Source: a virus. From it: a stretch of 58,620 nt of DNA. Shown here piece by piece: positions 1 through 58,620 of the stretch. The stretch covers positions 1-58,620 of IMG/VR virus record IMGVR_UViG_3300031841_004380. One strand, written 5' to 3'. The notes beneath the pieces were generated by a model, which saw nothing but the letters and a program-made list of their open reading frames with translations, searched no databases and was not told the DNA's origin. Within the stretch, counting starts at the first letter, position 1. Every line of letters starts with the position of its first letter. The position numbers were made by a program, and so were the translations under genes.

Positions 1-48
1 CTCTTTGTGATAATTGTAGAAAATTTTCAGAGTGAGAGTTTATCGTAA
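1..48 (+). other. 3' end of an upstream reading frame (partial)
   Basis: Two frames run in from the left edge. One ends with TAA at 46-48 and overlaps the next ATG as TAATG, the coupling arrangement common in this window. The other ends with TGA at 33-35 and carries a CDNC pair suggestive of a zinc ribbon. Too little is present to choose between them. Confidence 0.3.
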
Positions 49-215
49 TGAATATTAGGCAGTTTGAACTAATGCAGGAGGTATATGATACCGCCAAACA
101 GATGGTCTATGAACAAATGGATCAGCTAGAATTAGATTGTCAATATATGAGGAACAAGATAATTTATCTAAAAAATTTAATTGCTGCCTACGAAAAAGAG
201 GAAAAAGAAAGATAA
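48..215 (+). CDS. small helical hypothetical protein
   Basis: This frame encodes 55 residues from ATG at 48 to TAA at 213. It overlaps the upstream stop by one base, which suggests translational coupling. The composition is strongly helical and charged, with heptad-like spacing and a Lys/Glu-rich end, so a short coiled coil is likely. I do not recognise the family. It was preferred over a frame starting at 137 because it has start/stop coupling and a normal phage small-protein composition. Confidence 0.6.
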   Translation: MNIRQFELMQEVYDTAKQMVYEQMDQLELDCQYMRNKIIYLKNLIAAYEKEEKER

Positions 216-254
216 GGTGTATTGTTGATTACTTCATCACCGGAGGTATCAACA

Positions 255-449
255 ATGAAGAAAAATATAGACTTCAAAATTCGTTCAGATGGCGACATAA
301 AATCGGTGGAAATCTATCGTCAATACCATAAGGATGACGGTACTTCTGTATGGACATATATTGATAGTGTTCATCCTATGAGTAATATGGAGTTGTATTG
401 GTTAAAGAATTATTTGCAACAATATCTCCAGCAAACAGATTGGGAATAG
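255..449 (+). CDS. hypothetical protein, 64 aa
   Basis: The start at 255 is set by a good GGAGG ribosome-binding site at 242-246, rather than the upstream in-frame TTG at 222. The protein looks like a small alpha/beta fold: a charged beta-rich first half and a C-terminal amphipathic helix with a Leu/Gln-rich run. Its stop codon is followed immediately by the ATG of the next small gene at 450. Function is unknown. Confidence 0.65.
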   Translation: MKKNIDFKIRSDGDIKSVEIYRQYHKDDGTSVWTYIDSVHPMSNMELYWLKNYLQQYLQQTDWE

Positions 450-587
450 ATGGCACAACCATTAAGCAGAGAATTATTATTAAGGCGTGGAAGTTGTTGT
501 GGAGGTAACTGCAAGAACTGTCCGTATATCCCTAAAGGTAAACGTGGAGCAACAAATGTTAAGAAGAAATTTCCTACAGATAGGTAG
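450..587 (+). CDS. DUF5522-like Cys-rich mini-protein
   Basis: A 45-residue protein starts directly after the previous stop codon. Its centre reads RRGSCCGGNCKNCPY, which matches the CCG-x-C-xx-CPY signature that I associate with the DUF5522 family of very small cysteine proteins in bacteria, a likely metal-binding knuckle. The tail is Lys/Arg-rich. The last 32 nt overlap, in another frame, the start of the DUF1501 gene at 556, so the two are probably co-translated. Family assignment is from motif recognition; the biochemical role is unknown. Confidence 0.6.
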   Translation: MAQPLSRELLLRRGSCCGGNCKNCPYIPKGKRGATNVKKKFPTDR

Positions 588-1830
588 CATAGGTGGAATA
601 GGATTAACTTTAGGTAATTACAATATACTAAAGGCACAAGATCAAGTATCAGATAATGCTAAAGCAAAGTCTGTTATCTATATCTATTTACCGGGAGGTT
701 TTGCTGCCCAAGAAACATTTGATCCTAAACCATTAGCACCAGTTGAATATCGTGGGCCTATGAATTCTATACCCACAAAAATTCCCGGTGTTAGATTTAA
801 TGAACACTTAAAAAAGACTGCGGATATTGCAGATAAAATAACTGTAATTAGATCAATGACTCATGGTGAAACTGCCCATGAAAGAGGTGAGCATGATATG
901 CTTACTGGATGGAAACCCTCTGCCGCATTAGTATATCCTAGTATTGGTTCTGTTGTTAGCCATGAACTAGGTGTGCGTAATGATATTCCACCATATATTG
1001 CTATTCCAAAAATACCTAACGAATGGGCTGACGCTGGATATTTAAGCCAAGCATATAATCCATTTAGTATTGGTAGCAGTCCAGAGGATGCAAACTTTAA
1101 AGTGAGAGATTTAACTCTGCCCAATGGTGTTACCAGAGAAAGATTTGAGGATAGAAAACGATTACTCAATATTGTGAACAACAAATTCATACAGAGTAAT
1201 GAGAGTAGTGATAATCTCAGGGCGATGAATTCTTTTTATGATCATTCTTTTTCCATGCTGGACAATAAAAGTTCTACAGAAGCATTTGATCTAAATAAAG
1301 AGAACGATAAGACCAAAGACATTTATGGTAGAAATGCTGCTGGTATGAGAATGTTGCTGGCAAGAAGATTGGTAGAGGCTGGCAGTAGATTTGTGACGTT
1401 AAGTTATGGTGGCTGGGATATGCACCAGAATATTGAAAACGGCATAAAAAATAATGTTCCAGCATTAGATCAAGCATTTGCTGCACTAATTAATGATCTA
1501 GATGATAGAGGTATGTTGGATAGTACATTGGTTATGATAGGTACTGAATTTGGCAGAACTCCTAAGATCAATCCAGATTCAGGCCGAGATCATTGGCCCA
1601 AGGCTTTTAGTATAGTTATGGCTGGCGGTGGAGTTAAAAGAGGAATGGTTTATGGGGAGACTAATGCTATTGCAGATGATATTTTTGATAATCCAGTAAA
1701 ACCAGAGGATTGGGGTGCTACTGTATTTAATTTAGTCGGCATAGATTATGAGAATGTTCTTTATGCTCCCGGTGATAGACCAGTGAAGATTATGGATGGG
1801 GGAAAACCGATTAAGGACATTATTTCTTAA
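556..1830 (+). CDS. DUF1501 family protein with Tat signal
   Basis: This 424-residue protein belongs to the DUF1501 family, related to the alkaline phosphatase/sulfatase fold and greatly expanded in Planctomycetota. Seen directly are a twin-arginine signal at the N-terminus (LRRNFLQ followed by a glycine-rich hydrophobic stretch), GGWDMH at 285-290, EFGRTP at 331-336 and GRDHWP at 343-348, all in the usual order. Length is normal, so it looks intact. The start at 556 is chosen because it begins exactly at the Tat signal and has GGAG 6 nt upstream; the frame is open further 5'. It would be exported folded. Its substrate is unknown, and carriage by a phage is unusual. Confidence 0.88.
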   Translation: MLRRNFLQIGSIGGIGLTLGNYNILKAQDQVSDNAKAKSVIYIYLPGGFAAQETFDPKPLAPVEYRGPMNSIPTKIPGVRFNEHLKKTADIADKITVIRSMTHGETAHERGEHDMLTGWKPSAALVYPSIGSVVSHELGVRNDIPPYIAIPKIPNEWADAGYLSQAYNPFSIGSSPEDANFKVRDLTLPNGVTRERFEDRKRLLNIVNNKFIQSNESSDNLRAMNSFYDHSFSMLDNKSSTEAFDLNKENDKTKDIYGRNAAGMRMLLARRLVEAGSRFVTLSYGGWDMHQNIENGIKNNVPALDQAFAALINDLDDRGMLDSTLVMIGTEFGRTPKINPDSGRDHWPKAFSIVMAGGGVKRGMVYGETNAIADDIFDNPVKPEDWGATVFNLVGIDYENVLYAPGDRPVKIMDGGKPIKDIIS

Positions 1831-1839
1831 AGTTGCCTC

Positions 1840-1868
1840 TTGACTTCAACCGATAAGGGTAGTATAAT
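1840..1868 (+). promoter_or_regulatory. sigma70-like promoter with CCGATA spacer element
   Basis: TTGACT at 1840-1845 and TATAAT at 1863-1868 are separated by 17 nt. CCGATA lies in the spacer at 1850-1855, 13 nt before the -10 box, the same place as in several other promoters in this window. It would drive the HhH gene at 1937. Confidence 0.8.
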
Positions 1869-1936
1869 GGATACACTGACTACCCTTGTGTTGTTCATTT
1901 TGATCTACACTCTACTTTGGCTAACGGACTTTGACC

Positions 1937-2524
1937 ATGACAATGACCTCTGATCTTATTGACCCAAAGAATATCACTCACTATAATCGCACAGATGATG
2001 AGTTGCAAACATTCTGGATATTCTGTATCCTTGTTGCTGGTAAAAATAGCGACACAACCAGCAGGACTGTTAATAAATTATTGGCTACAAGAGGCAATCA
2101 AACTCCATTTGAATTTATCAGAAGTTTTAGAGTGCAAGACTTCCATGATTTTTTGGTGCAAAATAGAGTGGGACAATACGATAGGATTTGCAGAGCATTG
2201 TATGGTTCTACAAGATTAAATCTTAGAACTTGTACCCGTGATGATCTTATGAAGATTCATGGGGTTGGGCCAAAAACTGCAAGATTCTTCTTGTTGCACA
2301 CAAGGGAATTTTGTGACGAAATTGTTCTAGATACTCATATATTAAGATGGATGAGGGAAAAGTGTGGGGTTGATGATGTTCCAAAGAATACTCCACAGAA
2401 CCCAAGGAAATACGCTGGTTGGGCTGGATTATGTAAATATCTTATTGAAATTCATTATCCACGTTTGACACTGGCTCAGGCAGACCTTATGATATGGACA
2501 GAGATGAGCGGAAGATTAGATTAA
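1937..2524 (+). CDS. HhH-GPD-like DNA glycosylase/endonuclease III relative
   Basis: The protein has 195 residues and a helix-hairpin-helix (KIHGVGPKTA, hairpin Gly residues at 109-113) followed by LDTH, whose Asp132 aligns with the catalytic Asp of the endonuclease III superfamily. The lysine of EndoIII-type lyases is not obvious in the hairpin, and no C-terminal Cys cluster for an iron-sulfur site is present. It may be a monofunctional glycosylase or a non-catalytic DNA binder. A promoter ends 68 nt upstream. ATG at 1937 was chosen from a run of starts (TTG 1931, ATG 1937, ATG 1943), so the exact start is uncertain. A second protein of this fold is encoded at 13035. Confidence 0.7.
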   Translation: MTMTSDLIDPKNITHYNRTDDELQTFWIFCILVAGKNSDTTSRTVNKLLATRGNQTPFEFIRSFRVQDFHDFLVQNRVGQYDRICRALYGSTRLNLRTCTRDDLMKIHGVGPKTARFFLLHTREFCDEIVLDTHILRWMREKCGVDDVPKNTPQNPRKYAGWAGLCKYLIEIHYPRLTLAQADLMIWTEMSGRLD

Positions 2525-2682
2525 TGTGGAGAATTTGGTGCAAAGCATTAGGTGAGAAGTCTGGCACAACAGATCGCCAGAGTGATGGTATTGCATTTGT
2601 TCGCACAATACTTGTCTTGCAGGCTATCATTACGAATTTGTTTATTGTTGCAAATATTCTAACGAATTGGTACAAAAACTAA
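2524..2682 (+). CDS. small membrane protein, conserved phage type
   Basis: The ATG overlaps the stop of the HhH gene (TAATG), indicating coupling. The 52-residue product has a polar N-terminus beginning MWRIW, a charged centre, and one hydrophobic helix of about 20 residues near the C-terminus ending in a Lys/Asn tail. From memory, similar MWRIW..ALGEK mini-proteins occur in T4-like marine phages, with no known function. Confidence 0.65.
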   Translation: MWRIWCKALGEKSGTTDRQSDGIAFVRTILVLQAIITNLFIVANILTNWYKN

Positions 2683-2690
2683 AGTTCCTC

Positions 2691-2719
2691 TTGACAGATG
2701 CCGATACATACTGTATAAT
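2691..2719 (+). promoter_or_regulatory. sigma70-like promoter with CCGATA spacer element
   Basis: TTGACA at 2691-2696, CCGATA at 2701-2706 and TATAAT at 2714-2719 with a 17-nt spacer. It precedes the run of small genes starting at 2742. Confidence 0.85.
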
Positions 2720-2741
2720 GGGAAGCATGGAGGAAACACTT

Positions 2742-2960
2742 ATGCGATGTGTTAGTTGTTTGGGTGAGATTGATTTTATGCGGGCTGAATTTATTCAAGA
2801 ATTCGGCAAGGCTCAGGTTTGCCGACATTGTTCTACAGAAAAGCGTAGAGTTGGTTATATGGACTATGGACATAAAACTGCTCCACAATTAGTTATGTGT
2901 AGTGCTAATGCTACAGAGACTAAGCGTATTCTTGATCGTGCAAATAGGAGGGCCAGATAA
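2742..2960 (+). CDS. zinc-ribbon small protein
   Basis: The start at 2742 is set by GGAGGA at 2729-2734 and lies downstream of the promoter; the longer frame from 2667 would begin upstream of the transcript. The 72-residue protein has CVSC near the N-terminus and CRHC about 25 residues later, a treble-clef or zinc-ribbon pattern, then a conserved-looking GYMDYGHKT segment and a basic tail. It is probably a small DNA- or protein-binding factor. It overlaps the next gene as TAATG. Confidence 0.7.
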   Translation: MRCVSCLGEIDFMRAEFIQEFGKAQVCRHCSTEKRRVGYMDYGHKTAPQLVMCSANATETKRILDRANRRAR

Positions 2961-3157
2961 TGCTTGGTAAGTTTACATGGAAAGATTTGTTAAAGTTTTT
3001 ACTTGAACAAAGAGAAAAAGGATTACTACAAGAAGATCACGATGTTTTTATTCGTAATGTAGAAACTGGTGACGAGTATATTTGTGATATAGTAGAACTA
3101 GATGGAAGATTGGTAATTGGTTATAACTCAGGAGAAGAAACTTGGGATCTAAAATGA
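2960..3157 (+). CDS. hypothetical protein, 65 aa
   Basis: It starts inside the stop of the preceding zinc-ribbon gene and itself overlaps the next start as ATGA. The product begins with an amphipathic helix (FTWKDLLKFLLEQ) and continues as an acidic beta-rich domain. I do not recognise it. The tight coupling on both sides supports it as a real member of the operon starting at 2742. Confidence 0.6.
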   Translation: MLGKFTWKDLLKFLLEQREKGLLQEDHDVFIRNVETGDEYICDIVELDGRLVIGYNSGEETWDLK

Positions 3158-3405
3158 AAGATAGATTTGATCTTGAGCAAGAAATACTGCAAGTTAAAAG
3201 TTATGCCGACAATATTCGCATGACAGCAGAAAGAATGATAAATGATGATCATGACGGTAATACCAACATTGATTTTTACTGGAACGCATTGAATGGAATA
3301 GCAGTTTTGCTAGATATGCACAGTGATGTTATGTTTGATACATTGAAACAATGTTTTCAACTTGACTCTTACAAGGACTCTTTAGTGGAGGATAATCATG
3401 GGTAG
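3154..3405 (+). CDS. hypothetical helical protein, 83 aa
   Basis: The start is ATG at 3154, overlapping the previous stop by four bases; an upstream TTG in frame at 3142 is less likely. The product is mostly helical and acidic with several Met and Asp residues. No family is recognised. It overlaps the following gene by 8 nt. Confidence 0.6.
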   Translation: MKDRFDLEQEILQVKSYADNIRMTAERMINDDHDGNTNIDFYWNALNGIAVLLDMHSDVMFDTLKQCFQLDSYKDSLVEDNHG

Positions 3406-3889
3406 TGATATTTATACAGAAAGTGCTGTTGCTATTCGTTTTGATGATTTTCTAGACAGAAAAGAATTAGATAAAAAGTCTACCATAAATGCTATCGTAG
3501 ATGACTTGATAAAGAATAATATTGTGGTCGAAGGTCTGGTTGAAAAACTCCCTCTTAGAAAAGACAAATATCATCTTGCAGCAGGTTTAGTCGATCTTAT
3601 ATCCATGAGCGACGAAGGATACGAAGATGATCGTGAGCGTAACACTAAAATCCTCACAATCTTTTGTGAAAACGTCGGCATTGATCTGGATAATTTACCC
3701 GAATGTAATTTCCGGTCTTTTGAAAGTTCAAGAGAATCTGGATGGGACGTTGAAACAGATGTTCTTTATCTAATGTTTGAGCCTTCTGGTTTATTTGAAA
3801 CCAAGATGACAAAAGAAGGTAAAAAATTTGCGAAGTTTTTAGGCAAGGAAAGTATTGAAGAAACAACTTGGACTGTTCATTCTTACTAA
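3398..3889 (+). CDS. hypothetical protein, 163 aa
   Basis: A strong GGAGG site at 3388-3392 precedes ATG at 3398. The 163-residue acidic protein appears to have an N-terminal helical part and a C-terminal alpha/beta part containing the segment LYLMFEPSGLFETK. No catalytic motif is visible and I do not recognise a family. It sits in the early operon driven from 2691. Confidence 0.65.
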   Translation: MGSDIYTESAVAIRFDDFLDRKELDKKSTINAIVDDLIKNNIVVEGLVEKLPLRKDKYHLAAGLVDLISMSDEGYEDDRERNTKILTIFCENVGIDLDNLPECNFRSFESSRESGWDVETDVLYLMFEPSGLFETKMTKEGKKFAKFLGKESIEETTWTVHSY

Positions 3890-3905
3890 ATAGAAAGAGG
3901 ATAAT

Positions 3906-4103
3906 ATGCAAACTGTTGTAGATTTTACTAGTCAAGTTTTTGCTTTCATTGAAAATACTTATGGTAAAGGTATTATCAAGAAGGTTAAACTTAAAAAGAA
4001 TGGTGATATTGTTGATAGAATTCTGTCAGATTCTCTATCAAAAGAATATGATTCTGAAAGAACAGGAAACAAACTTGTTGCTATGTTGAGGCTTAATCCG
4101 TGA
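3906..4103 (+). CDS. hypothetical protein, 65 aa
   Basis: This short protein follows an AGAGGA ribosome-binding site and overlaps the next gene by GTGA. It is alpha/beta with a basic centre (GIIKKVKLKK). No function can be proposed. Confidence 0.55.
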   Translation: MQTVVDFTSQVFAFIENTYGKGIIKKVKLKKNGDIVDRILSDSLSKEYDSERTGNKLVAMLRLNP

Positions 4104-4354
4104 ACAGAAGAAGAAAACAAGAAATAAAGGAAGCAAAGATAAGAGCTATGCAGCATATGTTTTATATGGATGTATACTATTATCTACAGCTAGAATACAA
4201 GCCTAGAATAGTAAAATTATTCACAGACAGTCCTATCGCTGGTAATCTAGTAGATTTAATCAACGAATATTTCTGGGGAGGTAATACTGTTCAGTTTACC
4301 GCTGGTCAAATTGCTGACTTACTGAGAAGTAAGTATAAAACGGGGTATAAATAA
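4100..4354 (+). CDS. hypothetical protein, 84 aa, GTG start
   Basis: The start is GTG at 4100 overlapping the previous stop (GTGA). The N-terminus is very basic (MNRRRKQEIKEAKIR), followed by tyrosine-rich helices and a short C-terminal helix-turn-helix-like segment (TAGQIADLLRSKY) that could bind DNA. No family is recognised. Confidence 0.6.
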   Translation: MNRRRKQEIKEAKIRAMQHMFYMDVYYYLQLEYKPRIVKLFTDSPIAGNLVDLINEYFWGGNTVQFTAGQIADLLRSKYKTGYK

Positions 4355-4390
4355 TTATTGCTATTTATATCTCTAACCAAGGCAACTATT

Positions 4391-4885
4391 ATGATTATTA
4401 TTACTGTATGCCGCACTTTATTTTATCAGTTTTTACTTGTTGCGATAGGATTATCGGTAGGATTTATTCTTAATGCAGAATATATTGGATGGAAATCTAG
4501 CATTATTGAAAGATCAGTTACCAACATATTCAATCCTACTCAATATGACGAAGATATTTGTAAAAGAGTTAAGAACTGGGGTGCTACAAGAATTTGGGCA
4601 GAATTGGGCAGACCTAGTATGTTTGAAGTATTGGAGGATGCCGTACTGGCAGAAGAATACTATATAGGAAAATTCAAATACACAAATGTTGAAACAGGAG
4701 AAACGGAGGTAAAGATTATTCCACAAAGAGTAAGATGGAAACCTTGGGAATATTATTACACAGACCCTTCACCAACATCAAAAGAAGAACTTTTAGACTA
4801 TCTTGAAAACGGAGACTTAAATAGCAAAGAATCAGACAAAGCGTTTCGATTGTATGATGAACTTAGACAACAGGAGAATAAATGA
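4391..4885 (+). CDS. single-pass membrane protein, 164 aa
   Basis: ATG at 4391, just after an AAGG-type site at 4379-4382, is preferred over the in-frame TTG at 4358 because it places the start at the membrane helix. Residues about 5-30 form one transmembrane segment or uncleaved signal. The rest is a soluble acidic domain with a Trp/Tyr-rich stretch and a helical C-terminus. It overlaps the next gene as ATGATG. Function is unknown; it could be an envelope-facing early protein. Confidence 0.65.
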   Translation: MIIITVCRTLFYQFLLVAIGLSVGFILNAEYIGWKSSIIERSVTNIFNPTQYDEDICKRVKNWGATRIWAELGRPSMFEVLEDAVLAEEYYIGKFKYTNVETGETEVKIIPQRVRWKPWEYYYTDPSPTSKEELLDYLENGDLNSKESDKAFRLYDELRQQENK

Positions 4886-5190
4886 TGAAGATTTTAGGAT
4901 TATTTTTAGCACTAACCCTCGTTCCTGCAACAGTTAGCTATGGAAGTACTTGGGTTCCTCATGTTCCTTATATTAAACCAGTACCAGTAACTCAACCAGT
5001 AGTAGAAGTACCAGTAGTACCATCTGTAACCTATTCTACTTATACCAGACCATTAATGATTATGTATGACTGGGTTCCTTACTCAGTTAATCATCTTGTG
5101 GTAACAGAAAGGCACGGTCTTTTCTGTAGACACAGAACCTATCATTATGAACCAAGAGTAGAATGGGTATATCAACCAGTATGGAAATAG
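4882..5190 (+). CDS. small secreted Pro/Val-rich protein
   Basis: Residues 1 to about 20 form a clear Sec signal peptide (MMKILGLFLALTLVPATVSYG). The mature part is rich in Pro, Val and Tyr (repeats such as PVPVTQPVVEVPVVPSV) and ends in a Tyr/Trp-rich basic domain. Small exported proteins of this composition are common in Planctomycetota, so this may be another host-derived envelope protein. Its target is unknown. Confidence 0.6.
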   Translation: MMKILGLFLALTLVPATVSYGSTWVPHVPYIKPVPVTQPVVEVPVVPSVTYSTYTRPLMIMYDWVPYSVNHLVVTERHGLFCRHRTYHYEPRVEWVYQPVWK

Positions 5191-5390
5191 GACTTGCATC
5201 ACTTGCGATTATTGCTCTGTTGTTTACTATAGGAAGTGGTAGCATGATTATGTCTTTATTTTTCGAGAAAGATGATTCATTGATATACCGACAACCGCAA
5301 ATCGTGCAACCAAAACCAGTAGAACATATAGCTGCTTATTATGAAGAAGATGATCTTTTAGAACTAGATGAAGGACTATTAGATGATTAG
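5163..5390 (+). CDS. small membrane protein, 75 aa
   Basis: The frame overlaps the previous gene by 28 nt. It has one hydrophobic helix (about residues 8-33) followed by an acidic cytoplasmic tail rich in Glu, Asp and Leu. The start may instead be ATG at 5181. It overlaps the next gene by 8 nt. No family is recognised. Confidence 0.55.
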   Translation: MGISTSMEIGLASLAIIALLFTIGSGSMIMSLFFEKDDSLIYRQPQIVQPKPVEHIAAYYEEDDLLELDEGLLDD

Positions 5391-5745
5391 AAAATGGTTT
5401 AGCGTAAAAGAACAAAAACCCGAAGATGGTCAAAAGGTTTATTATTTTTGTGATTTTCTTGGAATATTTAGAGGTGAGTATCATTACCTAAAAAGTAAAT
5501 ACTCTAGTCCACATAAGTTTAGTAGTCATCATGGTATTTTAGATAGTGACGAAGTTTCACATTGGATGCCATATGACCATGCTTTAAAAGATATCATACC
5601 GTTACCTCCAGACTATAAAAAAACACCAATCACTAACACCCAATCTATGCTAAATTCTGGAGAAGAAATATCTATTCCAGAAGATAGTAGACAACTAGAA
5701 TTTACTTATTCAATAACAGGAGAATTAAATGAACAGATTCGCTAG
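5383..5745 (+). CDS. DUF551-like protein
   Basis: The N-terminal 70 residues match the DUF551 pattern: WFSVKEQKPEDGQKVYYF at the start, a central F-x-G-x-YH, and a closing HWMPY. DUF551 is a small beta domain widespread in phages and prophages with no established function. The C-terminal 50 residues are low-complexity and acidic. It overlaps the next start by 17 nt. Confidence 0.7.
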   Translation: MIRKWFSVKEQKPEDGQKVYYFCDFLGIFRGEYHYLKSKYSSPHKFSSHHGILDSDEVSHWMPYDHALKDIIPLPPDYKKTPITNTQSMLNSGEEISIPEDSRQLEFTYSITGELNEQIR

Positions 5746-5959
5746 AGCATTACAAAGCAAATATCAAGCCAGAATAGATGAAGCAATAGCCACAATAGAA
5801 TTATATCTTAATAATGCTGTTGGAGTTGGAGAACATCCAGACATTTTAGATGTGCTTGATAGGTATGTTAGTATACTTGAAACTAATACCAGTAAGCTGC
5901 AAGCATTAAACTCTATTCTTCAACCACCAACTAATAATGAGCCAAAAAGCGGTAACTGA
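5729..5959 (+). CDS. small helical phage protein
   Basis: The 76-residue product is a helical hairpin: a basic first helix, the conserved-looking loop VGVGEHPDILD, and a second helix. Proteins with a VGVGEHPD loop recur in T4-like phages as far as I recall, without a known role. A GGAG site lies just upstream, and the gene overlaps the sulfotransferase start by 23 nt. Confidence 0.65.
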   Translation: MNRFARALQSKYQARIDEAIATIELYLNNAVGVGEHPDILDVLDRYVSILETNTSKLQALNSILQPPTNNEPKSGN

Positions 5960-6755
5960 TTTTTTTATTTTCTGCCCACCTAAATGTGGCACTACTTCTT
6001 TATTTCATATGCTTTCTCAACATCCTGAGTTGAGTCCATGTAATATTAAAGAGCCTCATTTTTTCTCTATAAACTATACTAATGGTTTAGAGTGGTATAA
6101 TAATCTATTTGAAAAAAATGATAAACAAAAATTTGAAGCCAGTACATCGTATTTTAGTAACGAGAGGGCGACAAAAAGACTAAAAAAGAATCTGGATAAA
6201 CAACCCAAACTTATTATTGTACTTAGAAATCCAGTAGAACGGTTTATATCTTTATATAAGCATTTCAGAGCAGTCTATAGAATTGTCAATGATGAGAGTC
6301 TATACGATAATTTTTTATCGTCAATAAGCTGGGCAGAACAATTTGTTGAGAATAACTTCTCTGGACTGGGACTATCTATACAACAGTGGCAAAATAAAGA
6401 GTATGATATAAATGATACACATTTTAAAATGTTTGAAAAGGAGATAAATTGTGGTATGTATTATGAACATATTTGCAACTTATCAGATAATTTAAACTGC
6501 TCTATAATGCTACTTGAATACAGTAAATTCAAGCAAGACAACATTAATACTATCCATACCATAGAAAACTTTTTAGGTATAAGTAATTTTAATGGTTACG
6601 AAAAACTAGAGTATAATCAATCTTCTGATTGGGAACAATTTGTAGATGTTAAATCAGATATCACTAAAGACTTTACTGATAATCTACACGAGCTTTATCG
6701 TTCTTCAAATACTCAGCTAGAAAAATTTCTTAACACAAAACTAAATTGGGACTAA
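5937..6755 (+). CDS. sulfotransferase
   Basis: This 272-residue protein has the two PAPS-binding motifs of the sulfotransferase superfamily: the 5'-phosphosulfate loop PPKCGTTS at 14-21, and the 3'-phosphate motif LRNPVERFIS around 96-105, with Arg97 and Ser105 in the classical R-x7-S spacing. Length and order fit a full-length bacterial-type enzyme moving sulfate from PAPS to a glycan or other acceptor. A second, shorter relative is encoded at 12016. In a phage it could modify a virion glycan or a host surface molecule; the acceptor cannot be read from sequence. Confidence 0.85.
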   Translation: MSQKAVTDFFIFCPPKCGTTSLFHMLSQHPELSPCNIKEPHFFSINYTNGLEWYNNLFEKNDKQKFEASTSYFSNERATKRLKKNLDKQPKLIIVLRNPVERFISLYKHFRAVYRIVNDESLYDNFLSSISWAEQFVENNFSGLGLSIQQWQNKEYDINDTHFKMFEKEINCGMYYEHICNLSDNLNCSIMLLEYSKFKQDNINTIHTIENFLGISNFNGYEKLEYNQSSDWEQFVDVKSDITKDFTDNLHELYRSSNTQLEKFLNTKLNWD

Positions 6756-6763
6756 AGATATGC

Positions 6764-6792
6764 TTGACAACTGCCGATAAATCATGTATAAT
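6764..6792 (+). promoter_or_regulatory. sigma70-like promoter with CCGATA spacer element
   Basis: TTGACA at 6764-6769, CCGATA at 6774-6779 and TATAAT at 6787-6792 with a 17-nt spacer. Only 18 nt separate the -10 box from the uvdE start codon, so the leader is short. Confidence 0.85.
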
Positions 6793-6810
6793 GGCAGACA
6801 GGAGGAAGCT

Positions 6811-7725
6811 ATGCGACTTGGCCTATGCTGTATATCACTCGACTTGCAAGAACTTGACGAACCACTCAAGTTTCAAACAATGACCTACAAACGCTTCTCT
6901 GCACTACCTCGCAGCGAGGCTTTGGATATTCTAGGTTCTCGTATTCTTAACAATATGCAGGTGACTCATGCTACCATTCAGCACTGTGCAAGGAATAATT
7001 ACTGCTATAGGATCAGTAGTGATCTATTTCCTCTTATTACCTATCGTGCTGCTAATATTTCTCTTACTGACTTGCCTCAATACAATCTCATTCAAAAAGA
7101 AATAGAGAATATCAAACAGACTATTGCGGACACAGGTATTCGTATCTCTTGTCATCCAAGTGAATTTAATGTACTTGCATCTCCTAATCAAGATGCAGTA
7201 GATAGAACTATTACAGAACTAAATTTTTACGCAAATTTCCTTGACAGCATAGGTTGTCCAGCCGATTATAATTGTCCGATGAATTTACATATCAATAATC
7301 GGCAAGGAAGCAACGATGAGGTGGTGGCACGATTTATACATAATTTCAATAGACTTAACGATAATTGTCGCAATCGTCTTGTTATTGAGAATGATGATAA
7401 ACTTAATTGCTGGTCTGTGAAACAGCTAGTAGAAGATTTTCACCCCAAGACCAACATACCTATCACATTCGACTATCTGCACCATGCTTGCCATCCAGAC
7501 GGATGGACTGAAGAACAGGCTATTACTGCTTGTTATGAAACATGGCATGGATATCGACCATTGTTTCATTACAGCGAAAATATTCCAGACCATCCTAATC
7601 CTCGTAAACACGCAGATTATGCCGTCAATGACTTTTATACTTACGATCTAGATTTTGATGTTGACATGGAACTAAAAATGAAAGACAAAGCTATTGCTAA
7701 ATTTCTTGGAGAAGTACCAGTATGA
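6811..7725 (+). CDS. uvdE: UV damage endonuclease (UvdE)
   Basis: The 304-residue protein matches UvdE along its length: an N-terminal strand LGLCCISL, the ISCHPSEFNVL segment with metal-binding His and Glu, the LHINNRQG and ENDD segments, the DYLHHACHP segment, and a C-terminal HYSE and H-x-DY. UvdE is a TIM-barrel, metal-dependent enzyme that nicks DNA 5' of UV photoproducts and other lesions. Start 6811 follows AGGAGGA at 6800-6806; the frame is open upstream but would start inside the promoter. It probably protects or repairs phage DNA. Confidence 0.92.
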   Translation: MRLGLCCISLDLQELDEPLKFQTMTYKRFSALPRSEALDILGSRILNNMQVTHATIQHCARNNYCYRISSDLFPLITYRAANISLTDLPQYNLIQKEIENIKQTIADTGIRISCHPSEFNVLASPNQDAVDRTITELNFYANFLDSIGCPADYNCPMNLHINNRQGSNDEVVARFIHNFNRLNDNCRNRLVIENDDKLNCWSVKQLVEDFHPKTNIPITFDYLHHACHPDGWTEEQAITACYETWHGYRPLFHYSENIPDHPNPRKHADYAVNDFYTYDLDFDVDMELKMKDKAIAKFLGEVPV

Positions 7726-7868
7726 GTGGATGGTTAATCGGACTAACTGGTTTGGTGTATTTTTATGTTAGTTTGGAGCAGATGTATAAGGGTAATATTG
7801 GAATGGCAATAGCTTATTTTGGTTATGCTTTCTCAAATATTGGTTTATATTTACTAGCATCAAAATAG
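7722..7868 (+). CDS. small two-helix membrane protein
   Basis: The ATG overlaps the uvdE stop as ATGA. The 48-residue product has two hydrophobic helices joined by a short polar loop (EQMYKGN). Very similar mini membrane proteins occur in T4-like phages from memory. No function is known. Confidence 0.65.
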   Translation: MSGWLIGLTGLVYFYVSLEQMYKGNIGMAIAYFGYAFSNIGLYLLASK

Positions 7869-7877
7869 GAGTGTGCT

Positions 7878-8033
7878 ATGAAAGAACCAGTAAAGTTTTC
7901 AATGTCTAATGATAGACCTGTGCAAGATACCGTTAAAAAATATCCTCTACCAAGTATTGAGCAGGAATTGTGGGACACTATTCAAGATCACAAAAATGAC
8001 AGAGAAAATGATCAGGAAAAAGAAAAAGATTAG
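7878..8033 (+). CDS. small acidic hypothetical protein, 51 aa
   Basis: The start follows an AGGAG site 6 nt upstream (7867-7871). The product ends in a highly charged Glu/Asp/Lys tail and is probably unstructured at its C-terminus. It is the last gene before the promoter at 8051. Confidence 0.55.
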   Translation: MKEPVKFSMSNDRPVQDTVKKYPLPSIEQELWDTIQDHKNDRENDQEKEKD

Positions 8034-8050
8034 ATTGCTTAAAGTTTGAC

Positions 8051-8079
8051 TTGACAGATGCCGATAAGTATGGTATACT
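8051..8079 (+). promoter_or_regulatory. sigma70-like promoter with CCGATA spacer element
   Basis: TTGACA at 8051-8056, CCGATA at 8061-8066 and TATACT at 8074-8079 with a 17-nt spacer. The leader then contains ACTCACAGGA, a variant of a leader motif shared with other early genes. Confidence 0.85.
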
Positions 8080-8112
8080 AGAGGAAATCACTTACTCACA
8101 GGAAATCAAACG

Positions 8113-8520
8113 ATGCCAAAGGGAAAAAAGACTTGCGAGAAATGCGGAACATTGACAGGCCCAAGAGCATATATGTGTCCAGAGTGCAATCATCCTTTTG
8201 TTTTTGCGGTTCAAAGCAAGGAAAAAAGAACAACCAGACTTATCAAAAACTTCAATTGGAAGGAGTTGCAGGTTGGAGATACCATTAAATCTACCGGAGG
8301 CCCATATTATGTTAAGGGTTGCGATTTTATTCCTATGGGTTATCGTGGGAAGTATACCGTTGTTCGTCTTGATGAAGAAGGTATAATTGCCTACTCTGCT
8401 AAAGGTGGATATTGCCATATTTATATGGGCAGAGACAAACAGTGTCCAGAAACTAAAATTTGGAAAACAAAACACAGGCTGGCAAAAGTAACGCCAAGAA
8501 AACCAAAAGGTGTAATCTAA
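8113..8520 (+). CDS. zinc-ribbon protein with C-terminal beta domain
   Basis: The 135-residue protein starts with a zinc ribbon (CEKC and CPEC separated by 13 residues). After a basic linker comes a beta-rich domain around VGDTIKSTGGPYY and GYRGKYTVVRLDEEGI, which resembles an SH3-like or KOW-like barrel. The architecture suggests a nucleic-acid- or polymerase-binding regulator, but no named family is claimed. AGGA at 8101-8104 supports the start. Confidence 0.7.
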   Translation: MPKGKKTCEKCGTLTGPRAYMCPECNHPFVFAVQSKEKRTTRLIKNFNWKELQVGDTIKSTGGPYYVKGCDFIPMGYRGKYTVVRLDEEGIIAYSAKGGYCHIYMGRDKQCPETKIWKTKHRLAKVTPRKPKGVI

Positions 8521-8543
8521 GTTAGACACTTTTTGGAGAACAA

Positions 8544-8819
8544 ATGCCACAAAAACATAAAGATAAAGATAATGTAAGAACTATTGAAACGCCTAGTCCT
8601 TACGGTAGCCATAAGAGCATGGTAGTAGATATAGATTCTGAAGCAGAAAACCACAACGTACCTAAAGACAAGGTGATATGTAAGGATGAAAAAGGTTATT
8701 ACGTTACATACAAGAACAGAATTGATAACGGACTTTCAGACCCATGCCGATATGCTTGTCCGTTGTGCAGATTCAGTAATCTAAATATATTGTTTTCAGA
8801 TTGGGATATTCTAAGATAG
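8544..8819 (+). CDS. hypothetical protein with C-terminal Cys pair
   Basis: A TTTTTGGAGA ribosome-binding leader precedes the start. The 91-residue product is charged and apparently disordered at the N-terminus, has a short beta segment (KGYYVTYKNR), and ends with a CRYACPLC cluster that could bind a metal or be half of a zinc site. Function is unknown. Confidence 0.6.
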   Translation: MPQKHKDKDNVRTIETPSPYGSHKSMVVDIDSEAENHNVPKDKVICKDEKGYYVTYKNRIDNGLSDPCRYACPLCRFSNLNILFSDWDILR

Positions 8820-8822
8820 GTC

Positions 8823-8866
8823 TTGACTTTCCAGCCCAATCTGCTATAATACATTAACGTCGTTAA
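8823..8866 (+). promoter_or_regulatory. promoter with palindromic operator at the start site
   Basis: TTGACT at 8823-8828 and TATAAT at 8845-8850 are spaced by 16 nt, without the CCGATA element. The perfect palindrome TTAACGTCGTTAA at 8854-8866 covers the expected transcription start, the position of a repressor operator. A GTGGC/GCCAC pair further downstream could form a 5'-UTR hairpin. The next gene encodes a small HTH-like protein, so autoregulation is possible. Confidence 0.65.
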
Positions 8867-8932
8867 GGTTTTTGTAAGTGGCGACAAAAATCTTATTTCT
8901 TAGGAAAGCCACAATTTGAAAGGGTTTTGCTG

Positions 8933-9160
8933 ATGACTAAGCAGGATCGTGTTATTAATTATCTTTGTAAGGGAAAGACTCTTAGCCAAGATAGTGCATC
9001 AAGTATGTTTGATGTTGGTAATTTGAGGGCTACTATTAGCGATATCAAGCCAGCCCTACATTCTCAGGGATATTCTGTCACCAGAACTACTGGCCGACAG
9101 GGTGAAACCCGCTATGGTGCAATCGCCCGTAAGACTACTCGCAAGTCTAGCAGGCGATAA
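8933..9160 (+). CDS. small helix-turn-helix protein
   Basis: The 75-residue basic protein looks like a winged or tri-helical DNA-binding domain: KQDRVINYLCKGKTLSQDSA is helix 1 and part of helix 2, SMFDVGNLRATISDIKPAL is a recognition-type helix, and a beta wing with TRTTGRQGETRYGAI follows. Similar small HTH proteins are common in T4-like phages. The start at 8933 is supported by a GAAAGGG site about 10 nt upstream. The palindrome at its own promoter makes it a candidate autoregulator. Confidence 0.7.
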   Translation: MTKQDRVINYLCKGKTLSQDSASSMFDVGNLRATISDIKPALHSQGYSVTRTTGRQGETRYGAIARKTTRKSSRR

Positions 9161-9227
9161 TCAATTTACAGGTTTTAGTGGCCCCATTAAAGCCAAGGGT
9201 ATATCTCACAATCTAGATATAGATAGT

Positions 9228-9566
9228 ATGGCTTCCTATCCCACTAAAATTTGTAGAATCTGTAATCTTGAAAAAAGCACCGACGATTTCTTTCTTGATA
9301 GAGGTAAACTATATTCTAAGTGTAGAGATTGTTTTAAGACCTATCAAGATCAATTAAAAACTGTTAAGAAAAATGCACCAGCTAAACCAGAAAGATGCGA
9401 GTGCTGCAATAAAATACCTAACAAATGGGCCTGCGACCATTATCCTAATACTACTAAGTTTAGAGGTTGGGTTTGCTGGGAATGTAATAACGCTGCTGGA
9501 TCTGTAGGCGATTCATATGAAGGTGCAGTTAAACTTTTGAATTATTTATATCAGAGAAAAATATGA
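9228..9566 (+). CDS. recombination endonuclease VII-like (His-Me finger) nuclease
   Basis: The 112-residue protein has two zinc knuckles (CRIC...CRDC and CECC...CWEC) and the EndoVII core: an acidic-His segment CDHYP, then FRGWVCWECNNAAGSVGDS followed by helix residues EGAVKLLNYL. The family includes T4 gp49, which resolves branched DNA, and many smaller phage homing-type nucleases of this size. No good ribosome-binding site is visible, but 9228 is the only ATG that keeps the whole domain. The size suggests a mobile or auxiliary nuclease rather than full-length gp49. Confidence 0.85.
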   Translation: MASYPTKICRICNLEKSTDDFFLDRGKLYSKCRDCFKTYQDQLKTVKKNAPAKPERCECCNKIPNKWACDHYPNTTKFRGWVCWECNNAAGSVGDSYEGAVKLLNYLYQRKI

Positions 9567-9736
9567 ATAAATTACATCCCATAACCTATATTGTTGCGGG
9601 TTTACTTGGTGTAGCGTGTTCTGTAATTCAAGTGCAATGTAGACAAATAGAACAACTTAAAAAAGAAAAATATCCAGTAATTATAAGACGGGGTATAGAG
9701 TATTACGAGAAAGCACCAAAAGATAGAGTAATATAA
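9563..9736 (+). CDS. small single-pass membrane protein, 57 aa
   Basis: The ATG overlaps the nuclease stop (ATGA). Residues about 6-25 form a hydrophobic helix with an Ala-Cys motif, followed by a basic region and an acidic C-terminus. The stop is immediately followed by the first base of the tmRNA gene. Confidence 0.6.
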   Translation: MNKLHPITYIVAGLLGVACSVIQVQCRQIEQLKKEKYPVIIRRGIEYYEKAPKDRVI

Positions 9737-10091
9737 GGGGGCGTAAAGGTTTCGACAGGTTTGGAAGATTTATATTTAGCAAGTAGTGGTTGATCGACAG
9801 GCCACTTAAAAAGTCGATTAAAAACGCTTTAACTGGCGAAACTCAGTTAGCACTCGCCGCTTAGTATAGCGGTGACAATCTTCGGAAGCGATGAAGGTAG
9901 CGTCCAAAAGATTGTTGTAAAATCCTTCGGCTGTTAAACTCGTTCAACGGGGGTTTAACCTGAGATACAGTTGATCGGAAAGAAGAATGTTGCTTGTTCT
10001 TTATTCTTTCTTAAAACTTATGAGCAAGATAAACTTGTAGAAGGTATAATGAACTAAATACTGGACAGGGGTTCGACTCCCCTCGCCTCCA
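9737..10091 (+). ncRNA. ssrA: tmRNA (ssrA)
   Basis: The 5' end GGGGGCG pairs with CGCCTCC at 10084-10090 to form a 7-bp acceptor stem with one G-U pair; the discriminator is A and CCA is not encoded. A T-arm with loop TTCGACT precedes the 3' acceptor strand. The 5' part contains the conserved tmRNA start GGTTTCGAC. The tag frame ends at TAG 9862-9864 and reads back to GCT at 9826 as ALTGETQLALAA, ending in the usual LAA degron; the exact resume codon is uncertain. At about 355 nt it has normal length. tmRNA frees stalled ribosomes and tags nascent proteins for degradation. Confidence 0.93.
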
Positions 10092-10108
10092 CTTAATTTT
10101 GCCGAAAA

Positions 10109-10120
10109 GGTGTATTTAAT
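10109..10120 (+). promoter_or_regulatory. GGTGTATTTAAT motif, possible -35-less promoter
   Basis: This 12-mer is identical to the one at 55155 and lies 35 nt before the next start codon. It resembles a -10-only late-type promoter of the class seen before the A-B-C cassettes. A GCCGA lies just upstream at 10101-10105. Confidence 0.4.
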
Positions 10121-10143
10121 CTTAGAAAGGTTGGGTACACAAA

Positions 10144-10404
10144 ATGGCAATCAAAAAATCAGTTGAGCATCTCCAAGAAAATAATATGGGCTATTGGGAG
10201 CATCTACTATTTGCTTCTGGTCATGGAATTAGGTGCATTAAAGCGGGAGTGCTTTTAATTATTCATTCTATTATCCCCGCTTTTTTTCCTAAAACCGGAT
10301 CAATTCTTGTCAACAAATTAAACAAAAGTTTTACAGACCATAATGATTGGCTTGATCTAAAAAATAGAATGGAAAAATTTCAAAACATATATAAATCACC
10401 ATGA
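10144..10404 (+). CDS. DUF6356-like membrane protein
   Basis: The 86-residue protein carries the segment YWEHLLFASGHGIRCIKAG followed by LIIHSIIPAFFP, the Glu-His, Gly-His-Gly and His-xx-(I/L)-P pattern that I associate with DUF6356. This is a small membrane-associated family frequent in phages and proteobacteria. One or two hydrophobic helices lie at about residues 22-48. It starts 53 nt after the tmRNA and overlaps the next gene by ATGA. Role unknown. Confidence 0.7.
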   Translation: MAIKKSVEHLQENNMGYWEHLLFASGHGIRCIKAGVLLIIHSIIPAFFPKTGSILVNKLNKSFTDHNDWLDLKNRMEKFQNIYKSP

Positions 10405-10622
10405 GTAAAGAAACAGAATTAAAAGTACTAAAATTAGAATTGAAACAACAGGAAGTTATCACAAATAACTTAACTGTTAAAATCAACAGATACGAAAAGG
10501 CAAACAGCATAGTGAAAAATACTATTGCTCAACAAGACATTGATGACTTAAAAACCGAACTCAAAACAGCAGAGTTGCAAAAAGAAATTTTGTCATCTAA
10601 AATAGAATCTCTACAGAACTAA
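10401..10622 (+). CDS. small coiled-coil protein
   Basis: The 73-residue product is almost entirely predicted coiled coil, with Leu/Ile at heptad spacing and alternating Lys/Glu. It overlaps the stop of the DUF6356-like gene by four bases. Possibly a partner of that membrane protein; no family recognised. Confidence 0.6.
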   Translation: MSKETELKVLKLELKQQEVITNNLTVKINRYEKANSIVKNTIAQQDIDDLKTELKTAELQKEILSSKIESLQN

Positions 10623-10631
10623 AGATTACGC

Positions 10632-10660
10632 TTGACAGATACCGATAGATAGGATATACT
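10632..10660 (+). promoter_or_regulatory. sigma70-like promoter with CCGATA spacer element
   Basis: TTGACA at 10632-10637, CCGATA at 10642-10647 and TATACT at 10655-10660 with a 17-nt spacer. The leader contains ATTCACAGGA before the ligase start. Confidence 0.85.
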
Positions 10661-10696
10661 GAGAGAGACAGGATTCACAGGACACAGGATTTAGAG

Positions 10697-12019
10697 ATGC
10701 AAAGCAATTTTGAATATGTTTGGGGCATGGTGCGTGATCTTAGGGCTACAAGCAGCACTATTGATAAACAGAGCATTATTGAGGACTATTGTTTTGTAGA
10801 CGAAAAGTGTTCTGGCGTAAGGCAAGAAGTTGCAGAATTTACCCAGAATATTCTTCTATATACATACCACCCTCTCTGGCAATATAATGTCACTAGCGAT
10901 AATCTCAAGAAGAAATCTCATCTCAGAGGAAAAGATTTCGGAGATATTTTCTTTCTGCTGAACGCATTGAAAGATCGTCAGATTACTGGTCACGATGCCA
11001 TTGGTGCGGTCAATACGTTTGTGGAAAAATTTCCAGAATACGAAGAACTCATTCACTGTATCATCGACAAGGATTTAAAGACTAGGGCTGGCGACAAGAT
11101 TATCAACAAGGCAATCCCTAATCTTATCCCAGAATTTAGTGTTGCTCTGGCAGATAAATATGATCCGAATATTGTAGCCTGGAAGGATGGTTGGTATGTA
11201 TCTCGCAAACTTGATGGTGTTAGATGTATTTGTATTGTTGATACTGGCGGCAATATTTCATTCTACTCCAGAACAGGAAAACAATTTACTACATTGGGTG
11301 TTGTGGCTGATGGTATTGCAAGCCTCGGTTTATCTAATATTGTTCTTGACGGGGAACTATGTCTAATTGATGAAGATGGTAATGAAGATTTTCAAGGCAT
11401 TATGAAACAACTTCGCAAGAAGGATCATACAATCGAGAATCCCTCATATAAAGTATTTGACTGCTTAACTCTTGCGGAATTCAATACCAAGAAAGGATCG
11501 GCAGATTTATCTAAGCGTCTTTATATGCTTAAAACCTTACTGAAAGATAATGAGTGTCCATGCTTGAGTATTCTAGAACAAGAAAAAGTTAGGGATGATG
11601 AACACTTCCAAGAGTGGATCACCAAAAGCAACAAGGTTGGATGGGAAGGTGTAATGCTTCGTAAAAACGCCCCATATAAAGGCAAGCGGTCTAAAGACCT
11701 TTTAAAATATAAAGCCTTCCACGATGATGAATACGAGGTTATAGGGGTAGAGAATGGGCCTTTTAGGTATGTGAAAGATGGTGCAGAGTGTGAGGAAGAT
11801 ATGCTCAGTTGTGTTTATATTCAACACAAAGGACATGATGTTAGGGTTGGTAGTGGATTTAGTATAGACCAAAGAAAAGATTTCTATAAGAATCCAGACA
11901 AAATCAAGGGTATGGTAATTCAAGTGCAATATTTTGAAGAAACCAAAAACCAAGACGGCGGGATTTCATTAAGGTTTCCTACATTTAAGTATCTTTATGG
12001 GGAAGCTAGAGTGACATGA
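10697..12019 (+). CDS. ATP-dependent DNA ligase
   Basis: This 440-residue protein contains the nucleotidyltransferase motifs in order: motif I SRKLDGVR with the adenylated Lys171, motif III FYSRTGK, the DGEL segment, motif IV WEGVMLR and motif V LLKYK, followed by an OB-fold C-terminal region. The N-terminal 140 residues resemble the helical DNA-binding domain of T4-like ligases. It seals nicks using ATP during phage replication and repair. It starts 36 nt after a promoter and overlaps the second sulfotransferase gene by four bases. Confidence 0.93.
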   Translation: MQSNFEYVWGMVRDLRATSSTIDKQSIIEDYCFVDEKCSGVRQEVAEFTQNILLYTYHPLWQYNVTSDNLKKKSHLRGKDFGDIFFLLNALKDRQITGHDAIGAVNTFVEKFPEYEELIHCIIDKDLKTRAGDKIINKAIPNLIPEFSVALADKYDPNIVAWKDGWYVSRKLDGVRCICIVDTGGNISFYSRTGKQFTTLGVVADGIASLGLSNIVLDGELCLIDEDGNEDFQGIMKQLRKKDHTIENPSYKVFDCLTLAEFNTKKGSADLSKRLYMLKTLLKDNECPCLSILEQEKVRDDEHFQEWITKSNKVGWEGVMLRKNAPYKGKRSKDLLKYKAFHDDEYEVIGVENGPFRYVKDGAECEEDMLSCVYIQHKGHDVRVGSGFSIDQRKDFYKNPDKIKGMVIQVQYFEETKNQDGGISLRFPTFKYLYGEARVT

Positions 12020-12690
12020 GCATAAAAAACTTCAAAATTTACGGCGAACGCAATAGCGGCACAAATTTGTTGCAAGCTATTCTTACAGGCAATTCTTTTT
12101 ATCACAAACAAGAAAACCCAGCTTTTAGTATATCTCAGTCAAAAAATTACGGTTGGAAACATTGGTTTGGTTTTAATAGTGAAGACATTAAGAAAGAGGG
12201 GCAAAATACTTTGTTCTTGGGTATTGTGCGTGATCCTTATGATTGGATTATCGCTCTTTTCAAGAAGAAACATCATGTTCCTCCAATTAATTATTCAATA
12301 GACAATTTCCTACTTGGAGAATGGTATTCTATTGACCATAAAAAAAGCTCACCTACTTATGGTCGAGAAGTTTTAGGTGATCGCAACTGGAAAACTGGTG
12401 AAAGATATAAAAATATTTTTGAACTTAGAAAGACTAAGCTAGAATATTTGCTTGATAAGATGCCACAATTGGCTCAATACTATAAATTGATACGATATGA
12501 AGACTTATGCGTAAACCATAATGAATTTTTAGAAGAAATATCTAATACCTATAATTTATCGTTTAATAAAAACTATCTTAAACCCAAACCAAAGCAGCAT
12601 CATCCCGTACAACCCAAAATAGCCAAAATAATCAATGACAATATTGATTGGGGTATGGAGCAACAAGTTGGCTACAGTAAACGCTCTTGA
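12016..12690 (+). CDS. P-loop sulfotransferase-like protein
   Basis: The 224-residue protein has a P-loop-like GERNSGTNLLQ near residues 10-20, corresponding to the PAPS 5'-phosphosulfate loop, and GIVRDPYDWIIALFKKKHH about 60 residues later, corresponding to the 3'-phosphate motif. The usual serine of that motif is replaced, so activity is less certain than for the enzyme at 5937. From memory, the GERNSGTN type is common in marine phages and glycan loci. The start overlaps the ligase stop as ATGA. Confidence 0.75.
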   Translation: MSIKNFKIYGERNSGTNLLQAILTGNSFYHKQENPAFSISQSKNYGWKHWFGFNSEDIKKEGQNTLFLGIVRDPYDWIIALFKKKHHVPPINYSIDNFLLGEWYSIDHKKSSPTYGREVLGDRNWKTGERYKNIFELRKTKLEYLLDKMPQLAQYYKLIRYEDLCVNHNEFLEEISNTYNLSFNKNYLKPKPKQHHPVQPKIAKIINDNIDWGMEQQVGYSKRS

Positions 12691-12763
12691 CAAGCCGATA
12701 CTAGTAGTGTAGAATTGAACGTATCACAGAAATCGCTACTTTTTGGAGACTATCATGGAAACC
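12684..12763 (+). repeat. promoter-leader direct repeat, copy 1
   Basis: An 80-bp block runs from just before the -35 box to the first three codons (Met-Glu-Thr) of the gene at 12755. It is nearly identical to 12963-13043; the copies differ at a few positions and by one T in the T-run. It contains promoter TTGACA 12687-12692, CCGATA 12695-12700 and TAGAAT 12710-12715, then ATCACAG and TTTTTGGAGA. Confidence 0.9.
12687..12715 (+). promoter_or_regulatory. sigma70-like promoter with CCGATA spacer element
   Basis: TTGACA, a 17-nt spacer with CCGATA at 12695-12700 (15 nt before the -10), and TAGAAT at 12710-12715. The -35 box overlaps the end of the sulfotransferase gene (stop at 12688-12690). 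Confidence 0.85.
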
Positions 12764-12949
12764 GTGAATGATGAGTTGTATGCAACATATAGACATGACT
12801 ATCATTGGTTTGTAGAAGTGTGGAAAGTTGATGATAAATATTGCGTTTGGATGAGAGGCAAGAAAGTTAACCAAGAACCTTTGGGGTGTTTTGATCATAT
12901 GCCAACTTGGGAAGAAACCAAGTGGTGGTATGACCATCGAGACAGATAG
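12755..12949 (+). CDS. small Trp/His-rich hypothetical protein
   Basis: ATG at 12755 is chosen because the GGAG at 12745-12748 is correctly spaced; the in-frame TTG at 12743 overlaps that site. The 64-residue product is rich in Trp, Tyr, His and Asp, with an N-terminal beta sheet and a helical C-terminus (PTWEETKWWYDHRD). The upstream leader and the first three codons are duplicated before the next gene. Confidence 0.65.
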   Translation: METVNDELYATYRHDYHWFVEVWKVDDKYCVWMRGKKVNQEPLGCFDHMPTWEETKWWYDHRDR

Positions 12950-12962
12950 CACTAAAGAAATT

Positions 12963-13043
12963 CTCTTGACAAGCCGATACTAGTAGTGTAGAATGGGACG
13001 TATCACAGGAATTGCTACTTTTTTGGAGACTATCATGGAAACC
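12963..13043 (+). repeat. promoter-leader direct repeat, copy 2
   Basis: This second copy of the block at 12684-12763 includes the same promoter, leader and Met-Glu-Thr start. Downstream coding sequences are unrelated, so only the expression module was duplicated. Confidence 0.9.
12966..12994 (+). promoter_or_regulatory. sigma70-like promoter with CCGATA spacer element
   Basis: TTGACA at 12966-12971, CCGATA at 12974-12979 and TAGAAT at 12989-12994, spaced by 17 nt. It is the duplicate of the promoter at 12687. Confidence 0.85.
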
Positions 13044-13736
13044 ATTTTGGACAAGCCCGTTAAGAAAACCACCTATTGCAGAAGCCGAGCAGATGAATTC
13101 TTTGCAACATTTCCTACAGAAAAGATTTCAGCATATAAGGAGTACTGGGAGAGTGTACGACCACAGAATCACGGCGATATTTTTAGGCGTTATTTGTTTG
13201 CTTACTGCTCTGTTCATACTAGTTGGAAGGGGAATTGCTACGGCTACAATGCCATTAAGAACTACGAAGAATGGATCGACAACAAAGAAACTTTGCGAGA
13301 AAAACTCGCAGCATCAGGCGTAGGACTTCACAATAATCGTACCAAGTATATCTGGGATTTTGCTACGCAATTCTGGGCAAATCCTAAAGATTTTTACCTG
13401 ACTACTAAGAAGTATCACGTTAAAAAGCGTGATGAGATTGTGAATAAAATCATGGGTCTTGGAATGGCTAAGGTTAGTTTTGCTCTTGAGATGATTCACC
13501 CAAATGAAGCCAGGGTTTTATGTGGCGACGTTCATCAACTTCGCCTTTACAACATGGAACATCTTACCTATAATAAGAGTAAGCAAGGTATTCAAAAATA
13601 TAAGCGTATGGAACAACATTGGAGTGTAAATTGTGGCAAACTTAAAGTGCCATCATATGTTGCTCGTTGTGTATACTGGGATGCCTTGCAGGGTAAGGAA
13701 GATTCTCGTTACTGGTCATATGTTTTGGAGGCTTAA
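13035..13736 (+). CDS. HhH DNA glycosylase-like protein
   Basis: The start at 13035 lies in the duplicated leader, after GGAG. The 233-residue protein is helical and carries KIMGLGMAKVSFAL, a helix-hairpin-helix, followed about 15 residues later by CGDVHQLRLYN, whose Asp aligns with the catalytic Asp of HhH-GPD glycosylases. It differs from the protein at 1937 and has no terminal iron-sulfur Cys cluster. It may be a base-excision enzyme acting on damaged or modified bases; specificity cannot be inferred. Confidence 0.7.
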   Translation: METILDKPVKKTTYCRSRADEFFATFPTEKISAYKEYWESVRPQNHGDIFRRYLFAYCSVHTSWKGNCYGYNAIKNYEEWIDNKETLREKLAASGVGLHNNRTKYIWDFATQFWANPKDFYLTTKKYHVKKRDEIVNKIMGLGMAKVSFALEMIHPNEARVLCGDVHQLRLYNMEHLTYNKSKQGIQKYKRMEQHWSVNCGKLKVPSYVARCVYWDALQGKEDSRYWSYVLEA

Positions 13737-13832
13737 ATGAGTCAAAATGGTAAAGGTGATAAACCAAGGCCAATAGACAAAAAGAAATATGATATTAACT
13801 ATGAGCGTATTTTTAGAAAGAAAACTAAATGA
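13737..13832 (+). CDS. 31-aa conserved phage mini-protein
   Basis: ATG directly follows the previous TAA. The product begins with GKGDKPRPIDKKKYD and ends with a basic tail (IFRKKTK). Very similar GKGD-x-PRP mini-proteins recur across diverse phages, as far as I recall, with no known role. Overlap ATGA with the next gene supports translation. Confidence 0.75.
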   Translation: MSQNGKGDKPRPIDKKKYDINYERIFRKKTK

Positions 13833-13933
13833 ATCATACAATATGGGAAGTTCTTAGCGTATGGTGGATAGTGGCAGTTTTTGATTTAACTGTAGTTTAT
13901 TGTTTCGTAAGATTAGCCAAAGATAAAAAATAG
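13829..13933 (+). CDS. 34-aa membrane peptide
   Basis: The frame overlaps the preceding stop by four bases and encodes a single hydrophobic helix of about 22 residues with a short basic C-terminal tail. It fits the pattern of small inner-membrane proteins in early phage regions. Confidence 0.6.
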   Translation: MNHTIWEVLSVWWIVAVFDLTVVYCFVRLAKDKK

Positions 13934-14009
13934 GTGTATAAAATGGTAGACAATTTTAGTATGTATGAATATTATCTACTGGTGGTTGGAATCAATCCAA
14001 CTAATATTA

Positions 14010-14324
14010 ATGAAATTTTACGCAACACTACTGTTAGTACTACTAATACCTAATACACTATTAGCAAATGACCTTATGGTTTTCGGTGCTGATTGGTGCG
14101 GTGCTTGTGTTAAGTTAAAGAATTTTATTCAAAAAAATCCACAGGTAGTAGATAAATATTCTATTGACTTTGTTGATATAGATAAACATCCAGAAGTAAA
14201 AAAGAAGCTAGGTATAACTAAAATACCGCTGTCTATAATCTTTAATGAAGATGGTACGATTAAATCCAAGATACTTGGTTATGATAGCCGTTCTTATACT
14301 CAGTGGTTAAAAGAAAATGAATAA
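14010..14324 (+). CDS. secreted thioredoxin-like protein
   Basis: Residues 1-19 form a Sec signal peptide (MKFYATLLLVLLIPNTLLA). The mature domain is a thioredoxin fold with the active site DWCGAC (Cys30, Cys33) and a cis-Pro segment KIPLS. It would work in the periplasm on disulfides, perhaps of the Cys-rich proteins encoded elsewhere in the window. ATG at 14010 is preferred because it begins the signal peptide. The frame is open to an ATG at 13965, and a 36-codon frame (13943-14053) with a better ribosome-binding site overlaps it, so expression may be coupled. Confidence 0.78.
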   Translation: MKFYATLLLVLLIPNTLLANDLMVFGADWCGACVKLKNFIQKNPQVVDKYSIDFVDIDKHPEVKKKLGITKIPLSIIFNEDGTIKSKILGYDSRSYTQWLKENE

Positions 14325-14511
14325 TATCTACAAAAATAAAGACAAAGGCATGATCTTTGGTGTTTGTGCAGGACTATCTGACAGTAGTGGTATTGATGTA
14401 ACGCTACTAAGAGTAGGATTCATAACTGCTGCTATATTTAGCGGCAGTATCTTTTTCTGGGTTTATCTGGGATTGGGTATTTTTATGCCATTACCGCCCA
14501 ATAAAAACTAA
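14317..14511 (+). CDS. PspC-domain membrane protein
   Basis: The 64-residue protein is essentially a single PspC domain: a short polar start, GVCAGLSDSSGIDVTLLRVGF, then a hydrophobic helix and a short C-terminal tail. Cellular PspC proteins take part in phage-shock envelope-stress sensing and toxin-antitoxin-like control. A phage version could dampen host stress signalling, but this is inference. It overlaps the thioredoxin gene by 8 nt. Confidence 0.85.
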   Translation: MNNIYKNKDKGMIFGVCAGLSDSSGIDVTLLRVGFITAAIFSGSIFFWVYLGLGIFMPLPPNKN

Positions 14512-14521
14512 AATTTTTGCA

Positions 14522-14550
14522 TTGACACAACCGATAGTATGTGTTAGAAT
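14522..14550 (+). promoter_or_regulatory. sigma70-like promoter with CCGATA spacer element
   Basis: TTGACA at 14522-14527, CCGATA at 14531-14536 and TAGAAT at 14545-14550 with a 17-nt spacer, followed by a T-rich leader and TTTTTGGAGG. Confidence 0.85.
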
Positions 14551-14588
14551 AGGATATGTTTCGTTAGCTTTAATTTTTGGAGGACACA

Positions 14589-14873
14589 ATGGCAGAAGTG
14601 ATTATGACCAATAAGCAAAACAGGGTACGTTGTAGCGACGAGGATTTCCTGACCGCTGTTTATACTAGCAGTACCTACGCAGAGGTTGCTGAAAAAACAG
14701 GACAAAAGATTGCATCAACAATGGCACGATATTCTAGGGTTAAGAAAGCCTTAGCAGAACGTGGAGAAACTCTACCAGAAATGCAAAGGAAAAAGCCAAT
14801 CAAAAGTATTGACAACATTGATAATATGGTAGAAATTGTTCGTAGACTAAAAGCCCATCATTCTGAATCATAG
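14589..14873 (+). CDS. HTH-like DNA-binding protein, 94 aa
   Basis: Start 14589 follows GGAGGA at 14579-14584. The segment SDEDFLTAVYTSSTYAEVAE, then TGQKIASTMARYSRVKKALAERG, has the look of a helix-turn-helix similar to resolvase/sigma region 4 types. The C-terminus is a helix with basic and His residues. It is probably a small regulator. It sits immediately before the tRNA. Confidence 0.7.
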   Translation: MAEVIMTNKQNRVRCSDEDFLTAVYTSSTYAEVAEKTGQKIASTMARYSRVKKALAERGETLPEMQRKKPIKSIDNIDNMVEIVRRLKAHHSES

Positions 14874-14880
14874 TGATTCT

Positions 14881-14954
14881 GGGGCTGTAGTCCAACAGGC
14901 AGAGACACAAAACTTAAAATTTTGAAAGTGTGCGTTCGAATCGCATCAGCCCTA
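14881..14954 (+). tRNA. tRNA, anticodon UAA (Leu), short variable loop
   Basis: The cloverleaf folds cleanly: acceptor GGGGCTG/CAGCCCT, D-stem GTC/GAC with GG in the loop, anticodon stem CAAAA/TTTTG with loop CTTAAAA (anticodon TAA), variable loop AAAGT, and T-arm GTGCG/CGCAT with loop TTCGAAT. CCA is not encoded. The anticodon reads UUA (Leu), but the variable loop has only five bases whereas bacterial tRNA-Leu normally has a long arm, so aminoacylation identity is open. Its 3' end overlaps the stop codon of the minus-strand HNH gene. Confidence 0.88.
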
Positions 14955-15407
14955 CTTTTTATTTTTAGCCCTATAATTATCAGTTAATGCGTGACAGTTA
15001 GGGCATAATAAAGATAAGTTATCTAGATTATTATTTGAATTATTTCCATCTATGTGATGTAGTTCTAAAGGTATTTTTTTGTCTAGCCACATAGTGCGAT
15101 TACAATTGCAGCATTTATGACTAAAAATTTGATCTTTTAGCAGTCTGTTTTTAAGTTTCCAACTTTGTATAGTTTGTTTGTTTGATAAATAATCTTCCAA
15201 AGATCTTTTTGGTCCAATTTTTTTACCTTTGTTCCATGCTTTATGATGAAAATGAGAGATATCAATATTGTATTCTTTGATTTTCTTTTTAATACAAGCA
15301 TAATTTCCACCGGCTTCTTTGAGTCCTAATTTATTTAAGCATTGACGATAACTGGAACTTTCACGACATATATTTTCAATTAATTCTTTGGTATATTTGA
15401 TTCTCAT
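14952..15407 (-). CDS. HNH endonuclease (homing type)
   Basis: This is the only clear minus-strand gene in the window. The 151-residue protein has an N-terminal helical DNA-binding region and a C-terminal HNH domain: CCNC, then LELHHIDGNNSNNNLDNLSLLCPNC, with the catalytic His pair and zinc-binding CxxC pairs. The start at 15407 follows AAGGAGA on the minus strand. The stop lies within the last bases of the tRNA. Orientation and position mark it as a probable mobile, free-standing homing endonuclease. Confidence 0.9.
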   Translation of the reverse strand: MRIKYTKELIENICRESSSYRQCLNKLGLKEAGGNYACIKKKIKEYNIDISHFHHKAWNKGKKIGPKRSLEDYLSNKQTIQSWKLKNRLLKDQIFSHKCCNCNRTMWLDKKIPLELHHIDGNNSNNNLDNLSLLCPNCHALTDNYRAKNKK

Positions 15408-15416
15408 GCTATCTCC

Positions 15417-15445
15417 TTGACAAACGAACAGGCAGACGGTACAAT
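15417..15445 (+). promoter_or_regulatory. sigma70-like promoter, divergent from HNH gene
   Basis: TTGACA at 15417-15422 and TACAAT at 15440-15445 are spaced by 17 nt; CCGATA is absent. The -35 box lies directly upstream of the HNH start on the opposite strand and shares bases with its ribosome-binding site. It would transcribe the genes from 15521. Confidence 0.7.
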
Positions 15446-15520
15446 ACATATACACCAAAACGTCTACAGATACTAACAGTTTTGTTTTTTGATTTTTAAC
15501 TTTAACCAGAAAGATAGATT

Positions 15521-15682
15521 ATGAATAGCAAGAGTTATTTTGTGGTTGCGGCATTTGCTAGTTTTTGCCTTAGTGTCGGACTATGGTTTTTGGGTGATCC
15601 TGCCATTGCTAAGGAGCAAGGTATTTTTGTGGGTCTATGGGTTCCTAGTATTCTTTGCTTGGGGAATTATTTCAATGGATGA
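15521..15682 (+). CDS. small two-helix membrane protein, 53 aa
   Basis: The product has hydrophobic helices at about residues 7-25 and 35-50 with a short charged loop (DPAIAKEQG). A similar 'SYFVVAAFASF...GLWVPSIL' protein type is widespread in phages and marine bacteria from memory. It overlaps the next gene by 8 nt in another frame. Confidence 0.7.
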   Translation: MNSKSYFVVAAFASFCLSVGLWFLGDPAIAKEQGIFVGLWVPSILCLGNYFNG

Positions 15683-15833
15683 TATGTCACTTTTTATATG
15701 TGGCATCGTGGTTACGCTCATCAGTGGGATGGGCGTGATTACGAGCCAAGTCTTTTTAGGGTATGATAAATTTCTTGAAGATAGCACAGCAAGGACAATA
15801 GAAGATGACGAGCAAATCGAACAGACTGTGTAA
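15675..15833 (+). CDS. small membrane protein, 52 aa
   Basis: The start overlaps the previous gene. One hydrophobic helix (about residues 5-28) is followed by an acidic tail rich in Glu and Asp. It overlaps the following gene by 29 nt. It is probably a partner of the 15521 product in the membrane. Confidence 0.65.
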   Translation: MDDMSLFICGIVVTLISGMGVITSQVFLGYDKFLEDSTARTIEDDEQIEQTV

Positions 15834-16128
15834 TGCTTATGTTTTAAATACTTCAGAAAAATCTATCATCAAGGCTTTTGAGATAGTAACTATGAGAGAA
15901 TTGCCAGATTATAATGGTGGTACAATTATTGAAGAAGTAAAAACAGCAGAAGAATTTCTCAACACAGATGAAGAAGCTATTGATCAACCATTCTATAGAG
16001 TGTTTGCGTTATTTAAAGATGGGTATTTCAAAAAGAGAAAAGCTATATCTGATTTTTATAATGTGCAGGAAGCAGCAAATTTTTTAGAAGAATTGACCGG
16101 AAATAAGGTAGATATTTACTCTTATTGA
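15805..16128 (+). CDS. hypothetical protein, 107 aa
   Basis: The acidic alpha/beta protein starts inside the preceding gene. Its C-terminus contains the segment FYNVQEAANFLEELTGNK, a helix resembling part of an HTH or DUF-type fold. No family is recognised. It closes the small operon driven from 15417. Confidence 0.6.
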   Translation: MTSKSNRLCNAYVLNTSEKSIIKAFEIVTMRELPDYNGGTIIEEVKTAEEFLNTDEEAIDQPFYRVFALFKDGYFKKRKAISDFYNVQEAANFLEELTGNKVDIYSY

Positions 16129-16145
16129 TCCTAACAAACTTCTAA

Positions 16146-16174
16146 CATCCCCACGCTGCCGAAATGGGTATAAT
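16146..16174 (+). promoter_or_regulatory. weak -35, TATAAT promoter with partial CCGA
   Basis: TATAAT at 16169-16174 is preceded by CCGA at 16159-16162, but the expected -35 position holds no good TTGACA match. It lies 67 nt before the pseudopilin start and is the likely promoter of the envelope-gene trio. Confidence 0.55.
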
Positions 16175-16240
16175 AGGGTATCAATTCAAGACTCAATGTG
16201 AGTCTCCTGCCTTAATTCCTACCATAACAAGGATACCCAA

Positions 16241-17209
16241 ATGAAAAACCATAAAGGCTTTACTTTAATCGAACTGCTCGTTGTTATTGCTATTATTGGT
16301 GTTTTAGTTGGACTTTTATTACCAGCGGTTCAATCAGCCAGAGAATCTGCAAGAAGAATGAGTTGTTCAAATAATCTAAAACAACAGGGCTTGGCAATGC
16401 ACAGTTGTTTAGATGCTAGAAAGTATTTCCCCGGTGCGGCATATACGGTTGACTCAGCCACAGCACCTACTAAAGCTAATCCAGCAGGTAAAGAGCATAG
16501 CTGGAGAGCATTTGTTGTAGCCTTTATGGAAGAAAGCAGTATTGCCAATCAGTATGATTTCGATAAAAACTGGTGGGAGAATACAGCAGCAGTTGCTCAA
16601 CAGCCTAGCATTTTTAAGTGTCCAACAGCATTACCTCCTAATGGTGGTTATGCAAGTATTGATGGGCCAACTAGAGATAGCGATAGTGCTGCTCCAAGTT
16701 TAGACCCAGATAATTTTGGGTATACTGATTACGAAGTATTTACTGGTGTTAAAGATAAGGTATTTCCAAACACTAATAATGTATATCAGAATAAGGGGCC
16801 AGTTTGTGATGGTGTTCTTGTAAAAGATGCAGAAACTAGAGTTGCACAAATTACTGATGGACTTTCCCATTCATTATTAATTGTAGAATGTGCTTCTCGT
16901 CCAGATACTTATAAAGCATCTAATGGTAAGAATTCTGCTACTGGCGACACTAATCAGTGTATTTCATGGGCAGACTCTTTAGGGCCGTTTAAGTTGCACG
17001 GTATTGACACAAACGGTGACAAGTGCAATAATTGCGGTGTGATGCCATTCAACGGCATTAACGATGGCGAAGCATATAGTTTTCATCCTAGCGTTATGAA
17101 CGCTGCATTTGCTGATGGTTCCACAAGAACTCTTGCAGAAAATATTGATCTATATGTTATGGCTGCTATTATCACCAGAGCAGACGGTCAACAGACAGGA
17201 GAATATTGA
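16241..17209 (+). CDS. DUF1559 pseudopilin (planctomycete type)
   Basis: The 322-residue protein starts with a type IV prepilin-like leader: MKNHKG, then FTLIE with Glu5 of the mature protein, then a hydrophobic helix. The C-terminus has the H-X9-DG signature (His282, Asp292-Gly293) that defines DUF1559 pseudopilin-like proteins, a family greatly expanded in Planctomycetota. It is full length with no frameshift. It would be processed by a host prepilin peptidase and inserted in the envelope. The next two genes encode a lipoprotein and a secreted enzyme, so this is a complete envelope cassette in a phage context. Confidence 0.93.
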
Positions 17210-17211
17210 TT

Positions 17212-17613
17212 ATGAGAACCATTATTGTAATCTTTACTTTTCTGTCGATACTATTGGCTGGATGTGGTTCTGGTAAGACAGTTCCTAAACCAGTAGCAAA
17301 TATAGAGGGTAAAGTTCTACTACCTAAAGGAAAACCCCTAGAAGGTGGAAGAATTCTACTCAAAGCAAAAGGTGCTAGTGGAACCGTCTTGGCTGATATT
17401 GATAAGGATGGTAGTTTTGAAGTAGACAGTAATGAAGTAGTACTTCAAGGCGACTACGAAGTGTATTTGGTATTCAGATACAATTCAGCAACGGAACGTA
17501 AACTTATTAGATATGTTCCAGCAAAATATCGTGAAATTGGAGAAGGTGATTCTGACATTTCTATTACGTTAGGTGAAGATAATCAGAACATTACTGTAAA
17601 ATTGAAAGCATAA
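17212..17613 (+). CDS. planctomycete-type lipoprotein, carboxypeptidase-regulatory-like domain
   Basis: ATG at 17212 is preferred over TTG at 17206 because AGGAGA at 17197-17202 is correctly spaced. Residues 1-18 form a lipoprotein signal with lipobox LAGC (Cys18). The mature part is a beta-sandwich with EGKVLLPKGKPLEGGRILL, then DKDGSF and YVPAKYR near the end, matching the small lipoproteins that usually sit beside DUF1559 genes in planctomycetes. It is probably anchored in the outer or cytoplasmic membrane next to the pseudopilin. The binding partner is unknown. Confidence 0.85.
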   Translation: MRTIIVIFTFLSILLAGCGSGKTVPKPVANIEGKVLLPKGKPLEGGRILLKAKGASGTVLADIDKDGSFEVDSNEVVLQGDYEVYLVFRYNSATERKLIRYVPAKYREIGEGDSDISITLGEDNQNITVKLKA

Positions 17614-18641
17614 TGATAAGAAGTATTTTATTTATATTGATGTGTTTCAGTGTGGTGGGAAACTGCTACGCTGAACCATCGGTAACTATCGCTAAAAAAT
17701 ATATCATACCACACATAACAATATCTGAGGACGTTAAACTTGGAGGCATTAGCGATCTTATTGCAATATCGGATACGCAGTTTTATATCATTACTGATCG
17801 TGGGCCTAATGGTAAAATAGAAACTCCAGAAGGTAAATTTCGCACTCTATTATCTCCAGACTTTAAACCTAGAATATTTAGAATTGGATGGAATGAATAT
17901 CTTCAAACATTCCTACTGGGCGATTACATAAATATTAAAGGACAGAATGGAGACTGCAACGGAAAACCGAATAGCGATAAGGTTAAGAAAATTTTAAATG
18001 CAGATGGGACTAAGCAAATTCTACCAGATGTTGACGGTGTTGATCCAGAGGGTATTGTTTGCAAAAGAAATGGCTCATTTATTGTTACAGAAGAATATGG
18101 GCCTTCTATCATATTTAACGGTAGCGGAGAAAGATACACCCCATTATCTCACCATAGAGATAACCGTGGATTTGAAGCGGTTGCATTAAGTGAAGATGAA
18201 AAGTATTTGTGGACTATGCTACAGAGTCCTGTCGATGAAGGCGATAGAATTATACCATTCATTATCTTTAATCTAAAAACTAAGATTGTTGATCGTAGAC
18301 TAAACTACACGCTTGAAGAAGATACTGAGGATGGTAAGATATGTTGTATGAGTCGCTATAATAAAGACTGCGTTTTAGCTTTAGAACAAAGCGACACAAC
18401 TCCAGCAAAACTATTCCTGTTTAACACAAAAAATGAACAGAAAGCACTGTTTGCTTCACTTGAAAATATTCTACCAGAAATGGCTCATGATATTTCTAAT
18501 GGGAAAAGCGATAAGATTACTGGCCTTAAATTAGAAGGCATGGATTTTATTGACGCTAATACTATTGCGATAGTGAATGATAACGATTTTGATGAAGAAA
18601 AAAATAACTATTTGTGGATATTGAAAATTAACAATGATTAA
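17613..18641 (+). CDS. secreted esterase-like phytase-family beta-propeller
   Basis: The 342-residue protein has a Sec signal (about residues 1-20) and the motif set of the phytase-like/esterase-like family: ISDL, ITDRGPNG, DPEGIV, ITVTEEYGPS-type segment (IVTEEYGPSI) and RGFEAVAL. These are spread across a predicted six-bladed propeller rich in Asp, consistent with calcium binding. The activity of the family on phosphate esters is poorly defined; it could release phosphate outside the cell. It overlaps the lipoprotein gene by one base and the kinase-like gene by 8 nt. Confidence 0.82.
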   Translation: MIRSILFILMCFSVVGNCYAEPSVTIAKKYIIPHITISEDVKLGGISDLIAISDTQFYIITDRGPNGKIETPEGKFRTLLSPDFKPRIFRIGWNEYLQTFLLGDYINIKGQNGDCNGKPNSDKVKKILNADGTKQILPDVDGVDPEGIVCKRNGSFIVTEEYGPSIIFNGSGERYTPLSHHRDNRGFEAVALSEDEKYLWTMLQSPVDEGDRIIPFIIFNLKTKIVDRRLNYTLEEDTEDGKICCMSRYNKDCVLALEQSDTTPAKLFLFNTKNEQKALFASLENILPEMAHDISNGKSDKITGLKLEGMDFIDANTIAIVNDNDFDEEKNNYLWILKINND

Positions 18642-19188
18642 TAACGACTATTTGGTTGATATGAGTTGGTGCGACTCTGGAGGGTCTTGTGACTTTCTAC
18701 CAATTCGGGGGCATAAAAATTTAGGTTTTAAAAACTTCAAAAATAAATCTAAAGCTAAAACAGCTTGGAGTTTTCAATCAAAACTATCTAAGTTCAATCT
18801 TGCCCCCAAATTGTATTCAGGTATTTGTAAAATCCCATATTCTTATGATCCAGAACTTTTAAAATACTGGAACCCCAAAGATACCGTAACAGAGTGGGGA
18901 TTTGTTACTCAAAAAGCAGAAATGCTTGACGAGACAGATCAGCCGCTAATTAAGTTACAAAATTTAGTTGACGCAATCTATAAGCATACTAGCATAAAAT
19001 TTTGGGATTGCCACTGGACGAATGTGGGCTATATTAAACATAGAGGTCGCAACAAACTGGTGTGTATAGATACTGGAGAAGAAAGTTTTCAAGGCTATGC
19101 TAATGCTTGGGGATATGAAGAACCGGGGCCAAAATGCCCATATTGCAATGTTTATGCTTGCGAATGTTCAACAATATATTCTAGCTAG
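18634..19188 (+). CDS. protein-kinase-like protein
   Basis: The 184-residue protein shows a shortened kinase-like C-lobe: FWDCHWTNVG looks like the catalytic-loop D-x-H-xx-N, and LVCIDTGEES some 15 residues later resembles the metal-binding DxG. Upstream, AWSFQSKLSKFNLAPKLY resembles the N-lobe helix of aminoglycoside/choline-kinase-type folds. A Gly-rich loop and invariant Lys are not clear, so activity is uncertain. A terminal CPYC/CEC pair suggests a zinc knuckle. Confidence 0.6.
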   Translation: MINNDYLVDMSWCDSGGSCDFLPIRGHKNLGFKNFKNKSKAKTAWSFQSKLSKFNLAPKLYSGICKIPYSYDPELLKYWNPKDTVTEWGFVTQKAEMLDETDQPLIKLQNLVDAIYKHTSIKFWDCHWTNVGYIKHRGRNKLVCIDTGEESFQGYANAWGYEEPGPKCPYCNVYACECSTIYSS

Positions 19189-19199
19189 GAGAATAACTG

Positions 19200-19505
19200 A
19201 TGCCTTATATTAATGAAGAAGAAAGACAGGAATTAGATGGGTGTATTTATCAAATGGTAAGATGTATATCTGATACTAGGGTTCATCTGAACAATCCACA
19301 AGATTTTAGTAACTTTCTTGGACGTATCAATTATTGCTTTTCTAGGGTGATTATGGGGGTTATGAAAAATATCTCCTACAAGAATATTGCTATGATAACT
19401 GGTGTATTAGAAAATATCAAACAAGAACTTTATAGAAGGGTAGCATCTCCATACGAAGATAAAAAGATTGTCGAAAATGGGGATATCAAAGAATACAGAA
19501 AATAA
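19200..19505 (+). CDS. DUF6899-like phage protein
   Basis: The 101-residue helical protein begins MPYINEEERQEL and ends ELYRRVASPYEDKKIVENGD, a pattern I associate with DUF6899, a phage-enriched family without known function. The start follows AGGAG at 19187-19191. Confidence 0.75.
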   Translation: MPYINEEERQELDGCIYQMVRCISDTRVHLNNPQDFSNFLGRINYCFSRVIMGVMKNISYKNIAMITGVLENIKQELYRRVASPYEDKKIVENGDIKEYRK

Positions 19506-19506
19506 T

Positions 19507-19767
19507 ATGGAAAATTCTAATACAATCATATCACTCCTGCTTGAAAATCAGAAATCTTTATCCGACATAAAGAATATGATCACTAAAATTAATGAAGAAA
19601 TTGCTGAATTAACAGAAAAAATTCAAGAATTTGAGATCATATTTGATGCTGCGGAAATTATTGAAGAACAAGCACAAAGAGATGAAGAAATTTACGGAAA
19701 AGAATGGAATCCATATGATGACGAGGATTTTACACCAGACTTTTACGAAGATTACGACAGCGAATAA
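19507..19767 (+). CDS. acidic coiled-coil protein, 86 aa
   Basis: Start 19507 is chosen as the first ATG after the previous stop; a longer frame starts at 19468. The N-terminal 55 residues form a coiled coil and the C-terminus is strongly acidic (Asp, Glu, Tyr), resembling a DNA mimic or an unfolded acidic tail. No clear ribosome-binding site is present. Confidence 0.55.
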   Translation: MENSNTIISLLLENQKSLSDIKNMITKINEEIAELTEKIQEFEIIFDAAEIIEEQAQRDEEIYGKEWNPYDDEDFTPDFYEDYDSE

Positions 19768-19780
19768 TTTAGATTAACGC

Positions 19781-19809
19781 TTGACAAGCTGGATAGCCGA
19801 TGGTATACT
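19781..19809 (+). promoter_or_regulatory. sigma70-like promoter upstream of rIIA
   Basis: TTGACA at 19781-19786 and TATACT at 19804-19809 are spaced by 17 nt. CCGAT is present at 19797-19801 but closer to the -10 than in the others. The leader holds CTATCACAGGA and CTTTTTGGAGA. Confidence 0.8.
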
Positions 19810-19851
19810 TAGGCTATCACAGGACAGTTTGACCTTTTTGGAGAATCACAG

Positions 19852-22491
19852 ATGAAACTTGCAGATCGTACCGTTGAGATTCACAGTCGGGGCATTGACT
19901 CAAACAATCAGTTCACGATTGCCCAGACTAGCAAAATGTTTAAAATCCTTTCGGACTCTCTTTATTCCGATAAGGTTATGGCAGTTGTGCGAGAACTGTC
20001 TACAAATGCTTATGACGCTCACATTGCAGCAGGCAATAATCAACCGTTTAAAGTAATTCTGCCTACTATGGCTAACCCTAATTTTACCGTGAGGGATTAT
20101 GGTACGGGACTTTCTCAAGAGGACATGGAAGAACTCTACACAACTTATGGGGCCAGTAATAAGAACAACAGCAACGATTTTGTTGGTTGTCTTGGTCTTG
20201 GGTCTAAGAGTCCATTTGCTTATACTAAGAGTTTTAGTACCACCTCTTACCACAATGGTAAAGCGTACAACTATATAGCGGCTATGGACGAAGATGGTGT
20301 TCCTAGTCTTAGCCTGTTTGGAGTCACTGAAACTAATGAGCCTAATGGTCTTGAGATTAGTTTTGCAGTCAAGCAGTATGATTTTGATGAGTTTAGTCGA
20401 AAGGCTATGAGGGTCTTTCATTACTTTAAGATGAAGCCGATTATTGAGGGTGGTACTCTATCTACTCTTAATGACAACTCTTACTCTCGCCACAATTATA
20501 TTATCGAGGGTGAAGGTTGGAGGATCGGAAAGATTACATCAAATGGTGGCAGTTATTATCCTAATGAATACAATAATATTGGAACCAGTATTGTTGCTAT
20601 CATGGGTAATATCGCTTATCCAGTAGACCCCTCTAAAGTTATCGGAGATAAAGATAAGGAGCAAGAAGTCAGTGACAATATTCAACGCTGGAACCGTGCT
20701 TTCAAACGGGCAGACGTTGACAACTGGAAGAATCTAGTCAGAGAAATTGTCAGCCAAGGTATGTATCTAGAAATCCAATTTGATATTGGTGAACTAGAGA
20801 TGGATGTTAGTCGAGAAGGTTTGCAGTACACTAAGGATGTGATTAAGATTCTACAACAAAAGACCTCTGCTATTTACCTGCAACTCAAGGCTGATATGAG
20901 TACCAAGATTGCAGAGTGTGATAGTCTGGTCGATGCTTATACTACCTATTATAAGTTGAGTGATCTTGCTGGTGGGTGGACTGCTGGTGCTGACTGGACT
21001 GATCCAGACGGCAAGGTGCATACATTAAAGTCTGGTACTGATCTAGAATATAAGTTTGCAAAGCGTAAGCAGTTGTATGCTATCAATTTTAGGTCGGCAG
21101 GCTATCGTTCTCGTAGACTGGTTTATCTTACAGACAAAGTTCATTGTGAAACTTTGCAAGGCAAGGGAAACTACTATTGGGATCGTAAAACCAAGAGTGG
21201 CCCGCTAACATTCTTCAGGGCCGATACCGCTAGTGCTGAATCTGCCAAGAAGATAGTCACCAAGTATTGCAACCAGAATGACTGTATGGCATATCTTATG
21301 GTTGATAGTGATGATCATAAGGAATCCGACAAGGGTTTTGATCAACTCATTAAAGATATCGGTGGAGCAGACAGGGTTCTAAAAGTTTCTGACTATCGTA
21401 GTCTGATGCGTACTGGAACCTCTGGAAAGAAGCGTGGTTCTACAGGAACGATCAGTAAGGATGAAGTATTTATTATCAAAGGATCGAAGGATTGCACAGA
21501 TGATTGTAAGAGACTGTCTGGTAAAAGCCTTAATGCTTCAGATTATCTTAAAGAACTGTCTGATGATCTTGCAGATAACCTCGCCGATAATCCCGTTCTG
21601 TATGTATCTATCACAAGATATGCTGTAGATGATGGTCAGTCTAGTATTTTTGCGATTCATGGAGCCATGACAAAAGAGGGTAGTCCTCTGCATCCCCTAC
21701 TTAAAAATCAAAATGTATTTGCTATCAAGAAGTCTGCACTTAGCAAACTCCAAAAGCAAGGCGTTAAACTAGTCAAGTTCGATACTTGGTTTGCAAAAAA
21801 GATCGAGAAGTTTAGCAAGGATATATCTCAGCAAATTGACGGATATCATCAAGTAATAGATTATTGTAGAGACGAATTGAATACCGTAGATGATAGGTCT
21901 GGATATAACTGGAGAAGTTCTAGTGCTAGTGATAAAAGAATTATGGCAACCCTGCTGAACATTTATGGTCTAGAGTATCGTAGTCACATCAATAACAAGA
22001 GTCTGTGTGATGTGATGGATAACTGGATGGCTATATGGTTCTTTGGTAAGATGATTCCAGATGATACTAGATTCAGAAACTTTAAGCAAGGCGATGTTAA
22101 TGCACATATTGCAACTATTCTCGCAAAGTATGGTATGAATGGTCTTGATCCGGCAAAGATTAAGAAAGTCTATGAAAAGTATACAGAAACCGTAAATGCT
22201 CTGGGCAATTTTACCGACACTATATCTGATGCTCTAAAAATTTCAGATAAAAGTATTCGTGAAAGAAAGCATCAGTTGCAAGATATCACGGTCATCAGAA
22301 AAAATCTTAAAGCACAGGTTGACAACTCACCTCTGCTCAAGTATATTGTAGGAATGGACGATAGTAGTAGTGGACACGTTGGCGAGGCTAATCCAGACAA
22401 GCCGATTTGCACAGATGGCTACTATACGCCAGAGTGGTACAAAACTGTCGATGCAGATGGTCTGCGTCGGGATTTGGGAAAGTTGATTTGA
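19852..22491 (+). CDS. rIIA: rIIA-like GHKL ATPase
   Basis: The 879-residue protein has a GHKL ATP-binding domain at the N-terminus: ELSTNAYDAH with Asn52, RDYGTG with Asp82, Gly84 and Gly86, and GLGSKSPFAY at 115-124. T4 rIIA is a membrane-associated protein involved in lysis inhibition and resistance to RexAB exclusion. The length is compatible, somewhat longer than T4 rIIA. It is followed 28 nt later by an rIIB-like gene. The start after GGAGA is clear. Confidence 0.88.
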   Translation: MKLADRTVEIHSRGIDSNNQFTIAQTSKMFKILSDSLYSDKVMAVVRELSTNAYDAHIAAGNNQPFKVILPTMANPNFTVRDYGTGLSQEDMEELYTTYGASNKNNSNDFVGCLGLGSKSPFAYTKSFSTTSYHNGKAYNYIAAMDEDGVPSLSLFGVTETNEPNGLEISFAVKQYDFDEFSRKAMRVFHYFKMKPIIEGGTLSTLNDNSYSRHNYIIEGEGWRIGKITSNGGSYYPNEYNNIGTSIVAIMGNIAYPVDPSKVIGDKDKEQEVSDNIQRWNRAFKRADVDNWKNLVREIVSQGMYLEIQFDIGELEMDVSREGLQYTKDVIKILQQKTSAIYLQLKADMSTKIAECDSLVDAYTTYYKLSDLAGGWTAGADWTDPDGKVHTLKSGTDLEYKFAKRKQLYAINFRSAGYRSRRLVYLTDKVHCETLQGKGNYYWDRKTKSGPLTFFRADTASAESAKKIVTKYCNQNDCMAYLMVDSDDHKESDKGFDQLIKDIGGADRVLKVSDYRSLMRTGTSGKKRGSTGTISKDEVFIIKGSKDCTDDCKRLSGKSLNASDYLKELSDDLADNLADNPVLYVSITRYAVDDGQSSIFAIHGAMTKEGSPLHPLLKNQNVFAIKKSALSKLQKQGVKLVKFDTWFAKKIEKFSKDISQQIDGYHQVIDYCRDELNTVDDRSGYNWRSSSASDKRIMATLLNIYGLEYRSHINNKSLCDVMDNWMAIWFFGKMIPDDTRFRNFKQGDVNAHIATILAKYGMNGLDPAKIKKVYEKYTETVNALGNFTDTISDALKISDKSIRERKHQLQDITVIRKNLKAQVDNSPLLKYIVGMDDSSSGHVGEANPDKPICTDGYYTPEWYKTVDADGLRRDLGKLI

Positions 22492-22519
22492 AAAGGTTCT
22501 ATCACAGGAGTAATTAACA

Positions 22520-23359
22520 ATGAGCGTTCCTTTTATGTGGGTTGATGGAAATTTGACGGTGATCCTCAAGAACAAGGCTCACCAAGTTTTGCCAGAACAT
22601 ACTAACTACAAGATGATTCTGGAAGCACTACCAACAGCAAATGAAGATGAGTTGTTGGAACTGGTTGATCTTGAAAAGGCAGTTGCAAATTTTAGCGACG
22701 GTCTGGTAGAGGTCAAGAATGGCAAGGTATTGTTTGAGGGCGAAGAAGTCCACGGCAGTATTAGCCAGCGTATTCTAGAGTTTATGAAGAAGGGTCTACC
22801 GTTCCAGCCTCTCGTAAATTTCTTGAACAACTTGATGAGCAACCCTAGTATGCAGAGTCAGAAAGAGTTGTACGATTTCCTTGAGCATGAACATCTGCCA
22901 ATTACTGAGGATGGACATTTCCTCGCCTATAAGGCAGTTCGTAGTGACTACATGGATAAGTACAGAGGAGCTTTCGACAACCATGTTGGCAACGTCTGTG
23001 AAATGCGTCGAGCCAAGGTTGACGATAATCGTAGCGTAGGATGTTCTAACGGACTTCATGCTGGTGCTTTGAACTATGTTGCCAGTTATGGCAGCGTAGA
23101 AAACAACGATAGAATTGTGATCGTTAAGATTAATCCGGCAGATGTAGTTAGTGTTCCTAGTGATTGCAACTGCGAGAAACTTCGTACCTGTCGATATGAA
23201 GTAGTCGGAGAATATCAAGGTGAACTTCTCAAGCCTCTTTACAAGAGCGAGTTTGGTGAAGATGATTACCATGAGGACGAAGGTAGTCTGTATGATGAAT
23301 ACGATGAGGACTACTGGGATCAGTATGATGATGATTATGATGATGATGATGAATATTGA
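22520..23359 (+). CDS. rIIB: rIIB-like protein
   Basis: The 279-residue protein has an N-terminal beta region, a helical middle and the segment GCSNGLHAGALNYVASYG typical of T4 rIIB-like proteins, then KINPADVVSVP. The C-terminus is a run of Asp/Glu/Tyr encoded partly by a (GAT) triplet repeat. A conserved CTATCACAGGAG leader precedes it. It presumably works with the rIIA-like ATPase encoded just upstream. Confidence 0.85.
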   Translation: MSVPFMWVDGNLTVILKNKAHQVLPEHTNYKMILEALPTANEDELLELVDLEKAVANFSDGLVEVKNGKVLFEGEEVHGSISQRILEFMKKGLPFQPLVNFLNNLMSNPSMQSQKELYDFLEHEHLPITEDGHFLAYKAVRSDYMDKYRGAFDNHVGNVCEMRRAKVDDNRSVGCSNGLHAGALNYVASYGSVENNDRIVIVKINPADVVSVPSDCNCEKLRTCRYEVVGEYQGELLKPLYKSEFGEDDYHEDEGSLYDEYDEDYWDQYDDDYDDDDEY

Positions 23360-23381
23360 TAGTCTGTGATTCCCTGTGATT

Positions 23382-23428
23382 GGATGGGTGAGCAATTTGG
23401 GCTAAGGCGGTTCGATCCCGCCGCATCC
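23382..23428 (+). other. tRNA-like remnant lacking an anticodon arm
   Basis: GGATG at 23382-23386 pairs with CATCC at 23424-23428, enclosing a D-arm-like AGC/GCT hairpin with GG in its loop and a perfect T-arm GGCGG-TTCGATC-CCGCC at 23406-23422. There is no room for an anticodon arm. It lies in a 170-nt untranslated stretch between rIIB and the primase gene and is much more GC-rich than its surroundings. It may be a decayed tRNA or a processed structural element. Confidence 0.55.
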
Positions 23429-23529
23429 TCTGCAACTAGATTAGTGTCGCTGCTTTTGGTAGAAGTGTTTTCTGCCCCAGAGACAACCAACTTTTGATTT
23501 TGAGTTAAGTGCAGTAAGGAAGATTTATC

Positions 23530-24765
23530 ATGGGAAATTTCAGTAGCGATTTGGGTTTTAATCCTTTTGACAAAAACAATAGTCCATCTGTGGCGGTGGA
23601 TTTTTTTCAATCATTTCGTCAACAGCATATCTTTTGCTATAATGGTAATCCTCGCAAGAAGATTAGTAGTATGGCTCATACTTCAATGTTCCAAGATGTA
23701 CTTGAAGCAAACCAGAAAGGTTCTGATGCTTACTTCTATATTAATGGTGGACGTAAGCAATATGCCATAAATCAAATAGCCGCATGTTTCTGCGATATGG
23801 ATGCTGGGCGTGATGATGAAGGCAAGTATTTCAAGCCTAGTGTTGTAATGAAGCACAAAGAACGGTTCTTGGACAAGATCAATAGTTTTCCAGTTCCACC
23901 ATCTTGGGTAGTAGATACTCGTAATGGTTATCAGTGCTATTGGATTCTGACTGCTGAAGATAGAAATGTCAATAAGACTACTTGGAAGGGTGTGCAAAAG
24001 AAACTTGCAAATCATTTTGGTGGTGATCCTTTAGCAATCAAGATTAATCAGATTTATAGAGTGCCTTATACTTGGTGGCGTAAGGGCTGGGAAGGTAAGG
24101 CTCCTTACTTTACTAGTATACTTCCCGGTAGTGATGGTCATACGGTGGGATTTAATGATCTGAAAAATGCTCTTGATGGAACATCGGCTAATATTGATTA
24201 TCGCAATCTTAGCAAGAGTAGCAATGCTTGGTTTGATGCTTGGAAGCTGGTTGCTGACGAAGCAGCAAGCAACGGCACTCCAGTAGAAAATATGAGTTGG
24301 GGTGAGCGTAGAGAATTGCATCGCAAGGTTGCTGATATTGTTTTTGAGGCAAAAGAAACCTGTGGAAATAAAGGATTTCTTGGGATGAGTTGTAATCCTG
24401 TGGAGGTAAAGACTCCTTCTTATGATGTAGAATCTGCTATTCGTAATTATAAGGAGCCTAATAATAATGAGAGTATTATAGATCACGCAAGAGCTGTGAT
24501 GGGTTCGGTCAGTCAAGATCGTGCTGATGAAATGGTTCAAAGAACTGTTGGCGAACCTCAACCAGTAGCACCTGCTGCGGTTGATCCAGACAGCCTGCCA
24601 AGCGTTGATTTAAACGCTGACACTCAGCAGACGTTCCTTTTAAAGAAAACCGTTGAGTTCCTCAATCAAGTCTCTACACCGCTATGGTTTAGCAAGAACC
24701 ACTTCCTGAGTAGGGCTGCACGGGAACTGGCTGATGAGATCAGCGATAAGTTTTGCATAGGTTGA
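23530..24765 (+). CDS. AEP/RepB-type primase-like protein
   Basis: In the first 200 residues of this 411-residue protein lie CFCDMD (Asp89 and Asp91), SWVVDTRNGYQCYW and IYRVPYTW, the order seen in RepB-like primases and prim-pol domains of the archaeo-eukaryotic primase superfamily. The family has a His in the GyH-x-YW segment; here it is Gln, so metal or nucleotide binding may differ. The C-terminal half is helical and may hold a PriCT-like domain. It likely synthesises primers for phage replication. Confidence 0.72.
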   Translation: MGNFSSDLGFNPFDKNNSPSVAVDFFQSFRQQHIFCYNGNPRKKISSMAHTSMFQDVLEANQKGSDAYFYINGGRKQYAINQIAACFCDMDAGRDDEGKYFKPSVVMKHKERFLDKINSFPVPPSWVVDTRNGYQCYWILTAEDRNVNKTTWKGVQKKLANHFGGDPLAIKINQIYRVPYTWWRKGWEGKAPYFTSILPGSDGHTVGFNDLKNALDGTSANIDYRNLSKSSNAWFDAWKLVADEAASNGTPVENMSWGERRELHRKVADIVFEAKETCGNKGFLGMSCNPVEVKTPSYDVESAIRNYKEPNNNESIIDHARAVMGSVSQDRADEMVQRTVGEPQPVAPAAVDPDSLPSVDLNADTQQTFLLKKTVEFLNQVSTPLWFSKNHFLSRAARELADEISDKFCIG

Positions 24766-24789
24766 TTTGTCGGGGCCGTGGGGTATAAT
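24762..24789 (+). promoter_or_regulatory. putative sigma70-like promoter
   Basis: TTGATT at 24762-24767 and TATAAT at 24784-24789 with a 16-nt spacer containing GGCCG. The -35 box overlaps the end of the primase gene. Confidence 0.55.
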
Positions 24790-24832
24790 AAATAGTCAGC
24801 GTCACCCTGCGGCCCCTTGAGGAAAGCGTAAA

Positions 24833-25243
24833 ATGCACCAAGACCCAGAACATGAAGATTATGACGATGATGATTATAAGCATTATCCAGAATATAATGA
24901 ATATGGATATCCCTATAGTTCAAAAAAGTTTGATGTAGATTGGTCTGCTTGGGAACAGTGGTTGTCCAAAGCGTTATTTGATATTTCAGAAGAAAGCGAT
25001 AATGTTTGGATTTTTGGACATAAATTAACTGCCCCTAAAAAACAATCACAACCAAATAATTCTGGTAAAGATAAGTATTTCTTGTATCTTGGAAGCAATC
25101 AGTACAACGAGGCCATTTGGAAACAAACTTATCTGGTGAAAAAGCCATTACAAACAGCATACAATAACCATATTGCTAGTCATGCTGTTCATTTTCTGCG
25201 GCAACCATCGTACTACAAAGGAATGTTTGACATATTAAACTAA
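24833..25243 (+). CDS. hypothetical acidic protein, 136 aa
   Basis: The N-terminus is very acidic and Tyr-rich; a Trp-rich helical segment (DWSAWEQWLSKALF) and a basic C-terminal domain follow. No family is recognised. It overlaps the next gene as TAATG. Confidence 0.6.
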   Translation: MHQDPEHEDYDDDDYKHYPEYNEYGYPYSSKKFDVDWSAWEQWLSKALFDISEESDNVWIFGHKLTAPKKQSQPNNSGKDKYFLYLGSNQYNEAIWKQTYLVKKPLQTAYNNHIASHAVHFLRQPSYYKGMFDILN

Positions 25244-25653
25244 TGAAATACGAAATCACTGATGTCGTAAGGTTTGTGAATGGTTCTAGAGTATTTGTAT
25301 ACAAAAATTTTTCTGGACTTTCACAAGAAGAACCACCAGAAAAACCTATCTCATATGAGTTTGATATTAAAACTCTAACCCTAGAAGAAGTAGCAGAACT
25401 AGAAACTTGCTTAAATACTAAAGAGGCTACATTAATATTTAATGAGTACGCAAGGAAGAAGGATGATGCTTTATATATGACAGAGACCGAATATATGGAT
25501 TATCTGGCAGCGTTGACCTCTAGAATGACAAGTAACTTACTAAAATCATTAGCTAATAAAAATCTACTAAATATTGCTTTCGATGAGGAAAAAAATGACT
25601 TCGTTTTTTGGCCGAATGAACAAGACACAAAAGATACAGAAGAAGAAACCTAG
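25243..25653 (+). CDS. hypothetical protein, 136 aa
   Basis: This acidic alpha/beta protein overlaps both neighbours. The middle is helical (LTLEEVAELETCL), and the C-terminal acidic tail contains DVFVFWPN-like hydrophobics. Function cannot be assigned. Confidence 0.6.
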   Translation: MKYEITDVVRFVNGSRVFVYKNFSGLSQEEPPEKPISYEFDIKTLTLEEVAELETCLNTKEATLIFNEYARKKDDALYMTETEYMDYLAALTSRMTSNLLKSLANKNLLNIAFDEEKNDFVFWPNEQDTKDTEEET

Positions 25654-26032
25654 TCGTGCGGACATTCATTTTAAGTACATCTGCGAAGATTGTGAAACTA
25701 TTAATTGGATTAGCTACAAAGAGAATCAAACAGATGGATACAAGATTTGTTGTCCAGTGTGCGATAGCATAATTATACCGACAAAAATATCCAATATTAA
25801 AGTTGAGTATGTAAAAGAGCAGGAGAATATTGAGCGTCCCAAGCCTGTAACTAACATAGTCAACCGCTGCTGCAAAACTCTGTGTGAATATGGTTTTGAT
25901 CAAGATGAGGCACTGATACTAGCTAAGGAAGGATATGCTAAATATCAGACAGAAGACTTGGTAGATTTGGTTAAGAAAATTATTTTTGATTTTGGAGTAA
26001 CAATTGATGAATTTGCGTCCTCAAAAGTTTGA
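25595..26032 (+). CDS. zinc-ribbon protein with RuvA-III-like tail
   Basis: Start 25595 is supported by GAGG at 25585-25588. The 145-residue protein has a zinc ribbon (CEDC...CPVC, residues about 33-57) and a C-terminal three-helix segment, CKTLCEYGFDQDEALILAKEGY, that resembles domain III of RuvA, the part that binds RuvB. It overlaps the RuvB-like gene by 26 nt. The pairing suggests a loader or specificity factor for the phage branch-migration motor. No RuvA DNA-binding domains are present. Confidence 0.6.
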   Translation: MTSFFGRMNKTQKIQKKKPSRADIHFKYICEDCETINWISYKENQTDGYKICCPVCDSIIIPTKISNIKVEYVKEQENIERPKPVTNIVNRCCKTLCEYGFDQDEALILAKEGYAKYQTEDLVDLVKKIIFDFGVTIDEFASSKV

Positions 26033-26891
26033 TGATATTATTGGGCAGAAAGATGTTGTTGATCGTCTACGCATCTCTGCGTTCGGCTGTAAAAATTCGA
26101 CCAGTGCGATGCCTCATGTTTTAATAGACGGGCCTCCTGGCCTCGGCAAGACCACCATAGCGAGTGCTATAGCCAGTGAACTGGGCGTGAATCTGTATAC
26201 GCTTAATGCCGCTAATGTGCGTAATATTAAGAGTCTAATGCCATATCTCATGGGCATCACATTAAAATCTGTGCTGTTCATTGATGAAATCCACAGACTG
26301 CCAAAGATAGTCGAAGAATTTCTCTATCCTGTGATGGAAGATTTCAAGATGGAAATTCTTATAGAACAAAATCCTGAAACTATTGATATACCAGAATTTA
26401 CACTGGTGGGTGCTACAACTAGCGGAGGTAGTTTAAGTCAGCCGTTTTATGATCGCTTTATGATTAAAGAACATCTATCTTTTTATGAGCCAGATGTACT
26501 AGCTGAACTGGTAGGATTGAACGCAAGCAAGCTGGGACTTAATCTGTCAGATGATGAAAAAATAGAAATAGCCAAACGTAGTAAGGGAACTCCTCGTGTA
26601 TTAAATGCTAGACTACAGTGGTATAAAAATTATACTGCATATTATCCTAATGAAAAAGATATTGAGAAAATTTATAGTAGTCAAGGTATTGACGAGAACG
26701 GGTTTGATCAAAACGATAAAAAGTATATAAATGTACTAAGGAAAAATCGTGCTAATCCACTTGGCTTAAAGGCATTATCTAGTCTGACAGGTATTGCTAT
26801 GGAAACTATTGAAAACAGTATTGAGCCGTATATGATAAGGAAGGGTTTTGTTTTAAGAACACAGAGAGGTAGGGTGTTAGGTAAAATATAA
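26007..26891 (+). CDS. ruvB: RuvB-like Holliday junction branch-migration ATPase
   Basis: The 294-residue protein aligns with RuvB from end to end: LRPQKFDDIIGQ at the start, Walker A GPPGLGKT (42-49), Walker B DEIH (93-96), sensor 1 GATT (135-138), the YDRF arginine-finger region near Arg150, GTPRVLNARL, and a C-terminal winged helix ending RTQRGRVLG. It is about 40 residues shorter than cellular RuvB, mainly in loops. As a hexameric motor it would move branched DNA during phage recombination, probably with the EndoVII-type nuclease. ATG at 26007 was chosen over TTG 26004 by spacing to GGAG. Confidence 0.9.
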   Translation: MNLRPQKFDDIIGQKDVVDRLRISAFGCKNSTSAMPHVLIDGPPGLGKTTIASAIASELGVNLYTLNAANVRNIKSLMPYLMGITLKSVLFIDEIHRLPKIVEEFLYPVMEDFKMEILIEQNPETIDIPEFTLVGATTSGGSLSQPFYDRFMIKEHLSFYEPDVLAELVGLNASKLGLNLSDDEKIEIAKRSKGTPRVLNARLQWYKNYTAYYPNEKDIEKIYSSQGIDENGFDQNDKKYINVLRKNRANPLGLKALSSLTGIAMETIENSIEPYMIRKGFVLRTQRGRVLGKI

Positions 26892-27127
26892 TGAATAGTT
26901 ATGTATGTAAAAAGAAGCAAAGAAAAGAAGAATTAAATTACCTGGAGCATAAAGATAGAATTCGTGCATTTATTGACAACACTGGATGTACGAATATATT
27001 AAGATATATGATCGAGGACTTAGACACTATAGAAGATATGAGCAATACTCAAAGTATGTATCTATTTCAATTAATATCTTCGCTAGAGACAGCATTGGAA
27101 AATTATCCTAGAGTAAAAAATGTCTGA
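26891..27127 (+). CDS. hypothetical helical protein, 78 aa
   Basis: The ATG overlaps the ruvB stop. The product is basic at the N-terminus then helical and acidic. It overlaps the next gene by 8 nt. No family is recognised. Confidence 0.6.
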   Translation: MNSYVCKKKQRKEELNYLEHKDRIRAFIDNTGCTNILRYMIEDLDTIEDMSNTQSMYLFQLISSLETALENYPRVKNV

Positions 27128-27425
27128 AGAAATATATACTCCTTTAACCAAAGCAGATAAACATCCTTTGCGTTATTCTTGTTTTCAAGCAGATGTGCGA
27201 GATCGTATAGGCTCTATAGACAAACACCCAGAAGTATGTCAACACATTAATGATTTGTATGATCTAATCGCCTATCAAATGGAGCAAATATTTCGTAAAG
27301 AGCATGAGCTAACAGCCAATAGACACAAAGAAGCATGGAAAAGATACGATAAGCCGATTGAGAACTATGATTCTGTAAAAAGAAAATTTTTCACTAAAGA
27401 AGAACTTGAAGCGAGGAATTGCTGA
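27120..27425 (+). CDS. hypothetical protein, 101 aa
   Basis: This charged, mainly helical protein has a HPLRYSCF segment at the N-terminus and a basic C-terminal half. It overlaps the next gene by the sequence TGATG. Function unknown. Confidence 0.6.
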   Translation: MSEEIYTPLTKADKHPLRYSCFQADVRDRIGSIDKHPEVCQHINDLYDLIAYQMEQIFRKEHELTANRHKEAWKRYDKPIENYDSVKRKFFTKEELEARNC

Positions 27426-27697
27426 TGAAATGGTCATTAGTTAAGAGTTGGGCTAAAAGCTATGGATATGAATCTTTTAGAGAAGAAACAGACAGAGCAG
27501 ATAATCCTAATAAGTATGACTACTATTGGGCCAAGTCAGGTGACCCTCAAGCCACTGGACTAACTAATAGTGTCAGTAGTCTTGCATTAGAGATATATAA
27601 TCATATCACAAGTAATCAACATATAGAATATCAAAAGGAATACCAAGAACAATTATTTCAACAGGATGTAAAATATGACACAGGATACGGGTTCTAA
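27425..27697 (+). CDS. hypothetical protein, 90 aa
   Basis: ATG at 27425 overlaps the previous stop; TTG at 27419 is an alternative. The N-terminus (KWSLVKSWAKSYGYE) reads like a small helical domain, and DYYWAKSGDP follows. It is Gln-rich at the end and overlaps the next small gene by 23 nt. Confidence 0.6.
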   Translation: MKWSLVKSWAKSYGYESFREETDRADNPNKYDYYWAKSGDPQATGLTNSVSSLALEIYNHITSNQHIEYQKEYQEQLFQQDVKYDTGYGF

Positions 27698-27833
27698 AGA
27701 GATAAAAAAACAAAGCATTACCATTTCTACTATATTCGGCAAGGCCATAGAGGCTATTGTTGCTTATATTACAATATGGTTCTTTAAACCTTTATGGGAA
27801 AAACTCGTAAAATGGTGGAATAAAAATGAGTAA
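27675..27833 (+). CDS. small membrane protein, 52 aa
   Basis: This short frame starts inside the preceding gene and overlaps the next start by 8 nt. Residues about 20-40 form a hydrophobic helix, followed by a Trp/Lys-rich amphipathic end (WEKLVKWWNK), as in small holin- or antiholin-like proteins, though no such role is claimed. Confidence 0.6.
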   Translation: MTQDTGSKEIKKQSITISTIFGKAIEAIVAYITIWFFKPLWEKLVKWWNKNE

Positions 27834-28476
27834 TTATCTAAACATAGATATACCTACATTCTTTTGTTATTTAGATACAGGCTTTCTTTACGATAAAGAG
27901 CCTAGTATAAAAAACGACAGAATAGTGGTAGAAGTATTTTCTTTTACTAGCATACCTCAAAGATGTGCTATGTTTTCTGTGATGACTGAATATGGTAGTC
28001 AACACGCTAGAGTACCACTACAATATTTAAGAGCAGATGAAAGTGGTGGCACAGAATATTCTCTAGATTGGTTAGAACTGTGGGATAGCATGAGTTATTA
28101 CGCATCATGCAATATTAATCAATATACTAAAAATCGTTCAGCCAACATTATGCTTAAAGACAAAACTCTACATAAGGCTAAATATCTTTTTACTATAGAT
28201 TGGTGCTTAGGGCCGCAATATCAATGTGGTTATGGAGAAATGGCGGCTGGACATAAATGCGGACATTTCTTTGAAGGTGAAGGTGGTCAATATTTTATGC
28301 AGCCTAACAACAGGGTCTTGTGGGTTGATGGTGGTAGTTTTATTAGCAGAAAGTTTGACAAGAAGCCAGACTGGAAAGTATTTAGTCAAGAATTTAGCTG
28401 TGAACACCAAGGATCAAGATGGGTATCTGAATCTAACGAAGAAGTATACTTTTATGAGTTTAAGGAAAAAGAATGA
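27826..28476 (+). CDS. hypothetical protein, 216 aa
   Basis: The protein is mostly beta-sheet by appearance. It contains YECG-like segments including CGYGEMAAGHKCGHFFEGEGG, with three Cys/His residues that could bind a metal. From memory, proteins of this size and composition occur in T4-like phages. It overlaps ThyX by four bases. Confidence 0.6.
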   Translation: MSNYLNIDIPTFFCYLDTGFLYDKEPSIKNDRIVVEVFSFTSIPQRCAMFSVMTEYGSQHARVPLQYLRADESGGTEYSLDWLELWDSMSYYASCNINQYTKNRSANIMLKDKTLHKAKYLFTIDWCLGPQYQCGYGEMAAGHKCGHFFEGEGGQYFMQPNNRVLWVDGGSFISRKFDKKPDWKVFSQEFSCEHQGSRWVSESNEEVYFYEFKEKE

Positions 28477-29129
28477 CGGTCAATTTAATTAGTGTAACTC
28501 CAGACGCTGAAAAAAACATAGCGTATTGTGCTAGAGTATCTAATCCGAATAATCAAAACAATGAAAGCTATGCAAGACTACTGAAGTATTGTATTGATCA
28601 TAATCACTGGAGTATTTTTGAGCAAGCTTTTTTAACGATAGAGATTAATACCACAAGAGGTATTGCTGCTCAAATTCTTAGACATCGTAGTTTTACATTT
28701 CAGGAGTTTAGTCAGAGGTATGCTGATGCCAGCTTTTTAGCAGAGGCTATACCTGTTTTTGAATTACGCAGACAGGACGATAAGAATAGACAAAATAGCA
28801 TTGATGATATATCTGATGAAATGCGTAATAAGTATAATGTTTTGATTAGAGAACATTTTGCCAAAGCAAAGGGTCTTTATGATCAGATGCTACAGGACGG
28901 AATAGCTAAGGAGTGCGCCCGTTTTATTTTACCCTTGGCTACACCTACTCGTTTATATATGAGCGGCTCAGTGCGTTCCTGGATGCACTACATACAGCTT
29001 AGATCAGCTAACGGAACCCAAAAAGAACACATGGATATTGCAAATCGGTGTAAAGATATATTTAGTGAACAATTTCCTACTATATCTGAGGCACTAAATT
29101 GGCGTTCTGGCCCTTCGGAAAAGAGTTAA
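28473..29129 (+). CDS. thyX: flavin-dependent thymidylate synthase
   Basis: The 218-residue protein carries the ThyX motif RHR-x7-S (Arg70-His71-Arg72 to Ser80) in LRHRSFTFQEFSQRY, plus CARFILPLAT and the C-terminal HIQLRSA-type segment (HYIQLRSANGTQKEH). ThyX makes dTMP from dUMP using methylenetetrahydrofolate, FAD and NADPH and supplies thymidylate to phage replication. Length is typical. Confidence 0.95.
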   Translation: MTVNLISVTPDAEKNIAYCARVSNPNNQNNESYARLLKYCIDHNHWSIFEQAFLTIEINTTRGIAAQILRHRSFTFQEFSQRYADASFLAEAIPVFELRRQDDKNRQNSIDDISDEMRNKYNVLIREHFAKAKGLYDQMLQDGIAKECARFILPLATPTRLYMSGSVRSWMHYIQLRSANGTQKEHMDIANRCKDIFSEQFPTISEALNWRSGPSEKS

Positions 29130-29425
29130 GATATGCTACTAGGTCAGGTAAATGGCCTACACTAAGAAAAAAACATCTAGAAAAACAGCCATGTTGTATG
29201 GCTTGTGGGTCTTGTAAGAAACCGGAAGTACATCATATAGTCCCGGTACACCTAGAGCCAGCTAGGGAGCTAGACCCAGATAATCTCATCACGCTCTGTG
29301 ATAAATATTGCCACTTTGTATTTGGCCATTTTATGGACTATAAAAGCTGGAATGTGAATATAGTCAATGATGCTGCGTGGTATCTGCAAAATATAAAAAA
29401 TAGACCTAAAAAGTATGGTGTATAA
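29099..29425 (+). CDS. HNH nuclease domain protein, TTG start
   Basis: The frame starts at TTG 29099, after GAGG 29086-29089, and overlaps ThyX by 31 nt. The product reads WPFGKELRYATRSGKWPTLR, then CMACGSCKKPEVHHIVP, DPDNLITLC and HFVFGH, a compact HNH domain with zinc-binding Cys and the catalytic HH. The conserved pattern RSGKWP...VHHI.P is one I associate with small HNH proteins in Planctomycetota, so this may be host-derived. Confidence 0.82.
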   Translation: MAFWPFGKELRYATRSGKWPTLRKKHLEKQPCCMACGSCKKPEVHHIVPVHLEPARELDPDNLITLCDKYCHFVFGHFMDYKSWNVNIVNDAAWYLQNIKNRPKKYGV

Positions 29426-29426
29426 A
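29417..29426 (+). promoter_or_regulatory. GGTGTATAAA motif, possible late promoter
   Basis: This motif lies 49 nt before the first cassette gene at 29466, without a -35 box. A second, TATATAAT-like stretch sits at 29458-29465 next to the start codon. Confidence 0.45.
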
Positions 29427-29465
29427 AGCAAAGTGGTTATCTTTTTATTTTAGATGGTATATAAT

Positions 29466-29783
29466 ATGGCAACATATAAGATTAATGATACAAAAAAAAG
29501 TAATCAGCAAAATACTTTGTTTAATGTAAATAATCAAGGTAGGGATTATAGAAATCAGTATGAAAGCAGTCGGCAAACGACTACTAGAATGAACTACAAC
29601 AAGCCACTAAGACCAGCAACCGCATATCATCCACACTATTTAGTATCAATTCTATTGATGAATACCTTCATAAGAAATAATCTATATCATCCATACATTT
29701 CTTCTGGTAGTAATCTTAATAATAAACCATTTGTTTCTATTTATTCGTTTTACAGAATAATAAAAGAAGAAGAAGAAGAATAA
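29466..29783 (+). CDS. cassette 1 A-module protein
   Basis: ATG at 29466 is chosen because MATYKIN matches the start of the other A proteins (MSTY/MATR/MSTR); a longer frame starts at 29454. The 105-residue protein has the A signature AYHPHYL...NTFIRNNLYHPY followed by a Ser-rich stretch and a Glu-rich tail. It is a stand-alone A-module, separated from its B partner by only two bases. Probably a virion-associated or surface protein, but no family is recognised. Confidence 0.65.
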   Translation: MATYKINDTKKSNQQNTLFNVNNQGRDYRNQYESSRQTTTRMNYNKPLRPATAYHPHYLVSILLMNTFIRNNLYHPYISSGSNLNNKPFVSIYSFYRIIKEEEEE

Positions 29784-29785
29784 TT

Positions 29786-30505
29786 ATGTTAGATCCAGTA
29801 ATCATAGCTGCAATTAAAGCTTCACTTGATAGCAATAAAAAGGTTGCTACAGTTCCTTCGAAAAATAAAAATGATTATGATACTTGGATTCCAATAGTAA
29901 GTGATATAGATTGGGACATAATATTATCTAATATTAATACCAGTTCATCGAATGCAGCACCTGCTTTGTCTAGCGATATAGATTCAGATATTTTTGAAGA
30001 TCGATTCATATTAGCAAAGCCGAATGTACCGGGAGAAGCTGTTTATTTATTAATAGCTCCAGATATACCTTCATGCGGCTCGTGTCAACTTGTTGGTGGA
30101 GATTTTTCATTAAGAGGCGGCATAACTTATCCAAGCGGCGATGGGCCAGAAGGTAACACTCAGGGATACCCTCTAATTGCAACTAGTTGTGAAGAACTTA
30201 ACGAATATATTAGTATGGAGCCACTGATTGAAGGAGCAGAAATAATTATCGGTTATCCTATCGACTGGACTTTCCAATATGCAGACGGTGAATCAGTTAG
30301 CGGTAGCGGATGCGAAAATTTACCAGAAGATATTGCAACGATGTACTCGGAAGTAAAAGGTCTAAGTCAATCAGATTGCGTAAGCACTGATAGATTTACT
30401 CTTTCTTGGATACAGAATACTGCTATTGTGTCTACAGGAACTCCAGAGTCATATTTCGATCCATATGTATATTGTCAAGACGGTGGTTATCGATTAGAGT
30501 CATAA
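29786..30505 (+). CDS. cassette 1 B-module Cys-rich protein
   Basis: The C-terminal 160 residues form the B-module: SCGSC, GGITYPSGDGP, QGYPLIATSC, then WTFQYADGESVSGSGCENLP and a late Cys. The N-terminal part is low-complexity and acidic. Four conserved cysteines suggest two disulfides or a metal site, fitting an extracellular or virion role. The same module occurs at 31799, 37984 and 40381. No function known. Confidence 0.7.
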   Translation: MLDPVIIAAIKASLDSNKKVATVPSKNKNDYDTWIPIVSDIDWDIILSNINTSSSNAAPALSSDIDSDIFEDRFILAKPNVPGEAVYLLIAPDIPSCGSCQLVGGDFSLRGGITYPSGDGPEGNTQGYPLIATSCEELNEYISMEPLIEGAEIIIGYPIDWTFQYADGESVSGSGCENLPEDIATMYSEVKGLSQSDCVSTDRFTLSWIQNTAIVSTGTPESYFDPYVYCQDGGYRLES

Positions 30506-30524
30506 TAAGAAAGTATATAATAAA

Positions 30525-31751
30525 ATGAGTATATCTCCAGCAGATCCAATGTCTACAATATATTCTGTATACAGAAAAGAACCGGGCGTAACTGACCCTT
30601 CAGACCCTACTCCTGCTGACTTAAAAGAAGGAGGACCATCATACAGACCAACATACGAAAATAGGAATGGGGCGTGTTACCAATGGAGTACAGGTCCTGA
30701 TGGCGAACTATTTCCCGAGAGAGTATGGAACCTTTATGAAGATCCATTTATGGGTGATGAAAACAAAATTCCGAGAAATTTTTATTCATCCTACGGTTTA
30801 TTTATAGACACAGATCCATTTAACATAAAAGATAAAAATGGTCATAATAAAGCATTCGAAACAAAAATATCTATTCAAGAAAAAGAATATTATCCTATAT
30901 CAAAATCTTTAGCAAATATTAATGCTAGCTTGAATGATTATGATAATTTTTTGACGAGTATTACAAAAAAATTTGAGTATCGTAAAAGAAAAGTAAGCAA
31001 TGAATTAGGACTAACAATAAATTCACCAGTTGATCTTGGTAGATTGAAGATTACAATAGACAAAAATCATTTAAATAAAGGTTTAAGATTAACCATACCT
31101 GGGTGGGGAGCGATACTTAATCATCAAGAAAAACCTATACAAGAATGCACTCCACTGCTCCCAGCTAAGCCTAATCCTGCTTGGTTGATCAGAAAAGTTT
31201 ATGTTGTAGCAAATATAGATCCTGTATATTATGAATTGATTAATTTGAAGTGGAAATGGCTAAATAATAATATAAAGAATCCAAAACTAAAACTAGCCAA
31301 TTGGCCAGAAGCTAAATTTTTAGCTGTTAGAAGCAGTAGGTTTTTAGGAGGTATGGGTGTACTTCCTGATAATAGTTATACTTATGCAGTATTACCATTG
31401 TTTCAAGAGAATTTAAAAAATATTACAGCTGAACGTATTGAATATCAAGATTTGTCAAAACATCCATTTACAAATGGTTTTACTTTATTGATACATCCTA
31501 TTGAAATTTTAAGAGAAACAAGAGCTATATCTAGTTTAACAGTATATATTTATCAAGAAGTAGTTCACAACATAACCGCTGCAGAATTAGGATTAAAAGA
31601 TGGTTTGACAAGAAAATATTATTACAACGACAGCACTGAAATAACCGATAATTTAGAAACTAATACCTATAACTTTATCTCAGGTCCAGGCAAATTCCAA
31701 GGATTTCCGCATGATCAAGAGATATTTAATAAATATGTAAGTGGTGTATAG
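30525..31751 (+). CDS. cassette 1 C-module protein, 408 aa
   Basis: This 408-residue protein begins with a Pro/Ser/Asp-rich segment and NGACYQWSTGPDGELFP, then mixes helical and beta regions with segments such as GWGAILNHQ and YVVANIDPVYYELI. It has no signal peptide. By position it corresponds to the C genes following every A-B pair, though its sequence is not clearly related to them. Function unknown. Confidence 0.6.
   Translation: MSISPADPMSTIYSVYRKEPGVTDPSDPTPADLKEGGPSYRPTYENRNGACYQWSTGPDGELFPERVWNLYEDPFMGDENKIPRNFYSSYGLFIDTDPFNIKDKNGHNKAFETKISIQEKEYYPISKSLANINASLNDYDNFLTSITKKFEYRKRKVSNELGLTINSPVDLGRLKITIDKNHLNKGLRLTIPGWGAILNHQEKPIQECTPLLPAKPNPAWLIRKVYVVANIDPVYYELINLKWKWLNNNIKNPKLKLANWPEAKFLAVRSSRFLGGMGVLPDNSYTYAVLPLFQENLKNITAERIEYQDLSKHPFTNGFTLLIHPIEILRETRAISSLTVYIYQEVVHNITAAELGLKDGLTRKYYYNDSTEITDNLETNTYNFISGPGKFQGFPHDQEIFNKYVSGV
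31743..31751 (+). promoter_or_regulatory. GGTGTATAG motif, possible late promoter
   Basis: Located 56 nt before the start of cassette 2, overlapping the end of the preceding gene. No -35 box is visible. Confidence 0.35.
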
Positions 31752-31798
31752 ATATACTAACCACACATGCATACTCGTCGTAAAAAAAGAAGTAAAGT

Positions 31799-32767
31799 AT
31801 GTCGACATATAACATAAATCCAAAAGCTATTAGCAGAATATCTTTTAATAAAAATAAGAGAGAATATATACCTCCTACGACTACATTAGGTAGAGATATC
31901 ACTCTAGCAAACGAACTTTCCTCAACAGTTAATACGCCTATTTTTGCTAATGATGTTACGCATGTTGAGAGTTTGACTAAAACTAATGATATGGTCGCTA
32001 ATACCAATTATCCAGTCAATACTGCTGTATTTTTAGGGCATAGAATTCCTTATTTGCCTATTGGAGCTAGCACTGTTTATCCATATGAATCCGAAATATA
32101 TTCTACGTTGCCAGTGAATGATGGATATAAGCCTACCTTCTACCATAAATATTTTGAATCTAAACAGTATGAAAGAGTTGCAGAATTTCCTGACTCTTCA
32201 GTTCTTGCTGGTCTTTCTATAGCATTTGAAGATTTTATAGACAATCTACCAGATATAGAAACACAGTCAGCACAATCGTTTCAGACATTGGCAGAACCAG
32301 ATATCAGATATTTTTATTATAGGTCTATGAATGGTACTTGTCCTGCGTGTGAAGTAAATGGTCTTGAAATGATTGGTGGTGTTAGCTATCCAAGCGGTGA
32401 TGGGCCAATTGATGGTAGCGGTGGATATCCTCTTAATCTTACATCATGTGCAGATTATGATTTAGAAATAGCTAGACAAGCTGGTACATCAGCGGTGATG
32501 GATGAATTGACATGGACTTTTACTTATCTTGACGAAAGCAGTATTAGCGGCGTTTCGTTAAATCCATGTGATGAACTACCTTCAGATGTTACTGCTGCTT
32601 TTAGTTATGTTGGAGCTAATGAAAGAATCTGTGATTTAGCAGCAGAAACATACCCTAATATAGATATATCTATGAATATGTACGATACAGAAATTATTTA
32701 CACAGGAACACCGCCAAGTTCTCCTGTGGGTACACCGTGTTCCGATTTATTTGGAGAATATGTATGA
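31799..32767 (+). CDS. cassette 2 fused A-B protein
   Basis: The 322-residue protein combines an A-module (MSTYNINPKA at the start, then YPVNTAVFLGHRIPYLPIG) with a B-module (NGTCPACEVNG, GGVSYPSGDGP, GGYPLNLTSC, WTFTYLDESSISG, NPCDELPSDV) in one chain. The fusion of parts that are separate genes in cassettes 1 and 5 argues that A and B work together. It overlaps the next gene as ATGA. Confidence 0.7.
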   Translation: MSTYNINPKAISRISFNKNKREYIPPTTTLGRDITLANELSSTVNTPIFANDVTHVESLTKTNDMVANTNYPVNTAVFLGHRIPYLPIGASTVYPYESEIYSTLPVNDGYKPTFYHKYFESKQYERVAEFPDSSVLAGLSIAFEDFIDNLPDIETQSAQSFQTLAEPDIRYFYYRSMNGTCPACEVNGLEMIGGVSYPSGDGPIDGSGGYPLNLTSCADYDLEIARQAGTSAVMDELTWTFTYLDESSISGVSLNPCDELPSDVTAAFSYVGANERICDLAAETYPNIDISMNMYDTEIIYTGTPPSSPVGTPCSDLFGEYV

Positions 32768-33798
32768 GCGTATTTAGTGGGGGTGGTTGGTGTGGGTGGC
32801 CAAATGGAGCAGGTAACCGCACAAGTTATCTGTCATGGGTAGAGAATGCATGGTATTCAGGTGAAGAAGAGGGAAGCCAATACAATAAGAAGAAATGTCC
32901 TTCAAAGCCGGTTGGTATTGAACGTTATTTACCAACTTACTCCCCCAGTATTAAGCAATTAAACAACCTAGGCGATTCATCGTTTAGTAGCGCATATAAT
33001 GAACTAGAAACAGGAAAAGGATGTAAGTCCTTAGTGACGTGTAGCACAGACCCTGACATAAAGTATTGTGCAACCGGCTGTAGGGACGAGCTAACCTTTA
33101 GAAACTCGTTGCAGAACAAAAGTCTGCGTATAAGAAATTTGACTAATAAAGTCATTAACCATGTCCCATTTTATCAGGGCATAATCCCTATTCCTGGTGA
33201 AGAACTATTGGCGGCTACTGGTGAAATTGGTGGCGGATGGGGGGCAAGTTTAAGGCCTCCTAATAGAGTTAAATTCACCGGGCAAATCGAATATAAAAGA
33301 CTAAGTCCTATATTAGGAGGTCTTCCTGCGGATGCAGAGATAGAGACTATATCAGTAACCACTCAATCTCATGAGATAACTGGCACACTCGAGCACTATA
33401 CTCTTGGCGAAAGAGTTCGTTCGAAGACCGGGACATATAGCTTTCGACCAAAAGGCGGAGTATATTCTGCCATGAAGATAAAGACAAATAAGAATAAATC
33501 TGGGACTAAAACCACATATTCTGTAACAGAAGCTAGAATTGATTCTAATAATGCAAATTATACGATTGTGGGTACGGTATGTGTCCAATGGGGACTTTAC
33601 GGAGAACTTCGAACATGCTATCCGATTTACAAGTCAAATGAGCTGATTATTGAGAAGAGTATTGGTTCAGAGAAAACTATGGTAATAGAATTTGAGGCTT
33701 GGACTGATAGTGTAGTTTATGGAAGTAAAAAATGGGCCGGATGGAATGGTTCACAGCGTCGTAATAGTCGCACTAGATATAAATATACTTTAGGGTAA
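32764..33798 (+). CDS. cassette 2 C-module protein, 344 aa
   Basis: ATG at 32764 overlaps the previous stop; the longer frame from 32737 would start within the A-B gene. The protein starts FSGGGWCGWPNGAGNR, has several cysteines (CKSLVTC, CATGC), then a long beta-rich region ending in SRTRYKYTLG. It looks like a secreted or virion beta-sandwich protein but has no signal peptide. No family recognised. Confidence 0.6.
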   Translation: MSVFSGGGWCGWPNGAGNRTSYLSWVENAWYSGEEEGSQYNKKKCPSKPVGIERYLPTYSPSIKQLNNLGDSSFSSAYNELETGKGCKSLVTCSTDPDIKYCATGCRDELTFRNSLQNKSLRIRNLTNKVINHVPFYQGIIPIPGEELLAATGEIGGGWGASLRPPNRVKFTGQIEYKRLSPILGGLPADAEIETISVTTQSHEITGTLEHYTLGERVRSKTGTYSFRPKGGVYSAMKIKTNKNKSGTKTTYSVTEARIDSNNANYTIVGTVCVQWGLYGELRTCYPIYKSNELIIEKSIGSEKTMVIEFEAWTDSVVYGSKKWAGWNGSQRRNSRTRYKYTLG

Positions 33799-33846
33799 TA
33801 ACATGAACACATATACAAGTATTCCTCCACAAAATTAAGGATAGCT

Positions 33847-34842
33847 ATGTCAACATATAAAATAAATCCAAATAAAAAAACAGTACCAACTATTAATATA
33901 GCTAAAGTATATCCAGATCCATATCCTAATCTGGATACTAGATCTAAAGTAAATTTTTATAATACTGAAGGTACTGCTTTAGATGCAAACCAGGCCGCTA
34001 GGCATTACGGTAACATTCAACCAAATAGTTTTTTCCAAACTATTGGAGACTATACTAATAGCAGTATTAAGTATGGAATATATGTTCCATATCTGCCTAT
34101 TAGCGTAGAAAATTCTCCTGCTGACGGCACTGTTGAAACTTCTGATAACTTTTACACAGATAATATTGAGAACATAGACTATAATACTAACAATTTATTG
34201 ACTAACAGTAAAAGTATCAGCAAACAAAATAGTTTTACATTCTATAACAATTTACAAACTAGACCAATCACAAATAAAAAACACATTAAAAATCCTCTTT
34301 TTAATAGTCCTATAGGATTTCTTACTGAAGAAGAACTGGCGTTTTTTGAAACTATTCCAGATTTTGTGGTACAAAATAATGACTTTGAAATTTCAAATAC
34401 AGACGAGGTTTCTGCTTTAGCTTTAACATTGAGTAGATATGCTGCGCCAGATGCAGATAGTTGTGGATATTGTGCGGTATATCAGTGGGAATGGTCGGCA
34501 AACACGAGCTATAGTTGCGATCCGTCTGGTGTTCCTGACGGTTGGACGCACTATGTAAGTGGCGAAACATGCGGTATAATAGCTAGCGGTGTGTTCGGTA
34601 CATGCTCTAATCACGTTATTCCAACCTATGTAACAGATATGGTAGGTGATCTTTGGAGTCTTTCAGCTAGGATGGTTGGCGATACTTACGATAGCGAAAA
34701 TGAATGTAATGCTTACAACAACGATCCTGCAACCTCTGGCTGTTATGGTTGGATTCCAGCAAATGGTATGAGCATTTATCCAGTAACAGGAATTCCTGAT
34801 GGTTATGTTCCTTGTAGTGTTGAATTTAATCATATTACTTAA
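33847..34842 (+). CDS. cassette 3 fused A-B-like protein
   Basis: The 331-residue protein starts with an A-module (MSTYKINPNKK and YGIYVPYLPISVE). The C-terminal part is a divergent Cys-rich module (CGYC near residue 200, then CDPSGVPDGWTHYVSGETCG, CSNHV and several later Cys). It lacks the PSGDGP/GGYPL signature of B, so it is a related but distinct version. Confidence 0.65.
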   Translation: MSTYKINPNKKTVPTINIAKVYPDPYPNLDTRSKVNFYNTEGTALDANQAARHYGNIQPNSFFQTIGDYTNSSIKYGIYVPYLPISVENSPADGTVETSDNFYTDNIENIDYNTNNLLTNSKSISKQNSFTFYNNLQTRPITNKKHIKNPLFNSPIGFLTEEELAFFETIPDFVVQNNDFEISNTDEVSALALTLSRYAAPDADSCGYCAVYQWEWSANTSYSCDPSGVPDGWTHYVSGETCGIIASGVFGTCSNHVIPTYVTDMVGDLWSLSARMVGDTYDSENECNAYNNDPATSGCYGWIPANGMSIYPVTGIPDGYVPCSVEFNHIT

Positions 34843-34859
34843 CTTAATGGAGATTGGCG

Positions 34860-36008
34860 ATGGCCTATAATAACTATTATCAAAAGGTAGTGGGTTTTAG
34901 CAAAGGAGATAAGTATACGTGTGCAGAATATAATGTAAACTCATGTGAATGGATAGATGCTGCTCCAGGTTCTGAAATTCCCTTACCACTCCCTGTATCA
35001 TATATACGACGATTATTGATCACTAATCGGTATCTGTCGCTTATGAAAACCGTTATAGATCTTAGGTTTTTATCAAATGACATTGATAGTATACTAATAA
35101 CAAAAAACAAGATTTGTAGAACATTCTGTAAACACCGAGGTTGTGTGTTGTCGAGTTGTGATGCGTGTTGTAAGGGGATTGCTGGCCCTGAAGCAAAATG
35201 CTGGTCAGAATGGGAGATTGATAAGTTTAAAGATAACGAGATATGCTCGGGAACACCAAGAGCTGGGTTGGTAAAAGAAGGCTGCTGTGGATGCACTGTA
35301 TGCAGGTTGGATAACAACCGCAAATACGCACCTATAGCTAATTATAGCGTTGCGTCGTACACAAGATATAGAGGTATTGGCGGAAAACTTATTCCAAGCA
35401 AAATTATAAGAAGAACAGGAACAGCAGCTGGTATAAAGCTAGTCAACGCTAAAGAGGAAGAGGTTAAGGTTTATACTGGAAAATATTATAATAGGCGGCC
35501 AATCAATAATTCGTTTGAAATTATATCATCAGCAGATAGTAGTTCTACGGTTGTAACTACTTATAGGCTAGAATATAGAATGTTAACTAAAAATCTTTTT
35601 GAGATATATGATCAATATAATGGTGTTCCAGAAAGGCTAGGTAACTGGACAAATCCAATGGATGAAAATCTCAATATTCTTAACGGGGAATCAGACTCAT
35701 GGGAAGGCGAGATGGCAAAAATAACATTACGTGAAGTAACTAGTGTGATTATGGCACCTACAGAGAGCCTTCTTCCAGATGGGTGGTCAAAAATTGAAAC
35801 AGAAACAACAACTTATTTTACTGGTCCTGGTGGCGTACGGGTTTCTATCAGCAAATTTGGTGGAATAACCATAGATTACATTAAAACCCCTATAACCATT
35901 AAGGCTGATCAGCAAATACAGCTACAAGCACCGACTGCAATGAGTAAATTTCGTAATATGTTAACGAGTCTTTATTGTGGTTTTGAAGGCTTCAGCTATA
36001 ATACTTAG
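34860..36008 (+). CDS. cassette 3 C-module protein, first tandem copy
   Basis: ATG 34860 follows GGAG; a TTG at 34854 is in frame. The 382-residue protein shares its whole length pattern with the next gene: MAYNNYY, a Cys-rich N-terminal domain (CCGCTVC), GKYYNRRPINNSFE, SWEGEMAKITLREV, LPDGW and IDYIKTPITIKAD. The two are a tandem duplication. Mixed Cys-rich and beta composition fits a structural or adhesive protein. Confidence 0.68.
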   Translation: MAYNNYYQKVVGFSKGDKYTCAEYNVNSCEWIDAAPGSEIPLPLPVSYIRRLLITNRYLSLMKTVIDLRFLSNDIDSILITKNKICRTFCKHRGCVLSSCDACCKGIAGPEAKCWSEWEIDKFKDNEICSGTPRAGLVKEGCCGCTVCRLDNNRKYAPIANYSVASYTRYRGIGGKLIPSKIIRRTGTAAGIKLVNAKEEEVKVYTGKYYNRRPINNSFEIISSADSSSTVVTTYRLEYRMLTKNLFEIYDQYNGVPERLGNWTNPMDENLNILNGESDSWEGEMAKITLREVTSVIMAPTESLLPDGWSKIETETTTYFTGPGGVRVSISKFGGITIDYIKTPITIKADQQIQLQAPTAMSKFRNMLTSLYCGFEGFSYNT

Positions 36009-36025
36009 TTCAATAGGAGTTGGTT

Positions 36026-37231
36026 ATGGCATACAATAATTATTACAAGGTAACTAAAGGCTTTTCTCTGCCGAGAGGAGAAAGCTGCATTCCTGGATGG
36101 AATGAACTAGCATGTGAATATGTAGATGTAAAAACAGGGTCTGAAATGCCACCCAGAGGGATTACTGATGTCGAGATAAAACGGCTAATCGAAGCTAATC
36201 GAACCTCTGAGGGTGGGTTAGTGCCATGGGCAAAAAGTATGAGATTTTATTCAAACAATCCTGATAAAATCTTAGCTGTATTTAAAAATGTATGTAGATG
36301 TTTTTCTACACAAGATAAAACCCAAGGATTTATAACCCCCTGCACGGTACTAGGATGTCACTGCAAAATAATAATAGGTCCGAATACTAGATGTCTTTCG
36401 GATGCAGATGTTAAAAGACTTCAAAATTTTCAAGTATGTAGTGCTGGGATGACAGTTTTTAAAAAAAATAATCAACCAGTCGACCCATATAGCCCTGGCT
36501 GCATGTGCCGTCAATGTTACGATATACAATCTATTGTGGAGGTGGGAGATCCTGTAACTTCTTATGGGAATTTTAGCGATTACAAGACTCGGCGGCCTAT
36601 CAAGGTAATTCTTGCCGACGGCGAGGAGTATAAGACGCCATACAGAATTACAAGTAGAAGAGGCACAAAATCGGCACTACGATTAATCGAGGCTAAAGAA
36701 ACAGCTGTAAAGGTTATAACCGGAAAATATTATGATAGGCGATCTAAGTATAACAGCTTTGAATTTGAAGAACAAATAGATAGTAGTTCTAAAATTCAGG
36801 CTGATTATGAATTAACGCACACAATGACCTATAGTGATTTGATTAGACTCTCTGGTGAAAATACCAATATTAATCCTTTGATTGGTGCAAGCAACAACTG
36901 GGAAGGCGAGATGGCAAAAATAACGTTGAGTGAAGCGGCTAATATCGTTGTTTCACACGTTAAAAAGCTCCCCCTTCCAGATGGATGGATAGCAACAGAG
37001 ATATGGTATGGAGAAAAATTGGAAAACCTTTCTGAAGGTAAAACGGTTGAGCTGTGGAGACATCCCGTGAGTAACGCCTTAGGAGGCGTAAAAATAAAAT
37101 ATGTAAAGACTCCAGTAACCTTTAAGGCTGATGAGGATTATTCCATCACTCTTCCAGAAAAACTAATTAAAAAATATCCTCACATAATAATGAAGACTCT
37201 TGCTGGCTTTAGGAATATAACCCATGTTTAA
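36026..37231 (+). CDS. cassette 3 C-module protein, second tandem copy
   Basis: This 401-residue paralogue of the preceding protein starts with MAYNNYY after AGGAG, and shares GKYYDRRSKYNSFEFE, NWEGEMAKITLSEA, LPLPDGW and IKYVKTPVTFKAD. The copies have diverged strongly, so the duplication is old or under diversifying selection. Its end overlaps the trypsin-like protease gene by 8 nt, suggesting coupled translation. Confidence 0.68.
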   Translation: MAYNNYYKVTKGFSLPRGESCIPGWNELACEYVDVKTGSEMPPRGITDVEIKRLIEANRTSEGGLVPWAKSMRFYSNNPDKILAVFKNVCRCFSTQDKTQGFITPCTVLGCHCKIIIGPNTRCLSDADVKRLQNFQVCSAGMTVFKKNNQPVDPYSPGCMCRQCYDIQSIVEVGDPVTSYGNFSDYKTRRPIKVILADGEEYKTPYRITSRRGTKSALRLIEAKETAVKVITGKYYDRRSKYNSFEFEEQIDSSSKIQADYELTHTMTYSDLIRLSGENTNINPLIGASNNWEGEMAKITLSEAANIVVSHVKKLPLPDGWIATEIWYGEKLENLSEGKTVELWRHPVSNALGGVKIKYVKTPVTFKADEDYSITLPEKLIKKYPHIIMKTLAGFRNITHV

Positions 37232-37982
37232 AAAAATCGTCACTATACTTTTACTGTCTGCTAGTTTGTGTCTGGGTGGCACTATTGACCCTAGTGTTCC
37301 AGATAGTAAGTATGTAGAATATGGTAAAAAATATGAGTGCGTTTTACCTATAGCCGGAATATATGCTGATAAGCTTAATAGTCAGTTCAAGGCATCCTGT
37401 GTTGTAATAGATGAATATTATGTATTAACAGCCGCTCATGTAGTAGAAGGATCAATTACTCAGCATGTAATCTACAAGAATGAAGTTTATCCTTGTAGAG
37501 TTGTAGTAATACCGGTTGAATTTAAAAAAGATGTAAGTCTTGGGCGTAGTGATATAGCATTAGCTAAATTACAAAGACCATTAAAACTAGATTTCTATCC
37601 TGAGCTATATTCAGCAGACGATGAGGTTGGAAAAGTTTGTGGGATGGCGGGATATGGATTTACTGGTACTTTAAAGACAGGTGCTAATAGGCCATTTGAT
37701 AATACTAAAAGGGCTGGATCTAATATTATTGATAAAATAGAAGACGATTTTTTAATTTGCAGTACTGGTAAGGGCACGAAAACCACACTGGAATTCATGA
37801 TTGCACCAGGAGATAGTGGTGGTGGTTTATTTATTGACCAAAAATTAGCAGGAATTAATTCTCGTGTTTTTTCGACAGATGGCAGCGCAAACTCTGATTA
37901 TGGTGATGAAGGGGTTTTCACTAGGATTAGTGTATATTATGAATGGATACAGAATATTAAAAAGTTAACGAAAGACTTGTAA
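37224..37982 (+). CDS. secreted trypsin-like serine protease
   Basis: The 252-residue protein has a signal peptide (about residues 1-19) and a chymotrypsin-fold triad: His72 in TAAH, Asp110 in GRSDIAL, Ser198 in GDSGGG. The catalytic context is normal and a propeptide is short or absent. It would act outside the cytoplasm or on export. Sitting between cassettes and overlapping a C gene, it may process the cassette proteins or attack a proteinaceous host surface; both are inference. Confidence 0.9.
   Translation: MFKKIVTILLLSASLCLGGTIDPSVPDSKYVEYGKKYECVLPIAGIYADKLNSQFKASCVVIDEYYVLTAAHVVEGSITQHVIYKNEVYPCRVVVIPVEFKKDVSLGRSDIALAKLQRPLKLDFYPELYSADDEVGKVCGMAGYGFTGTLKTGANRPFDNTKRAGSNIIDKIEDDFLICSTGKGTKTTLEFMIAPGDSGGGLFIDQKLAGINSRVFSTDGSANSDYGDEGVFTRISVYYEWIQNIKKLTKDL
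37930..37940 (+). promoter_or_regulatory. GTGTATATTAT motif, possible late promoter
   Basis: Located 54 nt before the start of cassette 4, inside the protease gene, with no -35 box. Confidence 0.35.
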
Positions 37983-37983
37983 T

Positions 37984-39024
37984 ATGAGTACATATACGGC
38001 TGTAGCCCGTGAAAGCACAAATACAATAAAATTCAATACAATCAAAGAGAAGCAAAACGATTATTATTATTTGATACTGAGAGATAAAACCGTAATTAAT
38101 CCTGATCAGAGTGTAGGTATCAATACTGATCCTATATTGCCATCTCAACGAAAAACAAAAGCAACAAATAATAACTCTTTCACTAATAGTATCTATCCTC
38201 AAAATACGGCTGTATTTAGAAATATAGATGTTCCATATTTAGGCATCAAAAACAACATACCTTTGCCTGACCCTTCGCTATTTTATACTCAAAACGTAGG
38301 CGAAAGTCTGTCTGCTCATGAATTAAAGAAAATTTCTGATACGAGTGTAACTACTTTTACGCAAAATTTTTACAATAAAAAGCAAAACAAAGAATTTTTT
38401 ATTGGTAGAGAAGATGCAAATACTATATACAATTATTATGCACCTGACACATCTCTAGCAATGCAGCAAATATTGCAAGATTTTATTGATAATCAAATTA
38501 ATACACAAAATGCACAGGATATTAGTGCTCAAAATCTTAACGTAGAATATTTTTATTACAGATCTATGGCTGGTACTTGTCCTGGCTGTGTGGTAGAAGG
38601 TGGAGACTTTTCGTTACGGTTTGGTGTCAGTTTTCCCAGTGGAGATGGGCCTCTTAATAATGAACAAGGCTTCCCTTTAGTGGCGTCAAGCTGTGCAGAG
38701 TTAGAACAAGAGATAGCCAACACGCTAGCAAGCTATAGCGATACTTCTATGGAGTTGGGTTATCCTATCGACTGGACTATTACATACAAAGACGGTACTG
38801 TGGTTAGTGGCTCTGGATGTGAAAATGTACCGGAAGATTTTGCAGACGCTTCATCGCAATCTTTTGCTGGATTAAGTGGACCAGGGTGCGAGGCTCTAGC
38901 TACACAATATTCAGGTATCAATATATATTTTGATAGTTTTGATACAGAGGTAGTTGTCTCAAGTAGTGGTACTGTACCAATCGTTGGTACTCCATGTTCA
39001 GATTTATTTGGCAGATTAATATAG
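37984..39024 (+). CDS. cassette 4 fused A-B protein
   Basis: The 346-residue protein has MSTYTAVARES at the start, the A signature YPQNTAVFRNIDVPYLGI, and a full B-module (GTCPGCVVEGGDFSLR, GVSFPSGDGP, QGFPLVASSC, IDWTITYKDGTVVSG, GCENVPEDF). It is closest to the B protein of cassette 1, sharing YPIDWT and SGSGCEN. Likely virion or surface located; function unknown. Confidence 0.7.
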   Translation: MSTYTAVARESTNTIKFNTIKEKQNDYYYLILRDKTVINPDQSVGINTDPILPSQRKTKATNNNSFTNSIYPQNTAVFRNIDVPYLGIKNNIPLPDPSLFYTQNVGESLSAHELKKISDTSVTTFTQNFYNKKQNKEFFIGREDANTIYNYYAPDTSLAMQQILQDFIDNQINTQNAQDISAQNLNVEYFYYRSMAGTCPGCVVEGGDFSLRFGVSFPSGDGPLNNEQGFPLVASSCAELEQEIANTLASYSDTSMELGYPIDWTITYKDGTVVSGSGCENVPEDFADASSQSFAGLSGPGCEALATQYSGINIYFDSFDTEVVVSSSGTVPIVGTPCSDLFGRLI

Positions 39025-39038
39025 CTAGTGAGGTAATT

Positions 39039-39980
39039 ATGCGTTTAAGCCAAGCGGTAGAAATACAACAAATTTTATCTACAAATCAAAAAAATCAAGC
39101 AAGTGAGACGTGCCCTACTCACGAAACCATTCTTAGTAATCAATGGATTGAGAGAGGTTTAATCTCAAGTCCAGGAACAGCGTGGCGAGCAGTCGGAATC
39201 GGAAATTTTAAAACATGCGATTCATTTTGCCCAGACAATCCTATCGATTGTGATGGTTTACCCATAGATCCTGGAAGTGGTCTACCAATAATGGGAGGAA
39301 GTCATCCTTGCAAGAAAAAAAATGCGGGATGTAGTTACACTAAAATAGGCAGTGGCACTAGGTTTGGGCAGCCGTTCTCATGTGTCTGCGGCAATTCAAT
39401 TATGGGTGTTAAGTGTAGTAGTGCTGGGAGTGAAAAAATTGTAGGAACAGTTTCAAGCCCATCTACTTCTAGAAAAAGATCGTGCAATAGAGAAGCTTGG
39501 CAAGCCAAGGTAACCAAAATGCGTTTCTATCCTGTACTTGGTGAACGACGCACAGGTGTTGCGTTGGGTGACGATGCGTTCTCAACAAGTATTAGCTATG
39601 AAGGTAATTTTTATGCTTTTAGATTTGGCACATCACAAGATTTACAGAAGTGGATTGATTATAAAACTCGAAACAGAGCTGCTAGGATGAATAACTTTAG
39701 CTTAGATATGTCAGTTGCAGAGTATACGTCTGGTAATCAAATAAATTTTATTTCTGTATCTGATCTTATGACGCCTATTGATCAGGGAGTTGTGAAGACT
39801 TCATCAGGCTATTTACCATATATGATAGTGGGTAAAAGTTTCTCTGGAAGCGCAAACCGTGCGTCTGGTAGTGTGGAGATAGCAAATATACACAAAGATA
39901 GTATAACTGGCCCTCAAGTTTATCGTGAACTTAGTGGACTATTTAATATAGCACAAATGGAATTAAAATCATTCACTTAA
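39039..39980 (+). CDS. cassette 4 C-module protein, 313 aa
   Basis: ATG 39039 follows GAGG and starts MRLSQAVEIQQ; the frame is open from 38994. The N-terminal half is Cys-rich (CDSFCPDNPIDCDG, CSYTKIG, CVCGNSIMGVKC) and the C-terminal half is beta-rich. No signal peptide. No family recognised. Confidence 0.6.
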   Translation: MRLSQAVEIQQILSTNQKNQASETCPTHETILSNQWIERGLISSPGTAWRAVGIGNFKTCDSFCPDNPIDCDGLPIDPGSGLPIMGGSHPCKKKNAGCSYTKIGSGTRFGQPFSCVCGNSIMGVKCSSAGSEKIVGTVSSPSTSRKRSCNREAWQAKVTKMRFYPVLGERRTGVALGDDAFSTSISYEGNFYAFRFGTSQDLQKWIDYKTRNRAARMNNFSLDMSVAEYTSGNQINFISVSDLMTPIDQGVVKTSSGYLPYMIVGKSFSGSANRASGSVEIANIHKDSITGPQVYRELSGLFNIAQMELKSFT

Positions 39981-39993
39981 TATAAAAACTAAT

Positions 39994-40362
39994 ATGAGTA
40001 CACGCACAGCAACATCATCTCAATCTAAAAATAATGTTTCTTTCAACCGAAAGCCTGGTGGCTATCTGAATTATGACTCAGAAGAATCATTGTATGATCT
40101 TCGGGATGTAAGTCGTGCTATAGCAGAAAAGGGTGTCGGATCATTGATGCAAACAGACCCCACAAGCTTAGCTATACCAGAAAGAACCGCCTATCATCCA
40201 CACTTTGTAGATACGGCGCCTATGATTAATTTTTACTCTTTAAATCGTTGGTATATACCATATTTGCCATTATCTTCAGATCTTAGTTATCTGCCACTTA
40301 GCGACACAGTTACATTTTATGATTTAACTAAGCAAGGGCAAAACAGAATCAGATTTGCTTAA
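39994..40362 (+). CDS. cassette 5 A-module protein
   Basis: The 122-residue protein starts MSTRTATSSQ and has the A signature AYHPHFV...INFYSLNRWYIPYLPLS. As in cassette 1, A is a separate gene from B. A variant of the late motif (ACTATTTAATATA) lies about 58 nt upstream. Confidence 0.65.
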   Translation: MSTRTATSSQSKNNVSFNRKPGGYLNYDSEESLYDLRDVSRAIAEKGVGSLMQTDPTSLAIPERTAYHPHFVDTAPMINFYSLNRWYIPYLPLSSDLSYLPLSDTVTFYDLTKQGQNRIRFA

Positions 40363-40380
40363 TATTCCAAGGAGACTATA

Positions 40381-41310
40381 ATGCTTGGTCCTCAATTATC
40401 AAAAAATCAAATAGAAGCTGTTAAACAAGCACAATCAGATAGCAATAATACACAGGGGTTCCCTGCGAAAACTCCAGTAAGCGATAAAAATCCTATTGAA
40501 AAAGTTCATGACGCAATAGACAGATTGAAAAGAAGAGAAGACAGAGACAGGTTGCACGGATGTATATTTAAAAATATTGGATGCATGGGTTTGGATCCGC
40601 TTGAATTATTGGTCAAAATTTTTGATGGAAATTTTGAACCATGTAGAGATGCTGGTATTTGTCAAAAAGATAGATGCAACGGATGCTGCACCAATGAGCC
40701 TTGTTGTGGCAAACCAGACTGTGATAATCATATATTAATATCTATAGATTTATGGTCAGATGTCGACTCCATTACTAGACCTTCTAATGATATAATAGAT
40801 AATATAAAAGCTCCAGAAATACCAGTATTAGAAGACCAGGAGCTTGGTATTATAGGTGAATATATGGATGCATATGCTCCTGTTTGTCCAAGATGTGTAG
40901 TAAATGGCTTGCAGATGGATGGCGGCGTTAGCTTTCCTGACAACGATGGGCCAATTGATGCTAGCGGTGGATATCCTCTTAACTTTGGATCCTGCTCGGA
41001 TTATTATAACGAAATAGCTACCCACAGCGGCACTTCGGCGGTGCTGAGTGAGTTTACATGGAGTTTTACTTATCTAGATAGTACTTTTGTAGGGGGTACT
41101 TCAGTAAATCCATGTGCAGATTTACCAGCAGATGTTATTGACGCTTTTACCTACGACGGTGAACAAAGCCCAACAATATGCAGCGAAGCTGCTGAATCAT
41201 ACAGCAACATCGATATTTCTTTTAGTAGTGCTAGCTATACTGTTCAAAAACAATCATTGCCACCAATTTCTGGTCAACAAAAATGTGGTTCATTCTGGGA
41301 GACAACATAA
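40381..41310 (+). CDS. cassette 5 B-module protein
   Basis: The 309-residue protein has an N-terminal acidic, Cys-rich segment (CQKDRCNGCCTNEPCC), followed by a full B-module: VCPRCVVNGLQMDGGVSFP, GGYPLNFGSC, WSFTYLDSTFVGG and NPCADLPADV. It is closest to cassette 2. GGAG at 40371-40374 precedes the start. Confidence 0.7.
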   Translation: MLGPQLSKNQIEAVKQAQSDSNNTQGFPAKTPVSDKNPIEKVHDAIDRLKRREDRDRLHGCIFKNIGCMGLDPLELLVKIFDGNFEPCRDAGICQKDRCNGCCTNEPCCGKPDCDNHILISIDLWSDVDSITRPSNDIIDNIKAPEIPVLEDQELGIIGEYMDAYAPVCPRCVVNGLQMDGGVSFPDNDGPIDASGGYPLNFGSCSDYYNEIATHSGTSAVLSEFTWSFTYLDSTFVGGTSVNPCADLPADVIDAFTYDGEQSPTICSEAAESYSNIDISFSSASYTVQKQSLPPISGQQKCGSFWETT

Positions 41311-42299
41311 TGGCATGTAACTGGATAGTAGGTGAAGAAATAGAAAATGTAAATTATAACTCTGATTTATATGGAAGAGTGCTTTGGGGTCCTCCAGTAT
41401 ATAGAACAGATGAAAGAGGCCATAGAATCCTTGTAGGCCCAGCTCCTTTTCCTTGCCAACCGAAATTTATAACCAATGGTGCTTGTGTCGGGGGAGAAAA
41501 GGATATTACAACAACAATACCTAAAGATGGCAGCCTAGACGAACATTCATCGTTAGATTTAAAGGCGTGGTGGACTGATGATTATGACCCTTACGACAGG
41601 AACAAAAGAAAAACTGCACCAACATTTGAAATAGACGATGTATGTCCAGACCTCAATACAGCAAGCGAAATTATCAATCGATACAATAACCCAAAAACCA
41701 ACAAAGCATCACCCATGCGTAAGCAGGCCACCTGCGAACGGCGTTTGGGTGGACCATTGACATTTAGTGGGTTCCCCGACTGTAAATATACTGATTACAT
41801 AAAAAATGGATTTGTCGTAAATTACCATTATGAAACTATAAGTATAACATTTGATTCAATAGTAATAAAAAATCTTATGCAAAAAGAAAAAGAATATTTG
41901 CTTAGTCAATTTAGCGAAGAAGAAATCAAAGGCAGGACTTTTAATTTTGGTGCTAGCACTAATCTTATAGATACAAAAGCACTACAATCGGGTGGTGTGA
42001 CTCTTGATCATGAAGAAAAAATTCCCACTAGGTTAAATATTGATTTTTTACAAATAGATAAATATAATCCGGTAGGTGTAAGTGCTAACTACAGAAATTG
42101 GGCTTGGAGTTGGGAATACGCGATTCCAAATTTAGCAACATTAAATAAAATGGGAATTGTATCAATTGAATTCGGCGTAAACTCGCAATGCTTTTTAACA
42201 GAGTGCCCCTTACCACCCTTCACTCCCACTGAATCTTATCATCTAGAACAATGGTACTACACTGATAACACAGATATACAAATTAATAGATTATTATGA
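41310..42299 (+). CDS. cassette 5 C-module protein, 329 aa
   Basis: ATG 41310 overlaps the previous stop; the frame is open from 41283. It starts MACNWIVGEEIENVNYNSDL, has a Cys-rich start and a beta-rich second half with SANYRNWAWSWEYAIPNL. It overlaps the subtilase gene by ATGA. No family recognised. Confidence 0.6.
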   Translation: MACNWIVGEEIENVNYNSDLYGRVLWGPPVYRTDERGHRILVGPAPFPCQPKFITNGACVGGEKDITTTIPKDGSLDEHSSLDLKAWWTDDYDPYDRNKRKTAPTFEIDDVCPDLNTASEIINRYNNPKTNKASPMRKQATCERRLGGPLTFSGFPDCKYTDYIKNGFVVNYHYETISITFDSIVIKNLMQKEKEYLLSQFSEEEIKGRTFNFGASTNLIDTKALQSGGVTLDHEEKIPTRLNIDFLQIDKYNPVGVSANYRNWAWSWEYAIPNLATLNKMGIVSIEFGVNSQCFLTECPLPPFTPTESYHLEQWYYTDNTDIQINRLL

Positions 42300-43195
42300 A
42301 AAAAATTAGCTTATTACCATATATCAGAGAAGATATTTTTGGATTAGATTCCAATAGTGGTCAGTTTTATGGCTGGGAAATTATTAAATTTGAGATACAA
42401 AAATATTGGAAATATAGCATGGGAGAAGGCGTTAAGGTAGCAGTCATAGATACTGGATGTGATCTTAACCATAATGATCTTAAAGAAAATTTAATAGCTG
42501 GATTTAATTTTGTTAATGAAGGTTCTGATCCTCAAGATGGTAATGCTCATGGCACTCATGTAGCAGGAACAATAGCTGCTAGTGATAATAACTTAGGGAT
42601 GGTGGGTGTGGCCCCAAGGACGAAAATCATCCCTGTTAAAAGTTTGGGTGACAACGGCTCAGGAAATTTAAAAGACGTCGTTGAAGGGATCATATGGGCC
42701 GCTGACAACGATGCTGACATACTTACCATGAGTCTAGGAAGCCCCACTTCCTCACGCCATATGCAAAACGCCATCAATTATGCGGCCGGTAAAGGTTGTC
42801 TTATTTTTTGTGCTGCTGGAAATAGTGGCCCTAGTAATGATATCATGTTTCCTGCTAGATATAACAATACTATCAGTATCGCAGCAATAGACTCTAATCT
42901 TAATCGGACTAGTTTTAGCTGTAGCGGAAAAAGCCTAGACTTTCTAACACCAGGCAAAGATATTCTTAGTTGTGTGCCTGGAAATCGTTATGCTAAAATG
43001 AGCGGTACAAGTATGAGCAATCCTTTTGCAGCAGCTTGTGCTTCGTTAGCTATTTCTGGTTTAGGCAGAAGAATAACTAGAGACGAATTTATCAAACTAT
43101 TTAAGAAAACAGCACAGAGCTTAAAAGACCCTAAGTATAAAGGCGATAAGAAGTATGAAGGTTATGGCATCCTATACCCTATTGTACCTGCCTGA
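42296..43195 (+). CDS. subtilisin-like serine protease
   Basis: The 299-residue protein is a compact S8 subtilase: Asp52 in VIDTG, His85 in HGTHVAG, the oxyanion Asn176 in AAGNSGP, and Ser239 in SGTSMS. There is no signal peptide and only a short N-terminal extension, so it would act in the host cytoplasm or ride in the virion. It overlaps the cassette 5 C gene by four bases. Its pairing with a second, unrelated protease at 37224 in the same array suggests proteolytic processing linked to the cassettes, or to attack on the host envelope. Confidence 0.93.
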   Translation: MKKISLLPYIREDIFGLDSNSGQFYGWEIIKFEIQKYWKYSMGEGVKVAVIDTGCDLNHNDLKENLIAGFNFVNEGSDPQDGNAHGTHVAGTIAASDNNLGMVGVAPRTKIIPVKSLGDNGSGNLKDVVEGIIWAADNDADILTMSLGSPTSSRHMQNAINYAAGKGCLIFCAAGNSGPSNDIMFPARYNNTISIAAIDSNLNRTSFSCSGKSLDFLTPGKDILSCVPGNRYAKMSGTSMSNPFAAACASLAISGLGRRITRDEFIKLFKKTAQSLKDPKYKGDKKYEGYGILYPIVPA

Positions 43196-43257
43196 CCTGC
43201 ATCATTAGTAAGAGTGTACAGTGTGTATGTCAAGCTATAAAATTTTTATTTGTGGAC

Positions 43258-43285
43258 TTGACTTTTTAGATTTCGGTGTTAGAAT
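43258..43285 (+). promoter_or_regulatory. sigma70-like promoter
   Basis: TTGACT at 43258-43263 and TAGAAT at 43280-43285 with a 16-nt spacer; no CCGATA element. It starts the block of non-cassette genes at 43306. Confidence 0.7.
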
Positions 43286-43305
43286 AGTTTGTCAGAGGAG
43301 ACAAA

Positions 43306-43491
43306 ATGGAAGAGTATGACGTTAGAAAGCAAGTTAGAAAAACCTCTATAGGAAATAAAAAATCCACCAAGAGATTTTCTGATCATATTGAGCAAAAAAA
43401 TGCTAGACATCAAAAGCATGATTTTAAGCACAAGAAAACTGACATAGAACAAGAAGAACTCTGGGAGGAGTGGGAAAAATACTACAACTAA
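43306..43491 (+). CDS. small basic hypothetical protein, 61 aa
   Basis: GAGGAG precedes the start. The product is dominated by Lys, Glu and His and is likely disordered or helical. It may bind nucleic acid. No family recognised. Confidence 0.55.
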   Translation: MEEYDVRKQVRKTSIGNKKSTKRFSDHIEQKNARHQKHDFKHKKTDIEQEELWEEWEKYYN

Positions 43492-43492
43492 A

Positions 43493-43723
43493 ATGTGGCG
43501 AATTAGGAACTTTTTTAAAGCATTATTTTGGCACATAAGCAAAGGAATGCCAAAATCATCGAATTTTGAAATAGAGACCAGATTTAATATCTGTTCAGCA
43601 TGTGAGTCTTTTGATAAAGAAAATAAAGAATGTACAGAGTGTGGGTGCGGGATTTCAAAGAAGAAAGAATTTTTCAATAAATTAGCATGGCAGGATCAAA
43701 AATGCCCACTAGGAAAATGGTGA
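43493..43723 (+). CDS. zinc-ribbon DUF6171-like protein
   Basis: The 76-residue protein has CSAC, CTECGC and a late KCPLGKW, the four-Cys ribbon pattern that I associate with DUF6171, a phage protein family often near tail or capsid genes. The end overlaps the macro-domain gene. Confidence 0.68.
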   Translation: MWRIRNFFKALFWHISKGMPKSSNFEIETRFNICSACESFDKENKECTECGCGISKKKEFFNKLAWQDQKCPLGKW

Positions 43724-44247
43724 GTGATAGATACCGTAAATTCCCCACACTAAGACAAGATATCTTTAGTGAGGTTAGGAATGTCGTTAATACTCAGGAT
43801 ATCCACGTTGTCATTCCCAATGTATGCGGGTTGGACATAAATAACCAATCTAGATTTTCCTTAAGTCTATACGATCAATACCCGATAATCCTAGAGAACC
43901 TCTCGTTGCTGAACGCTAAAAAGCTTGGTGACAACCAAATAATTGTGGCTTATGAGAATTCTAATTCTAAATCTAAAATTATTGTAGCCAATATGTTTTG
44001 TAATGGAAAGAAAGACAAGATTACTCAAAGGATTATTAACTATGGAGCATTATCAGCATGTATGCTTCATCTTAGAGCCTATTGCAAGCAATTAACATCT
44101 TCAGATAAAGAACATAAAGTACAAATACATTCTCCTAAAATAGGCTTAGGATTTGCTGGTGGTGATTGGCGAACGATATCTAATTTAATAGAAGACATTT
44201 GGTGTTACGACTTCGGAGTTTATATTTATGAACCCACCCACAATTGA
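43702..44247 (+). CDS. macro-domain protein
   Basis: The 181-residue protein fits phage macro domains of the Poa1p type: an ADP-ribose-binding strand VVIPNVCGLD near the start, INYGALSACMLHL in the middle and IHSPKIGLGFAGGDWRTISNLIEDI near the end, which is the phosphate-binding loop. These enzymes bind or hydrolyse ADP-ribose or its phosphate forms. In a phage it could reverse ADP-ribosylation by host defence or act in NAD turnover. Start 43702 is chosen for spacing to AGGA; ATG 43717 is an alternative. Confidence 0.72.
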   Translation: MPTRKMVSDRYRKFPTLRQDIFSEVRNVVNTQDIHVVIPNVCGLDINNQSRFSLSLYDQYPIILENLSLLNAKKLGDNQIIVAYENSNSKSKIIVANMFCNGKKDKITQRIINYGALSACMLHLRAYCKQLTSSDKEHKVQIHSPKIGLGFAGGDWRTISNLIEDIWCYDFGVYIYEPTHN

Positions 44248-44395
44248 TCTGTCTGTGCTTTTCTTAATCTCTATGGGAGTTATAATAGGGATTATGAATG
44301 GTTTGCAAAACATTAAAGAAACCAGATCAGGCAACAGACCAGCTGCCCCAAAAACCAAAGACAAATTTGTATACGTCTACATGGATTTTCAATGA
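44228..44395 (+). CDS. small membrane protein, 55 aa
   Basis: The frame overlaps the macro-domain end by 20 nt. It has an N-terminal hydrophobic helix (about residues 8-26) and a basic tail (KETRSGNRPAAPKTK). It overlaps the next gene by ATGA. Confidence 0.6.
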   Translation: MNPPTIDLSVLFLISMGVIIGIMNGLQNIKETRSGNRPAAPKTKDKFVYVYMDFQ

Positions 44396-44925
44396 ACAAA
44401 CTAAAAAACCAGAGATGTTATCTGGCTGGTGCAATAGACAGGGTTTCTGATAGAGGTTCTACTTGGAGGGATTTTATAACTCCTTTCTTAGAAAGCTTAC
44501 AAGTTACTGTATTTAATCCTTTAAAAAAACCTACTAATATTGCCGTCGAAGATGAAAACGTAGCAGCATATAAGCTACAGTTAAAAAAGCATAAGAGGTT
44601 TGATGAATTATCAGAACTAATGAAGAATATTAGGTCGGTAGATCTAAGGATGGTTGATATTAGTGATTTCTTAATAGTAAATCTAGACTTAGACACTCAT
44701 CCATGCGGAACATTAGAAGAAATTTTTTGGGCGAATAGACAAAAGAAACCTATTATAATTCATATGGAGCAAGGCAAACAAAATGCTCCTGACTGGTTGT
44801 TCGGCACTATTCCTCATGAAATGATTTTTAGCGAATGGGAAGAAGTGCAAGAATACCTTGTTTATGTTAATTCGTTTTTCAAGCTAGACAAACCTAAAAG
44901 ATGGTGCTTTTTCGATTATGAATGA
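44392..44925 (+). CDS. nucleoside 2-deoxyribosyltransferase-like protein
   Basis: The 177-residue protein shows the fold motifs of the family: CYLAGAIDRVSDRGSTWR at the N-terminus, VDLRMVDISDFLIVNLD in the middle, then PCGTLEEIFWANRQKKPIII, with the catalytic Glu likely in CGTLEE. These enzymes transfer deoxyribose between bases or hydrolyse deoxynucleotides. In phages they may salvage nucleotides or help in DNA modification. It overlaps the next gene by 8 nt. Confidence 0.78.
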   Translation: MNKLKNQRCYLAGAIDRVSDRGSTWRDFITPFLESLQVTVFNPLKKPTNIAVEDENVAAYKLQLKKHKRFDELSELMKNIRSVDLRMVDISDFLIVNLDLDTHPCGTLEEIFWANRQKKPIIIHMEQGKQNAPDWLFGTIPHEMIFSEWEEVQEYLVYVNSFFKLDKPKRWCFFDYE

Positions 44926-45772
44926 AATTCCTATGCATGACATGAAGTGTCTTATAGAGTTTAATGATGGCTATGAGACTCTTATACAAAAAGGCACTGA
45001 ATATGCAAAAACTAAAAACATAGCAATTGTTACACTTGCACGTAATTCGTCAGAAAACATAGGGAATAACCTGAACTTCCTATCTGAACAAATAGAACCT
45101 AAGTTTAATTCTTGTCACTATTACATATACGAGAATGATTCTTCAGATAACACTCCAGAAATTATAGGTGATTGGGCAAAGACGAAAGACAATGTTGTTT
45201 TTGTAACAGAAAAACTAGACACCCCATACATGCCTCTTTCTACCTCTACTACTCGCACAGAAAATTTAGCTAAAGCAAGAAATAAGTATGTCGATTATAT
45301 AGAATCTATCAAGGATAAGCTTGACTATGTTATAGTATTAGATAGTGATTTCCGAGCCTTTTCTATCAAGGGTTTATTAAATTCATTCGGCTGGCTTAGT
45401 GAAAAACCAGAAGCCAGTGCAATAGCAGGATTTTCTTTTCTTCACAAAATTACCAATTTCCCCAATGGTACAGAATCTAAACATCCTCTATTGACTAATT
45501 ATGATTCGTGGGCATATAGACACACTTGGTGGAGTGATACACAACAAAATGGTCTTATGTATTGGTTTCAGTGGTGGATACCTCTTATTGGTTCCCCGCT
45601 AATTAAAGTCAACAGTGCTTTTGGCGGTTGTTGTATCTACAATGTAAAAGACTTTTGCTCTGCTAGATATAGTGGAGAAAATTGTGAACACGTTTTATTT
45701 AACCAAAAAATAACTCGCACCAATCCCAGCTTTGGCCTATATGTTAATCCATCTCAAATTATGTATGTATAA
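44918..45772 (+). CDS. glycosyltransferase, GT-A fold
   Basis: The 284-residue protein has a GT-A-like N-terminus: IAIVTLARNSSENIGNNL, YYIYENDSSDNTPEII, RTENLAKARN and YVIVLDSDFRA, where the Asp pair could bind the sugar-nucleotide metal. It resembles CAP59/GT69-like enzymes. It would add a sugar to a virion or host glycan. It is paired with a GT-B enzyme downstream. Confidence 0.78.
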   Translation: MNEIPMHDMKCLIEFNDGYETLIQKGTEYAKTKNIAIVTLARNSSENIGNNLNFLSEQIEPKFNSCHYYIYENDSSDNTPEIIGDWAKTKDNVVFVTEKLDTPYMPLSTSTTRTENLAKARNKYVDYIESIKDKLDYVIVLDSDFRAFSIKGLLNSFGWLSEKPEASAIAGFSFLHKITNFPNGTESKHPLLTNYDSWAYRHTWWSDTQQNGLMYWFQWWIPLIGSPLIKVNSAFGGCCIYNVKDFCSARYSGENCEHVLFNQKITRTNPSFGLYVNPSQIMYV

Positions 45773-45781
45773 AGGAAAATA

Positions 45782-46846
45782 ATGATAAACTTACTTGCCC
45801 CCTTAAATAATACTACTGGCTATGGCATTACTTCCACTAACATATGGAAGCAGTTGAATAAACTTACAGACACATATATTTTTCCTATTGGTGGTATATC
45901 ATTAGAGACAGAAGGTGATCAGGAAATTGCACAGGAAGCTATTCAAAGAACATTAACTGGAGAAAGTAAAGACGCCCCATGTTTAAAAATATGGCATATG
46001 CACGATTTATTTTCTAGAGTAGGTAGTGGCAAGTATGGTGTTTTTCCGTTTTTTGAAATAGATAAACTTAAGCCAATCGAATTAGCTTGCCTAAAACATG
46101 CAGATATTATCTTTGCTACTTGTGAATGGGCCAAACAAATATATGTGGATAATGGAATTTCTGCAGATAAAATTGTAATAGCTCCACTGGCCGCAGATCA
46201 CAATGTATTCAATCCGGATATTACACTTCCACAAATGAACACACCATATAAGTTCATTAACATTGGCAAGTGGGAAATTAGAAAAAGTCACGATCTACTT
46301 GTTCATATTTTCAATGAAGCTTTTACAGAAAAAGACAACGTTGAATTACATATGGTAAACCACAATCCATTCCTAAAGCCAGAGCAAGCTCAGGCATGGA
46401 AAGATTTGTATAAAAATAGTAAACTTGGTGACAAAATATTCATACATGACCGAATTCCAACACATAAACAACTCGCTGGACTTATTTCAGAAATGAGTTG
46501 TGGTGTTTATATCTCTAGGGCAGAAGGCTGGAATAATGAGATTTTGGAAACTATGGCCATGAATAAACCTGTGATTGCTACTAATTATTCGGCTCATACA
46601 GCATATTGCAATAAAGATAACAGCTTTTTGGTAGATATGGATGACCTGGAATCTGCTGTAGATAATATGTGGTTTGATGGTTTTGGTAAATGGGCTAAAA
46701 TAGGAGCCAAGCAAGTAGAACAAATTATAGAACACATGAGATATGTCTATAGTAATGATATTCGCGTCAATCCCAATGGTGTTAATACTTCTCAATCTTT
46801 TACCTGGGAAAATACGGCTAAAATAATTTCTAAACACTTATTGTAG
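45782..46846 (+). CDS. glycosyltransferase family 4-like, GT-B fold
   Basis: The 354-residue protein starts NLLAPLNNTTGYGI and contains FINIGKWEIRKSHDLLV (the second domain start) and SRAEGWNNEILETMAMNKPVIAT, the E-x7-E motif of GT4 enzymes. It is probably a retaining transferase. Together with the adjacent GT-A enzyme it may build a short sugar chain; acceptor unknown. An AAGGA site precedes the start. Confidence 0.85.
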   Translation: MINLLAPLNNTTGYGITSTNIWKQLNKLTDTYIFPIGGISLETEGDQEIAQEAIQRTLTGESKDAPCLKIWHMHDLFSRVGSGKYGVFPFFEIDKLKPIELACLKHADIIFATCEWAKQIYVDNGISADKIVIAPLAADHNVFNPDITLPQMNTPYKFINIGKWEIRKSHDLLVHIFNEAFTEKDNVELHMVNHNPFLKPEQAQAWKDLYKNSKLGDKIFIHDRIPTHKQLAGLISEMSCGVYISRAEGWNNEILETMAMNKPVIATNYSAHTAYCNKDNSFLVDMDDLESAVDNMWFDGFGKWAKIGAKQVEQIIEHMRYVYSNDIRVNPNGVNTSQSFTWENTAKIISKHLL

Positions 46847-46861
46847 ATTTTAGGTCGCTGA

Positions 46862-46872
46862 GGTGTATATAT
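46862..46872 (+). promoter_or_regulatory. GGTGTATATAT motif, possible late promoter
   Basis: Located 43 nt before the cassette 6 start, with no -35 box. A short ATG frame of 25 codons begins at 46871. Confidence 0.4.
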
Positions 46873-46904
46873 GAATACGAATCAATATACCAAAATGGTG
46901 ATCT

Positions 46905-47228
46905 ATGGCGACAAGAAAAATCGTATCTCAAATCGATGGCATAAATAATATTAGATTTTCAGAGGTATATGACAATACAAAAATAAGTCAGACTTTTTCT
47001 GAAAACAATGGATCCTATCAGATTGATGAAAATCTTACTTCAAATGAAATAAGCGATAATACCATATCTCCTCCTAGACCCACAACTCCATACGCTTATC
47101 ATCCAACACTAATTAATCGATGCACCTTCGTTAACACCTATATTAATAATGGGCTTTATGTACCTTATGTGTCTGAGAGTTTACAACTTAAACCACCCTC
47201 TATTGAAGAAATATATTACAAAACATGA
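46905..47228 (+). CDS. cassette 6 A-module protein
   Basis: The 107-residue protein begins MATRKIVSQIDG and ends with the A signature AYHPTLINRCTFVNTYINNG, then LYVPYVSES. It is a separate A-gene whose stop overlaps the B-C fusion gene by ATGA. Confidence 0.65.
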   Translation: MATRKIVSQIDGINNIRFSEVYDNTKISQTFSENNGSYQIDENLTSNEISDNTISPPRPTTPYAYHPTLINRCTFVNTYINNGLYVPYVSESLQLKPPSIEEIYYKT

Positions 47229-48550
47229 ATGTTGCACAATTAAGAAAAAAAGCTAAATTCAATAAAAAAGTAGTATTCAATAATAATTTTTCTAAATACC
47301 AAGATGGCGATGCCGACCTATTAACTTTCAAAGCAGAGACTAATAAAATTGCAGAAGACTTAAGAAAAACTAAGGGGTGGGAGTTCAATATAGTTAAAGT
47401 ATTATTAGATATATTTGCCGATGATGTTGAAGTTTTTGAAACTATTACTATTGGAAGTAATATTCAAGCTTCCCAGACCCTCGATATTCCTCCATATCTA
47501 CACCTTACTGGCAGAGACTGTGAATATAACGCTAGGCAATATTATGATGCCTTGGGCATAATTCCGTGTAGTGCTTGCGATGGACTTACCTTTGGCTCTG
47601 AAGAATTATTTACGTGTTTAGACTCATTCTCTTGTACATCTGAAGGGCCGTTTTTGGGCGGTTTTCCTGTTGATTGTTTGGGATCTAACGCCGCAGATTT
47701 AGAAGCTTGTGCTGATGACTGTGACCCTGGCAGAAATAGTCCAATTGATGGCTATTATAATTTAGCCCTACTAGGCAGCCCAACAGCATTTGTATATACT
47801 GCAAATTATGAAAACTCTAGTTTACCTCATGGACTGGTAACACGCTGGCAACCCGATGGACTATGGGCTGGCCAAGCTTGCAAGGAGTATAAGGGCCCCT
47901 GCTCGCCTTACAGGGTACAGCAGCAATGTGGCTGGGTGGACGCGCCTTGCCCTAAAAGTAATACGCTTGCCTATAGCCCGACCTCTATATTTACGCCGTT
48001 TAAGATAGGTAGACGCGGTTTAATGAGCTCGGTATATTATGGAATCCCAATTACATCTGCTGGTTTAGGAACACAATCTAGCCCATATAAATGGCAGGTT
48101 CGTGGCAATAAGATAAGGAACCCACAGCCTTACATTTGGAAGTCACTTGAGCAAGAACTCGGCCGATATATCCGATCGATATACGGCGCGATCGTCGGGA
48201 GAACTACTCGCAGTAAATGGAAATTGGATCGCCCAGAGCTTGTGAGTCGGGGTGATGTTAGGCCGTCCGACAAACAATATTCCATACCCACAACACTTAA
48301 GATAAGGTTTCTAGCTTCAGAGGGTAGTTTTGAAGATATTTGGCTAGATGAGCCGACTAGTTTTGGTGGCAGTCTTGAACGTGGTTTTGCGAAGCGAACA
48401 CTTATTCGTAAAGCAACAAACGAATGGATGCCGCATGTAATAGAAGTAAATATCACTACAGATAAAGAGAGTTTCATGATTTCCGGTGTAGGAAGAAGAG
48501 CTGTGACCATCGGAGAGTCATATCTATCTCTTATTGAAGACAACAATTAA
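47225..48550 (+). CDS. cassette 6 fused B-C protein, 441 aa
   Basis: This 441-residue protein merges a B-like Cys-rich segment (CSACDGLTFGSEELFTC, GPFLGGFPVDCLGS, several later Cys) with a C-terminal beta-rich region of the type found in C proteins. It lacks the full PSGDGP signature but keeps GGFP followed by Cys. The fusion here is B to C, whereas in cassettes 2 to 4 it is A to B, supporting functional linkage of all three. Confidence 0.62.
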   Translation: MNVAQLRKKAKFNKKVVFNNNFSKYQDGDADLLTFKAETNKIAEDLRKTKGWEFNIVKVLLDIFADDVEVFETITIGSNIQASQTLDIPPYLHLTGRDCEYNARQYYDALGIIPCSACDGLTFGSEELFTCLDSFSCTSEGPFLGGFPVDCLGSNAADLEACADDCDPGRNSPIDGYYNLALLGSPTAFVYTANYENSSLPHGLVTRWQPDGLWAGQACKEYKGPCSPYRVQQQCGWVDAPCPKSNTLAYSPTSIFTPFKIGRRGLMSSVYYGIPITSAGLGTQSSPYKWQVRGNKIRNPQPYIWKSLEQELGRYIRSIYGAIVGRTTRSKWKLDRPELVSRGDVRPSDKQYSIPTTLKIRFLASEGSFEDIWLDEPTSFGGSLERGFAKRTLIRKATNEWMPHVIEVNITTDKESFMISGVGRRAVTIGESYLSLIEDNN

Positions 48551-48561
48551 AGGACATAAGT

Positions 48562-49071
48562 ATGCCAATACCAAACCCTAAACCAAATGAAGATAAACAA
48601 AAATTCGTTTCTCGTTGCATGAGCAGCGAAGTTATGAAAAAGGAATATCCCGATCAGTCTCAGCGTACAGCCGTCTGTTTAAATCAGACTAGGGGCGAAC
48701 AACATTCTTTAATAGAGGCCGTTCACGACAATCTGTGGGCTTCTGTTGAGTGGGATGATGAGTGGGATGAGTTTGTGTGGGAGGTAGATGCCTCAGAAAT
48801 ATATGATGAGGAAGGCAAGGTTATTGCGGCTAAAAAAGAAGGCCGTAAAGTAACACTAAACAAACCTTTTCGCACTCCTGACGGACCAAAGAAATTTAGT
48901 GTATATGTAAAAAATGACAAGGGTAATGTCGTTAAGGTAAACTTTGGTGATCCTAATATGAAGATCAAAAAGAACATACCTGAAAGACGTAAGAGCTTTC
49001 GGGCTAGACATAACTGCGATAACCCAGGTCCAAAATGGAAAGCAAGATACTGGTCATGTAAGGCATGGTGA
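48562..49071 (+). CDS. phage structural-type protein, 169 aa
   Basis: The N-terminus reads MPIPNPKPNEDKQKFVSRCM, a start I recall in several tailed-phage virion proteins. The C-terminal half, KFSVYVKNDKGNVVKVNFG then RRKSFRARHNCDNPGPKWKA, is a domain often found at the end of phage capsid-associated proteins or prohead proteases, as far as I recall. It is likely a head structural or maturation protein. GGA precedes the start. Confidence 0.65.
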   Translation: MPIPNPKPNEDKQKFVSRCMSSEVMKKEYPDQSQRTAVCLNQTRGEQHSLIEAVHDNLWASVEWDDEWDEFVWEVDASEIYDEEGKVIAAKKEGRKVTLNKPFRTPDGPKKFSVYVKNDKGNVVKVNFGDPNMKIKKNIPERRKSFRARHNCDNPGPKWKARYWSCKAW

Positions 49072-49075
49072 TATT

Positions 49076-49483
49076 ATGAAAAATTACAAACAATTATTAA
49101 CAGACGTACAGAATCAATTAAAAGCTGATGAGCTTATGGAATATAAGCAAGATTTCTTAGAAATGAATATTGGCTCATTAAATGCAATAATGAGACATGC
49201 ACAGGAAATACTGTCGTCTCTCGAAGATCCTATGGTAAAAGAGAACTTGACAGAGAGCTGGTTACAGGGTAAAATTGCGATAACAGAGGATTACATGAGA
49301 ACCATACATGATTTTGTAAAGTATGTACCTCTGGGTGACGATGATACTTATGCTTCGGACAAACCGGGGCTTTGGGACAACATTCGCAAGAAAAAAGAAA
49401 GAGAAGGTAAAAAATACAAACCAGCTAAACCTGGCGACAAAGATCGACCAGATCCAGAACAGTGGAAGAAATTGACTAAGTAA
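49076..49483 (+). CDS. conserved phage protein, probable head-associated
   Basis: The 135-residue helical protein ends in KPGLWDNIRKKKEREGKKY followed by KPAKPGDKDRPDPEQWKKL, a pattern I associate with virion genes of T4-like phages next to the gene above. The N-terminal part is a helical bundle. Exact role unknown. Confidence 0.62.
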   Translation: MKNYKQLLTDVQNQLKADELMEYKQDFLEMNIGSLNAIMRHAQEILSSLEDPMVKENLTESWLQGKIAITEDYMRTIHDFVKYVPLGDDDTYASDKPGLWDNIRKKKEREGKKYKPAKPGDKDRPDPEQWKKLTK

Positions 49484-49515
49484 TAATTTTTGACTTTTTA
49501 CCATAGGACTAAATA

Positions 49516-50088
49516 ATGACTAAGGAATTTGACGATCTCGATACGTACCTACAGCTTGCCAAAAAGACTATTAATAAATTTGGCGGCTCTCTTCGGGCAG
49601 AAATGATGGGTAGTGAGGATGCTATCTCAGATGTGGCTAATGCTATTATGGTAGGAGATTGGAGATGGGATGAAAATAGAACTGGCCCAACTGGTCAAAA
49701 AAAGACCAAATACTCCTATAGAAACCAATGTGCAATTTGGGCTATACAAACCTATGCTACCAAAAAGTATAAAGCCCCCAAAAAGTCTTCATTAGATTAT
49801 GCAAAAGATGAGGATTCATCTAATATCCGAGATACTTTGCCATCTAAAGAGAAGGACCCCTGCACAATTCTTATGGAGATAGAATCTTACGATAATCTTC
49901 ACAAGGATTTATATACGATATTAAATTCTGAATTAATATCTGAACGCCAAAGAGAATACATTAGACTGTATTACTTTGAAGGTCAAACGCTTGAAAAGAT
50001 CGGAAAAGCCTTTAATATAACTAGAGAGGCCGTTAGGCAAAATATCAATAAGGCTCTAGCTAGTATTAAAGAACTTCTGAATGTTTAA
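49516..50088 (+). CDS. sigma factor, gp55-like late sigma
   Basis: The 190-residue protein has a region 2-like helical part (DAISDVANAIMVGDWRWD, then RNQCAIWAIQTYA) and a region 4 HTH (LISERQREYIRLYYFEGQTL, then EKIGKAFNITREAVRQNINKA). T4 gp55 and its relatives direct host RNA polymerase to -10-only late promoters. Such a protein could read the GGTGTATWWAAT motifs in this window, but this link is inference. Size fits the small phage sigma class. Confidence 0.82.
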   Translation: MTKEFDDLDTYLQLAKKTINKFGGSLRAEMMGSEDAISDVANAIMVGDWRWDENRTGPTGQKKTKYSYRNQCAIWAIQTYATKKYKAPKKSSLDYAKDEDSSNIRDTLPSKEKDPCTILMEIESYDNLHKDLYTILNSELISERQREYIRLYYFEGQTLEKIGKAFNITREAVRQNINKALASIKELLNV

Positions 50089-50449
50089 ATTTTTCCAAAG
50101 AAAAAAAGAACAAGACGTTGATATTGCTGAAGAAAAAGAGAGCATGGCGTCGGTAGAGTTTTCTATCGACGCTAATAATCAAGTTAATGTTTATTGTGAC
50201 TGGATTAGTGATGATCCGGTACTAGCTAAGTTGCTGGCAGAAATGCTATTTAAAATAAATAATGGCTTATTCTCAGGTAATATCTTAGATATTTTTAAAG
50301 CAGAAATTGATAGTAATTCAGAAAGCAAAACCTTTTTGACAAAAACTATACTAGAATGGAAAGTATTGGATGATGCATTTAAGACAATAAGTGATAAACC
50401 AATAGTACAACCATCATCTTTCAATAATAATGTTAAAGCACAACAATAA
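50081..50449 (+). CDS. hypothetical protein, 122 aa
   Basis: The protein starts with a basic patch (MFKFFQRKKEQ) and continues as an alpha/beta domain containing VYCDWISDDPVLAKLLAEML. It overlaps the sigma gene by 8 nt and is conserved-looking in size and position, but no family is claimed. Confidence 0.6.
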   Translation: MFKFFQRKKEQDVDIAEEKESMASVEFSIDANNQVNVYCDWISDDPVLAKLLAEMLFKINNGLFSGNILDIFKAEIDSNSESKTFLTKTILEWKVLDDAFKTISDKPIVQPSSFNNNVKAQQ

Positions 50450-50855
50450 AATTATCTGGGAAAAATGGATAGATCCTTATCTAGCGGAATTACCAGAAAC
50501 AGAATGGCCCGACTTTAATAACGCTTCATATACTGAAGAAGAAGAGTATGATGATGAGGAAGAACCAACCAAGCATAGCATGTATGCTATTTCTTCCCCT
50601 ATGGGTTTAATTCCTTATAATGAATATAATGCGTCAAGCAAAATATTCAACTTTTGGATGGGTCATACTAATTTTGATATTACCCAAAAGGTATCTGATG
50701 CTATAGAGAAAACCCCAGGCATAGAGATATTAGATGTTTTTACACGTTATAGATTTCGCATAGCTATCGGAAAAAGTTTTAAAGATAGAGATGTAATGGG
50801 AGATGTTAATAACAACATAAGGCAACACTTTTATGAACAACTCGGTAGAAAATGA
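50430..50855 (+). CDS. hypothetical protein, 141 aa
   Basis: A Glu/Asp-rich linker (EEEEYDDEEEPT) separates a short Trp-rich start from a C-terminal alpha/beta domain containing GLIPYNEYNASSKIFNFWMG and VFTRYRFRIAIGKSF. The frame overlaps its neighbours. No function proposed. Confidence 0.6.
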   Translation: MLKHNNKIIWEKWIDPYLAELPETEWPDFNNASYTEEEEYDDEEEPTKHSMYAISSPMGLIPYNEYNASSKIFNFWMGHTNFDITQKVSDAIEKTPGIEILDVFTRYRFRIAIGKSFKDRDVMGDVNNNIRQHFYEQLGRK

Positions 50856-51504
50856 CTTACTGCAAGATTTACACAACAACAATGCCAGTTTTAAAACAAG
50901 AGAGATATTCTTACATAACCATTTTGTAGCAGATGAAAATCCCGGTGTTGAATATAAGATGGCCAACACCTTTATTAAGAACATACGGGCTTTAGATAGT
51001 TTTAATCATAATCCCATACTCATACATATGCAAAGTTTGGGTGGTGAATGGTCTGATGGTATGTCTATTTATGACTCCATCATTAACTGCGAATCTTATG
51101 TGACTATTATTGCATATGGCCAAGCAGAAAGCATGAGCAGCATAATACTGCAAGCTGCCGATTTAAGAATAATGATGCCACATGCTTATTTTATGAGTCA
51201 TTATGGATCAACAGAAGCTGGCGGCCATTATCTTAATGTGCAAAACTGGGTTAAGTATGAACAAAATATTTGTGACACTATGATGGACATATATGCTAAT
51301 CAGTGTGTTAATGGTAAATTCTTCAAAGAAAAATATGGTGATAAAATATCTGTCTCTAAAGTAAAAAACTTTTTACACACAAAATTGAAGCAGGGCGATT
51401 GGTATATTAATGCTGATGAAACTGTTTATTATGGCTTTGCTGATGGTGTATTAGGTAATAGAAAATATCCAAATATACGGTCAGTTAAAGAATCGATCTT
51501 ATGA
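50833..51504 (+). CDS. ClpP-like serine protease
   Basis: The 223-residue protein has a ClpP fold signature: LGGEWSDGMSIYDSI, GQAESMSSI with Ser100, MSHYG with His123, and a candidate acid in QGDWYINADE (Asp189). Spacing matches the ClpP/SppA type. In phages, ClpP-like proteins often mature the capsid as prohead proteases, and it lies near structural genes here; a role in controlled host proteolysis is also possible. It overlaps its neighbours by 23 and 4 nt. Confidence 0.85.
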   Translation: MNNSVENDLLQDLHNNNASFKTREIFLHNHFVADENPGVEYKMANTFIKNIRALDSFNHNPILIHMQSLGGEWSDGMSIYDSIINCESYVTIIAYGQAESMSSIILQAADLRIMMPHAYFMSHYGSTEAGGHYLNVQNWVKYEQNICDTMMDIYANQCVNGKFFKEKYGDKISVSKVKNFLHTKLKQGDWYINADETVYYGFADGVLGNRKYPNIRSVKESIL

Positions 51505-52178
51505 ATATTTTAGAGTACGGATACTACGACACAGCTTCAAATGACAGTGAAGTAAAAGACTATATTAAACAAGCTTTAAAGTATCAGCCTAATACCATTT
51601 CGGTTTTGCCGTCTTATCTGAGATGTAGCAAAAACATTATTAAAAATCAGTGTGCCTTATCAACAGTCATAGATTTCCCCTATGGCATTTCTCCTCTCAA
51701 GTCTCGCACATACGCCATAGAGCAGGCTATTAAAGATGGTGCCCAGATTATCGAACTAGTAATTCCTAACCATGCTCTCTGCAACAAAAAATATGACAAA
51801 TTTAGACAAGACATAAACATCCACAAAGATCTGTGTGATCGGCACAATGTAGAATTGAGATATATTCTTGATTACAGAATATTCACCGAATATATGCTTT
51901 ACAAAATTGCACAGATGCTTCTTGCTCACAAAATAGATGTTATCTATCCATCCACCAACCTATTTTTAGACAATATTTCTGATAATATCATTGCCTCTAT
52001 GATGATATCTAAAAAAGTTCCTTATATTGACGTTATTGTTAATGGCAATGCGTGGAATGATGATCATATATCTTTAATTATGAATAACCCTAAAATTTAC
52101 GGATATAAAACCAATAATCTTTATACTCTGGAAAAAATTTTTCATTATCAGCTAAAAACTCCGGAGAAAAGTGTATAA
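51501..52178 (+). CDS. DeoC-like TIM-barrel protein with missing catalytic lysine
   Basis: The 225-residue protein resembles deoxyribose-phosphate aldolase: ALSTVIDFPYG, KSRTYAIEQAIKDGAQIIEL, ELRYILDYRIF. The Schiff-base Lys segment of DeoC (KTSTG) reads YPSTN here, and the second active-site Lys segment (VKASGG) reads IVNGNA, so both key lysines are absent. It is likely a non-catalytic relative, perhaps with a structural or binding role. It overlaps the ClpP-like gene as ATGA. Confidence 0.7.
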   Translation: MNILEYGYYDTASNDSEVKDYIKQALKYQPNTISVLPSYLRCSKNIIKNQCALSTVIDFPYGISPLKSRTYAIEQAIKDGAQIIELVIPNHALCNKKYDKFRQDINIHKDLCDRHNVELRYILDYRIFTEYMLYKIAQMLLAHKIDVIYPSTNLFLDNISDNIIASMMISKKVPYIDVIVNGNAWNDDHISLIMNNPKIYGYKTNNLYTLEKIFHYQLKTPEKSV

Positions 52179-52179
52179 T
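52171..52179 (+). promoter_or_regulatory. GTGTATAAT motif, possible late promoter
   Basis: Located 43 nt before the cassette 7 start, overlapping the stop of the DeoC-like gene, without a clear -35 box. Confidence 0.45.
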
Positions 52180-52213
52180 AATTTGAGTCTTCTTAAACAA
52201 AGGTAAAATTATT

Positions 52214-52549
52214 ATGGCTACTTTTTATTATAACGCTAGCAAAGAAGGTCGATATAATGACCGAAAAGCCAAAGCTGATCAACCAGTAAAGAATGGTGCG
52301 GGTCAAAATTTCGCAGATGGTGTGCATGAGCCTATAATCGTTACAGATCATAGTGCAGGTTTTGGTGGAGATGAAACATCCGCCCAAAGTTACATTTATG
52401 GCAGTAAACTGAATGTTGACGGAGATGTTCAGAAAAATACCGATACAGCAAGCGAAACATATCCTGGTCAAGAAGACTTTGGAACAGAATTAAAATTTCA
52501 GTTTTTTTATAGTCAAAATCCTAAAAAATATAAAGTGAGTATATTCTAA
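52214..52549 (+). CDS. cassette 7 A-position protein
   Basis: The 111-residue protein starts MATFYYNASKEGRYN, similar in style to the other A starts, but lacks the clear N-T-x-x-x-PYL signature. By position before a B-like gene it takes the A slot. It is Gly/Asp-rich and probably beta. Confidence in family membership is low, in coding high. Confidence 0.6.
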   Translation: MATFYYNASKEGRYNDRKAKADQPVKNGAGQNFADGVHEPIIVTDHSAGFGGDETSAQSYIYGSKLNVDGDVQKNTDTASETYPGQEDFGTELKFQFFYSQNPKKYKVSIF

Positions 52550-53157
52550 TGCCAGGACCAGATTATATAGGCCCGACAACACCCGGAAACGTAAATCTTG
52601 TAACAGCATTCTCTAACGCACTACCTAATAGTGTTTCATTAGATCCTTTGTCTAATCTATATGGCTCAGGATGTGTACCTTCTGGTTGCTTACCTGTTCC
52701 TGGGGCGTGGATGCCACCGTTTTCTATAGAAACAGGCGGCGTAAATTATGCAGTACCTTCTACTTCTATTATTGACAACCCACTTGATTTTGGTGATGCC
52801 CTATTGCCTTTGATTGGAGGCGGCACTGTTGGTCTTGATGCTTATCTTTTAGATCCATCAGGCTATGAAATAAATTCAACAGGATTAGCAATTGGAGGAT
52901 TTCCGTTGACTGGACAAACCTGCGATGAGATGTATACTTCGTTAGCAAGTTTTTTTTCAGAGAGATTTGATAGCTCAGAAAACTATTCCTATGAAATTAT
53001 CCTTCCTCTTATAACATCATATACAAACACATCTGATAATTACATTAGTGTGTCTGGTTGGTGTCCTGATGCTAATTTTGCCGATGTGGATGCATCAGGC
53101 ATTATACCTGGTTACTCTGGCGACTTTGTACAATCCACATGGGAGTCAATACTATAA
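52549..53157 (+). CDS. cassette 7 B-like protein
   Basis: The 202-residue protein is Gly/Pro/Ser-rich with two early cysteines (CVPSGC) and a B-like segment AIGGFPLTGQTCDEMYTSL, which keeps GGFPL followed by Cys. A late Cys occurs in GWCPD. It overlaps the previous and next genes by one base each (TAATG). Confidence 0.62.
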   Translation: MPGPDYIGPTTPGNVNLVTAFSNALPNSVSLDPLSNLYGSGCVPSGCLPVPGAWMPPFSIETGGVNYAVPSTSIIDNPLDFGDALLPLIGGGTVGLDAYLLDPSGYEINSTGLAIGGFPLTGQTCDEMYTSLASFFSERFDSSENYSYEIILPLITSYTNTSDNYISVSGWCPDANFADVDASGIIPGYSGDFVQSTWESIL

Positions 53158-55145
53158 TGGCCAACTGTAATAATTTAGCAAGATTACAAGAATTGAAAGA
53201 AATTGAAGAAGACAAGTTAAAAATTTTCCAATTGCAGACCGCTCTATTCCAGGAAATTAAAAATCAACACCAATCTGATGGCTATTTAAAAGGATATATA
53301 AAGATACCAGGCTTTGGTGGTGTCCCAAAGGAGATTACAGATGCATATGCAGAGATACAAACAGCCATAAACGAGTATGCTAAAAATCTTAATCAATTAA
53401 AATTTAAGAGATTACCTCAAGATACAGTAAATGAACTTACTCAAGTTGTCTCCAAAGTTCAAGAAACTCTTAAGTTAGAACAAGAAGCAATAAAAGCATA
53501 CGTATCTTCATGGGTTTCTAATGCCGAAGTCAATGCTACATTTGGGACGGTTGCTTTTGGCGTTGTAACTGCATTGTTCTCTGGTTTCATATTTCCTCCA
53601 ATAGGACTAACAGCCGGTGCGGCAGCTTTTTTTTATGGAGGGATTACTGTGAGTTTCACGATGTTGGTTGGAACAGGAGGTGTTCTTATAGGAGCATCAT
53701 ATGACCCTAGACGTTACGCATCTGGCGCAATATCATTATTTTACGAAGCTAGAATTAGGGAGACTGAAACTAAAATACAAATTAACCGCTTAACCAGCAA
53801 AATAAACGAATTGTTAAAATACTGTGATTTACCAGATGCTATTTGCCCAATACAATCTAAATATCAAGGTAAATTATTTAATAGAGCAGACATATTAGAA
53901 AAACTAGATGGACTAGAAGAAAAGGTTCCTGGCACAGAAACTAATGATCCAAAAATATTGCAGTTAAATGAAGAAATAAAGAATCATAATTCAGAGATAG
54001 CCATTTTAGATAATGATATTACAAAATATTCAGCATTCTATAATCTAGTTAATAATGCGCAAGCTAATTTATTGAAAAATCAATCTGTGGCCGATCTCAA
54101 TGAAGCGGCAATTGGGGCATTTAACAAATATAATACATACAACGCAAACAACAAGGTGCATCGTCGAGCTATATCTTCCCTGATGGCCTATATGGCTTTA
54201 GAGCAATACGCAGATGCAGCAGTCAGTAAGTTAAATGAGATTGCTGATTTCGGTATTGATAACATACAAAATCAAAACATTAAAAGTATTATGAAGAGCA
54301 TAAAGAAGATGGCAAGAACAGATAATAATTATGGTCTTACAAATTGGACACCAATAAATGAACTTATAGTGCGTTGTCCCTCTTCTTTAGGGTGTCACTA
54401 TTTAAGCACTACTGATAAACTAGTCAGCTTTCCAAGCCCAAGAAATGGCTGGAAGACTTTTGCCGATTCTATATCTGACAATATTTATGATCAGGTTAGT
54501 GTAGAAGGATTAAAATTTCCAGGATTAGAAAAATTGCTTAACGATATGAAAAGTAAACTAATTTCAATTAGCGCTATAATACAACGAAAAGAAACTCTTC
54601 AAAGTCAAATTCTAGTCAAGACACTTAAGATAGCAGCTCAGAAAACATTAAACAGAAAAGACTGGAATGACTGGATAAATCAGAAACTCAACGAATATTA
54701 TGATTTTAGTAGTCCTAATAAAATATCGAAAACAACAACAAGAATACCAGTAACCAAGGCATTGATTGCAGATGGTAAACCAGCCTTTAAGGAACATATA
54801 CAAATCAAAAAGGAGTTTGGGTTTGATTTTACATATAATTCTGATAATTTTACTTATCTTTTTGAAATAGCACAAAATCACTTAAAAGCTGGTCAAGCTA
54901 AAGCTGCGGCGGAACCTTTTCCAGATGGCAGTAGTGGTGATTATCCAATTTACACACAAAGTGATATAAATTATAAAAATGTAAATACTGCAAAAGGCTA
55001 TTCTCATCCTGGTACCACTCACAAGGTTTATGCCTCGGTTGTGCCTACTACTAATAAACTAGACCCTGTTTTAGCAACAATTTTCAGCATTGGAACTGGA
55101 GGTATTCCAGAACTCACTGCTAATCTAAGTATCTGTGCAGAATAA
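53157..55145 (+). CDS. cassette 7 C-position protein: coiled coil with hydrophobic hairpin
   Basis: ATG at 53157 overlaps the preceding stop. The 662-residue protein is largely helical with long coiled-coil stretches around a central hydrophobic, Gly-rich region (about residues 120-180, FGVVTALFSGFIFPPIGLTA then GTGGVLIGAS). This layout resembles alpha-helical pore-forming proteins or phage membrane-penetration proteins. It shares no sequence with the other C proteins. It could be an ejected or membrane-inserting virion protein. Confidence 0.65.
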   Translation: MANCNNLARLQELKEIEEDKLKIFQLQTALFQEIKNQHQSDGYLKGYIKIPGFGGVPKEITDAYAEIQTAINEYAKNLNQLKFKRLPQDTVNELTQVVSKVQETLKLEQEAIKAYVSSWVSNAEVNATFGTVAFGVVTALFSGFIFPPIGLTAGAAAFFYGGITVSFTMLVGTGGVLIGASYDPRRYASGAISLFYEARIRETETKIQINRLTSKINELLKYCDLPDAICPIQSKYQGKLFNRADILEKLDGLEEKVPGTETNDPKILQLNEEIKNHNSEIAILDNDITKYSAFYNLVNNAQANLLKNQSVADLNEAAIGAFNKYNTYNANNKVHRRAISSLMAYMALEQYADAAVSKLNEIADFGIDNIQNQNIKSIMKSIKKMARTDNNYGLTNWTPINELIVRCPSSLGCHYLSTTDKLVSFPSPRNGWKTFADSISDNIYDQVSVEGLKFPGLEKLLNDMKSKLISISAIIQRKETLQSQILVKTLKIAAQKTLNRKDWNDWINQKLNEYYDFSSPNKISKTTTRIPVTKALIADGKPAFKEHIQIKKEFGFDFTYNSDNFTYLFEIAQNHLKAGQAKAAAEPFPDGSSGDYPIYTQSDINYKNVNTAKGYSHPGTTHKVYASVVPTTNKLDPVLATIFSIGTGGIPELTANLSICAE

Positions 55146-55154
55146 CAATATTTT

Positions 55155-55166
55155 GGTGTATTTAAT
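55155..55166 (+). promoter_or_regulatory. GGTGTATTTAAT motif, possible late promoter
   Basis: Identical over 12 nt to the motif at 10109; 56 nt before the start at 55211; no -35 box. Confidence 0.5.
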
Positions 55167-55210
55167 ATAGCATATGCTTTTAGTCTATTTAACCATATAT
55201 GGAGAAGATA

Positions 55211-55744
55211 ATGAGTACACGTACAGCTAAAACCAGAGCTAATGCTGGTGGCAATAATGGTGGAGCAATAATGAATGGTGGTAATATTGCTGCCAATAGC
55301 GCAATTACAGCCACTAACATCACAGCTGATGGAGATAATTTAGTATCGAAAACTAATAATGTGGGCGTTTTTGGCTCAACCCCAGTTGCTAGCTCTACTG
55401 TTAACAAAGCCAACGTTTTCCTTGATGTTGCACAACTAAATGATATTACTGAGACCCTAAATACCCTATATCAAGATCCTAGACCAGATCTCACTAAGAG
55501 TATTCATAAAACTGAAACTTCTCGTACCCTACAGTATACCACAGCTTTCAGAAATGGTTACTACAATATGTTTACTGGTAAGTTCTTTGTGGATCCAACT
55601 GTTCAGGTTGACACGTTTGCTGCTGACCATGCTGCTAGTCCTACTCGTGAAGTTCCTGGCGAACTTGCGTTTATGTACGGGGCGAAAAACCCAACAAATA
55701 CAGCTGATGGCACAGATGTTGATTACGGTCGTAAAACTGGCTGA
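55211..55744 (+). CDS. MSTR-type protein, probable abundant virion protein
   Basis: ATG 55211 after GGAGA starts MSTRTAKTRAN, like the A protein at 39994; an in-frame ATG lies at 55199. The 177-residue protein has a Gly/Asn/Ala-rich first part and a second part with LQYTTAFRNGYYNMFTGKFF and ELAFMYGAKNP. It stands alone between a late-type motif and a strong terminator, suggesting high expression, as for a decoration or structural protein. Confidence 0.7.
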   Translation: MSTRTAKTRANAGGNNGGAIMNGGNIAANSAITATNITADGDNLVSKTNNVGVFGSTPVASSTVNKANVFLDVAQLNDITETLNTLYQDPRPDLTKSIHKTETSRTLQYTTAFRNGYYNMFTGKFFVDPTVQVDTFAADHAASPTREVPGELAFMYGAKNPTNTADGTDVDYGRKTG

Positions 55745-55781
55745 TACCTAAACTTATTGTGAATTTTTACCAACAAAGCAG

Positions 55782-55814
55782 ACCAACGGTGTAAAAACTG
55801 TTGGTTTGTTTTTT
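55782..55814 (+). terminator. intrinsic terminator
   Basis: A 9-bp stem ACCAACGGT (55782-55790) and ACTGTTGGT (55797-55805) with one G-U pair and a six-base loop is followed by TTGTTTTTT. It ends the 55211 transcript. Confidence 0.88.
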
Positions 55815-55835
55815 ATACACTTGGAGACTATCCTT

Positions 55836-56168
55836 ATGGCAGACCCAAATACGTTAGGTAGTTTTTTTGAAAACCTAACTACATCAATGGTCATGATTAT
55901 CCTTTCCTTAATAGGCTTTTGGACAACATTTATTAAGAATCTGGTAAATAGAAAAGACGTTGAAGAAATGATCCAATCATGCGCCCAATCAAGCCAATAC
56001 AGTAGAGATCGACATTTTATTATGGAAAGATTAAATGATCATAAGGAAACTATGAATATCTTATTCAGAGCATTAGAAAAAAACACAGAAGTTATGAATG
56101 ATCTTAAAGTTCAAATCGCCACACTTGCTAAAGCTATCGAAACCCTAGAACACAAAATATACGAGTAA
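55836..56168 (+). CDS. membrane-anchored coiled-coil protein, 110 aa
   Basis: ATG 55836 follows GGAGAC; the longer frame from 55806 would begin in the terminator. One transmembrane helix (about residues 14-33) is followed by a charged coiled coil. This is the layout of inner-membrane spanins or tail-tube adaptor proteins, but neither role is proven. It precedes the tail fibre gene. Confidence 0.68.
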   Translation: MADPNTLGSFFENLTTSMVMIILSLIGFWTTFIKNLVNRKDVEEMIQSCAQSSQYSRDRHFIMERLNDHKETMNILFRALEKNTEVMNDLKVQIATLAKAIETLEHKIYE

Positions 56169-56174
56169 AAAATC

Positions 56175-58328
56175 ATGACTAAAATACTATTACACCGCAA
56201 CAATAATGCTGAATTAACTGGAGTAGTTTTATCTAGCGGAGAACCAGCATTTGCACTAGATCTTAATGTGTTAAAAATTGGTGATGGAGTTAACGCCTGG
56301 GAAAATCTTGATCCTATTGGTGACAGTGGTAGTTTGAGTGCTGCTGCGGTTAGTAGTCTTAATGGTTTAACCGGTGGCATTAGTATTGTTGGCGGCACAG
56401 ACCTTGAGGTAACGGCTGCTGGTAGCTCTATCACTATTGACTATACTGGAGTTGGTGGTGGCTTAACAGATGTGGTAAATGATACTACCCCTCAACTTGG
56501 AGGTGATTTAGATCTTAATACATCTAATATTACTGGTGTTGGAAATGTTAACATAGATGGTAATATCACAGCTGTTAGTGGTTCGTTAGACACTATAGAC
56601 TTAACACCTATAGCCGAGGCAAACTATCCTCCACATTCTGAGGGAAGATTATTTTACGATCAAGAAGCCCACACAATAACTCTCTACAATAATGAAGCGG
56701 ATATTGCTTTACAAATTGGACATGAACAATATATAAGAGTTAGAAATAATACTCCAGACACTATTACTAACGGCTCTGTTGTGAGAATTAATGGCGCTCA
56801 TAATGGCCTAGCTCCTACTATTGTATTGGCTTCAGCTGATAGTGAAGATAATTCTGATGTTGCTGGAGTAGCTACTCACGATATTGAGTCTTCTAGTTTT
56901 GGATATATAACAACATTTGGTTTTGTTAGAAATGTTGTAACTTCGGGGGTAGCTCAAGGAGCTGAAATTTTTCTTTCCACTACTTCTGGAGAATTTACAG
57001 ACACCGCTCCAACAATTCCAAATTTTTCAACATCTATTGGCCATGTAATCTCAGCCCACCCATCGAATGGTACTATTCTTGTTTTTCTTGGCAAACATAA
57101 GCTGGGTGGAGGAGATGTAAAATCTATTAATGGTTATGCGAACTTAAGCGGAATACCTTATATTGGCGCTCTTGGTGATACAAACGCTATGGGTTTAAGA
57201 AGCACACCAGATTTTGTCTACGATAGCGGCAATGGTAATGTTTATATCGGTGGGAACCAAGTGCTTGTTTCTGGAGATAATATTAGTCAATTAGTTAATG
57301 ATGCTGGTTATCTTGACGCCCACCCAACCATCAGTGCTGCTTCATCTTCTAACGGTAATACTGGCAATACTTTTATTCAGAATATTACACTAGATAGTAA
57401 TGGTCATATAACCGCACTTAGTACTGCCGTAGCAACGAGTGGTGGTGGAGGTGGTGGTAGCGGCATACAATCCCTATCTGAAGATCCAGATCCAACTCTA
57501 GGTGGCAATCTTGTTACTAGCACATATTTTGTTAGCGGCAATTTAATTCCTTATAGTAATTCCACTTTTGATCTTGGCACAGCTGAAAGAAAATGGCGAC
57601 ACTTATATCTTAGCAATAATAGCCTAAAGTTTGTTGATGAATCAGAAACCACATACGCTTTAGGAGTAGATGTTGAAACTGGTAATTTAATATACGGCGC
57701 AGATTCTGGAGTGCTAATAAAAGAAAATGATAATATAGGATTGCTTGATGGAAATGTGATGTATGATTACACTTATGGTGGCGGTGATGTAGGCAGCCTA
57801 AACCCTGGTTCAACCGATAAAATTAATATTCTTCGTATCAATCCAGCTGCTGACACTACTATTAAGGGTATTCTTCCGCCGACCGATGCTTCTTCAAAAT
57901 TATATGATAGATTTACACTAATTAATATTAGTAGTAATGTAGTTAACTTAGAACACAACTCCACTGGTGCAAGTTCTAACAACAGAATATTTTTAGATTC
58001 ATCATTAACTAATAATGCTCAAACTATTTTGAAAAAAGGAGAATCTATTGAATGTTATTATGTGGCTGGTACCTTCGACGGAGGCGGTACCCATAGATGG
58101 TTAGCACACCTTAATCAAAATGAACTTAACGGTGATGTTGTTGCTGGTACTGGTATCTCCTTAGTTTATAGCACAGGAACTAACGAACTCGAAATTAGCA
58201 CAAACCTTTATTCTGTACCTGACGGCATCACTGGTGCTAGTGGAGTTAATAATATTGTTGTTATAGGCTCAGGTGATTATGATGCCTTAACTACTAAAAA
58301 TCCAACTACCCTATATTTTATCACTTAA
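56175..58328 (+). CDS. tail fibre protein
   Basis: The 717-residue protein starts with the tail-fibre anchor pattern LSSGEPAFALDLNVLKIGDG and has glycine/serine/asparagine-rich repeats, the segment FDLGTAERKWRHLYLSNNSL (the fibre motif for sugar-fibre knob/shaft), a Gly-rich linker (SGGGGGGSG) and a C-terminal TLYFI typical of fibre ends. It probably binds a host surface receptor. No chaperone gene is recognised nearby. Confidence 0.85.
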   Translation: MTKILLHRNNNAELTGVVLSSGEPAFALDLNVLKIGDGVNAWENLDPIGDSGSLSAAAVSSLNGLTGGISIVGGTDLEVTAAGSSITIDYTGVGGGLTDVVNDTTPQLGGDLDLNTSNITGVGNVNIDGNITAVSGSLDTIDLTPIAEANYPPHSEGRLFYDQEAHTITLYNNEADIALQIGHEQYIRVRNNTPDTITNGSVVRINGAHNGLAPTIVLASADSEDNSDVAGVATHDIESSSFGYITTFGFVRNVVTSGVAQGAEIFLSTTSGEFTDTAPTIPNFSTSIGHVISAHPSNGTILVFLGKHKLGGGDVKSINGYANLSGIPYIGALGDTNAMGLRSTPDFVYDSGNGNVYIGGNQVLVSGDNISQLVNDAGYLDAHPTISAASSSNGNTGNTFIQNITLDSNGHITALSTAVATSGGGGGGSGIQSLSEDPDPTLGGNLVTSTYFVSGNLIPYSNSTFDLGTAERKWRHLYLSNNSLKFVDESETTYALGVDVETGNLIYGADSGVLIKENDNIGLLDGNVMYDYTYGGGDVGSLNPGSTDKINILRINPAADTTIKGILPPTDASSKLYDRFTLINISSNVVNLEHNSTGASSNNRIFLDSSLTNNAQTILKKGESIECYYVAGTFDGGGTHRWLAHLNQNELNGDVVAGTGISLVYSTGTNELEISTNLYSVPDGITGASGVNNIVVIGSGDYDALTTKNPTTLYFIT

Positions 58329-58330
58329 TT

Positions 58331-58546
58331 ATGACTGAAAAATACAAAGACATTTTAGCTAAAGCAGAAAAAGAAGCTGATGATCCCAATTATGTTCCTG
58401 CTGACATAAATGACATAAACATAGTGTATAAGGCAGCTGCTTATGAAACCAATCCAACTTACATAGGCGATACTCCAATCAGCGCTATTTATTATGGCAA
58501 TAATGAGATTAAAAAAGTATATCGTGGCTCCAACCAAGTAAGATAA
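58331..58546 (+). CDS. small tail-fibre-associated protein, 71 aa
   Basis: The product ends in IYYGNNEIKKVYRGSNQV, a segment common in phage fibre and baseplate accessory proteins (IYYGNxxIxKVYxGx). The N-terminus is helical and acidic. It lies three bases downstream of the fibre gene. Confidence 0.7.
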   Translation: MTEKYKDILAKAEKEADDPNYVPADINDINIVYKAAAYETNPTYIGDTPISAIYYGNNEIKKVYRGSNQVR

Positions 58547-58556
58547 GAGGTAAATT

Positions 58557-58620
58557 ATGACTACAGATGTTTTACAAGACAATACCATTAGACAGGGCTC
58601 TATCGTTCTACAGCCTAGTA
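58557..58620 (+). CDS. partial gene, N-terminus only
   Basis: After AGAGGT the frame reads MTTDVLQDNTIRQGSIVLQPS and runs off the window. It is probably another tail or fibre gene in the same operon; identity cannot be fixed from 21 codons. Confidence 0.5.
   Translation, partial: MTTDVLQDNTIRQGSIVLQPS

Follow-up and report, generated by a model that had tools for sequence, protein, structure and literature searches.

The DNA analyzed here is a linear virus record from IMG/VR, 58,620 bases long (36.6% G+C), referred to below at its full length as the window. It carries a gene for tmRNA (ssrA), the RNA which frees stuck bacterial ribosomes and tags unfinished proteins for destruction. ARAGORN called a tmRNA at 9737-10092 (+) with the tag GETQLALAA and its stop, and the Rfam family RF00023 matched 9737-10094 over the entire model (1-374). 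The match scored 133.6 bits (E = 4.2e-52), far above the gathering score of 47. Only tmRNA and tRNA families of Rfam reached threshold in the window. An earlier note on this DNA had claimed a complete phage tmRNA at 9737-10091, with an acceptor stem, a T-arm and a tag ending in LALAA. This is confirmed by the ARAGORN call and the whole-model match; all three elements are present, and the acceptor stem and T stem covary. The end at 10091 is exact for the encoded part, as this is the position of the discriminator A, and CCA is not encoded. Phage genes had been placed one and 52 nt away, and we found that the upstream open reading frame (ATG at 9563) ends at 9736, directly abutting the tmRNA gene, while the downstream one starts at 10144, 52 nt past 10091. 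The features are collected in Table 1.

Table 1. Features of the tmRNA gene and its surroundings, in positions of the window.
Feature	Position	Strand	Evidence
DUF1501 gene	487-1830		
Endonuclease VII-like gene, upstream neighbour	9102-9566	+	PF02945, phrog_2633; 90 tmRNA loci, all same strand
One-piece tmRNA (ssrA), encoded mature part without CCA	9737-10091	+	ARAGORN, Rfam RF00023, 67 distinct full-length sequences with relatives
Acceptor stem 5' strand GGGGGCG, G3 paired with U	9737-9743	+	G3-U 67/67, stem 99.6% paired
PK1 (9785-9791/9800-9806; 9792-9798/9813-9819)	9785-9819	+	97-99% paired, compensatory changes
Tag frame: resume codon GGC 9835-9837, GETQLALAA, TAG 9862-9864	9835-9864	+	ARAGORN; LALAA codon-position test 1/0/78
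H5 (9854-9861/9868-9875), tag stop in loop	9854-9875	+	94.6% paired
PK2 (9876-9881/9909-9914; 9884-9886/9903-9905; 9893-9897/9924-9928)	9876-9928	+	93-96% paired, compensatory changes
PK3, whole pseudoknot; stem 1 (9933-9940/9952-9959)	9933-9973	+	Stem 1 92.4% paired, compensatory change in each of its 8 pairs
PK3 stem 2 (9945-9948/9970-9973)		+	95.6% paired; located by local search
PK4 (9978-9982/10006-10010; 9994-9998/10023-10027)	9978-10027	+	91-92% paired, compensatory changes
T stem-loop (10067-10071/10079-10083), acceptor 3' strand (10084-10090), discriminator A (10091)	10067-10091	+	T stem 98.5% paired, 5/5 compensatory
DUF6356 gene, downstream neighbour	10144-10404	+	PF19883; 61 loci, all same strand
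ATP-dependent DNA ligase gene, conserved neighbour	10697-12019	+	phrog_114, PF01068; 100 loci, same strand
tRNA-Leu(UAA)	14881-14955	+	ARAGORN and Rfam
DUF1559 gene	16241-17209		

Farther along the window we identified genes for rIIA, rIIB and a clamp loader. In the larger open reading frames TTA accounted for 194 of 730 leucine codons and ATA for 227 of 674 isoleucine codons, and the commonest tRNAs at related loci were tRNA-Ile with the anticodon UAU and tRNA-Leu(UAA). This codon use and tRNA set are fitting for an AT-rich phage. A scan for promoters gave no excess over shuffled sequences (15 vs 14.5); one strong extended -10 match at 8823-8850, a candidate only, lies upstream of the stretch from the endonuclease VII gene to the tmRNA. 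The profile of the T4-type major capsid protein (PF07068) gave 0 matches, and the control was equally silent, which makes this search uninformative. Among other genes, a PspC-domain gene of 64 residues lies at 14317-14511, and 39 related loci have relatives of it close to the tmRNA; it brings a stress-response domain with no known role here onto a phage. The proteins encoded at 5937-6755 and 12016-12690 appear by eye to be putative sulfotransferases, with no PHROG match.

Since a search with the tag pattern selects for the tag, a tag-independent search was run with the DNA ligase as bait. It returned 347 relatives, and 80 of them were kept. From the ligase relatives and the tag matches, ARAGORN and a profile search gave 67 distinct full-length phage tmRNAs. 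The ligase gene was near the tmRNA, always on the same strand, in 100 of 117 tmRNA loci (some overlap on one contig). RF00023 scored above the cut-off in 13 of 13 large records (the window and 12 related ones, 58-224 kb, possibly incomplete), a rate which is biased because the records were drawn from loci selected by tmRNA or ligase. The tmRNA was not found in some ligase-bearing contigs, and these contigs are fragments. Single metagenomic contigs can be chimeric, and a host tmRNA might have been joined to a phage contig by contamination or mis-assembly. However, the same gene and neighbourhood recur in contigs of many datasets, up to 224 kb, so that independent assemblies refute this explanation and we give it practically no probability.

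The 67 sequences were aligned (mean identity 73%, minimum 45%). The helices match the known architecture of tmRNA, namely acceptor, T stem, H2, H5 and PK1-PK4. We found 95.9% of the cells paired and changes on both sides in 56 of the 75 pairs, against 38-49% paired and 13-25 pairs with both-side changes in a control with partners slid by 1-3 columns; the helices were partly picked on the same alignment, which gives them an advantage over this control. The G3-U pair, the identity pair of alanyl-tRNA synthetase, and the discriminator A were invariant (67/67). Judging from the pattern of changes in this alignment, the RNA fold is under selection.

We then compared the tags. The tag frame is open in the window and, read codon by codon, is conserved as a peptide in 63 relatives. 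Where the standard frame applies (63 sequences), letters within LALAA that differ from the consensus numbered 1 at the first, 0 at the second and 78 at the third codon position; the corresponding counts for the three codons before LALAA were 21, 31 and 23. As judged by these codon positions, the LALAA tail is conserved as a peptide, not as RNA; its variation is almost entirely at third positions, and therefore the tag peptide itself is under selection. Tags at loci selected by the ligase begin with GETQ, GTNQ, GNTQ, GANQ, GSHQ and similar residues and continue with LALAA (FALAA once), so residues 2-3 vary freely and the tail barely changes. One group has the tag ADTSVLALAA, and the most divergent tags are GEVTLALAA or GEVNLALAA (these three tags were read by eye). 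For five loci (L070, L073, L074, L075 and L137) ARAGORN reported a 26-residue tag. We rejected it as probably wrong, because the conserved frame, as seen in L070, has the resume codon GCC and reads ADTSVLALAA.

SmpB was not found in the 13 phage records, neither in the window nor in the 12 related large contigs, which may be incomplete; the control matched in 10 bacteria. The search for smpB proposed by the earlier note thus came out negative for the phage, and reliance on host SmpB is most likely. A phage apparently lacking SmpB might also use the RNA as a decoy, which would compete with host tmRNA for host SmpB, occupy SmpB and ribosomes and so inhibit host trans-translation. Such a role has been suggested for RNAs consisting of the tRNA-like domain only, such as that of mycobacteriophage DS6A, and a similar molecule is a strong inhibitor of tmRNA (PMC4131195). 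Yet a decoy would not need a tag, and here purifying selection acts on the tag peptide (1/0/78), while the tag stop codon is retained along with the pseudoknots. Conservation of the tail at the peptide level argues that the tag is translated and speaks against a pure decoy, which we consider very unlikely.

The degenerate tag pattern was present in 57 viral contigs, compared with 1 contig among 11.3 million GTDB contigs. This single match (L002) is a Chloroflexota MAG's own ssrA adjoining smpB, and we rejected it as a relative of the phage gene; its similarity to the phage model is weak (29 bits), so the shared tag was read as convergence. Since the exact tag occurs in only one GTDB contig, the hosts, if they are in the GTDB collection, would be without exactly this tag. 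Such a distribution, together with the strong conservation of the tail within the clade, might suggest a working tmRNA with a tag unlike that of the host, which sends its products to another protease or adaptor, or away from the host adaptor. If true, it would mean that the phage controls protein turnover instead of only rescuing ribosomes. However, many bacteria have tags that end in LALAA or are 9 residues long, and so do most of the Chloroflexota tags that we read. Short tags are ordinary, as all but one of these 27 have 8-10 residues. The free variation of the phage tag at residues 2 and 3 also speaks against such retargeting, which we regard as unlikely.

We also considered how long the gene has resided in these phages. 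Identity of the tmRNAs was moderately correlated with identity of the ligases (Spearman coefficient 0.42, against 0.25 for the best of 300 permutations). That tmRNA identity follows ligase identity is consistent with vertical inheritance and long residence in phages. A divergent case is seen in two related records, L178 (1501-1852) and L179, where the tmRNA scored only 84.5 bits without a call by ARAGORN, its T loop lacks the usual TTCGA motif, and the tag is GEVNLALAA. This tmRNA may be decaying or specialised; the low score and altered T loop may point to a decay of function in part of the clade.

The ssrA gene is a common and well-known integration site for phages. A temperate phage could therefore have taken a host ssrA by imprecise excision, and such an origin was proposed for another phage tmRNA (PMC9004378). 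We looked for traces of this process. Tyrosine integrase was found in 0 of the 13 phage records (the control matched in all 14 genomes), the 3' end of the tmRNA was not repeated elsewhere in the window, and the same internal neighbours were present in about 100 loci. We consider a remnant of an integration site very unlikely. The conserved gene order and the failure to find an integrase, in records which may be incomplete, point to a resident phage tmRNA and not to a prophage copy of an att site; a single ancient capture of that type may have been the origin of the tmRNA.

Two gene families bear on the host. DUF1559 matched only three records in the plasmid collection, all from Planctomycetes, and was present in 3 of the 13 phage records and in 0 of the 14 control genomes. 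DUF1501 was found in 5 of the 13 phage records, and also in Caulobacter, Deinobacterium and other bacteria. Genes of the DUF1501 kind are frequent in Planctomycetes. On the basis of these two families, of which DUF1501 is not confined to Planctomycetes, the host is probably a planctomycete. The planctomycete link drawn by the earlier note is thus plausible, as DUF1559 and DUF1501 occur in the window and in several related records. With regard to the genes themselves, DUF1501, which is unusual as phage cargo, is also carried by records G002, G006, G009 and G011, and in 16 loci its match starts at a median of approximately 350 bases after the tmRNA. The stretch 16241-17613 holds the gene for the DUF1559 protein, whose N-terminal methylation motif is type IV pilin-like, and then a small lipoprotein-like gene; the two make up a planctomycete-type pair, here carried on a phage.

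Phages with tmRNA had been described in the earlier note as rare but known, and published counts bear this out, as tmRNA was found in 402 of 18,146 phage genomes, about 2% (PMC9004378). Full tmRNAs are known in mycobacteriophages Bxz1, Cali, Catera and Wildcat and in Bacillus phage G (PMC4131195). By description, the window tmRNA is likewise full and phage-encoded, but these are other phages of other hosts. The Methylophilales phage Melnitz and pelagimyophages have a two-piece tmRNA (PMC9004378). These too are resident tmRNAs of large aquatic phages. In Melnitz, however, the RNA is permuted, in two pieces and preceded by a glutamine riboswitch, whereas the window tmRNA is in one piece. A tmRNA of Bradyrhizobium elkanii phages was interpreted as serving ribosome rescue (PMC12656738); it is likened to ours by description, and its host is unrelated. 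Compared with bacterial ssrA (RF00023), the gene shares the tRNA-like domain with G3-U, four pseudoknots, a resume codon, the LALAA tag and a stop in the H5 loop; it differs in being borne by a phage in which smpB was not found, and in not encoding CCA. Phage tmRNA is therefore an established kind of gene, and the lineage presented here appears to be new. Within the part of the literature that we searched, the clade appears to be undescribed. The nearest sequenced phages by DNA gave only a 36-base match to one unannotated record, and we found no phage isolate of the clade, so its function is informed by no isolate.

Taken together, we consider it likely that the locus encodes a functional one-piece tmRNA, resident in a large clade of uncultivated phages which probably infect Planctomycetes. 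As SmpB was not found in the phage records, we infer that the host supplies SmpB, alanyl-tRNA synthetase, CCA addition and proteolysis. The phage tmRNA would be processed by the host, completed with CCA by the host CCA-adding enzyme and alanylated by the host alanyl-tRNA synthetase. The charged RNA would bind host SmpB and enter ribosomes stalled on broken mRNAs. The tag would then be added to the unfinished protein and the ribosome freed at the tag stop, and the tagged product would be degraded by host proteases of the ClpXP type. The most likely benefit would be extra rescue capacity in infection, when many truncated mRNAs would arise; the host tmRNA gene may be silenced or lost at that time. 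The earlier note had proposed that the tmRNA might offset ribosome stalling on the AT-rich phage genes or stand in for host tmRNA at shut-off, and both proposals are conjectural.

In summary, these results add a large phage clade to the carriers of their own ribosome-rescue RNA. Selection on both the fold and the tag peptide, as seen in 67 sequences, argues that the phage gains from tagging itself, beyond what a tRNA-like decoy would give. The clade may thus serve as a sequence-level lead on the reasons why phages keep tmRNA.
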